A stretch of DNA of 64,000 nt from Nakamurella flavida. GTDB lineage: Bacteria > Actinomycetota > Actinomycetes > Mycobacteriales > Nakamurellaceae. Below, in pieces: positions 1 to 64,000 of the stretch (position 1 is its first letter; each line of letters begins with the position of its first letter). The DNA lies in assembly GCF_030811475.1 (NCBI RefSeq), contig NZ_JAUSQV010000001.1, forward strand, positions 930,001-994,000, in the 5' to 3' direction. Both the position numbers and the translations under genes were made by a program. The notes under the pieces were generated by a model. That model was not told where the DNA came from and made no database searches. It saw nothing but the letters and a program-made list of their open reading frames with translations.

Positions 1-89
1 AACATCCAGGTCTCCACCAGCATGCCGCCCTTGGCGGCCTCCGGCTTCTCCTGACCCTCGCGATCACGTTCGTCGGTGTGCGTCGACAT
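1..89 (-). CDS. ctaF: Cytochrome c oxidase subunit IV (CtaF), N-terminal part only
   Basis: Only the first 29 or so codons are in the window; the gene runs off the left edge. The start ATG shares its first base with the last base of the ctaC stop codon (TGATG), so the two genes are translationally coupled. The visible peptide has a charged, polar N-terminus followed by MLVETWM, which resembles the start of actinobacterial subunit IV of the aa3 oxidase. In mycobacteria the gene directly downstream of ctaC is this small membrane subunit rather than ctaD. The identification rests mainly on that neighbour rule, because too little sequence is present for a motif. Confidence 0.55.
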   Translation of the reverse strand, partial: MSTHTDERDREGQEKPEAAKGGMLVETWM

Positions 90-1036
90 CAGTTCCCCCC
101 GGCGATCGGCTGGGAGGCCTCCTGGGCCTGCCGGTTGGTGGTGAACGGGTAGGTCGACGTGGCGACCGGCGAGCACAGCTCACCGCAGTCCGGGAACTGC
201 GTCTGCACCTGGCGGAGCGCCTCGGCGGCGGTGTATCCGTCGTTGGTGGCCGGGTTGACCTGCTGGCGCAGACCGATGTACGCGTCGTAAACGTCCTGCG
301 GAACGGCCCGGACCTCGAAGTTCATGGCCGAGTGGTAGGTGCCGCACAGCTCGGCGCACCGGCCGACGAACGCACCCGTGCGGGTGATCGTCGTCTGGAT
401 GACGTTCTGCGTGTTGTTGGGCTCCGGATCCGGGAACACGTCGCGCTTGAAGACGTAGTCGATGACCCAGAACGAGTGGATGACGTCCCGGGAGGACAGC
501 TCGTACTGGATGATCTGGCCGACCGGCAGCACCAGGACCGGCACCTCGGTGCTGGAGCCGATGGTGTGCACCTCCTGGCCGTCCGGGGCGGTGGTGCCCT
601 GGTAGCCGAAGTCCCAGTTCCACTTGAAGCCGGTGACGTCGATGGTGACGGCCGGGTTCGGATCGCGCTTGAGCGCGAAGTTCTCGGTGGTGACGGTGAA
701 GTAGAAGAGCACGCCGACCATGAGGAACGGGACGGCGGTGTAGATCAGCTCGAGGGGGAGGTTCTCCTTGGTCTGCTTCGGGTACAACGGGGAGTTCTTC
801 CGCTTCCGGTAGGCGATGAACGCCCAGAACATCAGGCCCCACACCAGCACGCCGATGATCAGGGCGGAGATGACCGCACCCGTCCAGAACTGCCCCATGC
901 GCGCGCCCTGCACGGTGACCGGATCGGGCCACCCGAAGCGCATGAACTCCTGCGTGGAGCAGCCGCTGATCAGCATCCCGCCGGTGGCGAGCGTCGCGGC
1001 CAGTGCGAGCCGCCGACCCTTTCCAGACCGTGCCAC
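89..1036 (-). CDS. ctaC: Cytochrome c oxidase subunit II (CtaC), lipoprotein
   Basis: Subunit II of the aa3-type terminal oxidase carries the CuA centre that accepts electrons from the cytochrome bcc complex outside the membrane. From the chosen start it is 315 residues. It has a lipoprotein signal with lipobox LISGC (Cys26), two membrane segments at about 50-75 and 95-115, and a C-terminal cupredoxin domain. The CuA ligands are visible: His187 in VIHSFW, then Cys227, Glu229, Cys231, His235 and Met238 in the CAELCGTYHSAM stretch. I chose the GTG at 1036 because GAGGAAGG lies just upstream; an in-frame TTG at 1063 has no such site. It overlaps ctaF by one base. Confidence 0.95.
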   Translation of the reverse strand: MARSGKGRRLALAATLATGGMLISGCSTQEFMRFGWPDPVTVQGARMGQFWTGAVISALIIGVLVWGLMFWAFIAYRKRKNSPLYPKQTKENLPLELIYTAVPFLMVGVLFYFTVTTENFALKRDPNPAVTIDVTGFKWNWDFGYQGTTAPDGQEVHTIGSSTEVPVLVLPVGQIIQYELSSRDVIHSFWVIDYVFKRDVFPDPEPNNTQNVIQTTITRTGAFVGRCAELCGTYHSAMNFEVRAVPQDVYDAYIGLRQQVNPATNDGYTAAEALRQVQTQFPDCGELCSPVATSTYPFTTNRQAQEASQPIAGGN

Positions 1037-1395
1037 GTGCGTGCCTTCCTCGTCCTCGATCAAGCTGGTTCCCCCGGTCCGCCGCAGGGCCGGGGCCCGG
1101 ACGGAGGTGAGGCGCCTGGGCGCCCCATGGGGAATATCTGAAGATTACAGCCCGGCGACCTCACCGACCCCTTCGGGCACACCCGGATCGCCGTCCGGTG
1201 CATGTCGAACGTCACCCCGGCGGTCGGTCCCGGCGGGTGCGGACCCGGTCGGCGTCGTTCCTGTCGGATACTGGCCCCGGCCGCCCGCAGGATGCACGCC
1301 GCAGGATCTGCCCGCGGCCGGGCGGTGCGGGACAGAGCCGAACAGTGCGGGACAGGGCCGGACGGCGCAGGACGAGACAGGGACGGTGGCCACGC

Positions 1396-3324
1396 GTGTG
1401 CGGACTGATGGGATTCGTCTCGGCGGACGGGACGGCCACGCAGCGGACCGCGCAGGTCGCCGCCGGTATGCGGTGTGCCCGCCACCGCGGCCCCGACGAA
1501 GCGGGCACCTGGACCGATGACGACGCCGCCGGCTCGGTGGTCTTCGGGTTCAACCGGTTGTCCATCATCGACATCGAGCACTCGCACCAGCCGTTGCGCT
1601 GGGGCCCGCCGGAGAGCCCGGATCGTTACGCACTCGTGTTCAACGGGGAGATCTACAACTACCTGGAGCTGCGCGCCGAGCTGACGGAGGAGTTCGGCAC
1701 CGTCTTCGCGACCGAGGGGGACGGCGAGGCCATCGTCGCCGCCGTGCACCACTGGGGACCGCGCGCGGTGTCCCGACTGCGCGGCATGTTCGCCTTCCTC
1801 GTCTGGGACACCCAGGAGCAGGTCCTGTTCGGGGCCCGGGACCCGTTCGGCATCAAGCCGCTCTTCACCGCCCGGACGGCCGACGGCGTCGGCTTCTCCT
1901 CCGAGGCCAAGGGTCTCCGGGAGCTGACCGGTCCGGCCGTGGTAGACCAGCGGGCCCTGCAGCACTACCTGGTCCTGCAGTACGTCCCGGAGCCCGCGAC
2001 GATGGACGTGGCGATCCGGCGCATCGAGTCGGGCACGCACTTCACCCTGCGACCGGGCGGCGACCTGGTGACCGAGCGGTACTTCCACCCGGTCTTCACC
2101 GGGGGGACCCGCGGTGGCGCGGAGGCGGAGCAGGCGGCCCTGGTCAAGCGGATCACCGCGGTCCTGGAGGACTCGGTGGCCAAGCACATGCGCGCCGACG
2201 TCACCGTCGGTTCGTTCCTGTCCGGTGGCATCGACTCCACCGCGATCGCGGCGCTGGCCAAGCGGTCGAACCCGGACCTGCTCACCTTCACCACCGGCTT
2301 CGAGCGCCAGGGGTACTCCGAGATCGACGTGGCCGCCGAGTCCGCGGCGGCGATCGGGGTACGGCACATCGTCCGCCCGGTCACCGAGGAGGAGTTCACC
2401 AGCGCCCTGCCGTCGATCGTCTGGTACCTGGACGATCCGGTGGCCGACCCGGCGCTGGTGCCGCTGTACTACGTGGCCGCCGAGGCCCGCCGGCACGTCA
2501 AGGTCGTGCTGTCCGGCGAGGGGGCCGACGAACTGTTCGGCGGGTACAACATCTACCGCGAGCCGGCCAGCCTGGCCCCGCTGACCCGGCTCCCGCAGGG
2601 ACTGCGCCGCGGTCTGGCCTCGGTCGGGCGGGCCCTGCCCCAGGGGTTCCGCGGCCAGGACCTGCTGCGCCGCGGTGCGCTGGACCTGGAGGAGCGGTAC
2701 TACGGCAACGCCCGCATCTTCCGGGAGGACCAGCTCGCCTCGGTGCTGCGCACCTACTCCCCCGGCCACTCGTTCCGCGACGTCACCGATCCGATCTACG
2801 CGCACACCACGGAGAACGATCCGGTGGCGCGGATGCAGCACGTCGACCTGTTCACCTGGCTGCGCGGGGACATCCTGGTCAAGGCGGACAAGATGACCAT
2901 GGCCAACTCGCTCGAACTGCGGGTGCCGTTCCTGGACCCCGAGGTGTTCGAGGTCGCCCGCACCGTGCCGTCGTCGGCCAAGGTCACCAAGCAGACGACG
3001 AAACTGGCGCTGCGGCAGGCCATGGAGTCGATCGTGCCGGCGCACGTGCTCAACCGGCGCAAGCTGGGCTTCCCGGTGCCGCTGCGGCACTACCTCGCCG
3101 AGGGGTCGTACGACTGGGCGCGGGACATCATCACCTCCGCGCAGACCGACGAGTACCTGGACAGCGCCGCGGTGCTCGCCCTGCTGGACGCGCACCGGCG
3201 CGGCGAGGCCGACCACTCCCGGCGCATCTGGGCCGTGCTGGTGTTCATGGTCTGGCACGGCGTGTTCGTCACCGGCGCCATCACCCCGCGCATCCCCGAG
3301 CCGGTCTACCCGGTCCGGCTCTGA
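1396..3324 (+). CDS. asnB: Asparagine synthase (glutamine-hydrolysing)
   Basis: Makes asparagine from aspartate, ATP and glutamine amide nitrogen. The start is fixed by chemistry: the N-terminal glutaminase needs Cys at position 2, and GTG-TGC-GGA-CTG at 1396 gives Met-Cys-Gly-Leu, with GGGACGG upstream. This gives 642 residues, the usual size for actinobacterial AsnB. The class II glutaminase domain covers about 1-215 and includes the FNGEIYNY stretch. The synthetase domain contains the ATP-pyrophosphatase loop SGGIDST at about 273-280 and SGEGADELFGGY at about 375. It is divergent from ctaC and convergent with adoK, the same arrangement as I recall for Rv2200c-Rv2202c of M. tuberculosis. 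Confidence 0.95.
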   Translation: MCGLMGFVSADGTATQRTAQVAAGMRCARHRGPDEAGTWTDDDAAGSVVFGFNRLSIIDIEHSHQPLRWGPPESPDRYALVFNGEIYNYLELRAELTEEFGTVFATEGDGEAIVAAVHHWGPRAVSRLRGMFAFLVWDTQEQVLFGARDPFGIKPLFTARTADGVGFSSEAKGLRELTGPAVVDQRALQHYLVLQYVPEPATMDVAIRRIESGTHFTLRPGGDLVTERYFHPVFTGGTRGGAEAEQAALVKRITAVLEDSVAKHMRADVTVGSFLSGGIDSTAIAALAKRSNPDLLTFTTGFERQGYSEIDVAAESAAAIGVRHIVRPVTEEEFTSALPSIVWYLDDPVADPALVPLYYVAAEARRHVKVVLSGEGADELFGGYNIYREPASLAPLTRLPQGLRRGLASVGRALPQGFRGQDLLRRGALDLEERYYGNARIFREDQLASVLRTYSPGHSFRDVTDPIYAHTTENDPVARMQHVDLFTWLRGDILVKADKMTMANSLELRVPFLDPEVFEVARTVPSSAKVTKQTTKLALRQAMESIVPAHVLNRRKLGFPVPLRHYLAEGSYDWARDIITSAQTDEYLDSAAVLALLDAHRRGEADHSRRIWAVLVFMVWHGVFVTGAITPRIPEPVYPVRL

Positions 3325-3330
3325 CGGTGC

Positions 3331-3358
3331 CCCGGGGCCGGCCGCGGCCGGCCCCGGG
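3331..3358. terminator. Bidirectional terminator-like 28-bp palindrome between asnB and adoK
   Basis: Arms CCCGGGGCCGGCC at 3331-3343 and GGCCGGCCCCGGG at 3346-3358 flank a GC centre, making a perfect palindrome that starts 6 bases after the asnB stop and ends 10 bases before the adoK stop. Its placement between convergent genes suits a shared terminator. There is no T tract, as is common for actinobacterial terminators. Confidence 0.7.
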
Positions 3359-3368
3359 ACTTCCCGGC

Positions 3369-4424
3369 TCAGACCAGCGGGCTGCGGTTCATGTACCAGC
3401 CGTCGGTGCTGACCGCGCCGGACTCGGCGAGGTGCACGGCGGGCTCCGGCCAGGTCATCGCGGCGGCGATCTCGGCGGCGGCGTCCGACCCGTAGCCGTC
3501 GGCCAGGCGGACCTGGGCGGTCACCGGGTCGACGGTGTACTCCTGCGTGCCGATGGTCTCCAGCACCAGCGTCGCCAGGTACGAGCCGAGCTGGCCCGAA
3601 CGCTCCTCGGAGAGCCCGCGGTGCTGCCCGGCGAGGTACCCCGCGCGGAACGCGTCGCCGACGCCGGTGGGGTCGACCTTCTCGACCTCGGGCAGGGCGG
3701 CGACCTTGAGCGTGCTGCCGTCCGCGTGCACGATCTCCACGCCGTGGGCGCCGAGGGTGGTCACCCGGGTGCCGGTCGTCGCGGTGATCTTCTCGGTGCT
3801 CCACCCGGTCTTGGACCGGAGCAGGCCGAGCTCGTAGTCGTTGGTGAAGAGCAGCGAGGCGCCGGTGAGCAGCTCGATCACCTGCGGCCCGTCCATCCGG
3901 GCGAGCTGCTGGGACGGGTCGGCGGCGAAGGTGATCCCGGCCGCCCGGGCGTTCTGCGAGTGGCGCACCATGCCGTCGGGGTCGTCCGCGCCGATGAGCA
4001 GCAGGTCGAGCCCACCCACCTCCTCCGACAGGGCGGCGACGTCGATCTCCCGGGACCGGGCCATCGCGCCGGCGTAGAAGGTGGCGATCTGGTTCATCTC
4101 GGCGTCGGTGGTGCACACGAACCGGGCGGTCTGCACGTCCATGCACGTCAGCACGTGGGAGCAGTCGACCCCGGCGGCGACGAGCCACTGCCGGTACGGG
4201 TCGAAGTCGGCACCCACGGCCCCGACGAGGATCGGCCGCACGCCCAGCAGACCCATGCCGTAACAGATGTTGGCGGCGACCCCGCCGCGGCGGATCACCA
4301 GGTCGTCGACGAGGAACGACAGCGACACGCGGTGCAGCTGGTCGGGCAGCAGTTGCTCGCTGAACCGACCCGGGAACTGCATCAGGTGGTCGGTGGCGAT
4401 GGATCCGGCGACAGCGATCGGCAC
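3369..4424 (-). CDS. adoK: Adenosine kinase (PfkB family)
   Basis: Phosphorylates adenosine to AMP in purine salvage. The 351-residue protein is a PfkB/ribokinase-fold sugar kinase. The stretches GSIATDHLM and FPGRFSEQLLP at the N-terminus, ADPSQQLAR in the middle and the anion-hole motif PTGVGDAFRAG near residue 255 closely resemble the mycobacterial adenosine kinase Rv2202c as I remember it; the Asp in GVGDAF is the expected catalytic base. I chose the GTG at 4424 (protein begins MPIAVAGS) because GGAG sits 7 bases upstream and it matches that family start; a GTG two codons earlier is too close to the same site. It lies between asnB and the Fe-S carrier gene, as in mycobacteria. Confidence 0.93.
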   Translation of the reverse strand: MPIAVAGSIATDHLMQFPGRFSEQLLPDQLHRVSLSFLVDDLVIRRGGVAANICYGMGLLGVRPILVGAVGADFDPYRQWLVAAGVDCSHVLTCMDVQTARFVCTTDAEMNQIATFYAGAMARSREIDVAALSEEVGGLDLLLIGADDPDGMVRHSQNARAAGITFAADPSQQLARMDGPQVIELLTGASLLFTNDYELGLLRSKTGWSTEKITATTGTRVTTLGAHGVEIVHADGSTLKVAALPEVEKVDPTGVGDAFRAGYLAGQHRGLSEERSGQLGSYLATLVLETIGTQEYTVDPVTAQVRLADGYGSDAAAEIAAAMTWPEPAVHLAESGAVSTDGWYMNRSPLV

Positions 4425-4574
4425 GGGCACACTCCGGGTCTGGGACTGGTGGGGACCGCGCGCTCGGGCCGGGGGCCGAGACGAGCCGACCCCGGACAGC
4501 ACAGAGCGCTGCCCTCGCCGATGGTCGCCCGACCGGAAGAGAACAGCGCCGCCGACCCTACCCGCCACACGCGC

Positions 4575-4624
4575 GAGCGGCCGCCGTCCCGGACCCCGGC
4601 AGGGGCCCGGCACGACGGCCGCTC
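4575..4624 (-). terminator. Terminator-like hairpin after the erpA-like gene
   Basis: Nine-base arms GAGCGGCCG (4575-4583) and CGGCCGCTC (4616-4624) pair perfectly, with a further CCCC/GGGG pair inside. The hairpin lies 18 bases beyond the erpA-like stop codon and upstream of adoK, so it probably ends erpA transcripts. Confidence 0.55.
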
Positions 4625-4642
4625 GAGCTCAGCGTGTGCGGG

Positions 4643-5032
4643 TCAGTGGAACGAGTCGCCGCAGGCGCAGGAGTTCTGCGCGTTCGGGTTGTCGATCGTG
4701 AAGCCCTGCTTCTCGATGGTGTCGACGAAGTCGATGACGGCGCCGTCCAGGTAGGGCTTGGACATGCGGTCCACGGCCAGGCCGATGCCGTCGAAGTGCA
4801 CGAGGGCGTCGCCGTCGAGCTGGCGATCGTCGAAGAACAGCTCGTAGCGCAGGCCCGAGCAGCCGCCGGGCTGCACGGCGATGCGCAGCACCATGTCGGC
4901 ACTGCCGTCGCGCTCGAGGAGTCCCTTGGCCTTCGCGGCCGCGGTCTCGGACAGGGTCACGCCGTGCGCGGCCTTGACCGGCTCGGCGGCAGCCTGCTCG
5001 GTGGAGGTCTGCTGGATGTCAGCGGCAGTCAT
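4643..5032 (-). CDS. erpA: A-type iron-sulfur cluster carrier (ErpA/HesB family)
   Basis: Small A-type carrier that hands Fe-S clusters to apoproteins. The 129-residue protein has the three conserved cysteines: Cys58 in PGGCSGLRY, and Cys122 and Cys124 in the C-terminal SCACG. An extra 20 or so residues precede the domain, as in the mycobacterial protein Rv2204c. The ATG at 5032 has GAAGGACGG upstream, which sets the start. The position next to adoK is conserved in mycobacteria. Likely clients encoded nearby are cytochrome-linked or Fe-S enzymes, but that is inference. Confidence 0.9.
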   Translation of the reverse strand: MTAADIQQTSTEQAAAEPVKAAHGVTLSETAAAKAKGLLERDGSADMVLRIAVQPGGCSGLRYELFFDDRQLDGDALVHFDGIGLAVDRMSKPYLDGAVIDFVDTIEKQGFTIDNPNAQNSCACGDSFH

Positions 5033-5178
5033 ATCCGTCCTTCGTCCTGATGGTTCCGGCTGATGCGGCGTCACCGCCCATGGTGCCAGTTCGATGATGG
5101 CACGGGCAGGTACGCGTGCGACCCGGGTCGCCCCGGTTGTGACGTACAACCCCGCGGGCGGGGAGATTCTTCCCCGGG

Positions 5179-6414
5179 TCAGGACCCGGGTCCGCCCGTG
5201 GCCGTCCCCCCGTCGTCCGGGCCGGTCCGCAACCGCCGCCACCGCAGCGCCAGGGCGATCTCGACCGCGTCCGGGAAACGGGTCGGGTGGCGGCCGGTGA
5301 GCTGGTGGATGCGGTGGAGCCGGTGGCTGACCGTGTTGACGTGGAGGAAGAGTTCGCGGGCCGTGACGGACTGGGACAGGTGGTGGGCGAGCAGCACCTC
5401 GAGCGTCTCGACCAGGTACGGATACCGGGCCAGCGGATCGAGCACGGCCCGGGTCAGGGCGTCGGCGGCACCCGGGTGGGCGTCCACGAGCACGTCGACG
5501 AGCACGTCGCGATGGTCGACCAGGGTGACCGGATCACCGGGGTCCGCGGACCGGGCCACCCGCATCGCATCCTGCGCCTGGCGGCAGGAGGAACCGGCCT
5601 CGCCCAGGGTGCGGCAGGGGTCGCCGACCCCGCCCAGGACGGGGCCACCCGGTCGGGCGCCGGAGAACAGGGTGCGCACCGCATCCCGGGCGCGGTCCTC
5701 GTCGCCGGCGACGGAGACCAGGATGAGCAGCACCCGGTCGGTCTCGCCGAAGAGCACGTGGGAGATCCCGGATCCGCCCAGCCCGGCGGCCCGCCGCCGC
5801 AGGGACACCTGCAGGGCCGTGAGCGACGACCGCTCGGTGCTGCGGACCGCTGCGGCTATCCACACTCCCCCGGGATCCAGGTCCAACGCCCGCACCCACT
5901 GCTCGAGACGTGCCGCGCCCACATCGATCCCGCCGGCCAGGGCGGTGACGACCTCGTTCTCCACCCGCCGCCGCTCGACCTCGATGGCACTGGAGGTGTC
6001 CCGGTAGGCGTTGATCATCGCGTCGGTCAGGTCGTCGAACGTGGTGATGACCAGATCCGTGACGCCCTCGGCCTCGGCGACGGGCCAACGGCGCGACTGG
6101 TGCAGGACGTCCAGCACGATCACCCGCTCGGTCTGCCGGTAGGCCTGGATGATCGACTCCAGCGGCACCCCCTGACCCGCCCGGCGGGCGCCCAGGTCGC
6201 GCGCGCCGCCCAGTTCGGCGGGCAACGGCCCGGTCCCGCGCTGCAGCACCCGCACGGCGAGCTCCAGGTTGCCGCGCACCGACGGCTCGAGCTCGGCGTA
6301 CGGGAACCGGTCCTGGCTGTACCCCGGGTAGACGTTCCACATCCGGGCGGCGGCCCGGGCCGTGAGCGCGTCGAGATCGGCGGTGAACGGACGACGTCGT
6401 TGTGGGACCACCAC
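5179..6414 (-). CDS. PucR/CdaR-type transcriptional regulator
   Basis: About 411 residues. The C-terminus has the PucR helix-turn-helix: ETLEVLLAHHLSQSVTARE followed by LFLHVNTVSHRLHRI, the usual 'purine catabolism regulator' ending. The middle (about 170-290) looks like the degenerate GGDEF-like domain of this group, and the N-terminus is helical. Such proteins often respond to a catabolic substrate. It is divergent from the six-gene catabolic set beginning at 6536, so it is probably that set's regulator. The start is uncertain: GTG codons at 6414 and 6411 are the most plausible, without a strong ribosome site, and the open frame continues upstream across the neighbouring gene. Confidence 0.8.
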   Translation of the reverse strand: MVVPQRRRPFTADLDALTARAAARMWNVYPGYSQDRFPYAELEPSVRGNLELAVRVLQRGTGPLPAELGGARDLGARRAGQGVPLESIIQAYRQTERVIVLDVLHQSRRWPVAEAEGVTDLVITTFDDLTDAMINAYRDTSSAIEVERRRVENEVVTALAGGIDVGAARLEQWVRALDLDPGGVWIAAAVRSTERSSLTALQVSLRRRAAGLGGSGISHVLFGETDRVLLILVSVAGDEDRARDAVRTLFSGARPGGPVLGGVGDPCRTLGEAGSSCRQAQDAMRVARSADPGDPVTLVDHRDVLVDVLVDAHPGAADALTRAVLDPLARYPYLVETLEVLLAHHLSQSVTARELFLHVNTVSHRLHRIHQLTGRHPTRFPDAVEIALALRWRRLRTGPDDGGTATGGPGS

Positions 6415-6454
6415 AACACCGTAGGGGTCAGTACGGGGGTCGTCCCGGGATGAC

Positions 6455-6468
6455 GGGGGGATCCCCCC
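6455..6468. promoter_or_regulatory. 14-bp palindrome in the divergent pucR-type / catabolic operon region
   Basis: GGGGGGATCCCCCC is a perfect palindrome in the roughly 120-bp space between the divergent regulator and the first catabolic gene. It could be an operator for the regulator. In DNA this GC-rich it may also be chance, and no second copy is present nearby. Confidence 0.3.
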
Positions 6469-6535
6469 AGTGCCAGCCTGGGCGGGTCGCCGGCGACGAG
6501 CGCCGACGACGACGCCGGGCACAGAAGGGCCAACG

Positions 6536-7582
6536 ATGGTCGACACCTCCGCACAGGGCACCGCCGTTCGGGACATCACCGAGCTGGAAGCCGCACTGAC
6601 CGTCCCGACGCCGGAGGTGATCGAGGACGTCGCCAAGCTGACCGGCGACATCGTCGTCCTCGGTGTGGGCGGCAAGGTCGGCCCGAGCGTGGCCGGCATG
6701 GCCGCCCGGGCGGTGGCCGAGGCCGGCACCGGAGCGACGGTGTACGGGGTGGCCCGCTTCTCCGATCCCGCGGCCCGCCGCACCCTGGAGGACCTCGGGG
6801 TGGTGTGCGTCGCCGCCGACCTCACCGACGACGACCAGCTGGCCGCGCTGCCCGAGGCGGCGAACGTCATCTACATGGCGGGCAACAAGTTCGGCACCGT
6901 CGGCAACGAGCACCACACCTGGATGATGAACGCCTACCTGCCGGGTCGGGTGGCGCAGCGCTACAGCACGGCCCGCATCGTGGTGTTCTCCACGCTGGTC
7001 ACCTACCCGCTGGCCGATGCGTCCACCGGTGGCTCCCGGGAGTCCGACTGGCCCGGCATCGTCGGCGAGTACGCCGCGTCCTGCGTGGGTCGCGAGCGCA
7101 TGTTCGAGCACTTCTCCCGGATCAACGGGACTCCGGTGCTGCAGTTCCGGCTCGGCTACTCCATCGAGACCCGCTACGGCGTCCTGCAGGAGATCGCCCA
7201 GGCCGTGTTCGACGGCACGCCGATCCCGCTGGCCATGGGCCACGCCAGCGTCATCTGGCAGCGCGACGTCGCTGCCGCCGCGATCCGCTCGCTGCACCTG
7301 GCCACCAGTCCGCCGCGGGCGCTGAACATCACCGGCCCGGAGATCGTCTCGATCCGGCGGCTGGCCGAGCGTTTCGGCGACCTGTTCGACCGGGAACCGG
7401 TGTTCGAGGGCACGGAGTCCGGCACGGCCTACGTGATGGACGGCGGGGAGATGCAGCGCCACTTCGGGTTCCCGACGACCTCGCTCAGCGAGATGGTCGA
7501 GACCGTCGGCGCGTGGGTGTCCCGTTCCGGCCCGACGATCGGCAAGCCGACCAAGTTCCAGCAGCGGGACGGGTCGTTCTGA
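6536..7582 (+). CDS. NAD(P)-binding Rossmann protein, epimerase-like without the Tyr-Lys pair
   Basis: 348 residues with an extended short-chain-dehydrogenase / NAD-dependent epimerase fold. A nucleotide-binding glycine stretch GVGGKVGPSVAG lies near residue 45. At the place where epimerases have Tyr-x3-Lys the protein reads YAASCVGRE, so the catalytic lysine is replaced by cysteine and the usual SDR chemistry may not run. Sequence HHTWMMNAYLPGRV and STLVTYP match the general epimerase layout. ATG 6536 has AGAAGGG upstream. It is the first gene of the catabolic set and its stop overlaps the next start (TGATG). The substrate is unknown; a role on a sugar-acid or ring-cleavage product is inference. 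Confidence 0.75.
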   Translation: MVDTSAQGTAVRDITELEAALTVPTPEVIEDVAKLTGDIVVLGVGGKVGPSVAGMAARAVAEAGTGATVYGVARFSDPAARRTLEDLGVVCVAADLTDDDQLAALPEAANVIYMAGNKFGTVGNEHHTWMMNAYLPGRVAQRYSTARIVVFSTLVTYPLADASTGGSRESDWPGIVGEYAASCVGRERMFEHFSRINGTPVLQFRLGYSIETRYGVLQEIAQAVFDGTPIPLAMGHASVIWQRDVAAAAIRSLHLATSPPRALNITGPEIVSIRRLAERFGDLFDREPVFEGTESGTAYVMDGGEMQRHFGFPTTSLSEMVETVGAWVSRSGPTIGKPTKFQQRDGSF

Positions 7583-8343
7583 TGACGGCCCTGCAGCCGT
7601 CGCTCATGCCGTCCGCGCCCGGCGCGTCCCAGCCCCTGGAGTCGCTCACCGGCGGCGGCACGATGATCAACTGGATCACCGTCGCCGATGCCGATCTGCC
7701 GCTGTTCGAGGACTGGTACAACTTCCAGCACCTCGTCGAGCGGGTGTCCACGCCCGGCTTCCGGCGGGCCCGCCGGTTCGTCGCCGCCCAGCGGCGCACC
7801 CTCGACACCACCGATTTCCTCACCGTCTACGAGACCGACGACGTGCAGGTGCTCTCGTCGCCGGAGTACCTGCGGCGCCTGGATTCGCCGACCGAGCTGA
7901 CCCGCCGGGTGGTGCCCCTGTTCGTCGAGTTCCGGCGGGCCGCCTGCACGGTGACGGCCGTCGCCGGGCTCGGATCGAGCGCCCGGGTCCTGGCCGTCGA
8001 GATCCCGCCGGGCACCGACCTGGCCGAGGTGCGCCGCCGACTGACGACCGACCACCTCCCCCGGCTGATCGCCGGTCACCTGCTGCACGTGGGGTCCCTG
8101 CACGAACCGGACGCCGGGGTGACCGCGGCGAAGGCGTCCACCGCCGAGGGACGGTCCTCGGTGACCCAGCAGCCGGCCGAGTCGGCCCTGCTGCTGCTGG
8201 AGCCGCAGACCGGTGTGGACGCGGACACCGTCACCGCCGAGCTGGTCGACCTCCTCCCGGGGATCACCGGCCGGGAATTCACCCTGCTCTTCGAGATGCG
8301 TTCGGCCCCGGCACCTGTCGCGGCCCAGGAAGGACCCGCATGA
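7582..8343 (+). CDS. Two-half dimeric alpha/beta-barrel-like protein (EthD-like)
   Basis: 253 residues, no signal peptide or membrane segment. The protein seems to hold two ferredoxin-like halves. The first has FEDWYNFQHLVERVSTPGF, which resembles the WYxxxH...R..PGF signature of EthD/DUF4286-type dimeric alpha/beta barrels. The second (about 130-240) has TDHLPRLIAGHLLHVGSL. Such folds act in oxidation or isomerisation of aromatic and polyketide compounds, or only bind ligands. It overlaps the preceding and following genes by 1-4 bases, so it is almost certainly made together with them. The reaction is unknown. Confidence 0.65.
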   Translation: MTALQPSLMPSAPGASQPLESLTGGGTMINWITVADADLPLFEDWYNFQHLVERVSTPGFRRARRFVAAQRRTLDTTDFLTVYETDDVQVLSSPEYLRRLDSPTELTRRVVPLFVEFRRAACTVTAVAGLGSSARVLAVEIPPGTDLAEVRRRLTTDHLPRLIAGHLLHVGSLHEPDAGVTAAKASTAEGRSSVTQQPAESALLLLEPQTGVDADTVTAELVDLLPGITGREFTLLFEMRSAPAPVAAQEGPA

Positions 8344-9203
8344 GGATCGCCACCATCAGGGGCCGGCTCGCCCTGCTCGGCACGGACGGACCCGTCGACG
8401 TCGCCGAGGCCAGCGACGGCCGGTTCGGCCCCGACCCGCAGTCGGTGTTCGCGGACTGGCCGGCCTTCCGGGAGTGGGCGGGGACCGCCCGCGGGCAGGT
8501 GCTGACCCACACCCCCGAGGAGGTCGGCCCGCCGGTCCCCCGCCCGCCGCAGGTCTTCGCCATCGGCCTGAACTACGTGCGGCACGCGCACGAGTCCGGC
8601 CTGCCCGTCCCCACCACCCCCCTGGTCTTCACCAAGTTCCCCAGTGCGATCACCGGCCCCTCGGGCGAGATCACCCTGTCCGGCGACACCGTCGACTGGG
8701 AGGTCGAGCTGGTGGTCGTGATCGGCCGGGAGGCGCGCGACGTCGACGAGGCGCACGCCTGGGACCACGTCGCCGGGCTCACCGCCGGCCAGGACCTGTC
8801 CGACCGCACGGTGCAGAACGCGGGATCCCCGCCGCAGTTCAGCATGGGGAAGTCGTTCCGCGGCTTCGCCCCCATCGGACCGGTCCTGGTCACCGTGGAC
8901 GAGTTCACCGATCCCGACGACCTGCGGGTGAGCACGGTGGTCGACGGGGTGACCCGGCAGGACTCGCGGACCTCGGACCTGGTGTTCACCATCCCCCAGC
9001 TGATCGCCCGCCTGTCCGCGGCGGTCACCCTGCTGCCCGGCGACCTGATCTTCACCGGCACCCCCGAGGGCGTCGGGCTCGGCATGAAGCCACCGGTCTA
9101 CCTCCGGGCCGGGCAGGTGCTCGAGACCACGATCGAAGGCATCGGCACCATGCGCCACACCCTGGTCGACCGTCCGACCGCCACCGACCCCCACCGACCC
9201 TGA
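8340..9203 (+). CDS. Fumarylacetoacetate hydrolase (FAH) family protein
   Basis: 287 residues, the standard length of FAH-family hydrolases, decarboxylases and isomerases acting on ring-cleavage products such as 2-hydroxyhepta-2,4-diene-1,7-dioate. The metal site is intact: Glu121 and Glu123 in VDWEVELVVVIG and Asp152 in GQDLSDR. IGLNYVRHAHESG is the conserved entry strand and TGTPEGVGLG the conserved late loop. It overlaps the preceding gene (ATGA) and lies 9 bases before the permease gene. It points to breakdown of an aromatic or dicarboxylic compound; the exact substrate cannot be read from sequence. Confidence 0.9.
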   Translation: MRIATIRGRLALLGTDGPVDVAEASDGRFGPDPQSVFADWPAFREWAGTARGQVLTHTPEEVGPPVPRPPQVFAIGLNYVRHAHESGLPVPTTPLVFTKFPSAITGPSGEITLSGDTVDWEVELVVVIGREARDVDEAHAWDHVAGLTAGQDLSDRTVQNAGSPPQFSMGKSFRGFAPIGPVLVTVDEFTDPDDLRVSTVVDGVTRQDSRTSDLVFTIPQLIARLSAAVTLLPGDLIFTGTPEGVGLGMKPPVYLRAGQVLETTIEGIGTMRHTLVDRPTATDPHRP

Positions 9204-9212
9204 GGCCATGAG

Positions 9213-10505
9213 ATGAACAGTGCGACAGAGCGGTCCACGACACCGGTCACGGCGGCCACGGCCTACACCCCCCGCCAGCGCCACCTGATCCTCACCTTCG
9301 CCATCATCGGCGCGCTGATCGAGTGCATGGAGCTGAACCTGCTCAGCTTCCCGCTCCGCGACCTGGCGACCTCCTTCGGCGTGGAGAACCAGACCATCGT
9401 CGGGATCATCACCCTGCAGAGCCTGGCCTCCATCGGCGGCGGGTTCCTGTTCGGCTGGATCGCCGACCGGTGGGGCCGGCGCATCACCTTCGTCCTGTTC
9501 ACCGGGCTGTACTCGGTGGCCGCGGTCGTCGGCGGGTTCATCACCGATCTCGGGCTGTTCACCGCGACCCGGGTCGTCGCCGGGCTCGCGATGGGCGGGG
9601 CGTTCGGGGTCATCTTCGCGATGTTCTCCGAGAGCTGGAAGTCCCCGAAGCGCGGCTTCATGGGGTCGGTCCTGCAGGGGATGTTCATCGCCGGGACGCT
9701 GATCACCCAGCTCGTCCTGTTCACCACCATCTCCCTGCTGGGCTCGGACAGCGGGTGGCGCACCGGGTTCGTCGGCATCGGCGTCGGCTGCCTGATCGTG
9801 GCCGGCGCGGCGTTCTTCCTGCTGCCCGAGTCCACGGTGTGGCAGGCCGCCCGCGCGGCGACCGTCAGCACCGCCGCCGCGGTCGCCGCGGGCGAGGAGA
9901 CCAAGGCCGTCCGGACCCGCCCGGACGCCCGGATCGTGCGGGGGGCCATCTTCCTGACCATCTGCACCACCGGTGTCTTCGCGGCCAGCTACTCCTACAT
10001 CACCTTCGCGCCGACCTTCCTGCGCGCCGAGGGCTTCAGCCTCTCCACGTCCACGGTGATCCTCACCGTCGGGACCCTGCTCGGGATCGCGTCGTACATC
10101 GTGGCCGGCACCCTGTCCGACCGGGTCGGCCGGCGCCGCGCCACGCTGGGTGCGTGCCTGGTCGGTGTGGTCGGGTTCGGCCTGTTCGCCCTCATCGGCG
10201 GGGGCAACGTGTGGGTCGCGGCCGTCGCCCTGATGGGACCGGCCATCGGTTACGCCGGCTTCGGTGTGCTGGGCACCTGGATCTCGGAGTACTACCCGAC
10301 GCGCTACCGGGCCTTCGGCTCCGGGGTCACCTACTACGTGGCCCGCGGCATCGGCTCGGGCCTGTTCCCGTTGGCGGCGATCGCGATCGCCGGTGGCGAC
10401 CTGCGGATCGCGCTGGCGCTGGGCGGGGTCGGCGCCGTGCTCGGTCTCGTCGGCTGCCTGTTCGTGCCGGACACCGCCAACAAGGTGATCAGTGCCGAGG
10501 CCTGA
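9213..10505 (+). CDS. MFS permease, aromatic-acid/proton symporter type
   Basis: 430 residues with 12 predicted membrane segments and a central cytoplasmic loop near 210-240. MFS signatures are present twice: FGWIADRWGRR after segment 2 and GTLSDRVGRRRA after segment 8. The acidic residue in ALIECMEL in segment 1 is typical of the metabolite/aromatic acid:H+ symporters. It sits between the FAH-family enzyme and an alcohol dehydrogenase, so it probably imports the substrate of the set. A GAGGCCATGAG stretch just upstream can serve as the ribosome site. Confidence 0.85.
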   Translation: MNSATERSTTPVTAATAYTPRQRHLILTFAIIGALIECMELNLLSFPLRDLATSFGVENQTIVGIITLQSLASIGGGFLFGWIADRWGRRITFVLFTGLYSVAAVVGGFITDLGLFTATRVVAGLAMGGAFGVIFAMFSESWKSPKRGFMGSVLQGMFIAGTLITQLVLFTTISLLGSDSGWRTGFVGIGVGCLIVAGAAFFLLPESTVWQAARAATVSTAAAVAAGEETKAVRTRPDARIVRGAIFLTICTTGVFAASYSYITFAPTFLRAEGFSLSTSTVILTVGTLLGIASYIVAGTLSDRVGRRRATLGACLVGVVGFGLFALIGGGNVWVAAVALMGPAIGYAGFGVLGTWISEYYPTRYRAFGSGVTYYVARGIGSGLFPLAAIAIAGGDLRIALALGGVGAVLGLVGCLFVPDTANKVISAEA

Positions 10506-10571
10506 GCCGCGCCGTCGCCCGACGGCCCACTGCACTGCACCGAACCCACTCGACAGAAGGGTGCGACCCGC

Positions 10572-11726
10572 ATGACCACGTCCACCGGCACCCGCTCGAC
10601 CGACACCTCCATGCTGGCCGCCGTTCTCGAGGCACCCGACCGACCACTGGAGCTGCTCCGGATCCCCCGGCCGGTCCCCCGGCAGGGCGAGGCGCTGGTG
10701 GCCGTCACCGCCTGCGGGGTCTGCCACACGGATCTGCACGTCATGCGCGGGGAGGTCGCCTTCCCCACCCCGGCGGTGCTGGGACACGAGATCTCCGGCA
10801 CCGTCGCCGAACTCGGCCCGGACACCCCCACGGGCGAGCTGACCGTGGGCCGGGAGGTGGTGGGGGCGTTCATCATGCCGTGCGGGACGTGCCCGGCGTG
10901 CCTGCGGGGCCGGGACGACATGTGCGGTCCGTTCTTCGCGATGAACCGGCTGAACGGGACCCTGTACGACGGTCAGACCCGCCTGCACCGGGCCGACGGG
11001 CGCCCCCTGGCCATGTACTCGATGGCCGGGTTCGCCGAGTACGCCGTGGTGCCGGTGACCGCGCTGACCCCGGTGCCGGCCGGGTTGGACCTGGAGTCCG
11101 CCGCGATCCTGGGCTGCGCCGGGATGACCGCGTACGGGGCCGTGCACAACGCCGCGCGCCTGCAGGCCGGGGAGAGTGTCGCGGTGGTGGCGGTCGGCGG
11201 GGTGGGGTCCAGCATCGTGCAGCTGGCCCGGGCCGCCGGCGCCGCGACCGTCATCGCGGTGGACGTCGGTGCGGACAAGCTGGCCGCGGCCGGACGCCTC
11301 GGGGCCGACCACCTGGTCGACTCGCGCACGGTCGATCCGGTCGCCGCGGTGCGGGAACTGACCGGGGGCCGCGGGGCCGACGTCGTGTTCGAGGCATTGG
11401 GGCTGCCGCAGACGTTCCAGCAAGCCGTGGGCATGGTCGCCGACGGCGGGCGGATGGTCGCCGTCGGCATCGGGTCGGGTGCGGCCGCGGCCAGCATCCC
11501 GATCACCCATCTGGTCCGCCGGGGCCTGCAGGTCATCGGGTCCTTCGGCGCCCGCACCCGGGTGGACCTGCCGGCGGTGGTCGCGAGCACGACGGCAGGG
11601 TCGCTGTCCCTCCCCGAGACCGTCACCCGCCGGTATCCGCTGACCGCCGTGAACGAGGCCTTCGCCGATCTGGCCGCCGGTCGGATCCAGGGTCGTGCCG
11701 TGATCACCATGGCCGGCCTTCCCTGA
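10572..11726 (+). CDS. Zinc-dependent alcohol dehydrogenase (MDR superfamily)
   Basis: 384 residues. The catalytic zinc site is visible as Cys51 in CGVCHTDLH with His72-Glu73 in LGHE. The structural zinc cysteines are Cys104, 107, 110 and 118 in CGTCPACLRGRDDMC. The NAD(P)-binding motif AVGGVGSSIVQLA lies near 210 and is followed by VIAVDVG, whose acidic residue favours NAD+. It is the last gene of the forward catabolic set, 66 bases after the permease gene, with AGAAGGGTG before the ATG. It probably oxidises an alcohol or reduces an aldehyde in the same pathway. Confidence 0.9.
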   Translation: MTTSTGTRSTDTSMLAAVLEAPDRPLELLRIPRPVPRQGEALVAVTACGVCHTDLHVMRGEVAFPTPAVLGHEISGTVAELGPDTPTGELTVGREVVGAFIMPCGTCPACLRGRDDMCGPFFAMNRLNGTLYDGQTRLHRADGRPLAMYSMAGFAEYAVVPVTALTPVPAGLDLESAAILGCAGMTAYGAVHNAARLQAGESVAVVAVGGVGSSIVQLARAAGAATVIAVDVGADKLAAAGRLGADHLVDSRTVDPVAAVRELTGGRGADVVFEALGLPQTFQQAVGMVADGGRMVAVGIGSGAAAASIPITHLVRRGLQVIGSFGARTRVDLPAVVASTTAGSLSLPETVTRRYPLTAVNEAFADLAAGRIQGRAVITMAGLP

Positions 11727-11775
11727 ACCGGACGGGCGGTTCCCTGCCCCCGCTCGTCCGCACCGACCGCCCCGC

Positions 11776-12075
11776 TCACCGGTCGGAGTGGACCACCTCG
11801 TAGTGCTTCATCTCCTGGATGGCACCGAAGTAGGGACGGACGGCGGCGAAGAACTCGGCGAAGCGGGCCGAGGTGCGGAAGCCCTGCTCGTGACCGGCGA
11901 GGGAGTCCCAGGTGATCCGGACGACCCAGTTCTCGGGGTGTTCCACGCCGCGGGCGATCTCCCAGCTCGCACAGTGCTCGTCGGCGTCGAGCACCCGCGC
12001 GGCGCGGGCGTACGCGTCGGCGAACTCGGCGCCGTGCTCGGTGGGGATGCGGTAGCGGATGTACTCCAGGATCAC
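11776..12075 (-). CDS. Antibiotic-biosynthesis-monooxygenase (ABM) fold protein
   Basis: 99 residues, single ferredoxin-like domain. It begins ILEYIRYRIP, has the helix GAEFADAYARAARVLDADE, then CASWEIARGVEHPENWVVRITW, the pattern of small quinol-monooxygenase/ABM proteins, and ends near GAIQEMKHYEVV. The GTG at 12075 has CAGGAG upstream. It faces the alcohol dehydrogenase gene from the opposite strand. It may act on the same compound, or protect against a quinone formed from it; neither is proven. Confidence 0.75.
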   Translation of the reverse strand: MILEYIRYRIPTEHGAEFADAYARAARVLDADEHCASWEIARGVEHPENWVVRITWDSLAGHEQGFRTSARFAEFFAAVRPYFGAIQEMKHYEVVHSDR

Positions 12076-12272
12076 GCTGACCAGCTCCTGTGGGTGTCGG
12101 CGGGACGCGGACCGCGCGGGCGGGCAGTCGTCGGGCGGTCAGGTGCCACCCCCGAGCAGCGTCGTCCACCGTCAAGGGCTCCGCAACAGCCGTCCTGGTG
12201 CGGCACCCCGATCAGCGTGCGCATAGATTCGACCGGGGCGGATCGGCCCCGTCGACCGATACCCTGGTCGGT

Positions 12273-12911
12273 GTGAGTCTGCTGCGTCGCAAGTCCGAGC
12301 CCGAAGCCGCGCCCGTCGTCGAGACGGCGGTGGTGGAGCCGACCGTCGGCAAGGGTCGGCCGACCCCGAAGAGGCGTGAGGCCGAGGGTCGGCGTGGGCC
12401 GGTCCCGCCCCCGCCGATGACGCAGCGCGAGGCGATGAAGCGGTCGAAGGTCAACACCGCGGGCCGCAAGCTCACCAAGGACGAGCGCCGCGCGCTGGCG
12501 GCCGAGCGCCGCGAGAAGATGATGGCCGGTGACGACCGCTTCGTCCTGCCGCGCGACCGGGGGCCGGTGCGCGCGTACGTCCGCGACCTGGTCGACGCCC
12601 GGCGCAACGTTGCTGGCTTGGTGCTGCCGTTCGCGCTGCTGTCCTTCGTCGTCATCCTGATCCCGAACGCCCTGGTCTCCATCTACGGGCCGATGCTGCT
12701 GTTCATCGCGCTGCTGGTGGCGATCCTGGACTTCGTGTTCTTCTCCAAGAAGATGGCCCGCCTCGTCGAGGCGAAGTTCCCCAAGGGTGATCCGGCGGGC
12801 CTGTCGACCAAGGGCCGTGCGCTCGGGTTCTACGGGTTCAACCGGGCGATCCTCTTCCGCAAGATGCGGGCCCCCCGCCCCCGGGTGGTCCCCGGCCAGA
12901 CCATCGACTGA
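12273..12911 (+). CDS. DUF3043 membrane protein
   Basis: 212 residues. The N-terminal 110 residues are basic and charged, including MTQREAMKRSKVNTAG and KDERRALAAERREKMMAGDDRF, both typical of the actinobacterial DUF3043 family. Two membrane segments follow at about 112-132 and 135-155, then a basic tail. The function of the family is unknown to me. The GTG at 12273 is chosen because it directly precedes SLLRRKSE; no better start is seen. From memory a homologue (Rv2206) sits near the erpA-like gene in mycobacteria, so the catabolic island at 5.2-12.1 kb interrupts an old neighbourhood. Confidence 0.85.
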   Translation: MSLLRRKSEPEAAPVVETAVVEPTVGKGRPTPKRREAEGRRGPVPPPPMTQREAMKRSKVNTAGRKLTKDERRALAAERREKMMAGDDRFVLPRDRGPVRAYVRDLVDARRNVAGLVLPFALLSFVVILIPNALVSIYGPMLLFIALLVAILDFVFFSKKMARLVEAKFPKGDPAGLSTKGRALGFYGFNRAILFRKMRAPRPRVVPGQTID

Positions 12912-12917
12912 TCCACC

Positions 12918-13238
12918 GTGTCGGCACCTCGTGAGCAGCCCGAGCGGCGTCCGCCCGCTTCCGTGCGGGACACTTTGGTCGCGTGCTACTTCGACCCGGA
13001 CGGTCGACTGCTGACCATGCCGGCCAAGCAGTCGCGGCAGGCCGTCGTCCTGGACGCGATCGCCCAGCGCTTCGTCCCCGGCGTCCACTACCTGGAGTCC
13101 GAGGTGAACCGCGAGCTCATCGCGCTGTACCCGGACTTCGTGAGCCTGCGCCGGGCACTCGTCGATTTCGGCCTGCTCGACCGGGCCGACGGCCGCTACT
13201 GGCGCAGCGGTGGCACCGTCGACCTGGGTTCCGACTGA
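12918..13238 (+). CDS. DUF2087 family protein
   Basis: 106 residues. The core YFDPDGRLLTMPAKQSRQAVVLDAIAQRF, GVHYLESEVNREL and ALVDFGLLDRADGRYWR matches the DUF2087 pattern, a small winged-helix-like domain often attached to or near ArsR-type regulators and acetyltransferases. Here it stands alone. It begins at a GTG 6 bases after the DUF3043 stop and is probably cotranscribed with it. A DNA-binding role is possible but only inferred from the fold. Confidence 0.8.
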   Translation: MSAPREQPERRPPASVRDTLVACYFDPDGRLLTMPAKQSRQAVVLDAIAQRFVPGVHYLESEVNRELIALYPDFVSLRRALVDFGLLDRADGRYWRSGGTVDLGSD

Positions 13239-13331
13239 GCCGTTCCCGAGCGCGTTGCCGGGGTCAGCCCGGACGACGGATCCAGAACGGCGCGAGACCC
13301 GGCCGAGGGGCGCGCCTGAGATGCTCTGCCG

Positions 13332-13859
13332 ATGAGCGCCTCGACCGGGATGGAACCACCGAGTCGCGCGCAGGTCCGTGCGTGGTGGCAGGACGTCGAG
13401 ACCGGCCGCTGCATGCGGTGGGAAGCCTCGGACTGGGCGCTCGCCCACCTGGAGGACGGACAGGCCGACGAAGAACTCGTCATCCAGGGCCTGCTGTACC
13501 TGCAGGCCCTCACCCTGGTGCCGGTGCCGGGCCGAGACCAGCTCGCTCACTCCCGGGTTCCGGGCGCCCCTTCCTTCGACTCCCTGGCTGAGGTGGGTGT
13601 GGCTCTGACGAAGTGGGAGGCGCAGCTCCGCGAGTACGACGCGGACCCCGACGCCTGGATGCGGGGCTACTTCCGCCGGATGATCAGCGATCACGCCGGC
13701 TGGCGCGGTGGGGACGCGGCTCGCCGGTTCGCCCGCAAGCTGGTCAGGGCTGGACATCTCACCACCGAGGACGTGGAGCAGGCGCTCGGAGAACACCGGC
13801 ATCGAGAGGAGGACGAGGCGCCACCACCCGCCCCCCGGTCGGTCGTCGACCTGGACTGA
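13332..13859 (+). CDS. Hypothetical protein, possibly immunity-like
   Basis: 175 residues, soluble, no signal peptide. The N-terminal half (RAQVRAWWQDVETGRC, then WEASDWALAHLED) resembles a broad group of small actinobacterial proteins with a W...G...R.EAS.WA pattern, some of which lie in toxin-immunity neighbourhoods; I hold this loosely. The C-terminal half is helical (AWMRGYFRRMISDHAGW) and ends in an acidic, proline-rich tail. It starts 93 bases after the DUF2087 gene and is followed by an oppositely oriented gene. No firm function can be given. Confidence 0.55.
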   Translation: MSASTGMEPPSRAQVRAWWQDVETGRCMRWEASDWALAHLEDGQADEELVIQGLLYLQALTLVPVPGRDQLAHSRVPGAPSFDSLAEVGVALTKWEAQLREYDADPDAWMRGYFRRMISDHAGWRGGDAARRFARKLVRAGHLTTEDVEQALGEHRHREEDEAPPPAPRSVVDLD

Positions 13860-13908
13860 GCCGCACACCACTCGGCCCACCCGACCGGCCGCCGGTCCCT
13901 CCACTGCG

Positions 13909-14736
13909 CTACGCCCGCAGGGGCCGAGTCGCGACCTGCTGGCTACGCAGGCCCGGGACACGAGCGAGCTGCTCGCGGCTTGCCAGGGAGGCATCGATGG
14001 AGAGCAGGGACAGCAGACGGAGCGGGCGACCGGTCTGAGCTGCGGCTTGCAATTTGTGGTGCCCATCCAGCAGGAAGTGGGTGAGCCCCCAGTGTTCGTA
14101 GTAGTCCTCGCTCCGCCCGTCGACGGCGGGGGCGCAGACGTCGAGCGTCGACACCGCGACTGCGGTGGGTGTCGAGGACGTGAATAGCCGGGCAGCGTGC
14201 TCGGCCACGACGGCCTTGTCGCTCCACGCGGGAGGCAGCATCGGTACGACGAATTCGTAGAGGTGAGCCTGGTGGGTGACCGTGGTCTGGAAGGTTCGGT
14301 AGTAGGCGGTCCGGGAGTATTCGGGCAGCCCCCAGAACGAGTCGACACCCCAGGTGGCGACCTGCTCCTCGGCGAAGTAGTCCCCGGGGCCGGCCGGCAG
14401 CCGCATCTGCGGCTCGATGCTCGTCAGGATCGGTAGGTAGTCCCCCTCGGGGAGCAGCATCGAGAAGGCGTCGATGACTTCGTCGTCGAGTTCGTCCAGT
14501 CCTGCCGTCAGACGCTCCGTCAGCGCAGGCAGCGACAGCGTGTCGTTCGCGCCCTCGAGCCGTTGGAAGAGGAACTGGCAGGTGCCGCACCAGAAGCTGA
14601 GCTCGTAGGCCGGCTTGTCGTCCAGGGACAGCACTCGCCTGCCTGCCCACGTCCCCGGTTTGCGGGGCTCTGCGCCGAAGGACACACGCGGGGAAGTCCC
14701 ACCGAGGCGACGGGCGGGACCGGCAGCGATCAGCAC
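13909..14736 (-). CDS. Conserved hypothetical protein with ParB-like LLDGHHKL motif
   Basis: About 275 residues, soluble. Three stretches look like a conserved family: AYELSFWCGTCQFLFQRLEG with a CxxC near the N-terminus, EEQVATWGVDSFWGLPEYSRT in the middle, and THFLLDGHHKLQAAAQTGRP near residue 225. The last resembles the (V/I)DGHHR loop of ParB/Srx-fold proteins, which bind nucleotides. I do not recognise a named function. The start is uncertain: GTG at 14736 is preferred because the conserved RLGGTSP stretch begins soon after, while a TTG at 14832 would add 32 residues. Confidence 0.6.
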   Translation of the reverse strand: MLIAAGPARRLGGTSPRVSFGAEPRKPGTWAGRRVLSLDDKPAYELSFWCGTCQFLFQRLEGANDTLSLPALTERLTAGLDELDDEVIDAFSMLLPEGDYLPILTSIEPQMRLPAGPGDYFAEEQVATWGVDSFWGLPEYSRTAYYRTFQTTVTHQAHLYEFVVPMLPPAWSDKAVVAEHAARLFTSSTPTAVAVSTLDVCAPAVDGRSEDYYEHWGLTHFLLDGHHKLQAAAQTGRPLRLLSLLSIDASLASREQLARVPGLRSQQVATRPLRA

Positions 14737-14835
14737 ACCACGACGGTAGCTTCGCTCCGACAAGTCCAGGCTGGTGGACGCCTGAGGACCTTCGTGACGC
14801 GAGCGGAGATCCGACACTTCGGCTGGGACCAATGA

Positions 14836-15100
14836 TCTCCCGACCGTGCGGCGGACCGGCCCGTCAACCTCCTCATCGGCGTGGGGCCCATGGCGTCCCC
14901 GGCGAAGAGACTTTTCAGATCACCGTCCGCACACCGCACACACCGACGTTCCTCCTGGATCGTGACGGCATCGTCGTCGGCCGCCACCCGCTGATCCTCG
15001 ACGACATCCACCCCGCCGCCTTGATCGCGCGACCTGCCTGAACCTCGCCACCGAGATCGGCCGCCTCGGCTGGTGGGAGGTCGAGGACCGACCCTTCGCC
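14836..15100 (+). pseudogene. Imm8-like immunity gene remnant with two frame changes
   Basis: Pieces of one protein lie in three successive reading frames. About 14836-14889 reads SPDRAADRPVNLLIGVGP. From 14889 to the stop at 15041 the next frame reads GVPGEETFQITVRTP, then GIVVGRHPLIL. From 15029 a third frame reads ATCLNLATEIGRLGWWEVED. In that order GxEGeEtFxxtVxTP, (F/V)GRHxLI and a terminal GWxEvED match the Imm8 immunity-protein pattern as I recall it. The frame changes and an in-frame stop suggest a decayed gene, or assembly errors. No start codon with a ribosome site was found. The next 145 bases up to the DUF2750 gene hold nothing I can support. Confidence 0.5.
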
Positions 15101-15246
15101 TGTCACCATCAGCACGTGTCGGTCACCGGGGGTCAGATCAGCTTCACAGCGCTGAGCACGGTCGCGACGGCTGCGGCCTTGACCCGGGCCGTGGGGGGCA
15201 GGTCACCGCTGCCGCTGGATCACCGGTGCGTCCTGCGAACCGCACT

Positions 15247-15602
15247 TCAGACCTCGATGCGTCGCGACCTCAGACGGTCCTCGACCTGTGCGGCCGTCGC
15301 GTCGTATCCGGTGGCCCTGCGCCCGGACCAGTTCACGCCCACGAGCAACTGATCCCTGTCCAGACCCGGCAGCCAGCGCTCCCGCCACTCCCCCACGGTG
15401 ATCTCGACGACCCGGAACAGCCGGTAAGCCGGGACGACCCGGCACACCCGCTCGGCGCGGGAGCGGGTCGACCAGAACGGCATGGCCCGCCGGCCATCGG
15501 AGTTCTCCGGGGCGGGGAAGCCGTCGTCGTCCTGGATGGTGAACACCAGCCCCGAACGGGCCGTCTCCGAGAGGCATCCGCCTGCGCACCACTGACAGAC
15601 AT
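15247..15602 (-). pseudogene. DUF2750 family gene with a probable one-base frameshift
   Basis: An ATG at 15602 with GGAG eight bases upstream opens a frame reading MSVSGAQADA. It then derails, while the frame one base away continues SETARSGLVFTIQDDDGFPAP and on to the stop at 15247. Joining the two by adding one base (for example GCC-TTC-TCG) gives a full DUF2750-type protein of about 118 residues: QAxAF near the start, PFWSTRSRAERV in the middle, and EWRERWLPGLDRDQLLVGVNW near the end. As written, a GTG at 15546 could make a 99-residue shortened form. Either the gene is broken or the sequence has a one-base error. The function of DUF2750 is unknown to me. Confidence 0.6.
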
Positions 15603-15736
15603 GTCATCCGCTCCGGCTCGGGCAATACTGACGTCCACATACCGAACGCAGGGACGTCGGACCGTGTGAGCCCCCACCGAGGGAGGCCGCTGAGATCCCT
15701 TGCCGACCCAGCCAGCCGACCGGCCGATCCGTCCAG

Positions 15737-17077
15737 CTACAGGGACAGGTACCGGCGCAACTCCTGCGGGGTGACCTGGCGGCGGTACGCCTCCCACTCG
15801 GCGCGCTTGTTCCGGAGGAAGAAGTCGAAGACGTGCTCGCCGAGGGTCTCGGCGATGAGGTCGGAGCTCTCCATGATGGACAACGCCTGCTCCAGCGAGG
15901 TGGGCAGCCGCTGGTAGCCCAGGGCCCGCCGCTCCCCCTCGGACATCGACCAGACGTCGTCCTCGGCCGGGGCCGGGAGTTCGTAGTTCTCCCGGATGCC
16001 CTTGAGTCCGGCCGCGATGACGCTGGCGAACATCAGGTACGGGTTGCAGGCGGAGTCCGGCAGGCGGAACTCCAGTCGCTGGCTGGACGCCTTGCCGGGC
16101 GAGTAGTTCGGGACGCGCACCATGGCCGAACGGTTGGCCTGACCCCAGGACGCGGTGGTGGGGGCCTCGTCACCGACGACCAGCCGCTTGTAGGAGTTCA
16201 CCCACTGGCAGGACACCGCGGTGATCTCCGGGGCGTGCCGCAGGACGCCGGCCAGGAACGCCTTGCCGGTGGCCGACATCTGGTACTGGTCGTCGGGGTC
16301 GTAGAAGGCGTTCCGTTCCCCGTCGAACAGCGAGAAGTGCGTGTGCATGGCCGATCCGGGCTGGTCGACGAACGGCTTGGGCATGAACGAGGCCCGCACG
16401 CCCTGGGTGATCGCCACCTCCTTGACCACGTACCGGAACGACATGATGTTGTCGGCCATGGTCAGCGCGTCGGCGAAGCGGAGGTCGATCTCCTGCTGGC
16501 CGGGCGCGCCCTCGTGGTGGGAGAACTCCACCGAGATGCCCATCGACTCCAGGCTCTCGATCGCCCGGCGACGAAAATGCGGCGCGGCGTCGTGCGAGGC
16601 CTGGTCGAAGAAGCCGCCCTGGTCGGCGGGCTCGGGGGCCGAGCCGTCGTCGGGCAGGGTCTTCAGCAGGAAGAACTCGATCTCCGGGTGCACGTAGCAG
16701 GTGAAGCCCATGGACGCGGCCTCGCCCATCACCCGGCGGAGCACGTGCCGCGGGTCGGCCCAGGACGGCGTGCCGTCGGGCATGGTGATGTCGCAGAACA
16801 TCCGGGCGGAGTAGACGCGCCCCTGGTCCGCCTCCCACGGCAGCACCTGGAAGGTGGCCGGATCGGGCTTGGCCACCATGTCGGACTCGAAGACCCGGGC
16901 GAAGCCCTCGATCGCGGATCCGTCGAAGCCGATGCCCTCGTTGAAGGCGCCCTCCAGTTCGGCCGGGGCCACCACCATGGACTTGAGATAGCCCAGGACA
17001 TCGGTGAACCACAGGCGCACGAACCTGATGTCGCGCTCTTCGAGGGTACGCAGGACGAACTGCTGCTGACGGTCCAT
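15737..17077 (-). CDS. glnA2: Glutamine synthetase, GlnA2 type
   Basis: Glutamine synthetase-fold enzyme of 446 residues, very close along its length to what I remember of M. tuberculosis GlnA2 (Rv2222c): it begins MDRQQQFVLRTLEERDIRF, has GIGFDGSAIEGFARV, YVHPEIEFFLLK, SMGISVEFSHHEGAPGQQE, ASFMPKP, and ends VTPQELRRYLSL. The metal and substrate residues of class I synthetases (EIEFF, EFSHHEGAPGQ, HTHFS) are present. The canonical adenylylation-tyrosine loop is not recognisable, in line with an unregulated I-alpha form. The ATG at 17077 is preferred over a GTG two codons earlier. It may make glutamine, or glutamylate another amine. Confidence 0.93.
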   Translation of the reverse strand: MDRQQQFVLRTLEERDIRFVRLWFTDVLGYLKSMVVAPAELEGAFNEGIGFDGSAIEGFARVFESDMVAKPDPATFQVLPWEADQGRVYSARMFCDITMPDGTPSWADPRHVLRRVMGEAASMGFTCYVHPEIEFFLLKTLPDDGSAPEPADQGGFFDQASHDAAPHFRRRAIESLESMGISVEFSHHEGAPGQQEIDLRFADALTMADNIMSFRYVVKEVAITQGVRASFMPKPFVDQPGSAMHTHFSLFDGERNAFYDPDDQYQMSATGKAFLAGVLRHAPEITAVSCQWVNSYKRLVVGDEAPTTASWGQANRSAMVRVPNYSPGKASSQRLEFRLPDSACNPYLMFASVIAAGLKGIRENYELPAPAEDDVWSMSEGERRALGYQRLPTSLEQALSIMESSDLIAETLGEHVFDFFLRNKRAEWEAYRRQVTPQELRRYLSL

Positions 17078-17219
17078 CCCCACAGCCTAGGGACGTCCGG
17101 CGCGCTCGTCGTTGCCGCCCTCCCGGGCGCGTCGTGCGACGCGGCCCGGGGACCCCCGGCGGCCGGACCGGAACGGGACGAGCGGGGTCGGGGAACGACC
17201 GGTGCCGTAGGTTGGCCCG

Positions 17220-18287
17220 ATGCCTCCCACCCCCGCTGACCGGCCCGAATCCGGGCTGCCCGGTCGGCGGGCGCGGGTCAGCGCGTGCGCGGCGGTGGTG
17301 ACGACGGACGGTGCCGTCCTGCAGGTCGACGACCCGGCGGCCGAGCTCGACGGGGTCCACCTGGAACCCGGGTGGTCCGCCGCCGACCCGACCCCGGAGT
17401 TCGTGTTCAGCGGTGGACGCTGGGTCCTGCGGCTGCCGCGCCCCCCCGCCTGGCGGCTGGAGTACCGCACGGTGCTGCGCCACCACGACGGCACCCGCTC
17501 CACCCTCGACGCGCCGACGGAACTGCACTTCCCCGACTACCGGTCGCCGGCGTGGCTGGACACCCCGGACACCGGGACCCTGCGTGCGGTGCCGACCCCG
17601 GCCGGGCGGTTGGCCGCACCGGTGCCGACCCGCCTGTGGTCGCCGGCAGGACTGTCTTCGAGCGCCCCCGCTCCCCTGCTCGTCGTGCACGACGGATCCG
17701 ATCTCGCCGAGCGCGGTGCACTGCTGCGCTGGGCCGCGCACCTCTACCGACCGATCCGGGTCGCCCTGCTCGACGCCGCGCCCGGCCACCGCGAGGAGTG
17801 GTACGCCGCCGACCCGGACTACGCCGACCACCTGGCCGAGGTGGTCCTGCCGGCCATCGGCGCGCGGGTGCTCACCGGGTCGGTCGTCGGACTCGGCGCC
17901 AGTCTCGGCGCGGTCGCCCTGCTCGCGACCCAACGGCAGCACCCGGCGTCGTTCTCCGCGCTGGCCCTGCAGTCCGGGTCGTTCTTCACCCCCGACCTCG
18001 ACCCCCAGGAGAGCGATTTCCGGTTCTTCGGGCAGATCACCGCGTTCGTCCGGCGGACGGCGGCCGGGCCGGATCTCTCCCGGGCCGCACCCCGCCCGGT
18101 GCCCGTCCTGCTCACCTGCGGCGCCGTCGAGGAGAACCTGGCCAACAACCGGGCGATGGCCGCGGTGCTCACCCGCCAGGGCCACCCGGTGGACCTCCGG
18201 ATCGTGCCCGACGCCCATTCGGTCGTCGGCTGGCGGGACGCCTGGTCGCCCGGCCTGGAGAATCTTCTGCAGAAGGTGGACCGATGA
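17220..18287 (+). CDS. Enterochelin-esterase-like alpha/beta hydrolase
   Basis: 355 residues. An N-terminal beta-sandwich (about 15-110, with GVHLEPGWSAADPTPEFVFSG) precedes an alpha/beta hydrolase domain, the domain order of Fes/IroE-type esterases. The nucleophile elbow is GLGASLG near 225, and the C-terminal DAHSVVGWRDAW carries the expected catalytic histidine. No signal peptide is seen, so it acts in the cytoplasm. It is divergent from glnA2 and directly precedes a second esterase-like gene. A siderophore esterase role is possible, but no siderophore gene lies nearby. Confidence 0.8.
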   Translation: MPPTPADRPESGLPGRRARVSACAAVVTTDGAVLQVDDPAAELDGVHLEPGWSAADPTPEFVFSGGRWVLRLPRPPAWRLEYRTVLRHHDGTRSTLDAPTELHFPDYRSPAWLDTPDTGTLRAVPTPAGRLAAPVPTRLWSPAGLSSSAPAPLLVVHDGSDLAERGALLRWAAHLYRPIRVALLDAAPGHREEWYAADPDYADHLAEVVLPAIGARVLTGSVVGLGASLGAVALLATQRQHPASFSALALQSGSFFTPDLDPQESDFRFFGQITAFVRRTAAGPDLSRAAPRPVPVLLTCGAVEENLANNRAMAAVLTRQGHPVDLRIVPDAHSVVGWRDAWSPGLENLLQKVDR

Positions 18288-18300
18288 CCCGGACAGCACC

Positions 18301-19050
18301 GTGACCCGGTCCGACCACGTCCGGCTCGACTCCCCGTCCATCGGCGGGACCCGGGAGGTCGTCGTGCACGGCCACTGGGGTCGCCCGGTGCTGTGGTTCC
18401 CCTCGGAGGGGTTCGGGGCGGACGAGTTCGCCGACCGCGGCATGCTCGACGCCCTCCGCCCGGCGATCGACCAGGGTCTGCTCACCGTGTTCTGCGTGCC
18501 GTCCCACGACGAGGAGTCGTGGTCGGCGAGCTGGAAACCGTTGGCCGACCGGGCCCGCGCCCATCTTGCCTACGAACGGTGGATCGTCGATCACGTGGTG
18601 CCGTTCGTGCACGAACGGTGCGGCGGCCGCACGGACATCGTCACCGCGGGGCCGTCCATGGGCGCGTTCCACGCCGTGCTCTTCGCGCTGCGGAACGCCC
18701 ACCTGTTCGGCCGCGCGGTGGCCCTGTCGGGCAGCTACTCGACGTGGGCGTGGCGCGGTTGGGGCGAGGGGGACGTGGACACCTACCTCACCGACCCGAT
18801 GAGCTTCCTGCCCACCGAACACGGCGGGCATCTGGAGCACCTGCGGCGCTCGCTGCACCTCACGCTGGTGGTCGGGAGCGGCCGGTGGGAGGACACCACG
18901 GGCGCGCACGCCTCCACCCGCGCCCTGGCCGGTGTCCTCGCCGACCTGCACATCCCGCACGAGCTGGCGGTCTGGGGCACCGAGTGGCCGCACGACTGGA
19001 ACAGCTGGCAGGCGCAGGCCGCGACCTACCTGCCCCCGCTGGGCGGCTGA
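18301..19050 (+). CDS. Second esterase-like alpha/beta hydrolase
   Basis: 249 residues, related to the esterase D/enterochelin-esterase group but lacking the N-terminal beta-sandwich of its neighbour. Visible elements: VVVHGHWGRPVLWFPSEG at the start, AYERWIVDHVVPFVHERCG, the elbow AGPSMGAFHA near 120, and the late histidine in TEWPHDWNSWQ. The GTG at 18301 lies 13 bases after the upstream stop, so the two are very likely one transcript. It matches small secretion-independent esterases that often sit beside ATP-grasp or transport genes; an ATP-grasp gene does lie 5 kb away. The substrate is unknown. Confidence 0.75.
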   Translation: MTRSDHVRLDSPSIGGTREVVVHGHWGRPVLWFPSEGFGADEFADRGMLDALRPAIDQGLLTVFCVPSHDEESWSASWKPLADRARAHLAYERWIVDHVVPFVHERCGGRTDIVTAGPSMGAFHAVLFALRNAHLFGRAVALSGSYSTWAWRGWGEGDVDTYLTDPMSFLPTEHGGHLEHLRRSLHLTLVVGSGRWEDTTGAHASTRALAGVLADLHIPHELAVWGTEWPHDWNSWQAQAATYLPPLGG

Positions 19051-19060
19051 CCGACCGGTC

Positions 19061-20311
19061 TCAGCCGCCGGCCAGCCGGACGGTCCGGGTCCGCGGCGGC
19101 CCCGATCGGCGGCCCACCAGCAGGACCAGCACCAGGGCCGGAACGGTCAACGCTGCACTCACCGCGAAGACCGCGCTGTAACCCAGCGAGGTGGTCGAGG
19201 CCCACCCCAGGATGGGTCCGGACGCCACCGAACCGAGCCGGAACGTGTTGCTGAACATCCCCGAGGCCAGTCCCGGCCGCGGGATGACCTGCAGGAACAG
19301 GGCCAACCCCGCACCGTTGACCACGGCCACGAACCAGGCGTTGAGGATCTGCAGCGCGATGAGGCCGACGGTGCCGTCCACGACCGTCATGCCGATCCCG
19401 TACCCGAGCCCGGCGACGCATCCGGTCACCACGAGGGTGAGGATGCGGACCCGGCCGGCCAGTCGCCCCACGGCCAGCAGGGCCGGGATCTCCAGGGCCG
19501 CCGCGACCCCGAGGGCGGTGCCGGCCCACAGCACGGGCAGACCCAGGCGCTCGGTGACGAACAGGCCCATCACCGCGACCTCCGCGGTGTTCGACGCCTG
19601 CAGCGCGACGAAGGCCACCACGATGAGGACGACGGCGGTGCGGGACGCCGTGGCCGCCGGCGGGTCGGCGGGGTCGGCCCGCTCGACGGCGACCGGCGGC
19701 GCCGTCCGGTCGGCCGGCGGCGACGCCCGCGCCGTCCGGCCGGCGGTCTGCACCGCCGACGCGACCACCACGAGGATCGCCACCGCCACGACCGCCACCA
19801 GCAGCGCCCGGTCGCCGAACGCCCCCATCAGCACCGTCGCCAACGGCGGGCCGGCCACGAACGCCACCGAGAAGACGGCCCGGATGTCGACCACGTCGGA
19901 CGGCCGGGCGCCGGCGTGCTGCAGGTGGGCGAACAGCAGGGAGACGCCCACCCCGGCGGGGCCCCCGAGCACGACCAGGGCGACCACGGCCACCGTCAAC
20001 GACCGCGTCGAGACCAATACCACGGCTAGCGCGAGCCCCAGGCCGGCGGCCCCCAGCATCGGCCGCAGGTAGTCCGACCGCCGGTCGGCCCAGGCCGGGA
20101 CGACGACCGAGGCCAGGAACGCGCTGGTGTTGTAGGCGGCGAGGATCCCGCCCACCTGGCCGCCGGTGGCGCCGTACACCGACACCAGCAGCAGGGCGAG
20201 CGCCGGGTTCAACAGGGCGAACTGCAGCCCCCAGAACAGGGACGAGACCGACGCCCGCACCCGCACTGGAGAACCGCCCGCCGCCGCCCACGCCCGGCCG
20301 GGCGCGGTCAC
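19061..20311 (-). CDS. MFS transporter, sugar-efflux (SetA-like) type
   Basis: 416 residues with 12 predicted membrane segments and a Pro/Ala/Arg-rich central loop at about 190-230. FWGLQFALLNPALALLLVSVYGA at the first segment, and AYNTSAFLASVVVPAWADRRSD after the second, resemble SetA-type sugar efflux carriers. The late stretch FRLGSVASGPILGW fits too. The GTG start is the first in frame after a GGGGG tract and could be a few codons further in. It lies 87 bases downstream of the ferredoxin gene on the same strand and converges with the esterases, so it could belong to the preceding transcript. Confidence 0.75.
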   Translation of the reverse strand: MTAPGRAWAAAGGSPVRVRASVSSLFWGLQFALLNPALALLLVSVYGATGGQVGGILAAYNTSAFLASVVVPAWADRRSDYLRPMLGAAGLGLALAVVLVSTRSLTVAVVALVVLGGPAGVGVSLLFAHLQHAGARPSDVVDIRAVFSVAFVAGPPLATVLMGAFGDRALLVAVVAVAILVVVASAVQTAGRTARASPPADRTAPPVAVERADPADPPAATASRTAVVLIVVAFVALQASNTAEVAVMGLFVTERLGLPVLWAGTALGVAAALEIPALLAVGRLAGRVRILTLVVTGCVAGLGYGIGMTVVDGTVGLIALQILNAWFVAVVNGAGLALFLQVIPRPGLASGMFSNTFRLGSVASGPILGWASTTSLGYSAVFAVSAALTVPALVLVLLVGRRSGPPRTRTVRLAGG

Positions 20312-20398
20312 GCACAGCCCCCGGAACGCCGGGACCTCCAGCAGACCAGACGGGCGGAGTCCTCCGCGAACCGGACCGGCCGCCGGCGACCGCGGCGG

Positions 20399-20632
20399 TC
20401 AGCGTTCGTCCACCCGCTGCAGCCGCAGCGCCAGCACCGGACAGGCGTTGGCCGCGGCACGGGCCCGGCGGATCAGCTCCGCCGGCACCGGGCCGCTCGG
20501 GAGCAGCGGGTACCCCCACTCGTCCAGGGTGATGCCCTCGCCGAACTCGTCGGCACACAGGCCGTGGGCGCGGCAGCGCAGAGGATCGACCTCCAGCCGC
20601 CGGCCGGCGACCGACGCTCCCCGGCTCACCAT
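20399..20632 (-). CDS. Ferredoxin, single [3Fe-4S]-type cluster
   Basis: 77 residues. Three ligand cysteines are visible: Cys20 and Cys26 in CRAHGLC and Cys64 in ACPV. This is the C-x5-C...C-P arrangement of small [3Fe-4S] ferredoxins such as those serving actinobacterial P450s. Here it is the last gene of an overlapping operon with a NuoF-like flavoprotein, whose stop it overlaps by 7 bases, so it probably exchanges electrons with that protein rather than with a P450. No membrane anchor. Confidence 0.88.
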   Translation of the reverse strand: MVSRGASVAGRRLEVDPLRCRAHGLCADEFGEGITLDEWGYPLLPSGPVPAELIRRARAAANACPVLALRLQRVDER

Positions 20633-21903
20633 CGCCGGTCCCCCGCACCCAGCCGGACCACCGGGCCGACCGCGGCGCACCGGCCGTGGGCGAGGTGGTC
20701 GTGCAGATGCCCGGCGAGCTCGGTGCGCAGGGCGTGCAGCGCGGAGGCGGCCAGGGCGACGACTCCGTCCGGGTGGCGGCAGGCCCCGCGGCCGGTGACC
20801 ACGGGGAGTCTCCGATCGAGGCGGACGGCCGCCGCCGCGTCGCCGTCGGTGAGCGCAGCCAGATCGGCGGCCAGGGCGGGGAGACCGAACATGCACGGCC
20901 CGCACTGGCCCGCACCCTCTCCCGCGAGATGGCCGACGAGGCGGGCCGTCTCGGTCAACACGCACCCGCCGGGGGGCAGCACGGTGATGGTGGCCGTGCC
21001 CCGGCCGGCGCCGACCGGGTGCAGCGCCGCTGACGTGAAGGGCCGGTCGGCGTGCCGGGCGAGGTCGAGCCAGCCGCCCGCGAGACCACCGACCAGCGCC
21101 CATCCCACTGCGGGCGCCCCCACCGCGGCCAGGACGGCACCGAGCGGGCTGCCGGCGGGGAGCTCGACGACCCCGGGACGGGCGACCGCGCCGGTCACCG
21201 TGATCAGCTCCGTGCCGGTCGACCCGGGTCGACCCAGCGCTCGGAAACCCACCGCGCCGATCCGGGCGAGGACGGCGACCTGGGCCAGGGTCTCGGCGTT
21301 GTCGAGCAGCGTCGGACGACCCCACACCCCCTGCTGCCACGGCCGCACCGCGCGTCCGGTGGGCCGGAAGTCCCCGGTGGTGATGCCGTGCACGAGCGCG
21401 GACGCCTCGGAGGCCACGTACCGCTCCGGCACGGGGACGATCTGCCAGCGCACACCCGAGGGCGGGCGGTCGGCCACAGCTGCAGAGAGGCACCGCTGCG
21501 GGCCGCCCTGGTCGCGCACTGCGACCAGGACCGTGTCGGTGCCGACGGCGTGGGCGGCCAGCTCGGCGCCGTCCAGGATCAGCTGGGGCGCGTGCCCGGC
21601 CAGCACGGCGTCCTTGGCCGACGTCGGGTCGCCCTCGACGGCGTTGACGACCACCACGGCCGGACCGCCGGTGGCCCGCACCTGTGCGGTGACGGCGGCG
21701 AGTTTGCGACCGGTGGGGAACCCGGCGCCGCCCCGCCCGGTCAGACCGGCCGCGACGACCTCGTCGATCAGCGCGGCGCCGGGCCGCGGCAGCGGCCCCC
21801 ACCGGACCAGGTGGTCGGACAGGTGCCGGCACGCCGGCCCGTCGAGCAGGCGGGCCGGGACGACGGGCCGGACGGGCGGTCCGGTGAGCAGACCGGCGCT
21901 CAT
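20626..21903 (-). CDS. NuoF-like NADH-dehydrogenase flavoprotein with altered Fe-S site
   Basis: 425 residues, the length of complex I NuoF. The FMN/NADH region is clear: TGRGGAGFPTGRKLA near 55, then VVVNAVEGDPTSAKDAVL. An SLBB-like part follows (VTGAVARPGVVELPAGSPLG), then a C-terminal Fe-S domain. That domain has CGPC and a later Cys in GRGACRHP. Normal NuoF has three cysteines in the first group (CGKCTPC); the first is alanine here. The usual CGEE before the SLBB part is ASEA. It overlaps the heme-protein gene by 4 bases. It probably takes electrons from NAD(P)H and passes them to the ferredoxin or the membrane partner, outside complex I. Confidence 0.82.
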   Translation of the reverse strand: MSAGLLTGPPVRPVVPARLLDGPACRHLSDHLVRWGPLPRPGAALIDEVVAAGLTGRGGAGFPTGRKLAAVTAQVRATGGPAVVVVNAVEGDPTSAKDAVLAGHAPQLILDGAELAAHAVGTDTVLVAVRDQGGPQRCLSAAVADRPPSGVRWQIVPVPERYVASEASALVHGITTGDFRPTGRAVRPWQQGVWGRPTLLDNAETLAQVAVLARIGAVGFRALGRPGSTGTELITVTGAVARPGVVELPAGSPLGAVLAAVGAPAVGWALVGGLAGGWLDLARHADRPFTSAALHPVGAGRGTATITVLPPGGCVLTETARLVGHLAGEGAGQCGPCMFGLPALAADLAALTDGDAAAAVRLDRRLPVVTGRGACRHPDGVVALAASALHALRTELAGHLHDHLAHGRCAAVGPVVRLGAGDRRW

Positions 21904-22562
21904 CGGGTGGCCCGCCCGGCTCCGAGGGGAACGACCGGGGTGGAAGTCACCGGGGTGGGATCGACGGGAACGACGGCGGGGCGCAGGTCGTGGCGGAGCC
22001 GGCCCTGCTCGCGGCGCACCGCGTCCGGATGACGGTCCGACCGCAGCCGCCACCGCCACAGGGCACCGACCACCGCGAGCACGCACACCCCGCTGACCGC
22101 GAGGGTCCACGGCCGGACCCCGTCGCCGCCGGCACTACCCAGCCCGTGGGCCACGGCGATGGGCCACATCGCGTACGCGGCGAGGTGCACACCGCGCCAG
22201 AGCCTCACGGGCAGGTGCCGCCGCAGCAGGCTGGTGATCGTGACGGCGAGCAGCAGGTCGACGGCCACCGCGCCCAGGCCCACCCAGAACGGGTCCCAGG
22301 CCGAACCGAACGGCAGGAAGACGTCGACCACGCCGAGTTCGACGTAGCCGTCGGCGATGGCCGAGACGATGTGCAGGGCCAGGAAGACCAGAGCGGAGAG
22401 GGAGATGCTGCGGTGCAGGCGCAGCACCCCGGCCCGGGGCAGGACGGCACTGCCGGCCCGGCCCGAGGTGGCGATGCCGAGCACGAGGACAGCGGTGAAC
22501 AGTACGAGGGCGACCACCCCTGCCGCCCGACTCAGGTACCACAGGGCGGACGAGTCGATCAT
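21900..22562 (-). CDS. Ferric-reductase-like transmembrane heme-b protein
   Basis: 220 residues with five or six membrane segments in the first 180 and a basic cytoplasmic tail. Paired histidines for b-type hemes appear in LRLHRSISLSALVFLALHI and in RGVHLAAYAMWPIAVAHGL, the four-histidine pattern of ferric reductase / MsrQ / NOX-type membrane domains. No FAD or NAD domain is fused; the NuoF-like and ferredoxin genes downstream could supply those roles. The start ATG overlaps the apbE stop, and the stop overlaps the NuoF-like start. Confidence 0.85.
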   Translation of the reverse strand: MIDSSALWYLSRAAGVVALVLFTAVLVLGIATSGRAGSAVLPRAGVLRLHRSISLSALVFLALHIVSAIADGYVELGVVDVFLPFGSAWDPFWVGLGAVAVDLLLAVTITSLLRRHLPVRLWRGVHLAAYAMWPIAVAHGLGSAGGDGVRPWTLAVSGVCVLAVVGALWRWRLRSDRHPDAVRREQGRLRHDLRPAVVPVDPTPVTSTPVVPLGAGRATR

Positions 22563-23593
22563 GCGGCGCACTCCTGGTCGGTGGGCCAGCCGGCCACGAT
22601 CCGGACGGGGTGGGCGTGCGGGGATCGGGCCGGCGCCGGGCCACTCTCGGCGGTGACCAGCCGGGCGGGCAGACCCAGACCGGCCAGCCACCCGGGTGCG
22701 GCCGGGCCCAGGATGATCGCGGCCGTCGCCGCGGCGTTCGCGTCGACCGCGGTGGCCGCGCACACCGACACGGTCCGCCAGCAGGGTGCCGGATTGCCGC
22801 CGCTGCGCGGGTCGACGAGGTGGTGGGCCTCACCCGCCGGTCCGGACCATCGTCGGGTGGTGGTCGACGACGTCGCCACCCCGCCACCGGTGATCGAGAT
22901 CGACGCGGGCGACGTCGCCGCCACCCGGTGGTCGTCGTGGACGGCGATGCGCCATCCGCCACGGGGCGCGGGGCCGTGGACGGCGATGTCCCCGCCGAGG
23001 TCGACCAGCACTCCTGCCCCGATCGCCCGGGCGATGCGTCGGGCGGCCCGGTCGGCGGCCAGCGCCTTCGCGGTGGCCCCGAGGTCCAGCCCCACCCCCG
23101 CGGGCATCAGCAGCTCCCGGGTGACCGGATCGTGCCGGATCCGCCAGTACCCCGGCGCGGGCAGGACGGGCTGGTGCCGACGCGACCCCGACCCCGGCTG
23201 GACCGGCAGTCCGGCCGGGGGGAGGTCTCCGATGTCCCGGTCGTACCCGAGGGCCACCAGCGGGCCGAGCACGGTGGGGTCGACGAGGCCGTCGGTCGCC
23301 CGGGCCACCCGCAGTGCGGTGGTCACCGCTGCGTTCAGCACCGGCGAGAGCACGACGGGCGAACCCGCGGCCCGGTTGACGGCCGTGATCTCGGAGTCGG
23401 GACGGAAGCGACTGCAGGCGATCTCGATGTCGTCCAGCTCGGCCCGGAGCTCACGGTGGGCCACACCCAGTGCCGCCGGGTCGGTGACCCGCACCGTGCC
23501 GGTGGTGGACCAGAGGTCGAAGGTCAGCCCCGCGGGCACGATGCGCGGGCGAGGGTCGTCCGGGCCGTGGGCGGACCCGTGGCGCCGGCTCAC
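22559..23593 (-). CDS. apbE: FAD:protein FMN transferase (ApbE family)
   Basis: 344 residues. ApbE enzymes attach FMN covalently to a threonine of a target protein. The fold landmarks are present: SRFRPDSEITAVNRAAG, GLDLGATAKALAADRA near 185, LVDLGGDIAVHGPAP, HHLVDPRSGG, and AVDANAAATAAIILG with the metal-binding Asp. No signal peptide or lipobox is seen before the domain, although many ApbE proteins are exported; a start further upstream would overlap the preceding gene. The GTG start overlaps that gene's stop. The flavinylated target in this locus is not obvious, because no FMN-binding domain protein is encoded beside it. Confidence 0.88.
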   Translation of the reverse strand: MSRRHGSAHGPDDPRPRIVPAGLTFDLWSTTGTVRVTDPAALGVAHRELRAELDDIEIACSRFRPDSEITAVNRAAGSPVVLSPVLNAAVTTALRVARATDGLVDPTVLGPLVALGYDRDIGDLPPAGLPVQPGSGSRRHQPVLPAPGYWRIRHDPVTRELLMPAGVGLDLGATAKALAADRAARRIARAIGAGVLVDLGGDIAVHGPAPRGGWRIAVHDDHRVAATSPASISITGGGVATSSTTTRRWSGPAGEAHHLVDPRSGGNPAPCWRTVSVCAATAVDANAAATAAIILGPAAPGWLAGLGLPARLVTAESGPAPARSPHAHPVRIVAGWPTDQECAA

Positions 23594-23919
23594 GATCCCC
23601 CCGTCCCCGCATCGGCCCGACCGGACGTCACACCGGGTCGCCGGGTCGGCGCCTGCGACGATCCGGTCGTCCCGGGAGCGACCGGCTGGGTGATGCCCGG
23701 CTGCGCGCTCCCGGTCGTGGCGGACCCCGAGGACGCGTCCGGCGCCGTGGTGCCCTGCGGGGTGCTCGCCGCGGCATCGGCGCCCAGGGCGACGGCCAGC
23801 GCCCCCACACCGATCCCCGCGGCGGCGACGGTGGCGGTGGTGATGACCCGCACCCGGCGCAGCAGCGCGGACCGCGGTGGTCGTCCGCTGGGTGGGACGG
23901 GACCGGATGCGTTCGACAT
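23590..23919 (-). CDS. Short single-pass membrane protein with Ser/Thr/Gly/Pro-rich tail
   Basis: 109 residues: a basic proline-rich N-terminus, one membrane segment at about 25-48, and an external tail rich in Ser, Thr, Gly, Ala and Pro. It is the first gene of the apbE/heme/NuoF-like/ferredoxin operon, where related loci that I recall carry an FMN-binding domain protein with a DxxSGAT flavinylation site. Here the tail has DASSGSATT at 61-69, one residue longer than that motif between Gly and Ala. Whether Thr68 can be flavinylated is speculative. The ATG at 23919 has no strong ribosome site; a GTG at 23967 is the alternative. Confidence 0.65.
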   Translation of the reverse strand: MSNASGPVPPSGRPPRSALLRRVRVITTATVAAAGIGVGALAVALGADAAASTPQGTTAPDASSGSATTGSAQPGITQPVAPGTTGSSQAPTRRPGVTSGRADAGTGGS

Positions 23920-24038
23920 GACCGAAGATTCGGCCCGGGAGCTGTGCGCCCGCTGTGCCGTGGCCACCGGTCAGCTGGGAGCGCGGTCGGCGCGGCGGGT
24001 CTATGCACGGCCCGCCCCCATTGGCCAAGATCACTGCC

Positions 24039-25286
24039 ATGAGCACCTCGCGGCGTGACTCCACGACCCATCTCATCGGGCTGCTGCTCGGCACCGAGAA
24101 CGACTGGCCGCGGGCCTTCGAGACCCTGGTCCGCAGGGTCGGGGCGATCCCGCACGCCGGCCGGGAGCACCACATCGACACCGAGCGCATCACCATCGAG
24201 CCGTTCGACCTGCGGTCGCCGGTGCGGTACGACGTGGTGATCGACCGCTTGGCCTGGTGGTACTTCCATCCACGGGAATGGCTGAAGAAGGCCGCCCTGG
24301 TGAACGACACCTACCTGCTGAACAACCCGTTCACCTTCCAGGCGATGGAGAAGCACTCCGCGTACTGCGCGATGATCCGGCTGGGTTTCGACATCCCGGA
24401 CACGGTGCTGGTGCCGTTCAAGAACCCGGTGGATCACGAGAAGTGGGCGTACACCGCGGAGACCTACAACCTGCCCTTCGATCTGGACGAGGTGGCGGCA
24501 CGCGTCGGGTTCCCGATGTACATGAAGCCGTTCGACGGTGGTGCCTGGCGCGGGGTCTCGCGCATCGACGGGCCCGCCGAGTTGCATCGGGCGTACGACG
24601 AGTCGGGGCAGATGCTCATGCACCTGCAGGGGGCGGTGTCCGAGTTCGACTCGTTCGCCCGGTCGCTGACCATCGGCCCGGAGACCAAGATCATGCGGTT
24701 CCGCCCGGAGCTGCCCATGCACGACCGGTACGAGGTGGCCCACCATTTCCTGCCGCCCGAGGCGGGCATGGAGATCCTCACCCTGTCCCGCACCATCAAT
24801 GCGTTCTTCCGGTGGGAGTTCAATTCCTGCGAGGCCCTGGTCACCGGGACGCGGGTGCAGCCCATCGACTACGCCAACGCCTGCCCGGACGTCTCGATCA
24901 CCTCGCTGCACTACTACTTCCCGTGGGCGATCACCCAGCTGGTGTCCTGGTCGGTGTTCTGTGCGGTGTCCGGCCGGCGGCAGCGGGTGGACACCACCAC
25001 GCGGGACTGGTTCGACGTCGCCGACGACCCGGACCTGAGCTGGGCCGAGAAGCTCGGCCGGTACGCGGCGATGTCGGACGAGTACTTCCAGACCGCGGAG
25101 TACCAGGAGTTCTGCGCGACGTCGTTGGCGTCGCTAACGGAGATCGTCCGGGACTGGATCGCCTCGTCGGACTTCGACGCCCTGCTGGTCGAGACCGTCC
25201 GCGCCACTTACCCGCCGGCGGAGCACGAGCGCTTCCTGGCGCACTTCCGCGGCCTGCTCGGCATGTGGGTGGACGACCAGCACTGA
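24039..25286 (+). CDS. ATP-grasp-like protein of unknown function
   Basis: About 415 residues, soluble. It has the layout of an uncharacterised ATP-grasp family: GLLLGTENDWPRAF at the start, YDVVIDRLAWWYFHPREWLKK, NNPFTFQAMEKHSAY, then the ATP-grasp core GFPMYMKPFDGGAWRGVSRI near 160-180, HLQGAVSEFDSFARSLTIG, and VQPIDYANACPDVSI in the metal region. Family members ligate or phosphorylate small carboxylates, but this subfamily's reaction is unknown to me. The ATG at 24039 lacks a clear ribosome site, and an ATG at 24003 would add 12 residues. It is divergent from the flavin/heme operon. Confidence 0.75.
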   Translation: MSTSRRDSTTHLIGLLLGTENDWPRAFETLVRRVGAIPHAGREHHIDTERITIEPFDLRSPVRYDVVIDRLAWWYFHPREWLKKAALVNDTYLLNNPFTFQAMEKHSAYCAMIRLGFDIPDTVLVPFKNPVDHEKWAYTAETYNLPFDLDEVAARVGFPMYMKPFDGGAWRGVSRIDGPAELHRAYDESGQMLMHLQGAVSEFDSFARSLTIGPETKIMRFRPELPMHDRYEVAHHFLPPEAGMEILTLSRTINAFFRWEFNSCEALVTGTRVQPIDYANACPDVSITSLHYYFPWAITQLVSWSVFCAVSGRRQRVDTTTRDWFDVADDPDLSWAEKLGRYAAMSDEYFQTAEYQEFCATSLASLTEIVRDWIASSDFDALLVETVRATYPPAEHERFLAHFRGLLGMWVDDQH

Positions 25287-25308
25287 GCCCGCCCCCACCG
25301 GCGCCAGG

Positions 25309-27006
25309 TCAGGAGCAGGTCGTCCCGTCGGCCGGCAGGGTCAGATCGGTCAGGTACTGCGTGGCCGCGTCGTCCACGCAGGTGATGCCCGCGCTGAGGT
25401 AGGCGGTGTGCCGCGTCCCCTCCACGGTGAGCAGCCGCCCACCGAGCTGCTCGGCCAGGTCGACGCCGGCCTGGTACGGCGTGGCCGGGTCGCCGGTCGT
25501 CGAGATGACCAGCACCGGCGCCAGCCCGGGGACCTCGGGCACGTGCGGGACGAGGGTCGGGTCCGCCGGCCAGAAGTCGCACGGCCCCCGGGTGACCAGC
25601 GGCGGCTCCCCGGAGTCGGCGAACGGCGCGGCGGCGTTCGACTCGGCGATCAGGGCCAGCTGCTCCTGCGGGTCGTCCTCCCGGGGGTTGTCCATGCAGC
25701 CGATCGCGGTGAACGCGTCCTGCAGCGAGGAGTACCCGCCCTGGGCGTCGCGCTGCAGGTACGCGTCGGCCAGCGCCATCAGCTGGTCGCCCTTGCCCTG
25801 GGACAGGCTGAGCAGCGCCTCGGAGAGCGGCGTCCAGAACGTCTCGGAGTACATCGCCTGGATGGTGCCGGTGAGGGCGTCGGAGTACGTCAGCACGCGC
25901 CCGTCGGCGAGCGGCAGCGGAGTGTCGAGCAGGGGCCTGGTCAGGGACTGGAACACCGCAGACGCCTGGGCCGGGTCGGTGCCCAGCACGCATCCCGGCT
26001 GCTGTGCGCAGGAGGCGGCGAAGGAGTCGAACGCGGACTGGAAACCCTTCGCCTGGTCCAGGTTGGACTCCGCCGGATCCTGCACCGGGTCGACCGCGCC
26101 GTCGAGCACCATGGCCCGGACGTTCCCGCCGAACTGCTCGGCGTAGATGGTGCCGAGCAGCGTGCCGTAGGAGAAGCCGACGTAGGTGAGCTTGTTGTCG
26201 CCCAGCGCGGCGCGCAGCACGTCCATGTCGCGGACCACGTCCCGGGTGCCCAGCGTGCCCAGGAAGGTCGCTCCGTCGATGCCCTGCGCCTCCCCCGTCC
26301 GCGCCGTGCACGCCTGGGCGAAGGCCTCGGCGCGGGCGTCCGCGGCCTGCACGTCGGCATCGGTGGCCAGCCGGACGGAGGCGGCCCGGTCGGCGTCCCG
26401 CTCGGCCCCGGTCTGACAGGTGACCACCGGGAGCGAGGCCCCGACGCCGCGCGGGTCGAACCCGACGAGGTCGAACCGACGGTTGAGATCGCCACCGACG
26501 CCGAACGCGCCGAACTGGGCCACGATGTCCACCCCGGAGCCGCCCGGTCCACCGGGGTTGAACACCGCGGACCCGATGCGGGTGGACTGATCGGTGGCCG
26601 GCTTGCGAATGACCGCGAGCAGCACGTCCGGATCGCCGGAGGACGCGGGCGGCTCGTAGGTCAGCGGCACCCGGAGCTGCGCGCACTCCAGGACCCGACT
26701 CGCGTAGTACTGACGCTGTTCGGCCGTCTGCGCGAAGTCGGTGCACGAGCCCCAGTCGAGTGTCTGCCCGTAGTAGCTCTCCAGACCGGCCGGGACGGGC
26801 GCGGGTGGGCCCGGGTCCTCGGTGGTGGACGGGGCGGTGATCCCGCCGCCGGTCGCCGCGCCCGTGTCGGCGGCCCGCTGGGCATTGCCCGCGACCGTCG
26901 TGGAGCACCCGGTCAGCGTGAGGGCCACCAGCACGCCGAGGGCGACCGGACGGCGGCGGATGCGGTGGACGGTCGGGGCACGACGCCCGGTGCGGCGGAA
27001 GATCAC
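25309..27006 (-). CDS. Secreted alpha/beta hydrolase lipoprotein, TAP/CaeA-like
   Basis: 565 residues. It has a lipoprotein signal with LTLTGC (Cys34), then a Ser/Thr/Pro linker and a tripeptidyl-aminopeptidase-type alpha/beta hydrolase. FNPGGPGGSGVD is the oxyanion loop, VGFSYGTLLG the nucleophile elbow, GDPATPY carries the acid and GTRHTAYL the histidine. The paired cysteines along the domain fit an exported enzyme. It resembles mycobacterial CaeA/Hip1 (Rv2224c) and Rv2223c, which lie next to glnA2 there; here about 8 kb of other genes separate them from glnA2. It probably trims peptides or esters at the cell surface. Confidence 0.88.
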   Translation of the reverse strand: MIFRRTGRRAPTVHRIRRRPVALGVLVALTLTGCSTTVAGNAQRAADTGAATGGGITAPSTTEDPGPPAPVPAGLESYYGQTLDWGSCTDFAQTAEQRQYYASRVLECAQLRVPLTYEPPASSGDPDVLLAVIRKPATDQSTRIGSAVFNPGGPGGSGVDIVAQFGAFGVGGDLNRRFDLVGFDPRGVGASLPVVTCQTGAERDADRAASVRLATDADVQAADARAEAFAQACTARTGEAQGIDGATFLGTLGTRDVVRDMDVLRAALGDNKLTYVGFSYGTLLGTIYAEQFGGNVRAMVLDGAVDPVQDPAESNLDQAKGFQSAFDSFAASCAQQPGCVLGTDPAQASAVFQSLTRPLLDTPLPLADGRVLTYSDALTGTIQAMYSETFWTPLSEALLSLSQGKGDQLMALADAYLQRDAQGGYSSLQDAFTAIGCMDNPREDDPQEQLALIAESNAAAPFADSGEPPLVTRGPCDFWPADPTLVPHVPEVPGLAPVLVISTTGDPATPYQAGVDLAEQLGGRLLTVEGTRHTAYLSAGITCVDDAATQYLTDLTLPADGTTCS

Positions 27007-27075
27007 CGCCCGATTGTGCCTGCCCGACTCGTGGTCGGGGTGAGTTGTCCCCGGCCGCCGAGCCCGCCCTGCGGT

Positions 27076-28017
27076 TCAGGCGACGGTGACCAGGGCCCGA
27101 TCCCGGGCGCGGTTCTCGTGCCAGGACAACGCCGTCACGGACGCGACCACCAGGACGGCACCGACCCACTGCACCGGCTCCAGGGGTCGGGACAGCACGA
27201 ACACCCCGATCAGGGCGGCGGTCAGCGGGTAGGCCAGCTCGGCCAGGGTCGCGCGCGAGGCCGGGGTCCGCCGCAGGCCGACGTAGTAGAGGGCCATCGC
27301 GCCGAGCCCGGGGACGAGCGCGATACCGAGAACGGCCAGCGAGCTCGGGACGTCCGGTACCCACAGCGGGGAGCCGGTGGCCAGCACGACCACGAACATC
27401 GCGGGCAGCCCGAACGAGAAGCGCAGCGTGGTCAGTTCCAGCGGCTCGAGCCGGGTGGCGACCAACCGCCCCAGGACGGTCCCCCCGGCCCAGAGCACGG
27501 CCGCGCCGAGGGCGAGCAGCACCGCGACGAGATGATCGACCGCGACGTGGAACGGATCCGGGAAGGCCAGCAGCCACACCCCGGCCAGAGCGGGCAGCGC
27601 GAACCACCAGAACCGCCGGGACAACCGCTCACCGAGCAGCCAGGCGGCCCCCACCAGGGCCACCACCGGCTGCAGCTTCTGCACCACGGCAGGGGTGATG
27701 GGGTCGCCGACCGTGAACGACAGCGTGAAGAGCGTGGTGGCGATCGCCGAGGCTCCCACCCCGATGCCGACGACCGCCCAACGACCCCCGGCGTCCAGAC
27801 GCCGGAAGGCGCGCAGCGACCGCGGCAGCAGGGGGGCGAGCACCAGGGTGAGCACGAGGTGCTCGGCGAAGACGATGGTCGGGGCGGCGACCGTCTCGGC
27901 CAGCGGCAACCGCAGCAGCGCGTCGGTCCCCCACAGCGCCGCGGCCACCGCGATCAACCAGGTCAGGTCACGCGGCGCCCGGGTGGGCCCGCTCGTGCTC
28001 GAGCGCAGGACGCCCAT
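27076..28017 (-). CDS. EamA/DMT-superfamily transporter
   Basis: 313 residues with ten predicted membrane segments in two repeats of five. TPAVVQKLQPVVALVGAAWLLGERLSRR in the first half and ASRATLAELAYPLTAALIGVFVLSRPLE in the second are the typical EamA repeat ends. The substrate is unknown; such carriers usually export amino acids or other metabolites. The ATG at 28017 was chosen; an earlier in-frame codon would add 14 basic residues. It lies alone downstream of a 65-residue protein gene on the same strand. Confidence 0.85.
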   Translation of the reverse strand: MGVLRSSTSGPTRAPRDLTWLIAVAAALWGTDALLRLPLAETVAAPTIVFAEHLVLTLVLAPLLPRSLRAFRRLDAGGRWAVVGIGVGASAIATTLFTLSFTVGDPITPAVVQKLQPVVALVGAAWLLGERLSRRFWWFALPALAGVWLLAFPDPFHVAVDHLVAVLLALGAAVLWAGGTVLGRLVATRLEPLELTTLRFSFGLPAMFVVVLATGSPLWVPDVPSSLAVLGIALVPGLGAMALYYVGLRRTPASRATLAELAYPLTAALIGVFVLSRPLEPVQWVGAVLVVASVTALSWHENRARDRALVTVA

Positions 28018-28106
28018 CCGTGCCTCCCGGGTGGGCCGGCCCGCGGGGGTCGGACGCACCGATCGTGTTCACGCCCGTGGCGGGCGTTCCACGGCGGTCA
28101 GCGTCG

Positions 28107-28304
28107 TCAGCCGTCCCGCCATTCCCGATCCTGCGAATCGAGCCGCTGCTCCCGGTCGTGCACGCTCTGCAACGCGTTCGCGGCCGCCTCGGGGGTCGGG
28201 TAGGGGCCGAGCAGGTCCTTGGCCTTGCTCTGCCCCTCCTTCTCCACCTGCTTGGTCACGATGTTGAAGTACCAGCCGTTGCTCTGTCCGATCTCGTCTC
28301 CCAT
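28107..28304 (-). CDS. Small SPOR-like conserved protein
   Basis: 65 residues. It reads GWYFNIVTKQVEKEGQSKAKD, then LLGPYPTPEAAANALQSVHDRE and a charged end with DREWRDG. This is the pattern of a short actinobacterial family often labelled SPOR-domain-containing, where GPYPTxEEA marks the domain edge. It is too short to be a complete peptidoglycan-binding SPOR domain. No signal peptide. It lies 88 bases after the RNB nuclease gene on the same strand. Confidence 0.7.
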   Translation of the reverse strand: MGDEIGQSNGWYFNIVTKQVEKEGQSKAKDLLGPYPTPEAAANALQSVHDREQRLDSQDREWRDG

Positions 28305-28392
28305 GGGTGAGCATGCTGCCACCGCAGCCGGACGAGCGCGTGAGGTGGGTCCCGCCGGGCGCGACTCCCCGCCTGGCCGGGGGCCGACCGGC

Positions 28393-29829
28393 TCAGACGG
28401 GTTCGACGACGAACCGGTGGGTCGCCGGGTCGGCGGAGACCAGGCGGACGTCGACCACGGTCCCCTCGGTGAGCCCGCGCGGGGAGCAGTTGGCCCGCAC
28501 CGGCGGGTCGTGCAGGACGACCACGGCGCGGTCCCGCTCGGCGTCGATCTGCAGCACGGTGGCCGGGAAGACCTCACCCTCCCGCCCGCCCAGCAACGCG
28601 GTGGACACCGCCCCCTGCACCGCCTTCGCCAGCGCCGACGAGCGTCGATCGGCGGCGGACATGGCGGCGGGCAGATCGGGCAGCGCCCGGCGCACCCAGT
28701 CGGGTACGGGTGTCCCGGCGGTCAGCGCCAGGCACACCTCCGAGCCGTACCGGTCGACCAACCGGCGCAGCGGGGCGGTCACGTGGGCGTAGGCGGCACC
28801 GACCCCGCCGTGCCCGGTGTGCTCGGGGACGACGCCGTCGAACGGGGTGTAGCCGGCCCCGCGCAGCAGCCGCACGGCGTCCTCCAGGAAGGCGGCGTCC
28901 ATCGGGCGGGTGCCGTCCATCCGGGCGATCACCGAGTCCGCGGACTCCTCCGCGGGCCACCGGATACCCAGCGCCGCCGTGGCCCGGCGCAGGGTCTGCA
29001 CCTGTTCCGGCCCGGGCACCGGCAGGGTGCGCAGGATGCCGATCAGTCCGCGCAGCATGATCACCGCGGCGCACGTCCCGGTGAGCAGGCTGATCTCGGC
29101 GTTGGCCTGTTCGACGGGCAGCACGGCGCGGCGGACCAGGGTCCAGTGGCCGTCCCCGCCGCGTTCGACCTCGATGTCCGGCAGGTCCAGGGTGATGGCG
29201 TGCCGGGCCCGGCCGATGGCCGTCCGCAGCGCGCCGATCTCGGGCAGCAGCTCGATCCCCGGGTGGGCCCGTCCGGCGTCGAGATCGGCCTGCACGCCCG
29301 CGTAGTCCAGTCGGGCCACCGACCGCACCGCGGCCCGGTGCACGTCGACGGCCACCGGCTCGCCGGCCGCGTCCAGGTCGATGGTCCACAGCACCGCGGC
29401 CCGGACGACCCCGGGCAGCAGACTGGCCGCTCCTTCCGACAACTCCGTCGGGTGCAGCGGCACCGACCGGTCGGGGCTGTACTGGGTGGCGCCGCGCCGC
29501 CAGGTCTCGATGTCCAGCACCCCGCCGGGCTCCACGAAGGACGCGACATCGGCGATGGCATAGCGGACCCGGTAGCCGCCGTCCCGGCGGGACAGGTGGA
29601 CCGCCTGGTCCAGGTCGCGCGACCCGGGTGGGTCGACGGTGACGAAGGGGACGGCGGTCTCGTCGGGCAGGGTCGCGAGCACCGCGGGCAGCCGCTCGGC
29701 CGCCGTCCGGGCCTCCTCGACCGCTCCCCCGGGGTAGTCCTCCTCGATGCCGAGATCGGCACGGACGGCGGCGAAGTCCAGGTCGGCGACGGGGCCGACC
29801 GATGGCGCACTGACCCGGGGGACGACCAC
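28393..29829 (-). CDS. RNB-domain ribonuclease (RNase II/R-like, short form)
   Basis: 478 residues, essentially a bare RNB catalytic domain with a short C-terminal OB-like part (about 410-478, FPATVLQIDAERDRAVVVLHD). The RNB metal motif reads TVDPPGSRDLDQAVHL; the fourth acidic position of RNase II (Asp210 in E. coli) is glutamine here. Other RNB marks are YAIADVASFVEPG and YAHVTAPLRRLVDRYG. The GTG at 29829 has a very good GAGGAGG site 6 bases upstream. No N-terminal cold-shock domains are present, unlike E. coli RNase R. It probably degrades structured RNA 3' to 5'. Confidence 0.88.
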   Translation of the reverse strand: MVVPRVSAPSVGPVADLDFAAVRADLGIEEDYPGGAVEEARTAAERLPAVLATLPDETAVPFVTVDPPGSRDLDQAVHLSRRDGGYRVRYAIADVASFVEPGGVLDIETWRRGATQYSPDRSVPLHPTELSEGAASLLPGVVRAAVLWTIDLDAAGEPVAVDVHRAAVRSVARLDYAGVQADLDAGRAHPGIELLPEIGALRTAIGRARHAITLDLPDIEVERGGDGHWTLVRRAVLPVEQANAEISLLTGTCAAVIMLRGLIGILRTLPVPGPEQVQTLRRATAALGIRWPAEESADSVIARMDGTRPMDAAFLEDAVRLLRGAGYTPFDGVVPEHTGHGGVGAAYAHVTAPLRRLVDRYGSEVCLALTAGTPVPDWVRRALPDLPAAMSAADRRSSALAKAVQGAVSTALLGGREGEVFPATVLQIDAERDRAVVVLHDPPVRANCSPRGLTEGTVVDVRLVSADPATHRFVVEPV

Positions 29830-29853
29830 CGGTGACCTCCTCGACGAGCCGGT

Positions 29854-29877
29854 GCCCGCCCCGGAGCCGGGGCGGGC
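29854..29877. repeat. Perfect 24-bp palindrome in the RNB nuclease leader
   Basis: GCCCGCCCCGG (29854-29864) and CCGGGGCGGGC (29867-29877) are perfect arms around AG. It lies 25 bases upstream of the RNB nuclease start, so it would form a strong hairpin in that mRNA leader close to the ribosome site. Confidence 0.5.
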
Positions 29878-29934
29878 GGTCGGGCCCAGCCTGCCACCGG
29901 TGGGTGAACCCCCGACGAACCGCCCCCCGTGCGC

Positions 29935-29950
29935 TCGAACATGTGTTCGA
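29935..29950. promoter_or_regulatory. Perfect LexA (SOS) box
   Basis: TCGAACATGTGTTCGA is a perfect 16-bp palindrome with the form TCGAAC-N4-GTTCGA, the SOS box of actinobacteria. It lies between the RNB nuclease gene and a small forward gene whose likely start is 9 bases beyond the box, so LexA bound here would block that gene's promoter or early elongation. The RNB start is 105 bases away on the other side and could also respond. Confidence 0.8.
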
Positions 29951-29958
29951 ATAAGGGG

Positions 29959-30279
29959 GTGCGCCTGATCCTGTTCGTCCTCGGCCGACTGCTCGGTCTG
30001 CAGTCCCGTGCCGTTCCGTCCCGGCGGTCGGCCGGAGTACGGCGGGCGGGCGAGCAACCCCACCACCGACGCCGCGAGGACGGTGCCCTCGTGGAGCGGG
30101 CGCCGACCCTGTGCCCGGTCGGGCATCCGCTCGGGCCGACCCGCCTGCTCGTCGGCAACCACCCGTGCCTGTGCGCGGGTCAGTCGCACCGCACCTGGCG
30201 GTGCCGGGAGTGCGATGCCTGCTGGGTGTGGCCGCCCTGCCGGGAACGACCCGACTGGCCCCCCTGGTCGGGGGGCTGA
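29959..30279 (+). CDS. Cysteine-rich small protein, probably SOS-induced
   Basis: 106 residues from the GTG at 29959, just after the LexA box; upstream ATG codons lie inside or before the box and are poor choices. The N-terminal half is basic. The C-terminal half holds eight cysteines: LCPVGHPLGPTRLLVG, NHPCLCAGQSHRTWRCREC, then DACWVWPPC. The CxxGH and CxC...CxxC...C spacing suggests one or two structural zinc sites. I know similar CxxGHPLGPxRLLVG tails from actinobacterial hypothetical proteins but no function. A role in the DNA-damage response is inferred only from the box. Confidence 0.6.
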   Translation: MRLILFVLGRLLGLQSRAVPSRRSAGVRRAGEQPHHRRREDGALVERAPTLCPVGHPLGPTRLLVGNHPCLCAGQSHRTWRCRECDACWVWPPCRERPDWPPWSGG

Positions 30280-30298
30280 GCGGCGCGGGTCGGACGGA

Positions 30299-30679
30299 TC
30301 AGCGCTGCTGCTGACCCTGGCCGTACCCGAGTTCGGTGGCGGTCTGCCGGGCGCCGTCGTCCATCGGCACGGCGACGACGGCGGTGCCGTAGGCGCACAG
30401 CTCGGTCCAGGTGTCGCCCATCTCCGAGGTGTCGAACCGCATGCCGATGATCGCGTTCCCGCCGCGGGCGCGACACGCCTCGAACATCCGGTTCATCACC
30501 TCGTTGCGGCTCTCCGCCAGCTGCTTGGTCATGCCCTGCAGCTCGCCGCCGAACATCGACTTGAAGCCGGCGCCCATCTGCGAGAAGGCGTTGCGCGATC
30601 GGACGGTCAGCCCGAAGACCTCCCCGCAGGTGCGCTGGATCTGCCAACCGGGGATGTCGTTGGTGGTGACGGCGAGCAT
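30299..30679 (-). CDS. YbjQ/UPF0145 family protein
   Basis: 126 residues, the usual size. VTTNDIPGWQIQRTCGEVFGLTVRSRN, then AESRNEVMNRMFEACRARGGNAIIGMRFDTSEMG and LCAYGTAVVAV are the family hallmarks; these proteins form pentamers and are sometimes called putative heavy-metal-binding. The ATG at 30679 has AGAGGAA upstream. It converges with the cysteine-rich gene, leaving 19 bases between stops. The biochemical role is unknown. Confidence 0.88.
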   Translation of the reverse strand: MLAVTTNDIPGWQIQRTCGEVFGLTVRSRNAFSQMGAGFKSMFGGELQGMTKQLAESRNEVMNRMFEACRARGGNAIIGMRFDTSEMGDTWTELCAYGTAVVAVPMDDGARQTATELGYGQGQQQR

Positions 30680-30829
30680 GGGTGTGGTTCCTCTCGTCTG
30701 CGATGGCGTTCCGCGGGTGCGCACGCTGGTCGGGTTCCGGCGCCGCCCCGGTCCCGGGGGGACGCGAGCAGTGTGGGCGCAGGCACCGTGATCAGCATGT
30801 CGGCCGACCCGTGGGGTCGGCGTTGGCCG

Positions 30830-31675
30830 TCAGCCGCCGGTCAGCGCGCGCAGGTCCGCCGCCAGCAGACCCGCCAGGTACGCGTGGCCGTCGTCGTTCG
30901 GATGCCCGGTGATGTCGACGTAGTCGTCGATGTTGTCCGGGGTGATCCAGTCCTCCTGGATCGGGTCGATGATCGGCAGGCCCCGCGCGGCCGCGATCGT
31001 ACCGAGCAGCGCGTTGACGTCCAGCACGGCCGGGTCGATCGGCATCTCCTCGGGGGCGCCGGCCAGCATGAGCAGCTGGGCGTTCGGCCACCGGGCCTGC
31101 AGGCTGTCGAAGAGGGTGTCGGCGGCGTCGGGCAGACCCGCGTACTCCACCGACGCGTCGTTGGTGCTGCCCTGCACGATGATCAGGTCGGGATCGCCGA
31201 CGGACAGATCCCCCAGCTCGTCGAACTGGTCCTGGTAGTCCCCCGCGTCGTCCCCGGGGTTCAGGTACCCGATACCGCCGACGGCGTCGATGACGGTCCG
31301 CGTCCAGCCCAACTCGTCGAACGCCTCCTGGATGTACCCACCGCGACCGTCGTCGGAACCCCAGCCGGCCGCCCACGAATCGCCCAGCACCAGAACGGCC
31401 GGGTCGGACGGCAGGACCAGCCCCGCAGGAGCCACCACGGGGACGGCGGCCGTCGGATCGTCGGCGGACACCTCGGCCGCCGCGGAGGACATCTCCGCGG
31501 CGGAGGACAGTCGCGAGGCCAGCACGGCAGCCGCCGCCTCGGAACGGATCCGGGCCTTCGGCGCGAGCACCACGTACCAGGTGTCGATCATCAGCACGGT
31601 GGTGACGGCCACGGCGACCGCCACCAGTGTGACCCGGAAGCGGAACGGCGACATGGCGTCAGTATGCCGACGCAT
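30830..31675 (-). CDS. Membrane-anchored SGNH/GDSL hydrolase
   Basis: 281 residues. One N-terminal membrane segment at about 12-32 anchors an external domain after an Ala/Ser-rich spacer. The SGNH blocks are visible: VLGDSWAAGWG with the nucleophile serine, GGIGYLNPG, QGSTNDASV, and the late Asp-x-x-His in NDDGHAYLAG. Likely an esterase or lipase acting at the cell envelope. ATG 31675 has AGGA eight bases upstream and is preferred; an ATG at 31654 is the alternative. Confidence 0.82.
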   Translation of the reverse strand: MRRHTDAMSPFRFRVTLVAVAVAVTTVLMIDTWYVVLAPKARIRSEAAAAVLASRLSSAAEMSSAAAEVSADDPTAAVPVVAPAGLVLPSDPAVLVLGDSWAAGWGSDDGRGGYIQEAFDELGWTRTVIDAVGGIGYLNPGDDAGDYQDQFDELGDLSVGDPDLIIVQGSTNDASVEYAGLPDAADTLFDSLQARWPNAQLLMLAGAPEEMPIDPAVLDVNALLGTIAAARGLPIIDPIQEDWITPDNIDDYVDITGHPNDDGHAYLAGLLAADLRALTGG

Positions 31676-31765
31676 GGTCTGGGTCCTGTGAGTGACGCAG
31701 GGCGCCGGGCGGCGACCGACCAGGTCCGCACCGGTCCCTCACGGTCGGTCTGACATCCTGCGCTG

Positions 31766-32980
31766 ATGCGTCAGATCATCCAGAGCCGCAAGCTGCAGAA
31801 CGTCCGGTACGACGTCCGGGGTCCGATCCTGGTCGAGGCGCAGCGACTCGAGGCCGAGGGCCACCGCATCCTCAAGCTGAACATCGGCAATCCCGCCCCG
31901 TTCGGCTTCGAGGCTCCCCCGTCGATCGTGGCCGACATGGTGCACAGCCTGCCCGAGGCACAGGGTTACTCCGACTCGCGCGGCATCTACTCCGCCCGCA
32001 CCGCGGTCGCGCAGTACTACCAGGCCCGCGGACTGCAGGACACCTCGATCGACGACGTCTACATCGGCAACGGCGTGTCCGAGTTGATCACGATGGTTCT
32101 GCAGGCGTTCCTGGACGACGGCAACGAGTTGCTCGTCCCGGCCCCGGACTACCCGTTGTGGACGGGTGCGGTGTCGCTGTCCGGCGGCACCCCCGTGCAC
32201 TACCGCTGCGACGAGACCTCCGGCTGGGAGCCCGATCTCGCCGACATCGAGGCGAAGATCACGCCCAACACCCAGGGCCTGGTCATCATCAACCCGAACA
32301 ACCCGACCGGCGCGGTCTACTCCGAGGCGACAGTGCGGGCGCTGGTGGACATCGCGCGGCGGCACGACCTCGTGGTGTTCAGCGACGAGATCTACGAGAA
32401 GATCCTGTTCGACGACGCCGTCCACCACCACACCGCCGCGTTCGCCGGCCGGGACGTGCTGTGCCTGACGTTCAGCGGGCTGTCCAAAGCCTACCGGGTG
32501 TGCGGTTACCGGGCGGGTTGGGTGATGGTCTCCGGGCCGAAACATCTGGCCGCGGACTTCCTGGAGGGCCTGACCCTGCTGGCGAACATGCGCATGTGCG
32601 CGAACGTGCCGGGCCAGCATGCGATCCAGACCGCCCTCGGCGGATACCAGTCGATCCAGGAGTACATCCGTCCGGGCGGCCGGTTCTACGAGCAGAGCAA
32701 GCTGGCGGCCCGTCTGCTCAACGAGATCCCCGGGGTCAGCTGCGTGGAGCCGCGCGGGGCGCTGTACTGCTTCCCCCGGCTGGACCCGGAGGTCTACCGC
32801 ATCGACGACGACGAGGCCTTCGTCATCGGGCTGCTGCGCGCGCAGAAGATCCTGGTCACCCACGGCACCGGGTTCAACTGGTTCGCCCCGGACCACTTCC
32901 GCCTGGTCACCCTGCCCGACGTCGACACCCTCACCGAGGCCATCGGCCGCATCGCCGACCATCTGGCCACTCTGCGCTGA
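31766..32980 (+). CDS. alaA: Pyridoxal-phosphate aminotransferase, AlaA/AspC type
   Basis: 404 residues, fold type I class I aminotransferase. The lysine that binds PLP is in TFSGLSKAYRVCGYRAGW near residue 240. INPNNPTGAVYS and FSDEIYEKILFDD carry the Asn and Asp/Tyr contacts. IGNPAPFGFEAP and YSDSRGIYSAR near the N-terminus are typical of the glutamate-pyruvate transaminase AlaA. It probably makes alanine from pyruvate. It is divergent from the SGNH hydrolase and followed 26 bases later by the cold-shock-like gene. Confidence 0.9.
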   Translation: MRQIIQSRKLQNVRYDVRGPILVEAQRLEAEGHRILKLNIGNPAPFGFEAPPSIVADMVHSLPEAQGYSDSRGIYSARTAVAQYYQARGLQDTSIDDVYIGNGVSELITMVLQAFLDDGNELLVPAPDYPLWTGAVSLSGGTPVHYRCDETSGWEPDLADIEAKITPNTQGLVIINPNNPTGAVYSEATVRALVDIARRHDLVVFSDEIYEKILFDDAVHHHTAAFAGRDVLCLTFSGLSKAYRVCGYRAGWVMVSGPKHLAADFLEGLTLLANMRMCANVPGQHAIQTALGGYQSIQEYIRPGGRFYEQSKLAARLLNEIPGVSCVEPRGALYCFPRLDPEVYRIDDDEAFVIGLLRAQKILVTHGTGFNWFAPDHFRLVTLPDVDTLTEAIGRIADHLATLR

Positions 32981-33006
32981 GCGGCGCCGTCGGGCAGGCT
33001 GGTCCG

Positions 33007-33336
33007 ATGGCACGCGGGACGGTGAAATTCCTCAAGACCGAGAAGGGCTGGGGGGCGATCAGTTCGCCCGAGCTCCCGCCCGGCTGCGATGCCTTCGTCC
33101 ACTTCTCGGAGATCCAGGCCCGGGGGTACCGGGAGCTGCACGCCGGTGACCGTGTGGAGTTCGACCACCACCCGGCCCGGCAGGACAGCTTCCTCTTCGT
33201 GGCGACCCGGGTGCGCCGACCGGGCCCTGGACCGGCACCCACCCTGCGCCGTGACGGGCAACGGGTGATCGCCGTCCCGAACGGCACTCCGGACACACCG
33301 TTGACCCCGCGGCGGGGTCAGCGGCCCGCGGAGTGA
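33007..33336 (+). CDS. Cold-shock-domain protein with C-terminal extension
   Basis: 109 residues. The N-terminal 70 residues form a cold-shock domain, GTVKFLKTEKGWGAISSPEL with RNP1 altered (KGWGAI instead of KGFGFI), then DAFVHFSEIQ as RNP2 and GDRVEFDHH. A basic Pro/Arg-rich tail of about 40 residues follows. It probably binds single-stranded RNA or DNA; the changed aromatic residues may alter specificity. It follows the aminotransferase closely. Confidence 0.85.
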   Translation: MARGTVKFLKTEKGWGAISSPELPPGCDAFVHFSEIQARGYRELHAGDRVEFDHHPARQDSFLFVATRVRRPGPGPAPTLRRDGQRVIAVPNGTPDTPLTPRRGQRPAE

Positions 33337-33701
33337 CCCCGGGGGGCGTCGGCACCGCCGCACCCCCGCCGGGTCGGGTCCGCCGGGCCGATCTGCACGA
33401 CCGCGCCCTGTCACATGTCGGGTCTTTCAGGATCCCTTAGCTTGTAAAAACACGGTGAACGTGGTTGTCTTTACCCCGTAAGGCGCACTCGATCGGGTCG
33501 AAGACACGGCTCGCCGGTCTGCACGACCCTCGCCGGTCTGCCGAGCCGGCGGGAACCCGCTTCCCGCATCACTGCATCCGAAACGCCGGGCACCGCTGCC
33601 CACTGCGCCCACCGGCGTCCGGCCCCGGTCCGTCCGGTCACCCTCCACACCCGTTCCGGGACGTCCCGTCCCGTCGCACCGTCACCACTCCAGGAGTTGC
33701 C
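33337..33701. other. Intergenic region with an A/T-rich patch
   Basis: 365 bases without a gene I can support. A patch at 33432-33480 (CTTGTAAAAACACGG, then TTGTCTTTACCCCGTAAGG) is far richer in A and T than its surroundings and probably holds the promoter of the following membrane-protein gene, leaving a leader of roughly 200 bases. I could not fit clear -35 and -10 boxes. The ribosome site CAGGAG lies just before the ATG at 33702. Confidence 0.4.
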
Positions 33702-34349
33702 ATGTCCAGCATCGACGACGACCGCACGACCACCGACGGGGCCCGCCCGTTCCAGCACGCCGCAGCCGACCTCGGTGTCGACCGGGAGACGGTCCACGCT
33801 CGGGAGACCGAGAAGTACGGCGGTATGAAGATCGGGTCCGCCTTCTTCGGGTTCATGGCGGCCATCGGCATCGCCGCCCTGCTGACCTCGCTGCTCACCG
33901 GAACCGGTGTGGCCCTGGGCCTGTCCAACAACACCACCGCCGCGGAGATCACCGACCAGGCGGCCGCCGCCACCGGCACGGCGCGCACCATCGGCCTCAT
34001 CGGGGCCATCGCCCTGCTGGTCATCATCGCCCTGGCCTACTTCTCCGGCGGCTACGTCGCCGGGCGCATGGCCCGCTTCAACGGCACCAAGCAGGGCCTC
34101 GCGGTCTGGCTGTGGAGCATCTTCTTCGCCGTCGTCATCGCCGTGCTGGTGCTGATCTTCGGCAGCAAGTTCGACGTGCTGTCCAACCTGAACCTGCCCC
34201 GCATCCCCCTGGACGAGGGCGACGTCACCACCGCCGGCATCATCGCCATCGCCGCACTGGTCATCGTCAGCCTGGGCGCAGCCCTGCTCGGCGGCAAGGC
34301 CGGCATGGCCTACCACCGCCGTGTCGACCGCACCGGCCTCGTGGTCTGA
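33702..34349 (+). CDS. Four-segment membrane protein, YrzE-like
   Basis: 215 residues. A polar N-terminus of about 45 residues precedes four membrane segments at roughly 48-70, 98-125, 130-155 and 180-205. GGYVAGRMARFNGTKQGLAVW between segments 2 and 3 is typical of the TIGR04086/YrzE-type membrane family. The function is unknown; related genes are often stress-induced. The ATG follows CAGGAG. The A/T-rich region upstream probably carries the promoter. Confidence 0.7.
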   Translation: MSSIDDDRTTTDGARPFQHAAADLGVDRETVHARETEKYGGMKIGSAFFGFMAAIGIAALLTSLLTGTGVALGLSNNTTAAEITDQAAAATGTARTIGLIGAIALLVIIALAYFSGGYVAGRMARFNGTKQGLAVWLWSIFFAVVIAVLVLIFGSKFDVLSNLNLPRIPLDEGDVTTAGIIAIAALVIVSLGAALLGGKAGMAYHRRVDRTGLVV

Positions 34350-34512
34350 CCCTCGCGGTCCGGCCCTCGCGCCGACCACCCTGCCCGCCCGATCACCCCG
34401 AGAAACGGAGTCCGGGCAAGCTGCTCTGACCGGTGCCCGTCCAGGGCGCATCGGGTACGCGGGCGTCGCCGAGAGCTGTTGTCGGCGGCGCCTTCGGCGT
34501 CCCACCCGCCGG

Positions 34513-35238
34513 TCAGCAGCAGGCGCAGTCGCCGCCACACCCGCCGGTCGGTTCTACGTCGGGACCGTCAGCCCCGGCGGGATGGCCGGGGACGACCGGC
34601 GCGCAGCAGGCGTCGCCCCGCCAGGCGTCCCGGCCCTCCTTCACCGCCACCGCGGCGATGACCAGCGCGGCGATCGGGTCGGCCCAGGACCAGCCGAACA
34701 GCGAGTTCAGGGCCAGGCCGACGAGCAGCACCGCCGAGAGGTACGTGCACAGCAACGTCTGCCGGGAGTCCGCGACCGCGGAACGGGAATCCAGCTCGCG
34801 CCCGGCGCGCCGCTGTCCGTACGACAGGAACGGCATCACCGCGAGGCTGACCGCGGCGAGCACCAGACCGACGGTGGAGTGCCGCGACTCCGAGTCACCG
34901 ACCAGGGCGCTGACGGCGTCCACCGCGACGTAGGCGGCGAGGGCGAAGAACGACCAGGCGATGACCCGCAACGCGGTGCGCTCCCGGACCCGCGGGTCCG
35001 GGCCGGCGAACTGCCAGGCCACCGCGGCCGCCGAGGTCACCTCGATGATCGAGTCGAGTCCGAATCCGATCAACGCGGACGACGACGCCGCGGACCCGGC
35101 GCCGAGGGCGATCACGGCCTCGACGATGTTGTAGGTGATGGTGGCGGCCACGAACAGCCGGACGCGGCGGGACAGCACCGCCCGCCGGGCGGCGCCCGGT
35201 CCGGCGAGCGGGGGCAGGGTGGCGGGCGGCGGGGCCAT
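34513..35238 (-). CDS. Cation diffusion facilitator-type metal exporter
   Basis: 241 residues with about five or six membrane segments. The CDF-like core is visible: SSSALIGFGLDSIIEVTSAAAVAW in the second segment region with the conserved acidic position, and DSRQTLLCTYLSAVLLVGLALNSLFGWSWADPIAALVIAA in the later one. The C-terminus is cysteine-rich (CGGDCACC), a likely metal-trapping tail. Its start overlaps the stop of the CmtR-like regulator gene (TGATG), so the pair is one operon. The metal is probably a soft divalent ion such as Cd, Pb or Zn. Confidence 0.85.
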   Translation of the reverse strand: MAPPPATLPPLAGPGAARRAVLSRRVRLFVAATITYNIVEAVIALGAGSAASSSALIGFGLDSIIEVTSAAAVAWQFAGPDPRVRERTALRVIAWSFFALAAYVAVDAVSALVGDSESRHSTVGLVLAAVSLAVMPFLSYGQRRAGRELDSRSAVADSRQTLLCTYLSAVLLVGLALNSLFGWSWADPIAALVIAAVAVKEGRDAWRGDACCAPVVPGHPAGADGPDVEPTGGCGGDCACC

Positions 35239-35555
35239 CAGCAGCAACCGTTCTCGGCGGCCGAGGCGCAGTGGTCCGGGTCGACGGTGAGGACCACGCC
35301 CAGCAGATCGGTGAGCGCGTGCGCCAACTTCGGGTCGGTCAGCTCGTAGCGGCTGCGCCGGCCCTCCGGAACAGTGACGACCAATCCGCACCCGCGCAGG
35401 CAGGCGAGGTGGTTGGACAGTGACTGCCGGGACACCCCCAGCAGCTCGGCCAGATCGGCCGGATACCCCGGGGCGTCCCGCAGGGCCAGCAGCACCCGGG
35501 CCCGGGTGGGGTCGGACAGGGCATGCCCGAACCGGGCCAGCACTGACGCATGCAT
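35238..35555 (-). CDS. ArsR/SmtB-family metal sensor, CmtR-like
   Basis: 105 residues. The winged helix reads ARFGHALSDPTRARVLLALRD, then SRQSLSNHLACLRGCGLVV. The two cysteines in ACLRGC and the one in DPDHC match in position the Cd/Pb ligands Cys57, Cys61 and Cys102 that I recall for M. tuberculosis CmtR; two extra cysteines end the protein. The ATG at 35555 is chosen because GTGGAG lies 6 bases upstream. Metal binding should release it from the promoter just upstream and allow export by the overlapping CDF gene. Confidence 0.85.
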   Translation of the reverse strand: MHASVLARFGHALSDPTRARVLLALRDAPGYPADLAELLGVSRQSLSNHLACLRGCGLVVTVPEGRRSRYELTDPKLAHALTDLLGVVLTVDPDHCASAAENGCC

Positions 35556-35574
35556 GAGTGTCTCCACGGACGAG

Positions 35575-35602
35575 ACAGTACAGACTCCGGTGTATTCAGC
35601 AA
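35575..35602 (-). promoter_or_regulatory. Candidate promoter of the cmtR-like/CDF operon
   Basis: On the minus strand TTGCTG and TACTGT are separated by 16 bases, a reasonable SigA-type pair, with the start codon 20 bases beyond the -10. An imperfect inverted repeat (GAG..CAGTAC..CTC) covers the -10 and is a possible site for the regulator itself. Confidence 0.45.
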
Positions 35603-35649
35603 GTGCTGGACCTGCGGGACGCCCCGTGCGCCCGCGCGGTCGTTTGATG

Positions 35650-36069
35650 GACGAGTCGGTCTGTAAGCCGGGTCCTGTTCCCGGGCGCCTTGCGGCGATC
35701 CCGTTCGGCGACCATCCATCTCGGCGTGCCGTTGCCGACACGCTCCAGCGGTCCACCCGCAGACTCGGGCGGGCAGCCCTCGAACGTCTGCGCACACCGC
35801 CCCGAGGGGCGGCGCTCTCGACCTTGCTCCAGGTGGGGTTTACCGAGCCGTCCCGGTCACCCGGGACGCTGGTGGTCTCTTACACCACCGTTTCACCCTT
35901 ACCGGGCGGCCCGGAGGCCGCCAGGCGGTCTGTTCTCTGTGGCACTGTCCCGCAGCTCGCGCTGGGTTGCCGTTGACAACCACCCTGCCCTGTGGAGCCC
36001 GGACTTTCCTCGGCGGCAGCACCCCGGTCACCCCGGATCCTGCCGACGCGGTCGCCCGACCGACTCGTC
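35650..36069 (-). ncRNA. rnpB: RNase P RNA, bacterial class A
   Basis: The RNA of ribonuclease P, which removes tRNA 5' leaders. On the minus strand the 5' end begins CGAGTCGGTCGGGCGACCGCG and soon contains the universal GAGGAAAGTCCGGGCT, then CACAGGGCAGGGTGGTTGTCAACGG. Further on are ACAGAACAG-type and GTAAGAGACCACCAGCG-type conserved segments, and the 3' end reads GAACAGGACCCGGCTTACAG. The terminal CGAGTCGG / CCGACTCGT pair forms helix P1 and sets the ends. Length about 420, normal for actinobacteria. Open frames on both strands across it are artefacts. Confidence 0.97.
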
Positions 36070-36129
36070 CGGCGAGGATTCTACTGCCGTACGCTCCCCG
36101 CTCGTGACATCGCGATCCGGCTCGGTGCA

Positions 36130-37419
36130 GTGACCATCTCCTGGCCCGACGGACTCGCCACCGTCCTCGGTGTGGCCCTGCTGGCGGCGGTGCTGGTCTT
36201 CGCGGTGGTCCGGCCCCGGGGACTGCCCGAGGCGGTCGTCGCCGTCCCCGCCGCCCTGCTCGCCGTCCTCATCGGCCTGGTGCCGTGGCACGTCGCCGGC
36301 GAGACCCTGGCCCGGCTCGGTCCGACCATCGGGTTCCTGGCCGCGGTGCTCGTGGTCGCCCACCTGGCCGACACCGACGGGGTCTTCCGGTGGCTCGGGC
36401 AACAGCTCGCCCGGCGGAGTCGCGGCGACGGCGTCCGACTGTTCGGGTTGGTCGTGGTGGCGGCGGCGGTGGTGACGGCCGTGCTCAGCCTGGACACCAC
36501 CGTCGTCCTGCTGACGCCGGTCATCGTCCGCGCGGTCCGCCGCCTGCGGGTGGCGCCGAACGCCCACGTCTACGCCACGGCGCATCTGGCCAACTCGGCG
36601 TCGTTGCTGTTCCCGGTGTCCAACCTGACCAACCTGCTGGCCTACCAGGCGGCCGGGCTGTCCTTCCTCGGCTTCACCGGGTTGATGGTCGGCCCGTGGG
36701 TGATCTGCCTGGTGGTCGAGTACGTCGTCATCCGGTGGTGGTTCCGGGCCGAGCTGGGCGCCCCCTCTGCCGTCCCCGCCGGTGGTGTCGACGGGGCGAG
36801 TGTCGAGGAAGCGCCGCTGACCGCCCCGAAGGTCACCCTGATCCTGCTCGGCCTGCTGCTCGCCGGCTTCGCCGTCGGTCCGGCGTTCGACGTCGAACCG
36901 GCCGTGGTCGCCGGCATCGGGGCGGTGGTGCTGGCCGTGCGCGGCCTCGCCCGTCGGCAGGTGACCGTGCCCGAGGTGGTGCGGGCGACCAGCCCGGTGT
37001 TCCTGCTGTTCGTCGCCGGACTCGGTGTCGTGGTGGACGCGGCCACCGGCCACGGCCTGCAGGACGCGCTCGCCGGTCTGCTGCCCTCCGGCGAGTCCCT
37101 GGCTGCGCTGCTGGCCCTGGCCGGCATCGCCACCGTGCTGTCCAACGTGGTGAACAACCTGCCCGCCACCCTCGTCCTGCTGGCCGCGCTGGGTTCCCAG
37201 CCGGCGACGGGCGCCGTGCTGGCCGTGCTGATCGGGGTCAACATCGGCCCCAACCTGACGTACACCGGGTCGCTGGCCACCTTGCTCTGGCGCAGGATCC
37301 TGCGCGGGCACCAGCTCGACTCGTCGATCCGCACCTTCACGCTGCTGGGTCTGCTGACCGTGCCGGTCTGCGTGGTCGGCGCCACGGTCGCCCTCTGGGG
37401 TGCGCTGCAGCTGTTCTGA
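36130..37419 (+). CDS. ArsB/NhaD-type ion-transporter permease
   Basis: About 429 residues with 11-12 membrane segments. HLANSASLLFPVSNLTNLLAYQ in the middle and TVLSNVVNNLPATLVLLAALG near residue 340, plus LIGVNIGPNLTYTGSLATLLW, are the paired SN-rich re-entrant loops of the SLC13/ArsB ion-transporter superfamily. It may export arsenite or carry another anion; no arsenic regulator lies next to it, and a true ars operon is present at 60 kb. The GTG at 36130 is the first sensible start after rnpB, which is divergent. Confidence 0.82.
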   Translation: MTISWPDGLATVLGVALLAAVLVFAVVRPRGLPEAVVAVPAALLAVLIGLVPWHVAGETLARLGPTIGFLAAVLVVAHLADTDGVFRWLGQQLARRSRGDGVRLFGLVVVAAAVVTAVLSLDTTVVLLTPVIVRAVRRLRVAPNAHVYATAHLANSASLLFPVSNLTNLLAYQAAGLSFLGFTGLMVGPWVICLVVEYVVIRWWFRAELGAPSAVPAGGVDGASVEEAPLTAPKVTLILLGLLLAGFAVGPAFDVEPAVVAGIGAVVLAVRGLARRQVTVPEVVRATSPVFLLFVAGLGVVVDAATGHGLQDALAGLLPSGESLAALLALAGIATVLSNVVNNLPATLVLLAALGSQPATGAVLAVLIGVNIGPNLTYTGSLATLLWRRILRGHQLDSSIRTFTLLGLLTVPVCVVGATVALWGALQLF

Positions 37420-37448
37420 GGTGCCCGCTCGGGGCGGCAGCACGGCGG

Positions 37449-37907
37449 TCAGCGCAGCGCGCCGCCGAGGTCCCCGGCGGCGAGTAGCGCCACGAGGACG
37501 GGCACGACGCCGGTGGCCGGAACCCGATGGCGCCCACCGCCTCCGGCCTCCACCACACCGGCCGCCGTCAGCGTGGCCAGGTGGTGGTAGACCTGGCCGG
37601 CCGACGACCCGCCCACCGCCTCGGTGAGTTCGGCGACGGTGGCCGGGCCCCGGAGCAGCCGGTGCACCAGCTGGAGCCGAACGGTGTGCCCCAGGGCGGC
37701 GAGCACCCGGACGACCGCGGCGGACGGGAGGTCCAGGACGGCGGCCGCGTCGAACTCGATCTGCCAGCCGACCTCGCCGTGCAGCCGGACCTGACCGGAG
37801 TAGGCGACGGTGCCCGCCTCACCGGTCGGCCGCGCCGGCCCCTCCAGGGCGGCCACCCGCTGCTCCAGCCGGTCCAGCCGCTCCAGCATGTCGATGGGCT
37901 CACTCAC
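37449..37907 (-). CDS. ArsR-type winged-helix regulator with N-terminal coiled coil
   Basis: 152 residues. It begins with a short coiled coil (MLERLDRLEQRVAALEG), has an unassigned beta-rich part around 35-60, and a winged helix at about 65-135: VRVLAALGHTVRLQLVHRLLR, then GQVYHHLATLTAAGVV. Metal-binding cysteines are absent, so it does not sense metal in the CmtR manner. It converges with the ion-transporter gene and its target is unknown. Start GTG 37907, with a weak ribosome site. Confidence 0.75.
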   Translation of the reverse strand: MSEPIDMLERLDRLEQRVAALEGPARPTGEAGTVAYSGQVRLHGEVGWQIEFDAAAVLDLPSAAVVRVLAALGHTVRLQLVHRLLRGPATVAELTEAVGGSSAGQVYHHLATLTAAGVVEAGGGGRHRVPATGVVPVLVALLAAGDLGGALR

Positions 37908-37938
37908 CGACCCATCGTCGCACCCGGTCACCGCACCC

Positions 37939-39078
37939 TCAGGCCAGCGCACAGTCCAGCTGTCGCGCGGCGGCGGGGTCGGTCATCGCCGCGAGCATTA
38001 CCTGCTGGTGGGTGAGCCCGGCCGCCAGGGCGGCGGACCACTCGTCCGGGCTCAACCCCTGGACGAGCAGCACCCCGACGGTGTCTGCACCGGTTTCGGG
38101 GCGCAACGCGACGGCCTCGGCCAGCACCCCAGGCAGCGATCCGCCCTTGAACCCCAGACCGGCATGGCCCGCGGGGGCCGGCTGCCACTCCAGCTGGGCA
38201 CGGGCCTCCGGCAGGCCACCGGCGCTGATCGCGGCGTGCATCGCGGCGAGCCCGGCGGCAGAACCCGAGGTCGATCCCGCCGCCCACTCGGCCTGGACGG
38301 CCGGGGCCGGGAGCGGCAGGGACTGCACCCGGGCGGCCTCGGCCGGATCGTCGACGTACCGCCGGGCGGCGGCCTCCGGATCGCCCACGGTCGGTTCGAG
38401 CAGGGTCAGGAAGTCGCCCAGGAAGCTCGCCGTCGGGGCGCCGGCCCACCCCAGCTCCGCGGCGGTCGCGGCCAGCGCCTCCGGGCCGAGTAGATCGCGC
38501 AGCAGGTCCGGGGCGGCGTTGTCGCTCTCCCGGATCATCGCCGAGACCACGTCGGACAACGGCACGGCGGCGGTCGGGTCGGTGGCCCGGACCCCGTCGT
38601 GGGCGATGCCCAGCCGGGTCAGCGCCGCGACATGCGCACCGCCGTCGGTGCCGGGGAGGTACCAGCGCTCCCAATCCGCCACCGGGACGGTCCGGTCGGC
38701 GACCAGCACGCCGTCCCGCACCGCGGCCGCCCAGGCGGCGAGGTGAACCACCTTGCGGGCCGAGGCCAGCGGCCGATCGGTGTCGGGCAGATGGGCGTCG
38801 GTCCCGAGCACCAGCGAGACCTGGTCCGGGTGCGCCGCCATCCAGCCCAGGAACCCCGCCGGGGTCGACGGATCGGGCGCGGCCGGTGCGGCACAGGCAG
38901 CCTCCGGGTCGGACGCTGACGTCCCCACGGCGGCGGCGGTGGTGGATGCAGCGGCGCTGGCGGATGCAGCGGTGCTCGGCGATGGCGTCGCACTGCTCGA
39001 CGCGGGAGCGGCGGACGGCGTGGCGGCACAGGCCGCGAGCAGCAGGCCGAGGGGCAGGGCAGCGGTCGGGCGGCGCAT
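37939..39078 (-). CDS. Class A beta-lactamase-like serine hydrolase lipoprotein
   Basis: 379 residues. Lipoprotein signal ending LLLAAC near residue 17, then a long Ala/Ser/Thr-rich spacer to about 70. The domain carries the three serine-active motifs: SARK (SxxK), ESDN (SDN) and FKGGSLPG in place of KTG. The spacing fits class A beta-lactamases and their non-lactamase relatives that act on cell-wall or ester substrates. Resistance cannot be inferred. GGAACGGAGACGAG precedes the ATG at 39078. Confidence 0.82.
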   Translation of the reverse strand: MRRPTAALPLGLLLAACAATPSAAPASSSATPSPSTAASASAAASTTAAAVGTSASDPEAACAAPAAPDPSTPAGFLGWMAAHPDQVSLVLGTDAHLPDTDRPLASARKVVHLAAWAAAVRDGVLVADRTVPVADWERWYLPGTDGGAHVAALTRLGIAHDGVRATDPTAAVPLSDVVSAMIRESDNAAPDLLRDLLGPEALAATAAELGWAGAPTASFLGDFLTLLEPTVGDPEAAARRYVDDPAEAARVQSLPLPAPAVQAEWAAGSTSGSAAGLAAMHAAISAGGLPEARAQLEWQPAPAGHAGLGFKGGSLPGVLAEAVALRPETGADTVGVLLVQGLSPDEWSAALAAGLTHQQVMLAAMTDPAAARQLDCALA

Positions 39079-39176
39079 CTCGTCTCCGTTCCTCTGGAAT
39101 TCCGTAGAACCAGAGAATACAGAGGGGCCCAGGGGCGGCCCCACCGGTCATGCCAGGGCGGCGAACCGGTCCCGGG

Positions 39177-40367
39177 TCAGCTCAGGTGCCCGGTCTCGTT
39201 GACCGCCCAGACCACCACGTCCCCGTCGTCCTCGACGGTGATGCCGGACATCGACGCGGTGTCGATCCGGAAGCGGTAGGCCAGCCGGGTGGGCGCGTCC
39301 ATCGCCGCGGTGAGCAGCATCTTGCTCGTCGCGGCGTGGGTCACCAGCACGACGGTGTGGCCGCGGTACTGCTCGGCCAGGCTGCCCAGCAGCGGGGACA
39401 CCCGGTCCCGGATCTCCTGGAAGGACTCCCCACCCGGCGGGGCGGCGTCCGGGTCCGACCGCCACACGGCGAACTCCGCGGGCCAGCCCTCGGCGATCTC
39501 GCCCGGCCGCCGGCCCGACCAGTCACCGAGCTTGCCGTCCAGCAGGGCGTCCTCGACGAGCATCGGTGCGCCGGTGGCGGTGGCGATGGCCTCCGCGGTG
39601 GCCCGGCAGCGACCCAGAGGCGAACTCAGCACGACGGCCGGCGCGTGCTTGCGCAACCGCTGCGCGAGGGCGGCGGCCTGGGCCTCGCCCCGCGCGCTGA
39701 GCGGCACCTCCTTGCGACCGACGAACCGGCCCTGGGCCCCCCACACGGTTTCCCCGTGGCGCACCACGATGACCTGGGTGGCGCCGGACGGGTGCGGGTC
39801 GGGCAGGGCCGCGGCCGGGTCCGGCCCGTCCTCGCCCACGGTCCCGTCCGGCCCGAACAGTCCGTCCTCGACCAGCGGGGCGGGAGCCGGAGCGCGTCCG
39901 GGTTCGGTCCACGTGCCGCCGTCGCGGGTGGCGTCCATGGCCTCGTTGGCCAGCCGGTCGGCGTGCGAATTCTGGGCGCGGGGGACCCAGGTGAAGGTCA
40001 CCGTGTCGAATCCGGCGACGAGACCGGACGCCTTGCGCGCCAACGGTTTCATGTCCGGATGTTTGACCTGCCAGCGGCCGGACATCTGCTCGACCACGAG
40101 CTTGGAGTCCATCCGGACGTCGACGCGGCGGGCCCCCAGGTCGCGGGCGGCCTCCAACCCGGCGATCAGCCCCGAGTACTCGGCGACGTTGTTGGTGGCC
40201 CGCCCCACGGAGGCGGCCCGCTCGGCGAGCACCGCCCCGTCCCGGTCGAAGACCACCGAGCCGTACCCGGCCGGCCCCGGGTTGCCCCGGGAACCGCCGT
40301 CGGCATACATGGTGACGGTGCCGACCCCGGCGGTGGTGCCCTCGGACTGCACAGGGTCCCCGTTCAC
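39177..40367 (-). CDS. Bifunctional RNase H / acid phosphatase
   Basis: 396 residues in two domains. Residues about 18-145 form a type I RNase H: MYADGGSRGNPGPAGYG with the first catalytic Asp, NVAEYSGLIAGLEAA with Glu, and MDSKLVVEQMSGRW with Asp. Residues about 190-390 form a histidine phosphatase: VVRHGETVWGAQGRFVGR and VLVTHAATSKMLL. The same fusion occurs in M. tuberculosis Rv2228c, where the second half is a CobC-like phosphatase. The GTG start overlaps the upstream zinc-ribbon gene by 4 bases. It hydrolyses RNA in RNA-DNA hybrids and a small phosphate ester. Confidence 0.93.
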   Translation of the reverse strand: MNGDPVQSEGTTAGVGTVTMYADGGSRGNPGPAGYGSVVFDRDGAVLAERAASVGRATNNVAEYSGLIAGLEAARDLGARRVDVRMDSKLVVEQMSGRWQVKHPDMKPLARKASGLVAGFDTVTFTWVPRAQNSHADRLANEAMDATRDGGTWTEPGRAPAPAPLVEDGLFGPDGTVGEDGPDPAAALPDPHPSGATQVIVVRHGETVWGAQGRFVGRKEVPLSARGEAQAAALAQRLRKHAPAVVLSSPLGRCRATAEAIATATGAPMLVEDALLDGKLGDWSGRRPGEIAEGWPAEFAVWRSDPDAAPPGGESFQEIRDRVSPLLGSLAEQYRGHTVVLVTHAATSKMLLTAAMDAPTRLAYRFRIDTASMSGITVEDDGDVVVWAVNETGHLS

Positions 40368-41092
40368 GCGCGGATCAGGATGGCGCCGCATTCGTCGCAC
40401 CGCACGACGGTGTCCACCCCGGTGGTGTGGATCTTCGACAGGGCCACCCGGTCCAGATCGATCCGGCAGGCCTCGCAGCGGGCGCCGTTCAGCATGGCCG
40501 CGGCGACCTTCCCGGAGGCGTGGATCCGCTCGTACAGGGCGACCAGATCGCCCGGCAGTGCCGCGACCAGCGCGGTGCGCTCACCGCGCAGCCGTCCGGA
40601 CTGGTCGTCGACGTCGGCGAACGCGTCGTCGCGGCGGGTCTGCGCCGCGGTCAGCTCCTGCTGCGCGGTGGCCAGCTGCGTGGTCGCCGCGGTCAGCGCC
40701 GACTCGGCGGTCTCCCGGCGTTCCATCAACTCCAGGGCGTCGTCCTCGAGCACCCCCTGGCGGCGGGCCAGGGACTGGATCTCGTGCTGCAGGTTCTCCA
40801 TGTCGCGGGCGTTCCCGGCCCCGGAGGCCAACCGCTCGGCGTCCCGGCGGGAGCGGGTGCGCACCTGGTCGATCTCCTGCTCGGCCTTGCGGGCGGCCCG
40901 GTCCAGGTCGCCCACCTCGGTCTGCGAGACCACCACGGTGTCGCGGAGGGTGGCGACCCGCGTCGACAGCTCGGCGATGACGGCCAGCTCGGGAAGCGTG
41001 CGGCGGCGGTGCATCGCGCCGGCCAGCGCCTTGTCCAGGGCGGCGAGATCGATCAGCTTCCGCTGCAGGAACGGGTCGGCCTTGACTGCCAC
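40364..41092 (-). CDS. C4-type zinc-ribbon coiled-coil protein
   Basis: 242 residues. Most of the protein (about 10-190) is a long coiled coil, followed by a zinc ribbon with CEAC and CDEC pairs (NGARCEACRIDLDRV and VVRCDECGAILIRA). This is the family of M. tuberculosis Rv2229c, always next to the RNase H gene. The role is probably in nucleic-acid processing or as an adapter; not proven. The GTG at 41092 is the start. Confidence 0.9.
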   Translation of the reverse strand: MAVKADPFLQRKLIDLAALDKALAGAMHRRRTLPELAVIAELSTRVATLRDTVVVSQTEVGDLDRAARKAEQEIDQVRTRSRRDAERLASGAGNARDMENLQHEIQSLARRQGVLEDDALELMERRETAESALTAATTQLATAQQELTAAQTRRDDAFADVDDQSGRLRGERTALVAALPGDLVALYERIHASGKVAAAMLNGARCEACRIDLDRVALSKIHTTGVDTVVRCDECGAILIRA

Positions 41093-41173
41093 GGGGCACG
41101 TCCTTCCGTCATGGAGCTGTGGAGTTGGTGCGGTCGAGCGGTGGGGCGGGTGCGGGTCGAGAGCGGACGGCGC

Positions 41174-42013
41174 TCACGGCCCGGGCGGGGGCAGCGACCG
41201 GGAGGCCGCGTGCACCGTCCACGGGTCGGTCCGCCGGGTGGAGACCGTCGTGACGACCGTACCGGCCCCGATGGCCTGGATCAGCCGGGCCGCGTGCGCC
41301 AGCCAGGGCCATTCCCCGGCCCAGTGGGCGACCTCGACGACGGCGGCGGCACCCGGCGTGGCCAGGTGCTCGTCGACGGCGTGATGGCGCAGGTCGGACG
41401 TGACGACGACGTCGGCGCCGACGTCGCTCGCCCGACCCAGCTCGGAGTCCCCGGCGCCCCCGCACACGGCCACCGTGCGCACCGTGCGGTCGGGGTCGCC
41501 CGCGGCGCGCACACCGCCGACCGTGGCCGGCAGCCGGGCCGCGACCAACTCGGCGAAGGCGGCCAGCCGCAGCGGTTCGCCGAGCACACCCACCCGGCCC
41601 AGACCCACCCCCGGGGTGTCGGTGGGCCGCAGCGGCCGCAGCTCGGTGAGTTCCAGCGCCCGGGCCAGGGCGTCGTTCACCCCGTCGACGGCGACATCGG
41701 CGTTGGTGTGGGCGGCGACGTGCGCCACCCCCGCGGTGATCAACCGGTGGATCAGGGCGCCCTTGGGCCGGTCCGCGGCGACCGACTGCACCGGGCGGAA
41801 CAGCAGCGGGTGGTGGGTGAGCAGCAGATCGACGCCCAAATCGACGGCCTCGGCGACGGTGGCGGCGTTCGCGTCCACGGCCAGCAGCACGGAGTCGACG
41901 ACGGACTCCGGATCACCGCAGGTCAACCCGATGCCGGTGTCCCAGGACTCGGCGCGCTCCGGCGGGTAGGCCCGGTCCAGACCGACGAGCAGCTCCCCCA
42001 GTCGCACACCCAC
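41174..42013 (-). CDS. Nif3-like dinuclear metal-centre protein
   Basis: 279 residues, NIF3/YbgI family, hexameric rings with two metal ions per subunit. Metal-binding landmarks: DLLLTHHPLLFRPV, HVAAHTNADVAVDG, and EVAHWAGEWPW near the end. The inserted middle domain present in some members is absent, giving the short form. It is related to GTP cyclohydrolase I type 2 proteins and to Rv2230c in M. tuberculosis. It follows the same strand order as in that genome. Confidence 0.9.
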   Translation of the reverse strand: MGVRLGELLVGLDRAYPPERAESWDTGIGLTCGDPESVVDSVLLAVDANAATVAEAVDLGVDLLLTHHPLLFRPVQSVAADRPKGALIHRLITAGVAHVAAHTNADVAVDGVNDALARALELTELRPLRPTDTPGVGLGRVGVLGEPLRLAAFAELVAARLPATVGGVRAAGDPDRTVRTVAVCGGAGDSELGRASDVGADVVVTSDLRHHAVDEHLATPGAAAVVEVAHWAGEWPWLAHAARLIQAIGAGTVVTTVSTRRTDPWTVHAASRSLPPPGP

Positions 42014-42135
42014 CGCGCGCCCCCGCCCTGCCCGGACGCCCGGACCGGCCCGGGCGTGTCGGGCGCCGACCCTACCGGGCGCCGCAGCGCACCCGGGGGC
42101 GCTCGCGCCCGCGCCGGACGGGGGACAATGGACGG

Positions 42136-42648
42136 GTGCCTGCCGACCGCCCCGCCCACCGGCCCTCGCCCGGTGGTGCCGACCCCCGCTTCCACGTCAC
42201 GGTGATCTGTTCGGGGAACATCTGCCGCTCCCCCATCGCCGAGCACGTGCTGCGCGCCGCGGTCGACGAGGCGGGTCTGGCCGACCGGGTCCGGGTGACC
42301 AGCGGGGGCACCGGCGACTGGCACGTCGGGCAGGGCGCGAACGCCCGGGCCGTCCGGGTCCTGCGGGCACACGGCTATCCCACCGACCACAGCGCCCGGC
42401 AGATCACCGTCGCGGAGATGGCCACCGCCGATCTGGTGCTGGCGGCGGATCGCGGGCATCTGCGGGAGCTGCGTCGGATGACCGACGAGCCGGACAAGGT
42501 CCGCCTGCTCCGCTCCTTCGACCCGGCGGCCGACGACGACGAGGTGCCGGACCCCTACTACGGGCCGGACTCCGGTTTCGAGGACGTCATGACGATGACC
42601 CGCGCCGCCGTCCCCGGTGTGCTCGACGAGATCCGGCGCAGCCTGTGA
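42136..42648 (+). CDS. ptpA: Low-molecular-weight protein tyrosine phosphatase
   Basis: 170 residues. The P-loop is VICSGNICRSPIAE near residue 25 with nucleophile Cys and Arg; DPYYG near residue 140 supplies the general acid Asp. The order and content match M. tuberculosis PtpA (Rv2234). The GTG start gives a short N-terminal extension of about 18 residues before the domain. Its end overlaps the SURF1 gene start (GTGA). Confidence 0.93.
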   Translation: MPADRPAHRPSPGGADPRFHVTVICSGNICRSPIAEHVLRAAVDEAGLADRVRVTSGGTGDWHVGQGANARAVRVLRAHGYPTDHSARQITVAEMATADLVLAADRGHLRELRRMTDEPDKVRLLRSFDPAADDDEVPDPYYGPDSGFEDVMTMTRAAVPGVLDEIRRSL

Positions 42649-43592
42649 CGAGCCGACCCGACCTGCGGGAGACGACCGCCGCCGACGCACCACCGCCTCG
42701 CCGGCGCTGGGCCTTCCTGGCCACCCCCGGGTGGATCGCCGCGGTGGCCGGCGCACTGCTCTTCGCGCTGGCCTGCTTCGCCGTCCTCGCCCCCTGGCAG
42801 TGGGACCGGCACACCGAGCGGGACGCGCAGAACGCCTCCATCACCGCGGCGGCCGCGGCGCCCGCCGTCCCGGTCGCCGAGCTGATGTCCACGGCCGGGC
42901 AGCCCGCCCCGGAAGCGGTGTGGCATCCGGTCACGGCCACCGGCACCTATCTGTCGGATGCGACGGTCTACGTCCGGTTGCGGCAGGACGCCAACGGCCA
43001 GCCGGTCTCCGAGGTGATCGTGCCGCTGCAACTGGACGACGGCACGCTGCTCATGGTCGACCGGGGGTACATCCCGTTCGAGACGGCCGGCAGTGCCGCG
43101 CCGGTGCCGGCCGGGCGGGTCACCGTCACCGGGCGGGTCCAGCTCGACCAGACCGACCCCCGGAACCGGATGCCCAGCGTCCAGGACGGGGTGCTGCAGG
43201 CCTGGGCGATCAACGGTCCCCAGCTCACCGCGGCGACGGGCGTCTCCGGCCCGGTGCTCGGTGGTTACGTCCAGCTCGTCGAGGGGGCACCGGGCGTGCT
43301 GGTCCCGGTCGGCGTCCCGCAGATCGACTCGGGCCCGTTCCTGTCGTACGCGTTCCAGTGGATCGCGTTCGGGGTCATCGCCTTCCTGGGCATGGGCTTC
43401 TTCGTCTATCGGGAGGCGTTCGACCCCCGGGACGCGCACGACGACCGGGACGACGACTCCGGCGACGAGCCGGAGCCCACCCTCACCAGGACCGACGGGG
43501 CCCGTACCGACGGGGCCGACGAGCGGGAACCGGCCGCGACCGGTGGACGACGGTCCCGCCGCTTCGACCGCTCCCAGCTGTACGACGACTGA
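42645..43592 (+). CDS. SURF1 family cytochrome oxidase assembly protein
   Basis: 315 residues. Two membrane segments at about 30-52 and 230-255 bracket an external domain with the family marks CFAVLAPWQWDRHTERDAQN, VMVDRGYIPFE-like LLMVDRGYIPFE, and WAINGPQLTAATG. SURF1 helps insert heme a into oxidase subunit I, so this gene supports the ctaC/ctaF oxidase at the window's left edge. An acidic, charged tail follows. Next to ptpA as in mycobacteria (Rv2235). Confidence 0.92.
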   Translation: MTSRPDLRETTAADAPPPRRRWAFLATPGWIAAVAGALLFALACFAVLAPWQWDRHTERDAQNASITAAAAAPAVPVAELMSTAGQPAPEAVWHPVTATGTYLSDATVYVRLRQDANGQPVSEVIVPLQLDDGTLLMVDRGYIPFETAGSAAPVPAGRVTVTGRVQLDQTDPRNRMPSVQDGVLQAWAINGPQLTAATGVSGPVLGGYVQLVEGAPGVLVPVGVPQIDSGPFLSYAFQWIAFGVIAFLGMGFFVYREAFDPRDAHDDRDDDSGDEPEPTLTRTDGARTDGADEREPAATGGRRSRRFDRSQLYDD

Positions 43593-43593
43593 C

Positions 43594-44709
43594 GTGACGG
43601 GACGTCCGCCGGCGGCCGGTGACGACCCCGGCCCGTCCGGGCGGGCCGCGGCGGCCGAACGGGCCGTCACCGCTCGGCACGTACGCCGACTCTGGGGGCT
43701 GCCCGGGACGGCCCTGGGGGTGGTCAGCTGGCCGCCCGTGCCCAACCACGCCCTGTTCGGCCGCTGGCACTACTGGTGGCAGGCCCATCTGCTGGACTGC
43801 CTGGTCGACGCCGAGCTCCGTGCTCCCGACGCCACGCGCCGCCGCCGGATCCGGGCCCAGGCGCGGACGCCGTTCCTGCGCAACGGGTTCCGCTGGCGCA
43901 ACCGTTACTACGACGACATGAGCTGGCTCGCCCTGGCCCTGCTGCGCGCCGATGCCACCGTCGGCAGCGGACACCGGCGGGCCGTGGACCGACTGACCAC
44001 CGAGATGCTCGACGCCTGGTCGGACGAGGAGGGCGGCGGGATCCCGTGGCGGCGGCGGGACGCGTTCAAGAACGCGCCGGCCAACGGTCCGGCGGCGATC
44101 CTGCTCGCCCGCACCGGCCACGTCGAACGGGCCGCGGCCATGGTCGACTGGATGGACGGACTGCTCCGGCACCCGGAGACCGATCTCGTCCGGGACGGGG
44201 TGCTGCACGGCGAGGTCAATCCCGACATCTGGACGTACAACCAGGGCACCGTGCTCGGCGCGGAACTGGAGCTGGTCCGGCGCACGGGCCGCGACCCGCG
44301 GGGCATCCACCGGCTCGTCGCCGCGGTCGACCGGCGACTGACCGTGGGCGGGGTGCTCATCGGCCACGGCGGGGCCGACCCGGGCCTGTTCACCGGCATC
44401 CTGGCCCGCTACCTGGCCCAGATCGCCCTGCACCTGCCCGGCACGACGGCAGCCGACGCGGACGCCCGGGCCACGGCGGCCCGGTTGCTCGTCGACTCGG
44501 CCGATGCCGCCTGGGCCCATCGGGTGGAGAGCACCGGCGGGCCGCTCTTCGGGGCGGACTGGACCACCCCCGCCCCGCTGCCCGGCGCCCGGCGGGAGAA
44601 GGATCCCGGCCTGCCGGAACACGATCTGGCCGTGCAGCTCTCGGCCTGGATGCTGCTGGAGGCCGCCGCTGCGGTCACCGGACGGGCCGGCGGCACCGCG
44701 TCTGCCTAG
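43594..44709 (+). CDS. Glycoside hydrolase family 76 protein
   Basis: 371 residues, all one (alpha/alpha)6 toroid. The catalytic aspartate pair of GH76 endo-alpha-1,6-mannanases is Asp107-Asp108 in NRYYDDMSWLALAL. GGIPWRRRDAFKNAPANGPAAILLAR and PDIWTYNQGTVLGAELEL are further family marks. No signal peptide is visible, so either it acts inside on mannan precursors or an unusual export route is used. It starts one base after the SURF1 stop. Confidence 0.88.
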   Translation: MTGRPPAAGDDPGPSGRAAAAERAVTARHVRRLWGLPGTALGVVSWPPVPNHALFGRWHYWWQAHLLDCLVDAELRAPDATRRRRIRAQARTPFLRNGFRWRNRYYDDMSWLALALLRADATVGSGHRRAVDRLTTEMLDAWSDEEGGGIPWRRRDAFKNAPANGPAAILLARTGHVERAAAMVDWMDGLLRHPETDLVRDGVLHGEVNPDIWTYNQGTVLGAELELVRRTGRDPRGIHRLVAAVDRRLTVGGVLIGHGGADPGLFTGILARYLAQIALHLPGTTAADADARATAARLLVDSADAAWAHRVESTGGPLFGADWTTPAPLPGARREKDPGLPEHDLAVQLSAWMLLEAAAAVTGRAGGTASA

Positions 44710-44718
44710 GGTGCATCC

Positions 44719-45345
44719 ATGAGCTCCCCCGTGACCCTGATCGACCGCGTCGAGGCCCTGCTGGCCCCCGGCGCGCCGCTTCCGCTGGTGCTGGCCGGCG
44801 ACCCCGCGCTGCGCCGTCCGGCCGACCCGTACGACGGCGAACTCCCCCCGGCACTGCTCGCCGACCTGCTCGCGGCCATGCGGGTCACCATGCGGGAGGC
44901 ACCCGGGGTGGGTCTGGCCGCACCGCAGATCGGGCTGGGCGTGCGCATCGCGGTCATCGAGGACCCGAGCCCCCTGCCGACCGAGGCGTCCCTGGTCCGC
45001 GACCGACGTCCGGTGCCGTTCCGGGTGATCGTCAACCCCCGGTACGAGGCCGTCGGCGACGTCGCCGCCGAGTTCTACGAGGGCTGCCTGTCGGTGCCGG
45101 GGTACCAGGCCGTCGTCCGCCGGGCGCTGACCGTGCGGCTGCGCGGTCAGGACGAGACCGGTGCCGAGCTCGACGAGGAGGTGCGGGGCTGGCCCGCGCG
45201 CATCGTCGCGCACGAGACCGACCACCTCGACGGCACGTTGTACCTGGACCGGGCCTACACCCGGTCGCTGGCCTCGACCCAGGTGCTCCAGGAGCACTGG
45301 ACCCGGCCGGACGTGGGCCTGTCCCGGGAGCTGCTCGGCTTCTAG
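44719..45345 (+). CDS. def: Peptide deformylase
   Basis: 208 residues. All three motifs are intact: GVGLAAPQIG at 63-72, EGCLSVPG with metal ligand Cys123, and AHETDHLDG with His165 and His169 (HExxH). It removes the formyl group from new proteins. The N-terminus is a little longer than the usual 160-180 residues. It starts 9 bases after the GH76 gene. Confidence 0.93.
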   Translation: MSSPVTLIDRVEALLAPGAPLPLVLAGDPALRRPADPYDGELPPALLADLLAAMRVTMREAPGVGLAAPQIGLGVRIAVIEDPSPLPTEASLVRDRRPVPFRVIVNPRYEAVGDVAAEFYEGCLSVPGYQAVVRRALTVRLRGQDETGAELDEEVRGWPARIVAHETDHLDGTLYLDRAYTRSLASTQVLQEHWTRPDVGLSRELLGF

Positions 45346-45386
45346 ATCCCGGCCCTGGGTCGGCGCGGCGCCGTTACGGTGAGGCC

Positions 45387-46286
45387 ATGCGCGTCGGTGT
45401 GGTCCTGCTGCCCCAGCTCCCCTGGCGCGAGGCGGCGCCCCGCTGGCGGTCGGTGGAGGAACGCGGCTTCGCCCACGGCTGGACGTACGACCACCTGGCC
45501 TGGCGCGACCTGGCCGACGAGCCCTGGTACGCCACGGTTCCCACGCTGACCGCCGCGGCCACGGTGACCGCCACGCTGCAGCTGGGCACCTGGGTGACCT
45601 CGCCGAACTTCCGCCACCCGGTGACCCTGGCCAAGGAGCTGATGACCCTCGACGACATCTCCGCCGGGCGGCTGATCACCGGGGTCGGCGCGGGCGGGAC
45701 CGGTTGGGACGCCGAGGTTCTCGGCGGATCTGTCCTACCGGCCCGGCAGCGGATGGACCGACTGGTGGAGTTCGTCGACCTGCTCGACACGCTCCTCACC
45801 GACCCGGAGACCTCCCGGGACGGCGAGTTCTTCACCGCGGCGCGGGCCCGCATGCACCCGGCCGGTTCCCGGGCGCGGATCCCGCTCGTGGTGGCCGCCA
45901 ACGGCCCGCGGGGCATGCGGGTGGCCGCCGGGTACGACGGTTGGGCCACGACCGGCCCCCCGCACGACGCGTCCGCCGCCACGACCGGCGCACGGTGGGA
46001 GGCCTGGTGGCGCGATCTCGCCGCCCTGGTCGGCCGGTACGACCGGATCTGCGCGGAGGTCGGCCGGTCACTGGGGACGGGTAGGCGGATGCTCGATCTG
46101 GACTCCGCACCGGTGTTCTCGCTGAGCGGTCCGGACGTCTTCGACGACGCCGCCGGGCGTGCCCGGGCCCTGGGCTTCACCGACGTCCTGGTCCACTGGC
46201 CCCGAAATTCCGGTGTGCACTCCGGCGATCCCGCCGTCCTGGACCACGTCGCCGGACGACTGCGGGACGGCGGGGTGATGGACTGA
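45387..46286 (+). CDS. LLM-class flavin-dependent oxidoreductase
   Basis: 299 residues, luciferase-like monooxygenase fold. MRVGVVLLPQLPWREAAPRW at the start, HGWTYDHLAWRDL, LQLGTWVTSPNFRHPVTLAKE, LDDISAGRLITGVGAGGTGWDAEVLGG and VVAANGPRGMRVAAGYDGW are the usual blocks; GRLITGVGAG marks the F420- or FMN-binding region. Actinobacterial members often use F420. Substrate unknown. GTGAGG precedes the ATG. Confidence 0.88.
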   Translation: MRVGVVLLPQLPWREAAPRWRSVEERGFAHGWTYDHLAWRDLADEPWYATVPTLTAAATVTATLQLGTWVTSPNFRHPVTLAKELMTLDDISAGRLITGVGAGGTGWDAEVLGGSVLPARQRMDRLVEFVDLLDTLLTDPETSRDGEFFTAARARMHPAGSRARIPLVVAANGPRGMRVAAGYDGWATTGPPHDASAATTGARWEAWWRDLAALVGRYDRICAEVGRSLGTGRRMLDLDSAPVFSLSGPDVFDDAAGRARALGFTDVLVHWPRNSGVHSGDPAVLDHVAGRLRDGGVMD

Positions 46287-46319
46287 TCCGCGGACCCGGT
46301 CAACCCCCGTCGGACACCG

Positions 46320-46580
46320 TCAGGCCCGGTCGGATCCGTCCTCGACCGCCGCCGCCGCCTGCTCCTCACGCTGCAGCCGCAGGCGCTCGTCCCGGCGCTG
46401 CTCGTGTCGACGGTCGCGCATCCGGGCCAGGATGCCGAGCCCGGAGACGACGGCCAGCAGGAACGCACCACCGATGAACAGCAGCAGGGTTCCCCAGCTG
46501 AAGCCACCGCCCCCGTCGGGGGCCGCGGCGGCCCACCCGTGCACGACATGGGCGGCGTCGGTCAGCATCGGGGTGGTCAT
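46320..46580 (-). CDS. Small single-pass membrane protein
   Basis: 86 residues. A short polar start precedes a membrane segment at about 30-50 (WGTLLLFIGGAFLLAVVSGLGIL) and a highly charged helical tail with many Arg, Glu and Gln. I do not recognise the family. Its ATG overlaps the stop of the OhrR-type regulator gene (ATGA), so both are probably made from one message. Confidence 0.65.
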   Translation of the reverse strand: MTTPMLTDAAHVVHGWAAAAPDGGGGFSWGTLLLFIGGAFLLAVVSGLGILARMRDRRHEQRRDERLRLQREEQAAAAVEDGSDRA

Positions 46581-47035
46581 GCCGGGGATCCGTTCTCGTC
46601 GGCCGCCGCGGCGATCACCGCGGTCAGGCTGGTGTGCAGGTCGCGCAGGGCCGCCTCGCCCAGACCCAGCCGGCGGACGACGGCGGGCGGGATGAGGAGC
46701 GCCTCCGTGCGCAGCGCGCGGCCCTGCTCGGTCAGGGTGACGGCCAACTGCCGTTCGTCCTCCGCGGAGCGCTGCCGGGTGAGGTGACCGGCCGCTTCCA
46801 ACCTCTTGAGCAGGGGCGAGAGCGTTCCCGGGTCCAGCTGCAGCCGGGTGCTGAGCTCCTTGACCGACAGCGGCGCCTCCTGCCACAGCGCGAGCAGGAC
46901 GAGGTACTGCGGGTGGGTGAGCCCCATCGGCTCCAGCAGCGGCCGGTACACCGACAGCACACTGCGGGCGGCGACCACCATGGCGAAGCAGACCTGCTCC
47001 TCCAGGGCCAACGGGTCCTTCACGTGGTACGACAT
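46577..47035 (-). CDS. ohrR: MarR-family regulator, OhrR type
   Basis: 152 residues. The redox cysteine of OhrR is present as Cys16 in EEQVCFAMVVAARSVL, followed by YRPLLEPMGLTHPQYLVLLALW and LDPGTLSPLLKRLEAAGHLTRQRSAEDERQL, all typical of organic-hydroperoxide sensors. Oxidation of Cys16 should release DNA. No ohr gene is nearby; the AhpD-like gene directly upstream on the same strand is the likely partner. The ATG at 47035 is 14 bases from an ACAATTGT site. Confidence 0.88.
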   Translation of the reverse strand: MSYHVKDPLALEEQVCFAMVVAARSVLSVYRPLLEPMGLTHPQYLVLLALWQEAPLSVKELSTRLQLDPGTLSPLLKRLEAAGHLTRQRSAEDERQLAVTLTEQGRALRTEALLIPPAVVRRLGLGEAALRDLHTSLTAVIAAAADENGSPA

Positions 47036-47049
47036 GGGTTCATGCTACA

Positions 47050-47057
47050 ACAATTGT
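47050..47057. promoter_or_regulatory. ACAATTGT candidate OhrR site
   Basis: A perfect 8-bp palindrome in the only A/T-rich stretch between the AhpD-like and OhrR-type genes, 14 bases before the ohrR start. It has the TTGT/ACAA character of OhrR/MarR boxes but is short, so it is a candidate only. Confidence 0.4.
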
Positions 47058-47101
47058 GACACCAATGATTTGCGCACGTTCGGATATCGTCGTCACATCC
47101 G

Positions 47102-47692
47102 TCAGGACGACGGGGCCACAGCCGGGGCGCGCCCGTAGGTGACCGCACGGGCCAGGGCCGGTGGCGCACCGTCGGCGAGTTGCCGGTCCGGTTCGACGCC
47201 GAGCGCGTCGTTGACGGTGCTGAACGCGAGACGCAGGGCGATCAGCGTGGTGGCCTCGAAGATGCCCCGATCGGTCAGACCGACGGCCCGCAGGGCGTCG
47301 ACACCGGCGGTGGAGGTGCCGTTCGGATCGGTGACGACCTGCCGCGCCCACCGGGCCAGGGCGGCCTCCCGTTCGCCGAGGCCGGCGGTGGTGCCGGCCG
47401 CGACCGCCGCCGCCGTGTCAGGGTCGGCGTGGGCCGCCAACCGACTCCCCCAGGCCAGCGCGCAGTACGAGTCCTGCCGGGCGGCTGCGGTCGCCGTCAC
47501 CAGGACGGCGACCTCCCGCTCGGTCAGTTCGCTGGACGCCAGCAGGGCGGCGCGGGTGTCGGCGGCCAGGTCCATCACGTCGGGTCGCCAGCACCAGGCC
47601 CGGGTCAGGTTGTCCACGTGACCACCGGCCGCGCGGTCGTCAGCGTAGGCGGCGAGCACCTCGGGCGTCGGCGGTGGCTCGGCCAGGAACAT
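47102..47692 (-). CDS. AhpD-like carboxymuconolactone-decarboxylase family protein
   Basis: 196 residues, all-helical AhpD/CMD fold with LAYADDRAAGGHVDNLTRAW-type start, ELTEREVAVLVTATAAAR and TDRGIFEATTLIALRLAFSTVNDAL. At the redox centre, where peroxidase members have C-x-Y-C-x3-H, this protein reads DSYCALAWG: only one cysteine, and no histidine. It may not be a thiol peroxidase. ATG 47692 has GGGAGGATG upstream and is preferred to the GTG at 47743. It lies upstream of the OhrR-type regulator on the same strand. Confidence 0.75.
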   Translation of the reverse strand: MFLAEPPPTPEVLAAYADDRAAGGHVDNLTRAWCWRPDVMDLAADTRAALLASSELTEREVAVLVTATAAARQDSYCALAWGSRLAAHADPDTAAAVAAGTTAGLGEREAALARWARQVVTDPNGTSTAGVDALRAVGLTDRGIFEATTLIALRLAFSTVNDALGVEPDRQLADGAPPALARAVTYGRAPAVAPSS

Positions 47693-47782
47693 CGGTGCAG
47701 CATCCTCCCGCCCGCCGAACCTGGGAAGACCACGCGTCACCACCGTCGCCCGGCCCTGGCCGGCAAGGCCGGCTGACCCGAT

Positions 47783-48340
47783 CTAGCGGGGCTGGATCCC
47801 CCGCCGCAACCGCTCCGGCGGTCGCGGGGGGTCCAGTCGCCCGGCCAGCACCAGCACGGCCACCACCAGCACGAGCACCCCGGCGACCAGCACGAGCCAC
47901 GGCCCCGGGCCGGCGGAGGCCTCGCCGGCCAGGAACACCCCCGCGTCCCCCGGCGACAGGGCCCGGACCGCGCCCCAGCCGGCGAGGACGACACCGCACA
48001 GCGCCAGCACGACAGCCGGGATGCGGTGCGGTCGCGGCGGGACGACGACCGAGGCGATGACGATCGCGGCGACCACGGCCAACGCGCCGAACACCAGCGC
48101 GAGCATGCCCGGGCGGTAGGTGGAGGCCCCGGCGAGGACGTCGTTCAGGTCGGTGCCGGTGAGCTGGCTGTCCCCGCTGATCGCGCCCCACCCGGACACC
48201 CGGGCCACCCCCCCGGTCTCGGTCGGCGCGCTGATCCAGGTCTGGAACGACCCGATCACGCCCAGCAGCCCGGCCGCACCGGCGATCCCGGCGAGGACGA
48301 GACGGGCCCGGGCCCGACGTCGAGCGGTCTGCACCGACAT
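47783..48340 (-). CDS. Four-segment membrane protein
   Basis: 185 residues with four membrane segments at about 15-35, 80-105, 112-135 and 145-168. The loop after the first segment has SFQTWISAPTETGGVARVSGWGAISGDSQ, a pattern found in small actinobacterial Trp-rich membrane proteins. Function unknown. GGAAGGGTGG lies before the ATG at 48340. It is divergent from the HAD-like gene. Confidence 0.7.
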   Translation of the reverse strand: MSVQTARRRARARLVLAGIAGAAGLLGVIGSFQTWISAPTETGGVARVSGWGAISGDSQLTGTDLNDVLAGASTYRPGMLALVFGALAVVAAIVIASVVVPPRPHRIPAVVLALCGVVLAGWGAVRALSPGDAGVFLAGEASAGPGPWLVLVAGVLVLVVAVLVLAGRLDPPRPPERLRRGIQPR

Positions 48341-48412
48341 CCCACGACCACCCTTCCGATCCCGCCCGGCCGACGTCGTCGGCCGTCCGCTCGGGCTCCA
48401 TAGGATCACGGC

Positions 48413-49108
48413 ATGACCCTGCCCCCGATCGTCCCGGACGCCCGGTGGGCGGTGTGGTTGCTCGGCGTCGACGGGACCGTGTTCTCCGGGGACGTGGCCG
48501 TCCAGGCGTTCGCGCGGCATGCGGGGACGACGTTGACCGATGACGGCCGACGCACGCTGATCGCGGCGATGCGCGGCCTGTTGGAGCGCCGCCGCGGGTT
48601 GCTGCCCGCCGGGGTCGATCTCGCTGCGGCGCAGAACGGTCATCAGGCCGTGGCCGTCACGGCCCATGCCCTCGGCGTCTCCGACGACGATCTGGCCGCC
48701 GCCCACCGTGCCGCCCGGATCGATCTGGCCCGCACCGCCTGGATGCTCGATCCGGCGGACGGTCTGGCCGATCTGCTCGCCCACCCCCAGGTGGGGCCCG
48801 TCCACCTGGTCGCCGACCCGCCGGACGATCCGGCGGCGCCCGAGGTGCTGGCCGCCGTGATCCCCGACGGCCGGGTCCAGCTGTCCGCCGCGCCGCACTG
48901 GGCGACCGAGACGGCGGTCGGCCCGGTCCTGGTCGTCGCCGATGCGTGGAGCGCGGCGACCGCCGAGGCCGGCGGGGCCGGCGCCGCCGTCACCGTCCTG
49001 GACCGGTTCGACCGGCGGGTCGGCGCACCCGAGGTGACCGTCCGCAGCCTGGCCGATCTCGTCACCGCCCTGGGCCCGGGCATCCCCAGCGAGAGGACCG
49101 CACCGTGA
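48413..49108 (+). CDS. HAD-superfamily-like protein without the nucleophile aspartate
   Basis: 231 residues, HAD-like fold: the first strand reads WLLGVDGTVFSG where active HAD phosphatases have DxDGT(V/L). The first aspartate, the nucleophile, is glycine here, so catalysis is doubtful. VHLVADPPDDPAAPEVLAAV and GPVLVVADAWSAATAEAGGAG correspond to later strands. Its stop overlaps the start of the phosphoesterase gene (GTGA), so it may assist or bind with that enzyme. Confidence 0.6.
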   Translation: MTLPPIVPDARWAVWLLGVDGTVFSGDVAVQAFARHAGTTLTDDGRRTLIAAMRGLLERRRGLLPAGVDLAAAQNGHQAVAVTAHALGVSDDDLAAAHRAARIDLARTAWMLDPADGLADLLAHPQVGPVHLVADPPDDPAAPEVLAAVIPDGRVQLSAAPHWATETAVGPVLVVADAWSAATAEAGGAGAAVTVLDRFDRRVGAPEVTVRSLADLVTALGPGIPSERTAP

Positions 49109-49989
49109 GCACCCCCGACGGCGAGCCGGTGGAGATCGCCACCCACACCCTGCTGCACCTGTCCGACACCCACCTGACGTCGGCGGGCGTGCTCTACAAC
49201 GGGGTGATCGACGCCGACCGGGCGCTGGCCGCGGCCGCCGACCTCATCGCCCGCGCCGTGGCCGACGGGGTCGGCGTCGACGCCCTGGTGGTGTCCGGCG
49301 ATCTGACCGACACCGGAGACCCGGCGGCGTACCGGCGACTGGCCGACGCGCTGGGCTCTCTCGGCCCGCCGGTCGTCTGGGCCACCGGCAACCACGACGT
49401 CCGCACCACCCTGCACACCGAGCTGCTGGGCCGTCCGGACGAACCGGGGAAGATCTTGCAGCACCACGACATCGCCGGACTACGCATCCTGGTGCTCGAC
49501 TCCACCGTCGTGGGGGCCGGGCACGGTCGCCTCGAGCCCGAGCACCTGGCCGAGTTGGCTGCGGCCCTGGCCACCCCGGCCGAGCACGGCAGCGTGGTCG
49601 TCCTGCACCACGCCCCGGTGCCGCCGCCGTCGCCCCTGCTCGCGTACTTCACCCTGGAGCGGGCCTCGCGGCGGGCGCTCGCCGCGACCGTCGCCGGCTC
49701 CGACGTCCGGCTCGTCCTCGCGGGCCACCACCACCTGGCCCAGTCCGGCTCCCTGGCCGGCGTCCCGGTCGCCGTCGCCGGATCGACGGCCATCCGCGTC
49801 GACCCACTCGCCCGACCGGGCCACGAGCGCACCGTGGTCGCCGGATCGCTGAACCTGGTGCGGCTCTACCCGGACACGGTCACCGTGTCGGTCCTGCCGC
49901 TGGACGAGAGTCTCGGCGCACCGCAGGCCTTCGCGATGGACGAGGCCGCCTGCGCCGAGCTGATCGCCCGCCACCCGATCGTCCGGTGA
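49105..49989 (+). CDS. Calcineurin-like metallophosphoesterase, Rv0805-type
   Basis: 294 residues. The dinuclear metal motifs are complete: LHLSDTHLT, VVSGDLTDTGD, ATGNHDVR, VVLHHAP and VLAGHHHLAQSG. The order and length resemble class III cyclic-nucleotide phosphodiesterases such as M. tuberculosis Rv0805; the true substrate cannot be read. It starts with a GTG overlapping the upstream HAD-like gene by 4 bases. Confidence 0.9.
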   Translation: MSTPDGEPVEIATHTLLHLSDTHLTSAGVLYNGVIDADRALAAAADLIARAVADGVGVDALVVSGDLTDTGDPAAYRRLADALGSLGPPVVWATGNHDVRTTLHTELLGRPDEPGKILQHHDIAGLRILVLDSTVVGAGHGRLEPEHLAELAAALATPAEHGSVVVLHHAPVPPPSPLLAYFTLERASRRALAATVAGSDVRLVLAGHHHLAQSGSLAGVPVAVAGSTAIRVDPLARPGHERTVVAGSLNLVRLYPDTVTVSVLPLDESLGAPQAFAMDEAACAELIARHPIVR

Positions 49990-49996
49990 CCGCAGC

Positions 49997-51127
49997 TCAC
50001 ATCCAGGCCGCCCAGTCGGCCTTCGCGATCATGCAGTGCACGCCCTTGACCGCGTCGACCACCTGGCTGACCTCGAAGTCACCCGCCGCCGAGAGGTAGG
50101 CCAGCGCAACGGATTCCGGGACGTCGAAGCGTGTGTGCAGGAAACCCAGGGCGTTGCGGACGGCATTGCGCATGGCCTCGTCGAGATCGTGGTGCAGACC
50201 GGTGGGGATCCAATGGGTGGCGGTCTCCACCAGCGGTCCGCCCGCGCTGCCGAGCACCGTGGCCCGCTGCGCGGCGGGCAGCACGGTGAGCCGGAGCGTC
50301 GCCCGCAGCGAGGCTTCCAGCGCGGTCAGCGCCACCTCGCCGTTGCCCTGGGCGAAGTGCGGGTCCCCGGTGGAGAACGACGCGCCGTCCACCAGGACCG
50401 GCAGGTAGAGCGTGGAACCCACGGTCAGATGCTTGACGTCGATGTTCCCGCCGTGCTCCCCGGGCGGCACGGACGGGACCGGATCGGTGGTGTCCGGGGC
50501 CGTCCCCATCAGACCGAGGAACGGGGCGATCGGGAAACGCACGGTGCGCCCGGCGCCGGCGTCCAGGAAGCCCACGTCGGCCCCGTCCACCCGTTCGACC
50601 CAACTGAAGTGGCTGACCGTGCCGTCACTGACCATGGCGTCCCGGTCCCGGGTGGCCGAGGAGTGCCGGTCCCGCGGGAACTCCCCGGCCAGGGCCCCGA
50701 ACCCGTGCCGGTTGCTGATCAGGCCGTACGGAACCCGGGGGGTGAGGTCCAGCACCTGCACCGCGAGGACGTCGCCGGGGCGTGCGCCGGCCACCCGGAT
50801 CGGGCCGGTGACCACGTGGGGCCCGTCCTCGGCGGTGTTGGGGATGGCGCTCGCAGCCACCTCGACTGCGTCCTGCAGCACCTCGCCCACCCCGAACTGG
50901 GCGAAATAGCGCCGTGGGTCACGGCCCTGATCGGCGAGCAGGCCCTCGTGACTCAGCGTGTCGACGGTGACGGTGTCGCCGCTGTCGATCTCCAGCACCG
51001 GCGGGGTGACGGCGTTCGGCAACCATCCCCAGGACACCTCCCCGGCTCGTGAGGGCAGGTAGTGCCGGCCCGGGCGGGGGCCGTCGCCCGGTTGCAGGGC
51101 GTACCCGGTGATCGTGCCGGCAGTCAT
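49997..51127 (-). CDS. Acetamidase/formamidase family hydrolase
   Basis: 376 residues, FmdA_AmdA family: metal-dependent hydrolases of short amides such as formamide and acetamide. VLEIDSGDTVTVDTLSHEG, TGPIRVAGARPGDVLAVQVLD, GTAPDTTDPVPSVPPGEHGGNIDVKHL, and GDPHFAQGNGEVALTALEA are the family blocks; the last two contain probable metal ligands. AGGAG precedes the ATG, which overlaps the RidA stop. It is the last gene of a four-gene uptake operon, so the operon's substrate probably yields a small amide. Confidence 0.9.
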   Translation of the reverse strand: MTAGTITGYALQPGDGPRPGRHYLPSRAGEVSWGWLPNAVTPPVLEIDSGDTVTVDTLSHEGLLADQGRDPRRYFAQFGVGEVLQDAVEVAASAIPNTAEDGPHVVTGPIRVAGARPGDVLAVQVLDLTPRVPYGLISNRHGFGALAGEFPRDRHSSATRDRDAMVSDGTVSHFSWVERVDGADVGFLDAGAGRTVRFPIAPFLGLMGTAPDTTDPVPSVPPGEHGGNIDVKHLTVGSTLYLPVLVDGASFSTGDPHFAQGNGEVALTALEASLRATLRLTVLPAAQRATVLGSAGGPLVETATHWIPTGLHHDLDEAMRNAVRNALGFLHTRFDVPESVALAYLSAAGDFEVSQVVDAVKGVHCMIAKADWAAWM

Positions 51128-51546
51128 GCGTTCTCCTGGTTCCTCAGGCCGACCACCAGGTCGACCTCGACGACGGCGCCGACGGCGAGGCCGGTGACAC
51201 CGATGCACGTACGGGCGGGCAGACCGGCGGGGAACCACCGGACGTACTCGGTGTTGAAGACGGCGAAATCGGCGAAGTCGGTGAGATAGGCGCGCACCTG
51301 CAGGGTGTCGGCCAATTCCCCACCGGCCGCCTGCACCACGGCGGCCAGGTTGGCCATGACCTGACGGGTCTGCGCGACGACCCCGCCCGGCACCACCTCG
51401 CCGGTGAGCGGGTCCGTCGGCATCTGGCCGGTGACGAAGAGCAGATCACCCCAGGCGACGGCATGGACGAACGGCCCGACCGGGGTCGGGACGCCGGGCC
51501 GTCCGGTGAGCAGATGCCGCACAGGACCGGCTGTCGTGTCGGGCAT
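51124..51546 (-). CDS. ridA: RidA-family enamine/imine deaminase
   Basis: 140 residues, YjgF/YER057c/UK114 fold. The catalytic arginine is in PARTCIGVTGL, and FVHAVAWGDLLFVTGQMPTDP, TRQVMANLAAVVQAAGG and VEVDLVVGL are typical. RidA proteins hydrolyse reactive 2-aminoacrylate-type enamines to keto acids and ammonia. The stop overlaps the amidase start and the start lies one base after the transporter stop, so it is fully embedded in the operon; an enamine intermediate in that pathway is inferred. Confidence 0.9.
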   Translation of the reverse strand: MPDTTAGPVRHLLTGRPGVPTPVGPFVHAVAWGDLLFVTGQMPTDPLTGEVVPGGVVAQTRQVMANLAAVVQAAGGELADTLQVRAYLTDFADFAVFNTEYVRWFPAGLPARTCIGVTGLAVGAVVEVDLVVGLRNQENA

Positions 51547-51547
51547 G

Positions 51548-53152
51548 TCAGACCTCCGCCGCATCCATGGCCCGGACGAACCGCCGGGTCGCCTCCTGCA
51601 CGGGGTGGCCGATCACGTCGTCCGCCAGACCCTCCTCGACGACGACGCCGCCGGCCATGAAGACCACCCGGTCGGCCACCTCGCGGGCGAACCGCAACTG
51701 GTGGGTGGCGATGACCATGGTCAGTCCGCCGTCCCGGGCCAGCGCGGTGATCACCTGCAGCACCTCGGCGACCCGCTCGGGGTCCAGGGCGCTGGTCGGT
51801 TCGTCGAGAAGCAGGACGGCCGGGCGGGCGGCCAGCGCCCGGGCGATACCCACCCGCTGCTGCTGCCCGCCGGACAGCTGCCGCGGCAGGGCGTCGGCCC
51901 GATCGGCCATCCCGACCTGGTCCAGCAGCTCGTCGGCCCGAGCCGTCGCGTCCGCGGCCGACCAACCGTGCACCCAGCGGAGCGGAGCGGCGATGTTCTC
52001 CCGCGCGGTGAGATGGTGGAACAGGTTGAAGGTCTGGAAGACCATGCCGACCCCGGCGGCGACCCGCTGACGGGCCACCTCCCGTTCGGCCAGTTCGTTG
52101 CCGCGGAGGTCGTACCCGACGGGGGTGTCCCCGATGAGCACCGATCCGCCGTTGAGCCCCTCGAGGTGGTTCAGGGTGCGCAGCAGCGTGCTCTTGCCCG
52201 ATCCGCTCGGCCCGAGCAGGGCCACCACCTCGCCCTGCCGGACCGTCAGGTCGATCCCGCGCAGGACCTCGGTGTCCCCGAACGACTTCCGCACCTCCCG
52301 GGCCTGGATCATCGCCTCGCCGAACCCGCGGGGCGGCGGGTCCGCCCGGGTGCGGGCGGCACGCTCGGCGCGGTCGGCGTCGTCCCGCAGTCGGCCGACC
52401 GGCACCAGGGCCTCGTCCGGGACGGCCGACGGGGCCGGCCCACCGGCCGGGACGGGCCGGAGCGGGGAGGGTAGTACGGTGACGCGCTGCCACGGCCAGA
52501 CCCGTCGGTCCGGGTCCATCGCCCGCTCCACCCCGAGCTGGACCAGGGTCAGCGCCCCGGTCAGCACCAGGTACATCACGGCGGTGGCGAAGTAGATGGA
52601 GAAGTAGTCGAAGGTCGCGGACGCCAGCTGCTGGGTCCGCAGGGTCAGCTCGGGCACGGCGATGATCGACGCCAGCGCCGAGTTCTTCATCGTGGAGACG
52701 GCTTCGTTGCCCAGCGCCGGCACCATCGCCCGCAGGGCCTGGGGGCCCACCACCCGGCGCATGAGCACCGCCGGGGTCATACCCAGCGCCCGTCCGGCCG
52801 CCTTCTGGCCTGCGTCGACCTCCCGCACGCCGGACCGGAAGATCTCGGCGAAGAACGTGGCCTCGTTGAGGGCCAGGGCCACGCCGCCGGCCAGCAGCGG
52901 CGGCAGCACCACTCCGGCGTGCGGGAGGACGGTGAACACGAAGACCAGTTGCAGGATCAGCGGTGTGCCGCGGTACAGGGTCGTCCAGGCGCGGGCGACC
53001 ACGGCGACCGGGCGGAACCGGGACAACAGCATGGCCGCGAGCAGGAGCCCCAGCACCAGGCCGCCGAGGAAGCCCATCGCAGTGAGCTGCAGGGTGATCA
53101 GCATGCCGTCCAACAGGTACGGCAGGCTCAGGTAGTGCAGGAAGTCGCTCAT
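51548..53152 (-). CDS. Amino-acid ABC transporter, permease fused to ATPase
   Basis: 534 residues combining two usual subunits. Residues 1-225 are a His/Glu/Gln/Arg-family permease (five segments, GTPLILQLVFVFTVLP and EIFRSGVREVDAGQKAAGRALGM with the EAA loop). A 60-residue linker follows. Residues about 285-534 are the ATPase: GPSGSGKST (Walker A), QLSGGQQQRVGIARAL (signature), LLLDEPTSALDP (Walker B), and the switch His in IATHQLRF. The permease would dimerise with itself. It imports the ligand of the adjacent binding protein. Confidence 0.92.
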   Translation of the reverse strand: MSDFLHYLSLPYLLDGMLITLQLTAMGFLGGLVLGLLLAAMLLSRFRPVAVVARAWTTLYRGTPLILQLVFVFTVLPHAGVVLPPLLAGGVALALNEATFFAEIFRSGVREVDAGQKAAGRALGMTPAVLMRRVVGPQALRAMVPALGNEAVSTMKNSALASIIAVPELTLRTQQLASATFDYFSIYFATAVMYLVLTGALTLVQLGVERAMDPDRRVWPWQRVTVLPSPLRPVPAGGPAPSAVPDEALVPVGRLRDDADRAERAARTRADPPPRGFGEAMIQAREVRKSFGDTEVLRGIDLTVRQGEVVALLGPSGSGKSTLLRTLNHLEGLNGGSVLIGDTPVGYDLRGNELAEREVARQRVAAGVGMVFQTFNLFHHLTARENIAAPLRWVHGWSAADATARADELLDQVGMADRADALPRQLSGGQQQRVGIARALAARPAVLLLDEPTSALDPERVAEVLQVITALARDGGLTMVIATHQLRFAREVADRVVFMAGGVVVEEGLADDVIGHPVQEATRRFVRAMDAAEV

Positions 53153-53168
53153 CTCGCGGCGTGCCCGA

Positions 53169-54152
53169 TCAGTCCGCGGTCAGGATGGTCGGCTCGGCCA
53201 CCGCGTTGGCGTCCAGCTGCCACTTGGTGGCCAGCTCGGCCTGCAGACCGGTGGACTGCACCGCGGTGAGCGCGGCCTGGATCGCGTCCCGGAACGCGGT
53301 CTTGCCCGTCGGGACGCCGATGCCGATGGTGTAGTCGAGCATCACCGTCTCGGCCGAGGAGAGATCCGCGGGGTGTTCGGCGATGAACCGGGTGACGGTG
53401 TTGACGTCGTTCATGTAGGCGTCCGCCCGGCCGGCCAGGATGGCCTGCACGCAGTCGGCACTGGAGTCGAACAGGCTGACAGTGGGCTCGGGCTTCCCCG
53501 CGGCCACGCAGTCCGGTCCGACGCCCTCGACCAGTGGGACCTCCACGTAGCCCTTGTTCAGCGCGACAGTCAGTCCGCACAGGGAGGTGTCGATGCCGGT
53601 GATCGTCTTCGGATTGTCCTTCGCGACGAGGATGCCGTCGAAGACCTTGGAGTAGCTGATGAAGTCGACCCCGCCGGCGGCCCGTTCCTTGGTGGCGTAC
53701 AGGTTGGACACGATCCAGTCCGCCTGCCCGCTGGCGACGGTGGGGATGAGCTCGGAGAAGCCGACCGCCACGTAGTCGACGGTGAAGCCCAGGCAGGAGG
53801 CGATCGCGTTCCCCAGGTCGATGTCGAAGCCCTGGAACTTCGTCGGGTCCTCCTGGTCGATGACCTCGTAGCCGGGGGTGTGCGGGTTGAGCGCATTGGT
53901 CTGGGTGGTGCCGACCAGGTCCGGGTGCTCGGCGCGCAGCGCGGTGCAGGCGGGTGAGTCGGCCAGCGACGAGGACACCTGCTCGGCCGAGGACGCCGCG
54001 GATGCCGCGGCCGGCGGGGTGGTCACCGCGGAGCCGGCGGTGGACCCGCCGCCGCAGGCGGCGAGAGTGACGGCGAGGCCGGCCGTGGCCAGCAGTCCGG
54101 CGGCCCGGTGCAGGCGCCGGGACGGGCGCGGGGAGGCGCAGAGGTCGCTCAT
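53169..54152 (-). CDS. Amino-acid-type ABC substrate-binding lipoprotein
   Basis: 327 residues, family 3 solute-binding protein. Signal with lipobox LAAC (Cys33), Ala/Ser linker, then FQGFDIDLGNAIASCLGFTVDYVAVGFSELIPTVASGQADWIVSN, the usual first lobe. Two pairs of cysteines are spread across the domain. The ligand is unknown; the RidA and amidase partners suggest an amino-acid-like or amide compound. AAAGGACC precedes the ATG. The promoter region upstream carries two palindromic candidate operators. Confidence 0.92.
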   Translation of the reverse strand: MSDLCASPRPSRRLHRAAGLLATAGLAVTLAACGGGSTAGSAVTTPPAAASAASSAEQVSSSLADSPACTALRAEHPDLVGTTQTNALNPHTPGYEVIDQEDPTKFQGFDIDLGNAIASCLGFTVDYVAVGFSELIPTVASGQADWIVSNLYATKERAAGGVDFISYSKVFDGILVAKDNPKTITGIDTSLCGLTVALNKGYVEVPLVEGVGPDCVAAGKPEPTVSLFDSSADCVQAILAGRADAYMNDVNTVTRFIAEHPADLSSAETVMLDYTIGIGVPTGKTAFRDAIQAALTAVQSTGLQAELATKWQLDANAVAEPTILTAD

Positions 54153-54254
54153 GGCAGGTCCTTTCGTCGTCCGCGCGGCGGGGCCGGGAGGACGGTGGTG
54201 TGGGGGTCGGCGTCGTCGCCGTCACGGAGAGCTCCGCGGGGATGTCTGGTCGAA

Positions 54255-54265
54255 TGGTCTGACCA
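54255..54265. promoter_or_regulatory. TGGTCTGACCA candidate GntR/FadR operator
   Basis: A perfect odd-centred palindrome (TGGTC-T-GACCA), of the TGGT..ACCA type bound by FadR-subfamily regulators, about 100 bases upstream of the binding-protein gene and 170 from the regulator gene. A half-site TGGTC lies 8 bases earlier. Confidence 0.6.
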
Positions 54266-54357
54266 ATTGCGGATGACCGTATCCCCCGGTAACCGCCTGC
54301 CCGCCTCGATCCTCGGCGTTTAACAGGACGTTTACCCGGGCGTGCGAGATCGTCACA

Positions 54358-54384
54358 TGGTCCGTTGGCCGGACCAACGGACCA
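54358..54384. promoter_or_regulatory. 27-bp inverted repeat, candidate GntR/FadR operator
   Basis: Eleven-base perfect arms TGGTCCGTTGG (54358-54368) and CCAACGGACCA (54374-54384) flank CCGGA. It shares the TGGTC/GACCA ends of the site at 54255 and lies 50 bases before the regulator start, so it probably governs the regulator and, with the first site, the divergent transport operon. Confidence 0.7.
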
Positions 54385-54433
54385 CGGGTAGCGTCCGCCC
54401 CGGGGCCGGTCCGGCTCCGCGAGGAGGTCTGTC

Positions 54434-55126
54434 GTGAGCCCCGCCGAGATCCCGCCGATGCTGCACCGCAGCCAGAACATCTCCGTGTCCCTGGCCGCTC
54501 ATCTCGAGCGGCTGATCGCCACCGGGGCACTGCCCCCGGGGAGCCGCCTGCCCGCGGAACGCGACCTGGCCCGGACGATGTCGGTCTCCCGCGCCTCGCT
54601 ACGCGAGGCCATGCACGAGCTGGAGACCAAGAACCTCATCGAACGGCGGCCCGGGCGGGGCACCACCGTGCTCGAACGGTCCGCGGCCGTGGAGGAACTG
54701 CTGGGACTGTCCGGGGGCGCCTCGGTGCGCGACAACGCCGCCGAGCTCCGGCTGGTGGTGGAACCGTCGGTGGCCGCCCTGGCCGCGACCCGGGCGACGG
54801 CGTCCAACCTGCTGCAGCTGCAGGAGGTGCTGGACCGCACCACCCCGGATCTGCGGGCCACGCGCTCGCTCGAGCTGGACATCGAGTTCCACCTGCTGCT
54901 CGCCCACGCGGCCCGCAATCCCCTGCTGACCACCCTGCACACCCTGATGACCGAGTGGACGATGGAGGTCCGCCGACTCTCCCACTCCACGGCGCGCAGC
55001 CGCCGTCACTCCGCCCAGGGGCATGCCGAGATCCTGCGGGCCGTCCGCGCCCAGGACGCCGGCGCGGCCCGCGAGGCCATGGAGCGCCATCTGGACGACG
55101 TCCGCGGGCTCATCGAGGGCTGCTGA
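54434..55126 (+). CDS. FadR-subfamily GntR regulator
   Basis: 230 residues. The N-terminal winged helix reads LERLIATGALPPGSRLPAERDLARTMSVSRASLREAM, then LIERRPGRGTTVLE. The helical FCD domain follows (about 95-225) with the metal-binding pattern ELDIEFHLLLAHAARNPLL and HAEILRAVRAQDAGAAREAMERHL. GAGGAGG precedes the GTG. Divergent from the transport/RidA/amidase operon, with two palindromes between, so it is probably its substrate-responsive repressor. Confidence 0.9.
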   Translation: MSPAEIPPMLHRSQNISVSLAAHLERLIATGALPPGSRLPAERDLARTMSVSRASLREAMHELETKNLIERRPGRGTTVLERSAAVEELLGLSGGASVRDNAAELRLVVEPSVAALAATRATASNLLQLQEVLDRTTPDLRATRSLELDIEFHLLLAHAARNPLLTTLHTLMTEWTMEVRRLSHSTARSRRHSAQGHAEILRAVRAQDAGAAREAMERHLDDVRGLIEGC

Positions 55127-55144
55127 CCGCGTCGCCGACGGGAG

Positions 55145-55771
55145 TCAGTACATGCCCAGCCGGGCGAGCGGCTCGACCAGCTCGCGCTCCTCGTAGGACA
55201 GGTGGGAGAGCAGGGTGTCGCTCAGCAGGTCGACGGCGCCCTGCAGTGCGGCGATTCCGTCCGGGCCGGTGACGAGAGCGACCAGGGCCTGGTCGACGCC
55301 CTCCAGCACCTCGTGGATGACCAGGTGCTCCTGCTGGAGCCGGTCGACCACCGGGCGCAGGCGCGGGTCGGCGCGACGCAGGTGCGGCAGCATCGCCTGG
55401 TCCTCGAGCGTGTGGTGCAGCGTGACCACCCGGCAGTAGGACTGGCAGTAGGTGCCCAGCGTCCAGTTGTTCTGCCGCAGGGTCATCGCGTTCACCGCCG
55501 ACCGGGCCGCCCCGGCGTCGAGGGTGCCGACGACCACCTGCGCGACGAGGGCCTGCACCTGCAGCAGCTCCGCCCGCAGGTGATCGTGGACGTCGACGAG
55601 GTGCCGCCCCTCCGCCTGCTCGGCGGGGGTGTACGCACGGCCGGGGTCGGCGGGTGGCCCACTGGGGCGGGTGCTCTCGTCCAACACGCGCCGGTCGCTG
55701 CGCCGGACGCCGTCGTCCGGGGTGGGCACCACGGCGAAGGCGCCGGCCGCCGTGCGGCCGGGCTCGCTCAC
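55145..55771 (-). CDS. Hemerythrin-domain protein
   Basis: 208 residues. After a disordered charged N-terminus of about 50 residues comes a four-helix hemerythrin domain with iron ligands in DVHDHLRAEL, HHTLEDQAMLPHL, EHLVIHEVLEG and SHLSYEERELVEPL. Such proteins bind oxygen or nitric oxide, or sense them. The GTG start has a weak ribosome site and the true start may be downstream. It converges with the FadR-type gene. Confidence 0.85.
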   Translation of the reverse strand: MSEPGRTAAGAFAVVPTPDDGVRRSDRRVLDESTRPSGPPADPGRAYTPAEQAEGRHLVDVHDHLRAELLQVQALVAQVVVGTLDAGAARSAVNAMTLRQNNWTLGTYCQSYCRVVTLHHTLEDQAMLPHLRRADPRLRPVVDRLQQEHLVIHEVLEGVDQALVALVTGPDGIAALQGAVDLLSDTLLSHLSYEERELVEPLARLGMY

Positions 55772-55882
55772 CGTCCGCCGCCGGGTCGTGTCGTCATGGT
55801 CCCCCCTCCGGGGGCGAGTGCCCCGATCGCCTCCGATGGTGTCAGGTGCCCGTCGACCGACGGAGGCACGCCCCGGCGGTGT

Positions 55883-56830
55883 TCACCGCAGATGGCCCGC
55901 GCGCAGCCAGGTGACGTAGTCGTCGGCCGCCTCGACGGTGCCGTACCGCGGCGCGTATCCGGTGTCCTCCCGCAGTCGGGTGATGTCCATCGGGTCCCCG
56001 GCCTCCCCGCCGTCGGGCAGCGCCAGATCGGCGTCCGGGGCGATCGTCCGCAGGGCCGTGATGATCTCGGCGTTGGTGGTCGTCCGGCCGGCGGCGACGT
56101 TGTAGGTCCGGTACCGCAGGCGGTCCGCCAGCTGGAGCAGGGCGATGGCCCGGCCGGTGTCCTTGACGTAGTTCAGGTCCAGGCCGTCACCGAGGCGGGG
56201 CGCCCCGGCCAGGGCGGCCAGGTCCGGGACCGTGCCGGCGGCAGCGGCGTGGGCGAGGGCGGGCGCGGCGAAGAAGGGATCGGCGTGCCCGAGTGGGCCC
56301 CAGGTCCCGGAGATGCGGTAGTGCACCACGTCCAGGCCGGTGGTCTCGGCCAGGTGTTCCCCGAGCAGCTCGGTGATCTTCTTGGCCCGCGGGATCGGAT
56401 GCGGCGCCGTCAGGGTCACCGCAAGATCCTCGGTCAGCACGCCGCGGTGTCCGGTGCCGAAGTAGACGCCGATGGTGCTGGCCAGGCCGACCCGGTCGAC
56501 CTGCCACTCCTGCGCCACCCGGCCGATGTTCAGCAACCCCTGCAGCCATCGCTGCGTGGGGTCGATCCCGGTGCGCCGACCCTCGGGACCGTCGGGCATC
56601 GGGTAGCCGGCGAGATGCACGATGCCGGTGACGGAGTGACGCTCCCCCACCGCCCGCAGGTCGGCCAGGTCGGCGACGTCCGCCCGCACGACGGCGACCG
56701 GGAGATCGGCCAGGTGCTCCGGGACGGCCGCCCGGCCGCGCTGCACGACCACGGTGCGCACACCCTGGTCGTGGAGCGCCCGGACGACGTGCGAGCCGAT
56801 GAATCCGAACCCGCCGGTCACCAGGATCAT
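55883..56830 (-). CDS. NAD-dependent epimerase-like protein
   Basis: 315 residues, extended SDR fold. The nucleotide-binding motif VTGGFGFIGSHVVRAL lies at the start. The position normally holding Tyr-x3-Lys reads IPRAKKITELLGEHLAE, so the lysine is present but the tyrosine is replaced; activity may differ from classic epimerases. ATG 56830 has AGGGAG upstream. It is divergent from a MarR-family gene, with a 25-bp palindrome in the 63-base gap, and is probably the regulated target. Confidence 0.82.
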   Translation of the reverse strand: MILVTGGFGFIGSHVVRALHDQGVRTVVVQRGRAAVPEHLADLPVAVVRADVADLADLRAVGERHSVTGIVHLAGYPMPDGPEGRRTGIDPTQRWLQGLLNIGRVAQEWQVDRVGLASTIGVYFGTGHRGVLTEDLAVTLTAPHPIPRAKKITELLGEHLAETTGLDVVHYRISGTWGPLGHADPFFAAPALAHAAAAGTVPDLAALAGAPRLGDGLDLNYVKDTGRAIALLQLADRLRYRTYNVAAGRTTTNAEIITALRTIAPDADLALPDGGEAGDPMDITRLREDTGYAPRYGTVEAADDYVTWLRAGHLR

Positions 56831-56847
56831 GGTGTACTCCCTACTTG

Positions 56848-56872
56848 TGATCGTCAGCATCTCTGACGATCA
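56848..56872. promoter_or_regulatory. 25-bp palindrome, candidate MarR operator
   Basis: Arms TGATCGTCAG (56848-56857) and CTGACGATCA (56863-56872), 10 bases each and perfect, flank CATCT in the gap between the divergent epimerase-like and MarR-family genes. The size and place are typical of an autoregulating MarR-family operator. Confidence 0.75.
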
Positions 56873-56893
56873 GTCCGAAGGTAGCATCACGGT

Positions 56894-57373
56894 GTGGCAG
56901 ACGACGACGTGACCGCCGACCCGTCACCCGCCGGTCGGTACGACGAGGCGCTGGGCTACCTGGTCAAGCACGTGCACCTCGCCCACCAGCGGGCCAGTGA
57001 CGCCGCCCTGGCACCCCTGGGCCTGACCAGTCGCGATCTCGGCGTGGTCCGGGTCATCGCCACGGGCGCGGCGACCTCCCAACAGGAGATCGGCGCCTTG
57101 CTCGGCATCGACCGGACGTCGATGGTGGCCATGCTCGACGACCTCGAGGACCGTGGGCTGGTCCGGCGACAGCCCTCGCCGCACGATCGGCGCCGCAACG
57201 TCCTGGCCCTCACCCCCGAGGGAGAACGGACCTACCAGGACGCGGAACGTGAGATCGCCGTGGTGGACGCGAAATTCCTGGAACCGTTGAGCAGCAACGA
57301 CTCCCGCCGGTTCGCGCGTGCGCTGCGCACCCTGTTGGACGCGGCGGACGGCGCGGATCGGGGCCCGGGCTGA
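56894..57373 (+). CDS. MarR-family transcriptional regulator
   Basis: 159 residues. The winged helix is visible: LGLTSRDLGVVRVIATGAATSQQEIGALLGIDRTSMVAMLDDLEDRGLV, then RRQPSPHDRRRNVLALTPEG. No OhrR-type cysteine. GTG 56894 is the start. It probably represses the divergent epimerase-like gene and itself through the 25-bp palindrome. Confidence 0.88.
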   Translation: MADDDVTADPSPAGRYDEALGYLVKHVHLAHQRASDAALAPLGLTSRDLGVVRVIATGAATSQQEIGALLGIDRTSMVAMLDDLEDRGLVRRQPSPHDRRRNVLALTPEGERTYQDAEREIAVVDAKFLEPLSSNDSRRFARALRTLLDAADGADRGPG

Positions 57374-57417
57374 GTCGCACCGCCGGGCGTGCCGGCACGG
57401 GCCGGTAGGTTCCGGCG

Positions 57418-58626
57418 ATGACCGCACCGCGCTACGACGTCGCCGCCTTCCGTCGGCAGTTCCCCGCCCTGGAGTCCGGTACCGCCCACTTCGACGGCCC
57501 CGGTGGCTCCCAAATACCGCGTGCGGTCGCCGACGCCGTCGCCGCGACGATGACGACCTCGTTCGCCAACCGGGGCACGGTCACCGCGGCCGAGCGCTTC
57601 ACCGACGGTGTGGTGGTCGCTGCGCGGGCGGCGGCCGCGGATCTGCTCGGGGCCGACCCGGCCGGCATCGTCTTCGGGCGCAGCATGACCGCGTTGACGT
57701 TCCAGTTCGCCGACACCCTGGCGCGCACCTGGTCGCCCGGGGACGAGATCGTGGTGTCCCGGCTCGATCATGACGCGAACGTGACCCCGTGGGCGCTGGC
57801 CGCGCAGGCCGCCGGGGCCACCGTCCGGTGGATCGACTTCGACACCGCCACCGGGGAACTCACCGAGGACCATGTCCGCCGGGTGATCTCGAGCCGCACC
57901 CGGCTGGTCGCGGTGACCGGGGCCTCAAACCTCATCGGTACCCGACCCCCGCTGCGGGCGATCGCCGACGCGGTCCACGCGGTGGGCGCGCTGTTCTTCG
58001 TCGACGGCGTCCATCTCACCGCGCACGCGCCCGTCGACGTCGTCGCCCTGGGCGCGGATCTCTTCGCGTGCTCGCCGTACAAGTTCCTGGGACCGCACTG
58101 CGGGATCGTCGCGGGGAGCCCCGAGCTGCTGGCCGGGCTGCGGCCGGCCAAGCTGACTGCCTCCAGCGATGCCGTACCCGAGCGGTTCGAACTGGGCACA
58201 CTGCCCTACGAGTTGCTGGCCGGCACGACCGCGGCGATCGAGGTGCTGGCCGGCCTGGGCGGCGCCGACGGGACCCGCCGGGAACGGCTCATCGCCGGGA
58301 TGACCGCGGTGGAACGCCACGAGGACGAGCTGCGGGAGGGCCTGGAGGCAGAACTGGCCGCCCTGCCCGGGGTGACGTCGTGGTCGCGGGCCGCCGAGCG
58401 CACGCCGACCCTGCTGATCACCTTCACCGGCCGGGACGCCCGGGACGCGCACCGGTTCCTGGCCGAGCGGAACGTGAACGCCCCGGCGGGCTCGTTCTAC
58501 GCCCTGGAGCCCTCGCGGGCGCTCGGCCTGGGCACCGCGGGTGGCCTGCGCATCGGGCTCGCCCCGTACTCCGACGCCCAGGACGTGCAGCGACTGCTGA
58601 CCGGACTGCGGGAGTTCCTGGCCTGA
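57418..58626 (+). CDS. Cysteine-desulfurase-like PLP enzyme
   Basis: 402 residues, class V aminotransferase fold. The PLP lysine is in ACSPYKFLGPHCG near residue 224, with FVDGVHLTAHAPVDV before it and DHDANVTPW earlier. The N-terminal YDVAAFRRQFPALESGTAHFDGPGGS matches a 'cysteine desulfurase family' branch distinct from IscS/SufS, and the mobile catalytic-cysteine loop of IscS is not recognisable. It may act on another amino acid. It starts 44 bases after the MarR-family gene. Confidence 0.85.
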   Translation: MTAPRYDVAAFRRQFPALESGTAHFDGPGGSQIPRAVADAVAATMTTSFANRGTVTAAERFTDGVVVAARAAAADLLGADPAGIVFGRSMTALTFQFADTLARTWSPGDEIVVSRLDHDANVTPWALAAQAAGATVRWIDFDTATGELTEDHVRRVISSRTRLVAVTGASNLIGTRPPLRAIADAVHAVGALFFVDGVHLTAHAPVDVVALGADLFACSPYKFLGPHCGIVAGSPELLAGLRPAKLTASSDAVPERFELGTLPYELLAGTTAAIEVLAGLGGADGTRRERLIAGMTAVERHEDELREGLEAELAALPGVTSWSRAAERTPTLLITFTGRDARDAHRFLAERNVNAPAGSFYALEPSRALGLGTAGGLRIGLAPYSDAQDVQRLLTGLREFLA

Positions 58627-58629
58627 CGG

Positions 58630-58671
58630 CCCGGCCGTCCCGCCCCGTCCACACGAGGCAGGACGGCCGGG
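58630..58671. terminator. Bidirectional terminator-like hairpin
   Basis: Eleven-base arms CCCGGCCGTCC (58630-58640) and GGACGGCCGGG (58661-58671) with a 20-base loop fill the gap between the convergent desulfurase-like and alcohol dehydrogenase genes. No T tract. Confidence 0.65.
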
Positions 58672-58676
58672 GTGGG

Positions 58677-59720
58677 TCAGTTCAGGGTGTTGATGTCGAT
58701 CACGAAGCGGTACCGCACGTCCGAGGCCAGGACGCGCTCGTAGGCCTCGTTGATCTGATCGGCGGAGACCAGCTCGGTTTCCGGCGCGATGCCGTGCTCG
58801 GCGCAGAAGTCGAGCATCTCCTGGGTCTCGCCGATGCTGCCGATGCCCGAGCCGGCGAACGAGCGCCGGTTGCCGAACAGGGTGAACACGGTGACCGGGA
58901 GGGGCTGGGCCGGGGCACCCACGCTGACCAGGGTGCCGTCGAGCCGGAGCAGCTTGAGGTAGGCGTCCAGGTCGATGACGGCGGAGACGGTGTTGATGAT
59001 CAGGTCGAAGGTGTTCGTCAGCTTCTCGAACGTCTCCTCGTCCTTGGTCGCGTAGTAATGGTCGGCGCCCAGGCGGAGCCCGTCGTCCTTCTTGCTCAAC
59101 GTCTGCGACAGGACGGTGACCTCGGCGCCCATCGCGTGGGCGATCTTGACGGCCATGTGGCCGAGCCCGCCCATGCCGACGACCGCGACCTTCTTGCCGG
59201 GGCCGGCCTTCCAGTGGTGCAGCGGCGAGTAGGTGGTGATGCCGGCGCAGAGCAGCGGGGCGGCCTTCTCGTACGGGATGGCCTCGGGGACCTTGAGCAC
59301 GAAGTCCTCGACCACCACGACGTGCGTGGAGTAGCCGCCCTGCGTGGTGGTGCCGTCCTTGTCGGTGGCGGCGTAGGTGCCGGTGTTGCCGTTCAGGCAG
59401 TACTGCTCCATCCCGGCGAGGCAGTTGTCGCACTCGCGGCAGGAGTTGACCATGCAGCCGACGCCGACCCGGTCGCCGACCTGGTGCAGGGTGACCTCGG
59501 GGCCGACCTCGGTGACGACACCGACGATCTCGTGGCCGACGACCTGCGGGTAGCTGATCGGGCCCCACTCGCCGCGGACGGTGTGGATGTCGGAGTGGCA
59601 GATGCCGGCGTACCGAATCTCGATGAGTACGTCCTTCGCACCGACGTCCCGGCGCTCGATCGTGGTGGGGATCAGCGGGTCGGTCGCGGACGGCGCGGCG
59701 TAGGCCTTGACGGTGAGCAC
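58677..59720 (-). CDS. NAD(P)-dependent zinc alcohol dehydrogenase, AdhC/YahK-like
   Basis: 347 residues. Catalytic zinc ligands in [16 protein letters not shown] and VVGHEIVG; structural zinc in [32 protein letters not shown] is the nucleotide loop, and [23 protein letters not shown] is typical of the aldehyde-reductase-like cinnamyl-alcohol-dehydrogenase group. GAGGAG before the GTG at 59720 sets the start. The 276 bases beyond its start, up to the arsR gene, hold its promoter region and no gene I can support. Confidence 0.92.
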
Positions 59721-59996
59721 AGAACTCCTCAAAACGGGTGAACAGGGCTGAGCGCCACCGGGCGGGCAGGTGTTCCGGGGCAGGGGGTCGGACCCCGTGC
59801 CCGGCCGACCGGGTGGCGCTACCGGTCCAGTGTGCCCTGCGGGGGGCCGGGCGTGAGAGGCCCTGTCAGTACCTGTCCCGCCCGACAGCCGTTCGAGCAG
59901 GGCGCCGGCGACACGGTGGTCGCGCCCCGCCCGCACCGGCCGGCGGCGCCGGTCGGGAGCGGTCCGGGTCCGCGGCGGCCGGCCGTGCCGGTCAGG

Positions 59997-60371
59997 TCAG
60001 CGGAGGCCGGTGACGTCCAGCTGGGTGGACAGGAGGGCGCCGAGGGAGTCCAGGGCGCCGGGGACGAGGGAGAAGTAGGCCCACACGCCGCGCTTCTCCC
60101 GGGTGAGCAGACCGGCGCCCACGAGCACCTTGAGGTGGTGGGACACCGTCGGCTGGGACAGCCCGATCGGTTCGGTCAGGTCGCACACGCACGCCTCCTG
60201 CCCGTCGTGGGCGGCGACCATGGACAGCAGGCGCAACCGGGCGGGGTCGGCCAGGGCCTTGAGGGTGCGCGCGAGATCGGCCGCGGTCCGGGCGTCCAGG
60301 GGGGCGCGGACAAGGGGGGCGCAGCACGCGAGGTCGACCGAGGGCAGCGACACCGTGCGCGAGGACTCCAT
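59997..60371 (-). CDS. arsR: Arsenic-responsive ArsR-family repressor
   Basis: 124 residues. Winged helix: LARTLKALADPARLRLLSMVAA, then IGLSQPTVSHHLKVLVGAGLL. Cysteines at 16, 17, 61 and 63 (ACC near the start, ACVCDL in the recognition region) fit the type of As(III) site I recall for Corynebacterium glutamicum ArsR (Cys15, Cys16, Cys55). ATG 60371. Divergent from arsM-acr3-arsC, which it should repress in the absence of arsenite. Confidence 0.92.
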   Translation of the reverse strand: MESSRTVSLPSVDLACCAPLVRAPLDARTAADLARTLKALADPARLRLLSMVAAHDGQEACVCDLTEPIGLSQPTVSHHLKVLVGAGLLTREKRGVWAYFSLVPGALDSLGALLSTQLDVTGLR

Positions 60372-60393
60372 CCGGCGAGTATGCCCCGTCGCA

Positions 60394-60435
60394 TTGACAC
60401 TCGTCGATCCCTGGGTCCACGCTGGACCCATCGAC
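60394..60435. promoter_or_regulatory. ars promoter/operator region with nested inverted repeats
   Basis: TTGACA at 60394-60399 could be the arsM -35 box, though a -10 at normal spacing is poor. Downstream, GTCGAT (60403-60408) and ATCGAC (60430-60435) bracket GGGTCC (60413-60418) and GGACCC (60424-60429). Together they form a probable ArsR site in the 87-base gap between the divergent genes. Confidence 0.45.
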
Positions 60436-60458
60436 CGACGTCTATGTCAGGAGTGGTG

Positions 60459-61280
60459 ATGACGCAGTCCGATGCGGTGCGGTGGGAGGTCCTCCACCGG
60501 TATGCCGCTGCCGCCAGCACCGTCAGCTCAGGGGTGGGTTGCTGCGGGCCGGCCGATGCGCTGGCCGCGATCAGCGACCGTGACGAGACCGCCGTCTTCG
60601 GTGCCGCCCTGTACGCGGACGGCCAGACCGACGACCTGCCCGCCGAGGCGGTGCTCGCCTCGCTGGGCTGCGGCAACCCGCTCGCGGTGGCCGACCTCCA
60701 CCCCGGGGAACGGGTCCTGGACCTGGGTTCGGGCGGCGGGATCGACGTCCTGCTGTCCGCGAAGCGGGTCGGGCCGACCGGGTTCGCCTACGGGGTGGAC
60801 ATGACTCCCGAGATGCTCGACCTCGCGCGGGCCAACGCCGCCCGGGCCGGGACGAGCAATGTCGCGTTCCTGGCCGGGCAGATCGAGGCCGTCCCGCTGC
60901 CCGACGGCGCGGTCGACGTGATCATCTCCAACTGCGTGATCAACCTGTCCACCGACAAGCCCGCCGTGCTGGCCGAGATGTTCCGGTTGCTGACCCCGGG
61001 CGGGCGCATCGGGATCTCCGATGTCGTCGCCGAGGACCACCTCAGCACGACCGACCGGGCCGAACGCGGCACCCACGTGGGCTGCATCGCCGGGGCACTG
61101 TCCCGCCGTGAGTACCTCGAGGGGCTGACCGCGGCCGGCTTCACCGACCCCGGCGTCACCTTCACCCACGAAGCCGCACCCGGCATGCACGCGGCGATCG
61201 TCCGCGCCACCAAGCCCACCGGCCGACCCGCCGATCTGCTGCACCGCCCCCTGCTGCACGAAGGAAACCGCCTCGCATGA
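60459..61280 (+). CDS. arsM: Arsenite methyltransferase
   Basis: 273 residues. SAM-binding motif RVLDLGSGGGIDVLLSA near 90. Cysteines typical of ArsM are in GVGCCGP, SLGCGNP, ISNCVINLSTDKP and THVGCIAGAL. It methylates arsenite to less retained organoarsenicals. AGGAG before the ATG at 60459 sets the start. Its end overlaps the acr3 start by 4 bases (ATGA). Confidence 0.93.
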   Translation: MTQSDAVRWEVLHRYAAAASTVSSGVGCCGPADALAAISDRDETAVFGAALYADGQTDDLPAEAVLASLGCGNPLAVADLHPGERVLDLGSGGGIDVLLSAKRVGPTGFAYGVDMTPEMLDLARANAARAGTSNVAFLAGQIEAVPLPDGAVDVIISNCVINLSTDKPAVLAEMFRLLTPGGRIGISDVVAEDHLSTTDRAERGTHVGCIAGALSRREYLEGLTAAGFTDPGVTFTHEAAPGMHAAIVRATKPTGRPADLLHRPLLHEGNRLA

Positions 61281-62392
61281 CTGACATCTCGACCCCGACG
61301 CCGGGCCGCACCGGCGCGCCGGTGCTGGCCCGGCTGTCCACCCTGGACCGGTTCCTCCCCGTGTGGATCATCGCCGCGATGGCCCTGGGGCTGCTGCTGG
61401 GTCGGGTCGTCCCGGGCATCGCCGGCGTCCTGGACGCGGTGCGGATCGGCTCCGTCTCGTTGCCCATCGCGATCGGGCTGTTGATCATGATGTACCCGGT
61501 GCTGGCCAAGGTCCGGTACGACGAGACCGGCCGCGTCACCGGCGACAGGCGTCTGCTCATCGCGTCTCTGGTGATGAACTGGCTCGTCGGGCCGGCGCTG
61601 ATGTTCGCCCTGGGCTGGCTGCTGCTGCCCGATCTACCCGAGTACCGCACCGGGCTGATCATCGTCGGGCTGGCCCGCTGCATCGCCATGGTGCTGATCT
61701 GGAACGAGCTGGCCTGCGGTGACCGCGAGGCCGCCGCCGTCCTGGTCGCCATCAACTCCGTCTTCCAGGTCGTCGCGTTCGGCGCCCTGGGCTGGTTCTA
61801 CCTGCAGGTGCTGCCCGGCTGGCTGGGTCTGCAGACCACCAGTGCCGTGTTCTCCGTCTGGGCGATCACCGCGAGCGTGCTGGTCTTCCTCGGCATCCCG
61901 CTGGTGGCCTGGTTCCTCACCCGCACCGTCGGGGAGCGGCGGATGGGCCGCGAGCGGTACGAGTCCCAGTTCCTGCCCCGGATCGGGCCGTGGGCGCTGT
62001 ACGGGTTGCTGTTCACCATCGTCGTGCTCTTCGCGCTGCAGGGTCAGCAGATCACCTCCCGCCCCTGGGATGTCGCCCGCATCGCGCTGCCGTTGGTCGT
62101 CTACTTCCTCGTCACCTTCGGGGTCTCGTTCCTGGCCGGGCGCGCCCTGCACCTGGGCTACGCCAGGACGACCACGCTGGCGTTCACCGCCGCCGGCAAC
62201 AATTTCGAGCTGGCCATCGCGGTTGCGATCGGCACGTTCGGTGTCACCTCCGGGCAGGCCCTGGCCGGGGTGGTCGGACCGCTGATCGAGGTGCCCGCCC
62301 TGGTCGCCCTGGTGTACGTCGCCCTGTGGGCCGGGCGGCGGCTGTTCCCCGGCGACCCGACCCTGCCCGCGGCCACCCGCACCCGCCGCTGA
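61277..62392 (+). CDS. acr3: Arsenite efflux permease, ACR3 family
   Basis: 371 residues with ten membrane segments. The essential cysteine of ACR3 is in GLARCIAMVLIWNELACGD (fourth segment), and AGNNFELAIAVAIGTFG is the conserved ninth-segment block. It exports As(III). It is translationally coupled to arsM and followed 49 bases later by arsC. Confidence 0.95.
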   Translation: MTDISTPTPGRTGAPVLARLSTLDRFLPVWIIAAMALGLLLGRVVPGIAGVLDAVRIGSVSLPIAIGLLIMMYPVLAKVRYDETGRVTGDRRLLIASLVMNWLVGPALMFALGWLLLPDLPEYRTGLIIVGLARCIAMVLIWNELACGDREAAAVLVAINSVFQVVAFGALGWFYLQVLPGWLGLQTTSAVFSVWAITASVLVFLGIPLVAWFLTRTVGERRMGRERYESQFLPRIGPWALYGLLFTIVVLFALQGQQITSRPWDVARIALPLVVYFLVTFGVSFLAGRALHLGYARTTTLAFTAAGNNFELAIAVAIGTFGVTSGQALAGVVGPLIEVPALVALVYVALWAGRRLFPGDPTLPAATRTRR

Positions 62393-62441
62393 CCACAGCG
62401 TCGACTTCCCCATCCGACCCGCTCGTCCCCCAGGAGCCCGC

Positions 62442-62864
62442 GTGTCCCACCGCCCGTCCGTGCTGTTCGTCTGCGTCCGCAACGGCGGCAAGTCCCAGAT
62501 GGCCGCCGGCCTCATGCGTCAGGCCGCCGGGGACGCCGTCCGGGTCGAGTCCGCCGGCACCGACCCCGGGGCGACGGTCAACGCCCTGTCCGCGCAGAGC
62601 CTGCTCGAGGTCGGCGTCGACATCGCCGAGCAGCAGCCCAGGGCCGTCAGCGATCAGCTCATCGCCGACGCCGACCTCGTCGTCACCCTCGGCCGGGACG
62701 CCCGGGTCGAGCCCACCGACGGCACCCCCGTCGTCCGGTGGGACACCGACGAGCCCTCCGAACGCGGCATCGACGGCCTCGAACGCATGCGTCTGATCCG
62801 CGACGACATCGCCGCCCGCGTCCGCCGGCTCACCGCGGAGCTGAGCTCGTCGGCGACGTCCTGA
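62442..62864 (+). CDS. arsC: Arsenate reductase, LMW-phosphatase-like (ArsC)
   Basis: 140 residues. The P-loop reads FVCVRNGGKSQMAAGLM, with nucleophile Cys11 and lysine where most members have arginine; this form is common in actinobacteria, where mycothiol is used. SAGTDPGATVN and WDTDEPSERG with the acid Asp follow. No extra catalytic cysteines of the thioredoxin-coupled type are seen, which supports a mycothiol-dependent mechanism by family knowledge. Reduces arsenate to arsenite for export by Acr3. Confidence 0.9.
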   Translation: MSHRPSVLFVCVRNGGKSQMAAGLMRQAAGDAVRVESAGTDPGATVNALSAQSLLEVGVDIAEQQPRAVSDQLIADADLVVTLGRDARVEPTDGTPVVRWDTDEPSERGIDGLERMRLIRDDIAARVRRLTAELSSSATS

Positions 62865-62867
62865 CCG

Positions 62868-62898
62868 GTCGGCCCGCCGACGGTGCCCGGCCCGGGCA
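62868..62898. terminator. Tandem terminator-like hairpins after arsC
   Basis: GTCGGC-CC-GCCGAC (62868-62881) is followed by TGCCCGG-C-CCGGGCA (62884-62898), both perfect, in the 37-base gap between arsC and the convergent small gene. Confidence 0.55.
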
Positions 62899-62901
62899 GG
62901 C

Positions 62902-63111
62902 TCACCCGCCGGCGGTGAGCCTGTCCCGCAGCGCATGCACCCGGGCCTTCAGTTCCAGGGCCCGCGGGGTGTCGCGCCCGACGAGGTCCTCGGCGAGCAC
63001 GTCGAGGGTGGCGATGGCGTGCCGCCGCTGCACCGTTCCCGGCGCGGTGTCCGCCCGCGCCGTGTGGTCGAGCACGTCGGCGATGGTCTCGAGCGACTCG
63101 GCTCTGAACAT
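62902..63111 (-). CDS. Small helical hypothetical protein
   Basis: 69 residues, mostly helical and charged: ETIADVLDHTARADTAPGTVQRR, then LELKARVHALRDRL. No recognised family. It lies 21 bases after the phosphoketolase stop on the same strand, with GGGAGCC before the ATG, and is probably cotranscribed with it. A real gene is likely but not certain. Confidence 0.5.
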   Translation of the reverse strand: MFRAESLETIADVLDHTARADTAPGTVQRRHAIATLDVLAEDLVGRDTPRALELKARVHALRDRLTAGG

Positions 63112-63132
63112 GGGTCGGCTCCCGGGGTCGGG

Positions 63133-64000
63133 TCAGGCCGTCGGGAAATCGGCGCTGGTGTTGGCGGCCGCGGTCAGCTCGGCACTGTCCGGTCCGACGT
63201 CGCCCCAGGTCCAGTCCCGCACCGACGGCAGGTCGTCGCCGTGCTCCCGGGTGTACCGCTGCGCCTCGGCCCGCGCGTCCACCATCTGCTGACGCAGCAG
63301 CGCCGCGTGCGAGCGCAGGGTGGGCACCTGGTCGATGACGTCGATGACCAGGTGGAACCGGTCCATGTCGTTCATCATCACCATGTCGAACGGGGTGGAG
63401 GTGGTGCCCTCCTCCTTGTAGCCGCGCACGTGGATGTTGGCGTGGTTGGTGCGTCGATAGGTCAGCCGGTGGATCAGCCAGGGATAGCCGTGATAGGCGA
63501 AGATCACCGGGGCGTCGGCGGTGAACAGGGTGTCGAAGTCGCGGTCGGACAACCCGTGCGGGTGCTCCCCCGCGCTCTGCAGACGCATCAGGTCGACCAC
63601 GTTGATGAAGCGGACCCGCAGCTCCGGCAGGTGCTCCCGCAGGATCGAGACCGCCGCCAGTGCCTCGAGGGTCGGTACGTCCCCGGCACACCCGATGACG
63701 ACATCCGGGCTGCCCTCGTCGTTGCTCGCCCAGTCCCAGATGCCGAGCCCGCGGGCGCAGTGATCGCCCGCCTCGTCGGGGGTGAGCCAGTCGAAACAGG
63801 GCTGCTTGCCGGCCACGATCACGTTGACGTAGTTCACCGAGGCCAGGCAGTGCTCGATCGTGGACAGCAGCGTGTTGGTGTCCGGCGGGAAGTACGCCCG
63901 GATGACGTCGGCCTTCTTGTTGACCACGTGGTCCACGAAACCCGGGTCCTGGTGGGAGAAACCATTGTGGTCCTGCCGCCACACGTGCGAGGTGAGCAGA
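63133..64000 (-). CDS. xfp: Phosphoketolase (Xfp), C-terminal part
   Basis: The gene continues beyond the right edge; about 288 C-terminal residues are visible. [62 protein letters not shown] and [12 protein letters not shown] are strongly conserved in xylulose-5-phosphate/fructose-6-phosphate phosphoketolase. The enzyme splits these sugar phosphates with phosphate to give acetyl phosphate and a shorter aldose phosphate, using thiamine diphosphate. The C-terminus ends just before a 69-residue gene. Confidence 0.95.

Follow-up and report, generated by a model that had tools for sequence, protein, structure and literature searches.

Flavinylation gene clusters built around an MsrQ-like heme protein have been described by Meheust et al. 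(eLife 2021, PMC8238504), who count 1797 such clusters that are broadly conserved in Actinobacteria. A NuoF-like protein accompanies 31 of the 1797, and NAD(P)H was inferred there as the electron donor for at least a subset. The general scheme of an MsrQ-like heme protein, ApbE and a NuoF-like protein is already in print (PMC8238504). Known ApbE substrates comprise FMN_bind, NqrB/RnfD, DUF2271, Flavodoxin_4 and FMN_red proteins (PMC11334425, PMC12052999), and the substrates named in the available parts of PMC8238504, PMC11334425 and PMC12052999 are folded domains. The published ApbE motif reads D-x-x-[S/T]-G-A-[S/T], with FMN on its last residue (PMC12052999). For L. lactis FMN_red, the predicted site lies in a C-terminal extension that is unstructured (PMC11334425, PMC12052999), and a seven-residue C-terminal tag is efficiently flavinylated by ApbE in the laboratory (PMC12052999).

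The locus studied here lies in Nakamurella flavida, within a window of 64,000 nucleotides (the whole stretch of DNA analysed). The sequence confirms five overlapping genes on the minus strand at 20399-23919, and the coordinates bear out the end-to-end overlap reported in a preliminary description made from the letters alone. An MFS gene lies behind the five genes. The features are as follows:

23590..23919, minus strand: short protein gene, 109 aa; basic stretch LLRRVR, helix 16-48 and a disordered Ser/Thr/Ala/Pro/Gly tail; proposed ApbE substrate
23776..23874, minus strand: predicted helix of the short protein at residues 16-48, of which 31-47 form the hydrophobic core; either a signal anchor or a signal peptide
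23593..23613, minus strand: C-terminal heptapeptide DAGTGGS, proposed target of flavinylation, with its final Ser (codon 23595-23593) as the predicted FMN attachment point
22559..23593, minus strand: apbE, 344 aa; GTG start overlapping the preceding stop
21900..22562, minus strand: gene for a ferric-reductase/MsrQ-like heme-b membrane protein without C-terminal FAD/NAD domain, 220 aa; ATGA overlap with apbE
20626..21903, minus strand: NuoF-like gene, 425 aa; ATGA overlap with the heme protein gene
20399..20632, minus strand: ferredoxin gene, 77 aa (76 if GTG at 20629); overlaps the NuoF-like gene

The gene set recurs across Actinomycetota more than expected by chance. A first sample comprised 80 NuoF-like loci, hand-picked among the matches listed (40 from each of two listings, with high scores and from many families); by profile, 54 of them have ApbE, 70 the heme protein and 78 the ferredoxin. 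The second sample, automatically selected as the best 80 of 95 and including Nocardia, Terrabacter, Pseudonocardia, Leifsonia and others, contains ApbE at 61, the heme protein at 72 and the ferredoxin at all 80 loci. Profiles for ApbE, the heme protein, NuoF and the ferredoxin were built from first-sample matches, and neighbours were surveyed with a crude GC-based gene caller and a Pfam check of one member per family. Some genomes occur in both samples (L099/L162 and L111/L169 lie on contigs of identical length), and near-identical Nocardia are present in the second; the counts therefore do not represent independent events. The preliminary description had called for a search for co-occurrence elsewhere in actinobacteria, and such co-occurrence is found in both 80-locus samples. 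Its assignments of ApbE, heme protein, NuoF-like protein and ferredoxin likewise agree with the Pfam matches and the conserved cofactor residues and heme ligands.

The NuoF-like protein contains Complex1_51K (PF01512, 2e-27), SLBB (PF10531) and NADH_4Fe-4S (PF10589) domains and aligns to Thermus Nqo1 (2fug_1, E 8.5e-34); its score of 145.9 lies far below the NCBIfam NuoF cut-off of 558.65. C334, C337 and C375 are present in 81/81 rows, C314 in 80/81 and A331 in 81/81. Instead of the CxxCxxC...C of complex I, the cluster ligands form AxxCxxC...C with a near-invariant Cys at 314. Judging from these rows, the cluster cysteine is relocated to C314, and position 331, which in NuoF holds the first cluster Cys, is occupied by Ala. 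Pfam revealed no other Nuo subunit among the five genes or in the MFS gene behind them. The small ferredoxin (PF13459, Fer4_15, 4.7e-10) displays the pattern C-x5-C...CP, with three cysteines each present in 72/72 rows, and its cluster is probably [3Fe-4S]. NuoF and ferredoxin matches fall within one open segment at 14 of 78 first-sample loci, and protein P0194 is a NuoF-ferredoxin fusion.

Ferric_reduct (PF01794, 9e-8) is the sole Pfam domain in the 220 residues of the heme protein, whose His pairs H50/H64 and H126/H139 are each found in 68/68 rows. It is a PF01794 protein encoded near ApbE, as the MsrQ-like rule of PMC8238504 describes. No solved structure matches the heme protein by sequence up to E 1 or by Foldseek at E 0.001, and its nearest folds are SpNOX, NOX5 and STEAP. 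One search with this protein returned 918 relatives, which marks the empty result of a pattern search of genome contigs as a limit of the patterns used. A heme protein/NuoF fusion (P0096) looks like a frameshifted gene and was dropped as evidence of partnership; the P0194 fusion was retained.

The ApbE matches PF02424 (4.4e-45) and solved ApbE structures (best 5.7e-18). Its family membership is further seen in the conserved active-site His/Asp residues, with H257 in 48/52, H258 in 51/52, D261 in 49/52 and D202 in 52/52 rows. It is the sole ApbE match in the genome. No hydrophobic N-terminal segment is detected (hydrophobicity at most 0.75, by a crude hydrophobicity test and not a signal-peptide program), and a hydrophobic export segment was found in 0/54 ApbE relatives; FMN loading by an ApbE without export signal would have to precede export. 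A genome search for five substrate families, FMN_bind, NqrB/RnfD, DUF2271, DUF3570 and Flavodoxin_4, gave 0 matches. Within the genus, FMN_bind occurs in 10 of 17 genomes, and at two surveyed loci (L035, L064) an FMN_bind gene occupies the place of the short gene. At L064, the N-terminus of the FMN_bind protein is hydrophobic and the neighbouring ApbE lacks such a segment in the N-terminal part read, so the export riddle also holds for folded substrates. In a quick ApbE tree without bootstrap, all 83 peptide-type ApbEs fall into one group (111/127 rows), apart from 9 of the 10 FMN_bind-type enzymes.

The preliminary description listed one of the gene products as a short membrane protein; the gene is indeed present, but its flavinylation-motif end and the missing FMN_bind gene had been overlooked. 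Pfam assigns the short protein to no family up to E 1, and AlphaFold2, run on the single sequence, predicts the helix at 16-48 followed by an unstructured tail at pLDDT about 50. A homology search yielded 363 candidates with 0 at E 0.01, as expected because the tail is of low complexity; the tails of relatives are unalignable outside the conserved end. An ORF with one helix and a disordered tail lies directly upstream of ApbE at 42 of the 54 loci with ApbE in the first sample and at 48 of 61 in the second. Twin arginines precede the helix in 34 of 37 short proteins, without forming a canonical Tat motif, and such basic residues before the helix predict that the tail lies outside. Lys and Arg make up 4% of tail residues on average, with some second-sample tails being Lys-rich. 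Export of unstructured small proteins by the Tat pathway has precedent; a literature search for it found no report.

The end of the short protein fits the published motif at Asp -6, Ser/Thr -3, Gly -2 and Ser/Thr 0, while Gly replaces the motif's Ala at -1. Among 83 distinct tails, position -1 is Gly in 65 and Ala in 12, and position -6 is H in 31, Q in 20 and D in 6, Asp being missing from most relatives. Information above tail background, computed over the 83 distinct C-terminal 12-mers whether motif-matching or not, reaches 2.3 bits at -6, 0.7 at -5/-4 and 1.2 to 2.2 at -3 to 0, and is about 0.4 bits further out than -6. As estimated from these endings, the onset of constraint at -6 is in register with the seven residues of the published motif.

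The ending [ST]x[GA][ST] closes 37 of the 42 ORFs selected by architecture directly upstream of ApbE in the first sample (1.87 expected from shuffled tails), a count that is not blind because the rule was set after reading these loci. Kept unchanged, the rule holds for 45 of 48 such ORFs in the second sample (2.04 expected), and the shuffles rule out chance or composition as the source of the tail end. The exceptions are five first-sample candidates (L045, L048, L065, L090, L103) and three second-sample ends (S-H-S-S, T-H-T-S, T-H-S-S). Twelve of the 54 first-sample ApbE loci lack a candidate under the fixed rule: on reading, seven carry motif-ended tails (L043, L083, L092, L107, L115, L116 and, with one extra residue, L106), two are the FMN_bind loci L035 and L064, and L046, L088 and L091 show no visible tail or FMN_bind gene. 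The second sample has 13 of 61 loci without a candidate; at 7 of these, an upstream ORF ends in the motif but does not fit the architecture rule, in some cases because its tail is rich in Lys. In G129, the peptide occurs together with the other members of the set, but no ApbE was found. In a phylum-level look at looser thresholds, motif-ended tails occur at 6/15 loci, a different ending with two Cys at 4/15 and no tail at 5/15, two of these five having been taken from a contig end.

We consider it likely, from the gene content and the tail end, that the short peptide is the dedicated substrate of ApbE and that the operon would form a transmembrane electron-transfer chain with the C-terminally flavinylated tail as external carrier. 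In this scheme, cytosolic ApbE would move FMN from FAD onto the last Ser of DAGTGGS, and the tail would then be exported and anchored by its N-terminal helix. In the NuoF-like protein and the ferredoxin, FMN and Fe-S centres would take up electrons from NADH, and these would traverse the membrane via two b hemes. The tethered FMN, once reduced, would swing on a leash of roughly 60 residues and pass electrons to an acceptor outside, for which Fe(III), reduced before uptake as Fe(II), is one hinted candidate. The tethered peptide would stand in for the FMN_bind domain found in the MsrQ-like systems described so far. There is also a good chance that the peptide represents a minimal natural carrier, in which one covalent FMN sits on the last residue of an anchored disordered chain, served by its own cytosolic ApbE branch, widespread in Actinomycetota and interchangeable with FMN_bind.

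The topology of this carrier bears on one alternative, namely that the short protein is flavinylated but keeps its flavin on the cytosolic side, between the NuoF-like and heme proteins. FAD is cytosolic, and a hydrophobic export segment is missing from the window ApbE and 54/54 of its relatives, as a tail inside would suit. Yet the twin arginines point to a tail outside, as does the low average Lys+Arg content, apart from the Lys-rich second-sample tails, and the folded FMN_bind substrate at L064 poses the same export riddle; we regard an inside tail as unlikely. Somewhat less probable still is an ordinary MsrQ-like system in which ApbE modifies a flavoprotein encoded elsewhere and the short protein acts as an assembly or anchoring factor. 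Such a system would follow the pairing of ApbE with FMN_bind proteins in the published clusters, 31 of them with a NuoF-like protein (PMC8238504), and FMN_bind is present in much of the genus; the genome, however, lacks matches to the five substrate families searched, and it is the tail end that is conserved while the rest of the tail is not.

That conserved end might have another cause, such as the ribosome site or start codon of apbE or a signal for protease or cell-wall processing, its likeness to the ApbE motif being accidental. The short gene does overlap the apbE start in the window, the tails are Ser/Gly rich, and among 103 motif-ended copies a TGA stop in 100 and TCG or TCA as last codon in 70 suit such overlaps. 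An overlap, however, constrains no more than the third base of the final codon, whereas codons vary across the 103 copies (Gly at -1 is written with each of its four codons, Ser at 0 with six), a ribosome-site-like string appears in only 4, position -6 is also constrained and shuffled tails give about 2 matches. Copies that are not followed by apbE, lying downstream of the ferredoxin (L045, L092) or on the opposite strand (L035, L151), end in the motif as well. Codon variety and these copies rule out a ribosome-site or start-codon overlap as the sole cause, and an accidental likeness of any origin appears very improbable. Least credible is that the heme protein is a true MsrQ serving a methionine sulfoxide reductase, with the rest incidental: the MsrQ-like family was named from MsrQ homology (PMC8238504), but Pfam finds no methionine sulfoxide reductase gene among the five genes, and the ApbE-NuoF-ferredoxin co-occurrence is widespread.

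If the tail is flavinylated as proposed, such a disordered tether with its flavin at the C-terminus would define a new class among redox proteins, one that domain searches cannot see, and would explain apbE genes that lack a recognised substrate in many actinobacteria. A carrier could then transfer electrons by flavin without any flavin-binding fold of its own, and the C-terminal flavin tag would have existed in nature before protein engineers devised it. It would also raise the question of how an ApbE without export signal loads a presumably exported tail.

Our comparison with known systems sets the heme protein beside the NOX/FRE/STEAP superfamily, with which it shares membrane helices carrying two heme His pairs and a NOX-like helical domain. 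Whereas NOX/FRE proteins have a C-terminal FAD/NAD(P)H domain, the window heme protein has none, and the dehydrogenase is the separate NuoF-like protein. The latter resembles the 51-kDa family of complex I NuoF, NfnB and HydB in its FMN-binding 51K, SLBB and Fe-S domains and in the solved structures matched, but differs from complex I in that NuoE and NuoG are missing from the five genes and the cluster uses Cys 314 instead of 331. With the MsrQ-like clusters of PMC8238504, the locus shares the PF01794 heme protein with ApbE, the NuoF-like protein found in some, the mainly actinobacterial distribution and NAD(P)H as the presumed donor. The preliminary description is therefore partly upheld: its gene content and co-occurrence stand, but its view of a chain unlike any described system does not, as MsrQ-like clusters with a NuoF-like protein were already published. 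By comparison, these clusters typically hold an FMN_bind gene, which is not required and of which the window genome has 0, and their rule demands a signal peptide or lipid site on the target gene, while the window ApbE lacks an export signal. A tail-type operon would probably escape that rule, as it offers neither an FMN_bind gene nor an exported ApbE. Searches of the open-licence literature, judged mostly by title and abstract start, listed no paper on an ApbE substrate of such a C-terminal or disordered type, which is no proof of absence. Known ApbE substrates share a Ser/Thr that ends a D-x-x-[S/T]-G-A-[S/T]-like motif, but they have a folded domain, whereas the short protein has none outside its helix and carries the motif at the very end of the chain (PMC11334425, PMC12052999). 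The laboratory flavin-tag (PMC12052999) is engineered, while the C-terminal motif here appears natural. Relative to the literature found, the putative C-terminally flavinylated tail thus appears new, set within a known scheme of heme protein, ApbE and NuoF-like protein.

The five minus-strand genes from 23919 to 20399 each overlap the next stop-to-start in the window sequence, and the short protein, not the four Pfam-supported genes, is the main discovery of the operon. The window's genome is a single contig of 4.32 Mb.

23919 to 20399, minus strand, five overlapping genes in order:
Short protein, 109 aa, minus strand, first gene; zero matches in the Pfam search
ApbE, 344 aa, minus strand, Pfam-supported
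Heme-type membrane protein, 220 aa, minus strand, Pfam-supported
NuoF-like protein, 425 aa, minus strand, Pfam-supported
Ferredoxin, 77 aa, minus strand, Pfam-supported
20311–19061, minus strand, MFS transporter (Pfam), next same-strand gene after the ferredoxin
23955–25286, plus strand, divergent gene directly upstream, ATP-grasp-like by the look of its translation

The protein encoded just 5' of apbE in relatives combines basic residues, one hydrophobic helix and a Ser/Thr/Ala/Pro/Gly tail that is 40% Ser and Thr (aromatic or Cys residues, 17/2579); its conserved portion is the last seven residues. The rule for the C-terminal motif, [ST]x[GA][ST], was fixed after loci from the first sample (80 in all) had been inspected and before counting, and was applied unaltered to the automatically returned second sample (best 80 of 95 loci). 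Of 54 first-sample loci with ApbE, 42 have an ORF of matching architecture immediately 5' of it, and 37 of these 42 carry the motif versus 1.87 expected from shuffled tails. The corresponding second-sample numbers are 61 and 48, with the motif in 45 candidates versus 2.04 expected. Among other ORFs of the same architecture, wrong frames included, 9/51 carry the motif in the first sample, and these look like further family members; the second-sample control gives 12/46, and 80 of 4263 first-sample open segments with a length of 100 residues or more end in the motif. Seven of the 13 second-sample ApbE loci without a candidate have a motif-ended upstream ORF outside the architecture rule; the tails of several are Lys-rich, with TKTKGS or TKGS at the end. 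With the window included, 76/83 distinct C-terminal 12-mers fit the motif and 81/83 have Ser or Thr last.

Variants of the tail protein are also observed. L036 encodes two in succession before one ApbE, ending HAQSGGS and HASSGGS, which suggests more than one carrier per chain. The tail of L121 has a long proline run and ends HTKTGAS-GA, and that of L115 ends HTKTGAS; the adjoining ApbEs fall outside the main peptide-type tree group, and these tails are possibly a rigid leash variant. In four loci from another class of the phylum (L227, L231, L234 and L235), the protein terminates differently: a two-cysteine loop, C-x9-C containing a PSG turn, is followed by a single residue. This could be another kind of carrier end. 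A long membrane protein, glycosyltransferase-like by look, replaces the tail protein before apbE in L045 and L048.

Counting back from the last residue (0) and measured against the remainder of the tails, information content (83 distinct 12-mers) amounts to about 0.4 bit from −11 through −7, 2.34 at −6, 0.70 at −5, 0.67 at −4, 1.24 at −3, 1.33 at −2, 2.20 at −1 and 1.98 at 0. The ApbE motif in an excerpt of PMC12052999, D-x-x-[S/T]-G-A-[S/T], likewise spans seven residues, with FMN on the last. The window tail ends DAGTGGS, and residue −6 in relatives is mostly His or Gln; in a case cited in the same excerpt, changing the motif Asp to Ala had minor effects only. Among 103 motif-ended copies, the stop is TGA in 100 and the last codon TCG or TCA in 70, compatible with overlap with the apbE start, yet the overlap dictates one base only. 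All four Gly codons occur at −1 and six Ser codons at 0, and a ribosome-site-like string is present in 4/103. Motif-ended copies also occur with no apbE behind, 3' of the ferredoxin in L045 (one) and L092 (two) and on the opposite strand in L035 and L151.

The window genome has one ApbE, and domain searches returned zero FMN_bind, NqrB/RnfD, DUF2271, DUF3570 and Flavodoxin_4; it thus appears to hold no rival substrate among these five domain types. Across 17 genomes of the genus, ApbE occurs in 14 and FMN_bind in 10. In three of the four genomes with ApbE and without FMN_bind (the window's, G073 and G101), the peptide gene lies 5' of apbE, and the fourth, G080, has a divergent FMN_bind-like gene; in two genomes without ApbE (G066 and G115), neither FMN_bind nor the cluster was found. 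In G129, an 88% complete assembly, the peptide, heme protein, NuoF-like protein and ferredoxin were found and ApbE was not, which either counts against the peptide as substrate or reflects an assembly gap. We regard it as highly probable that the short protein is the ApbE substrate.

A Pfam FMN_bind gene lies just before apbE in two first-sample loci, L035 and L064. The L035 ApbE nests among peptide-type ApbEs (those beside a motif-ended tail protein) from the window's own genus, and its FMN_bind protein has Gln at −6, where the 10 other distinct FMN_bind proteins inspected have Asp; L035 therefore looks like a substrate swap under one ApbE. In the ApbE tree (127 rows, support by SH-aLRT only), one group of 111 rows (support 90, rising to 97 for a subset of 110 rows) contains all 83 peptide-type rows, and includes 27 rows labelled 'other', beside which the rule found no motif. 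Outside it fall 9/10 FMN_bind-type rows and 4/4 rows adjoining a divergent FMN_bind-like gene. A divergent FMN_bind-like protein sharing a GSSLTSGGF stretch precedes ApbE in L124, L126, L127 and L128; these places are absent from the listed Pfam FMN_bind matches.

No export segment was found in ApbE of 54/54 relatives or the window. The short protein could be flavinylated in the cytosol and then exported, and a twin-arginine stretch in 34/37 hints at Tat export; alternatively, its tail would remain inside. An outside tail seems likely to us.

Electrons would most likely pass from NADH through the NuoF-like FMN and Fe-S, the ferredoxin, two hemes b and the tethered FMN to an external acceptor; NADH is a reasonably probable donor. 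Because NuoF and ferredoxin matches share one open segment in 14/78 first-sample loci and P0194 holds both domains, the ferredoxin is probably part of the dehydrogenase. In five loci that gave no ApbE match (L047, L052, L054, L055 and L059), NuoF–ferredoxin fusions adjoin long heme proteins whose C-termini resemble one another, several of them reading YWA.LRGEA or nearly so; this is seemingly a flavinylation-free version of the chain. Two loci of the window's genus (L033 and L034) have a VIT1-like gene 3' of the ferredoxin and in the same orientation, and such genes occur in 6/160 loci of the neighbour survey (one member Pfam-checked). A passage of PMC8238504 reads this association as a possible sign of assimilatory iron reduction; Fe(III) as acceptor is possible, though on balance doubtful. 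A histidine kinase and response regulator are both present in 19/160 surveyed loci, and neither was seen beside the window operon on inspection of translations by eye. An unannotated membrane-protein-like ORF family recurs near the cluster (L036, L146, L152, L176 and L178), and a Pfam search of the L152 member gave zero matches.

An open-licence literature search found no published account of the peptide as an ApbE substrate, and a chain of this type as such appears in a passage of PMC8238504. The new core would be a new substrate class, the peptide, within a chain of known type. The NuoF-like protein (20626–21903) carries a relocated Fe-S cluster cysteine (C314, A331), near-invariant in aligned rows, and this signature sets it apart from complex I NuoF.
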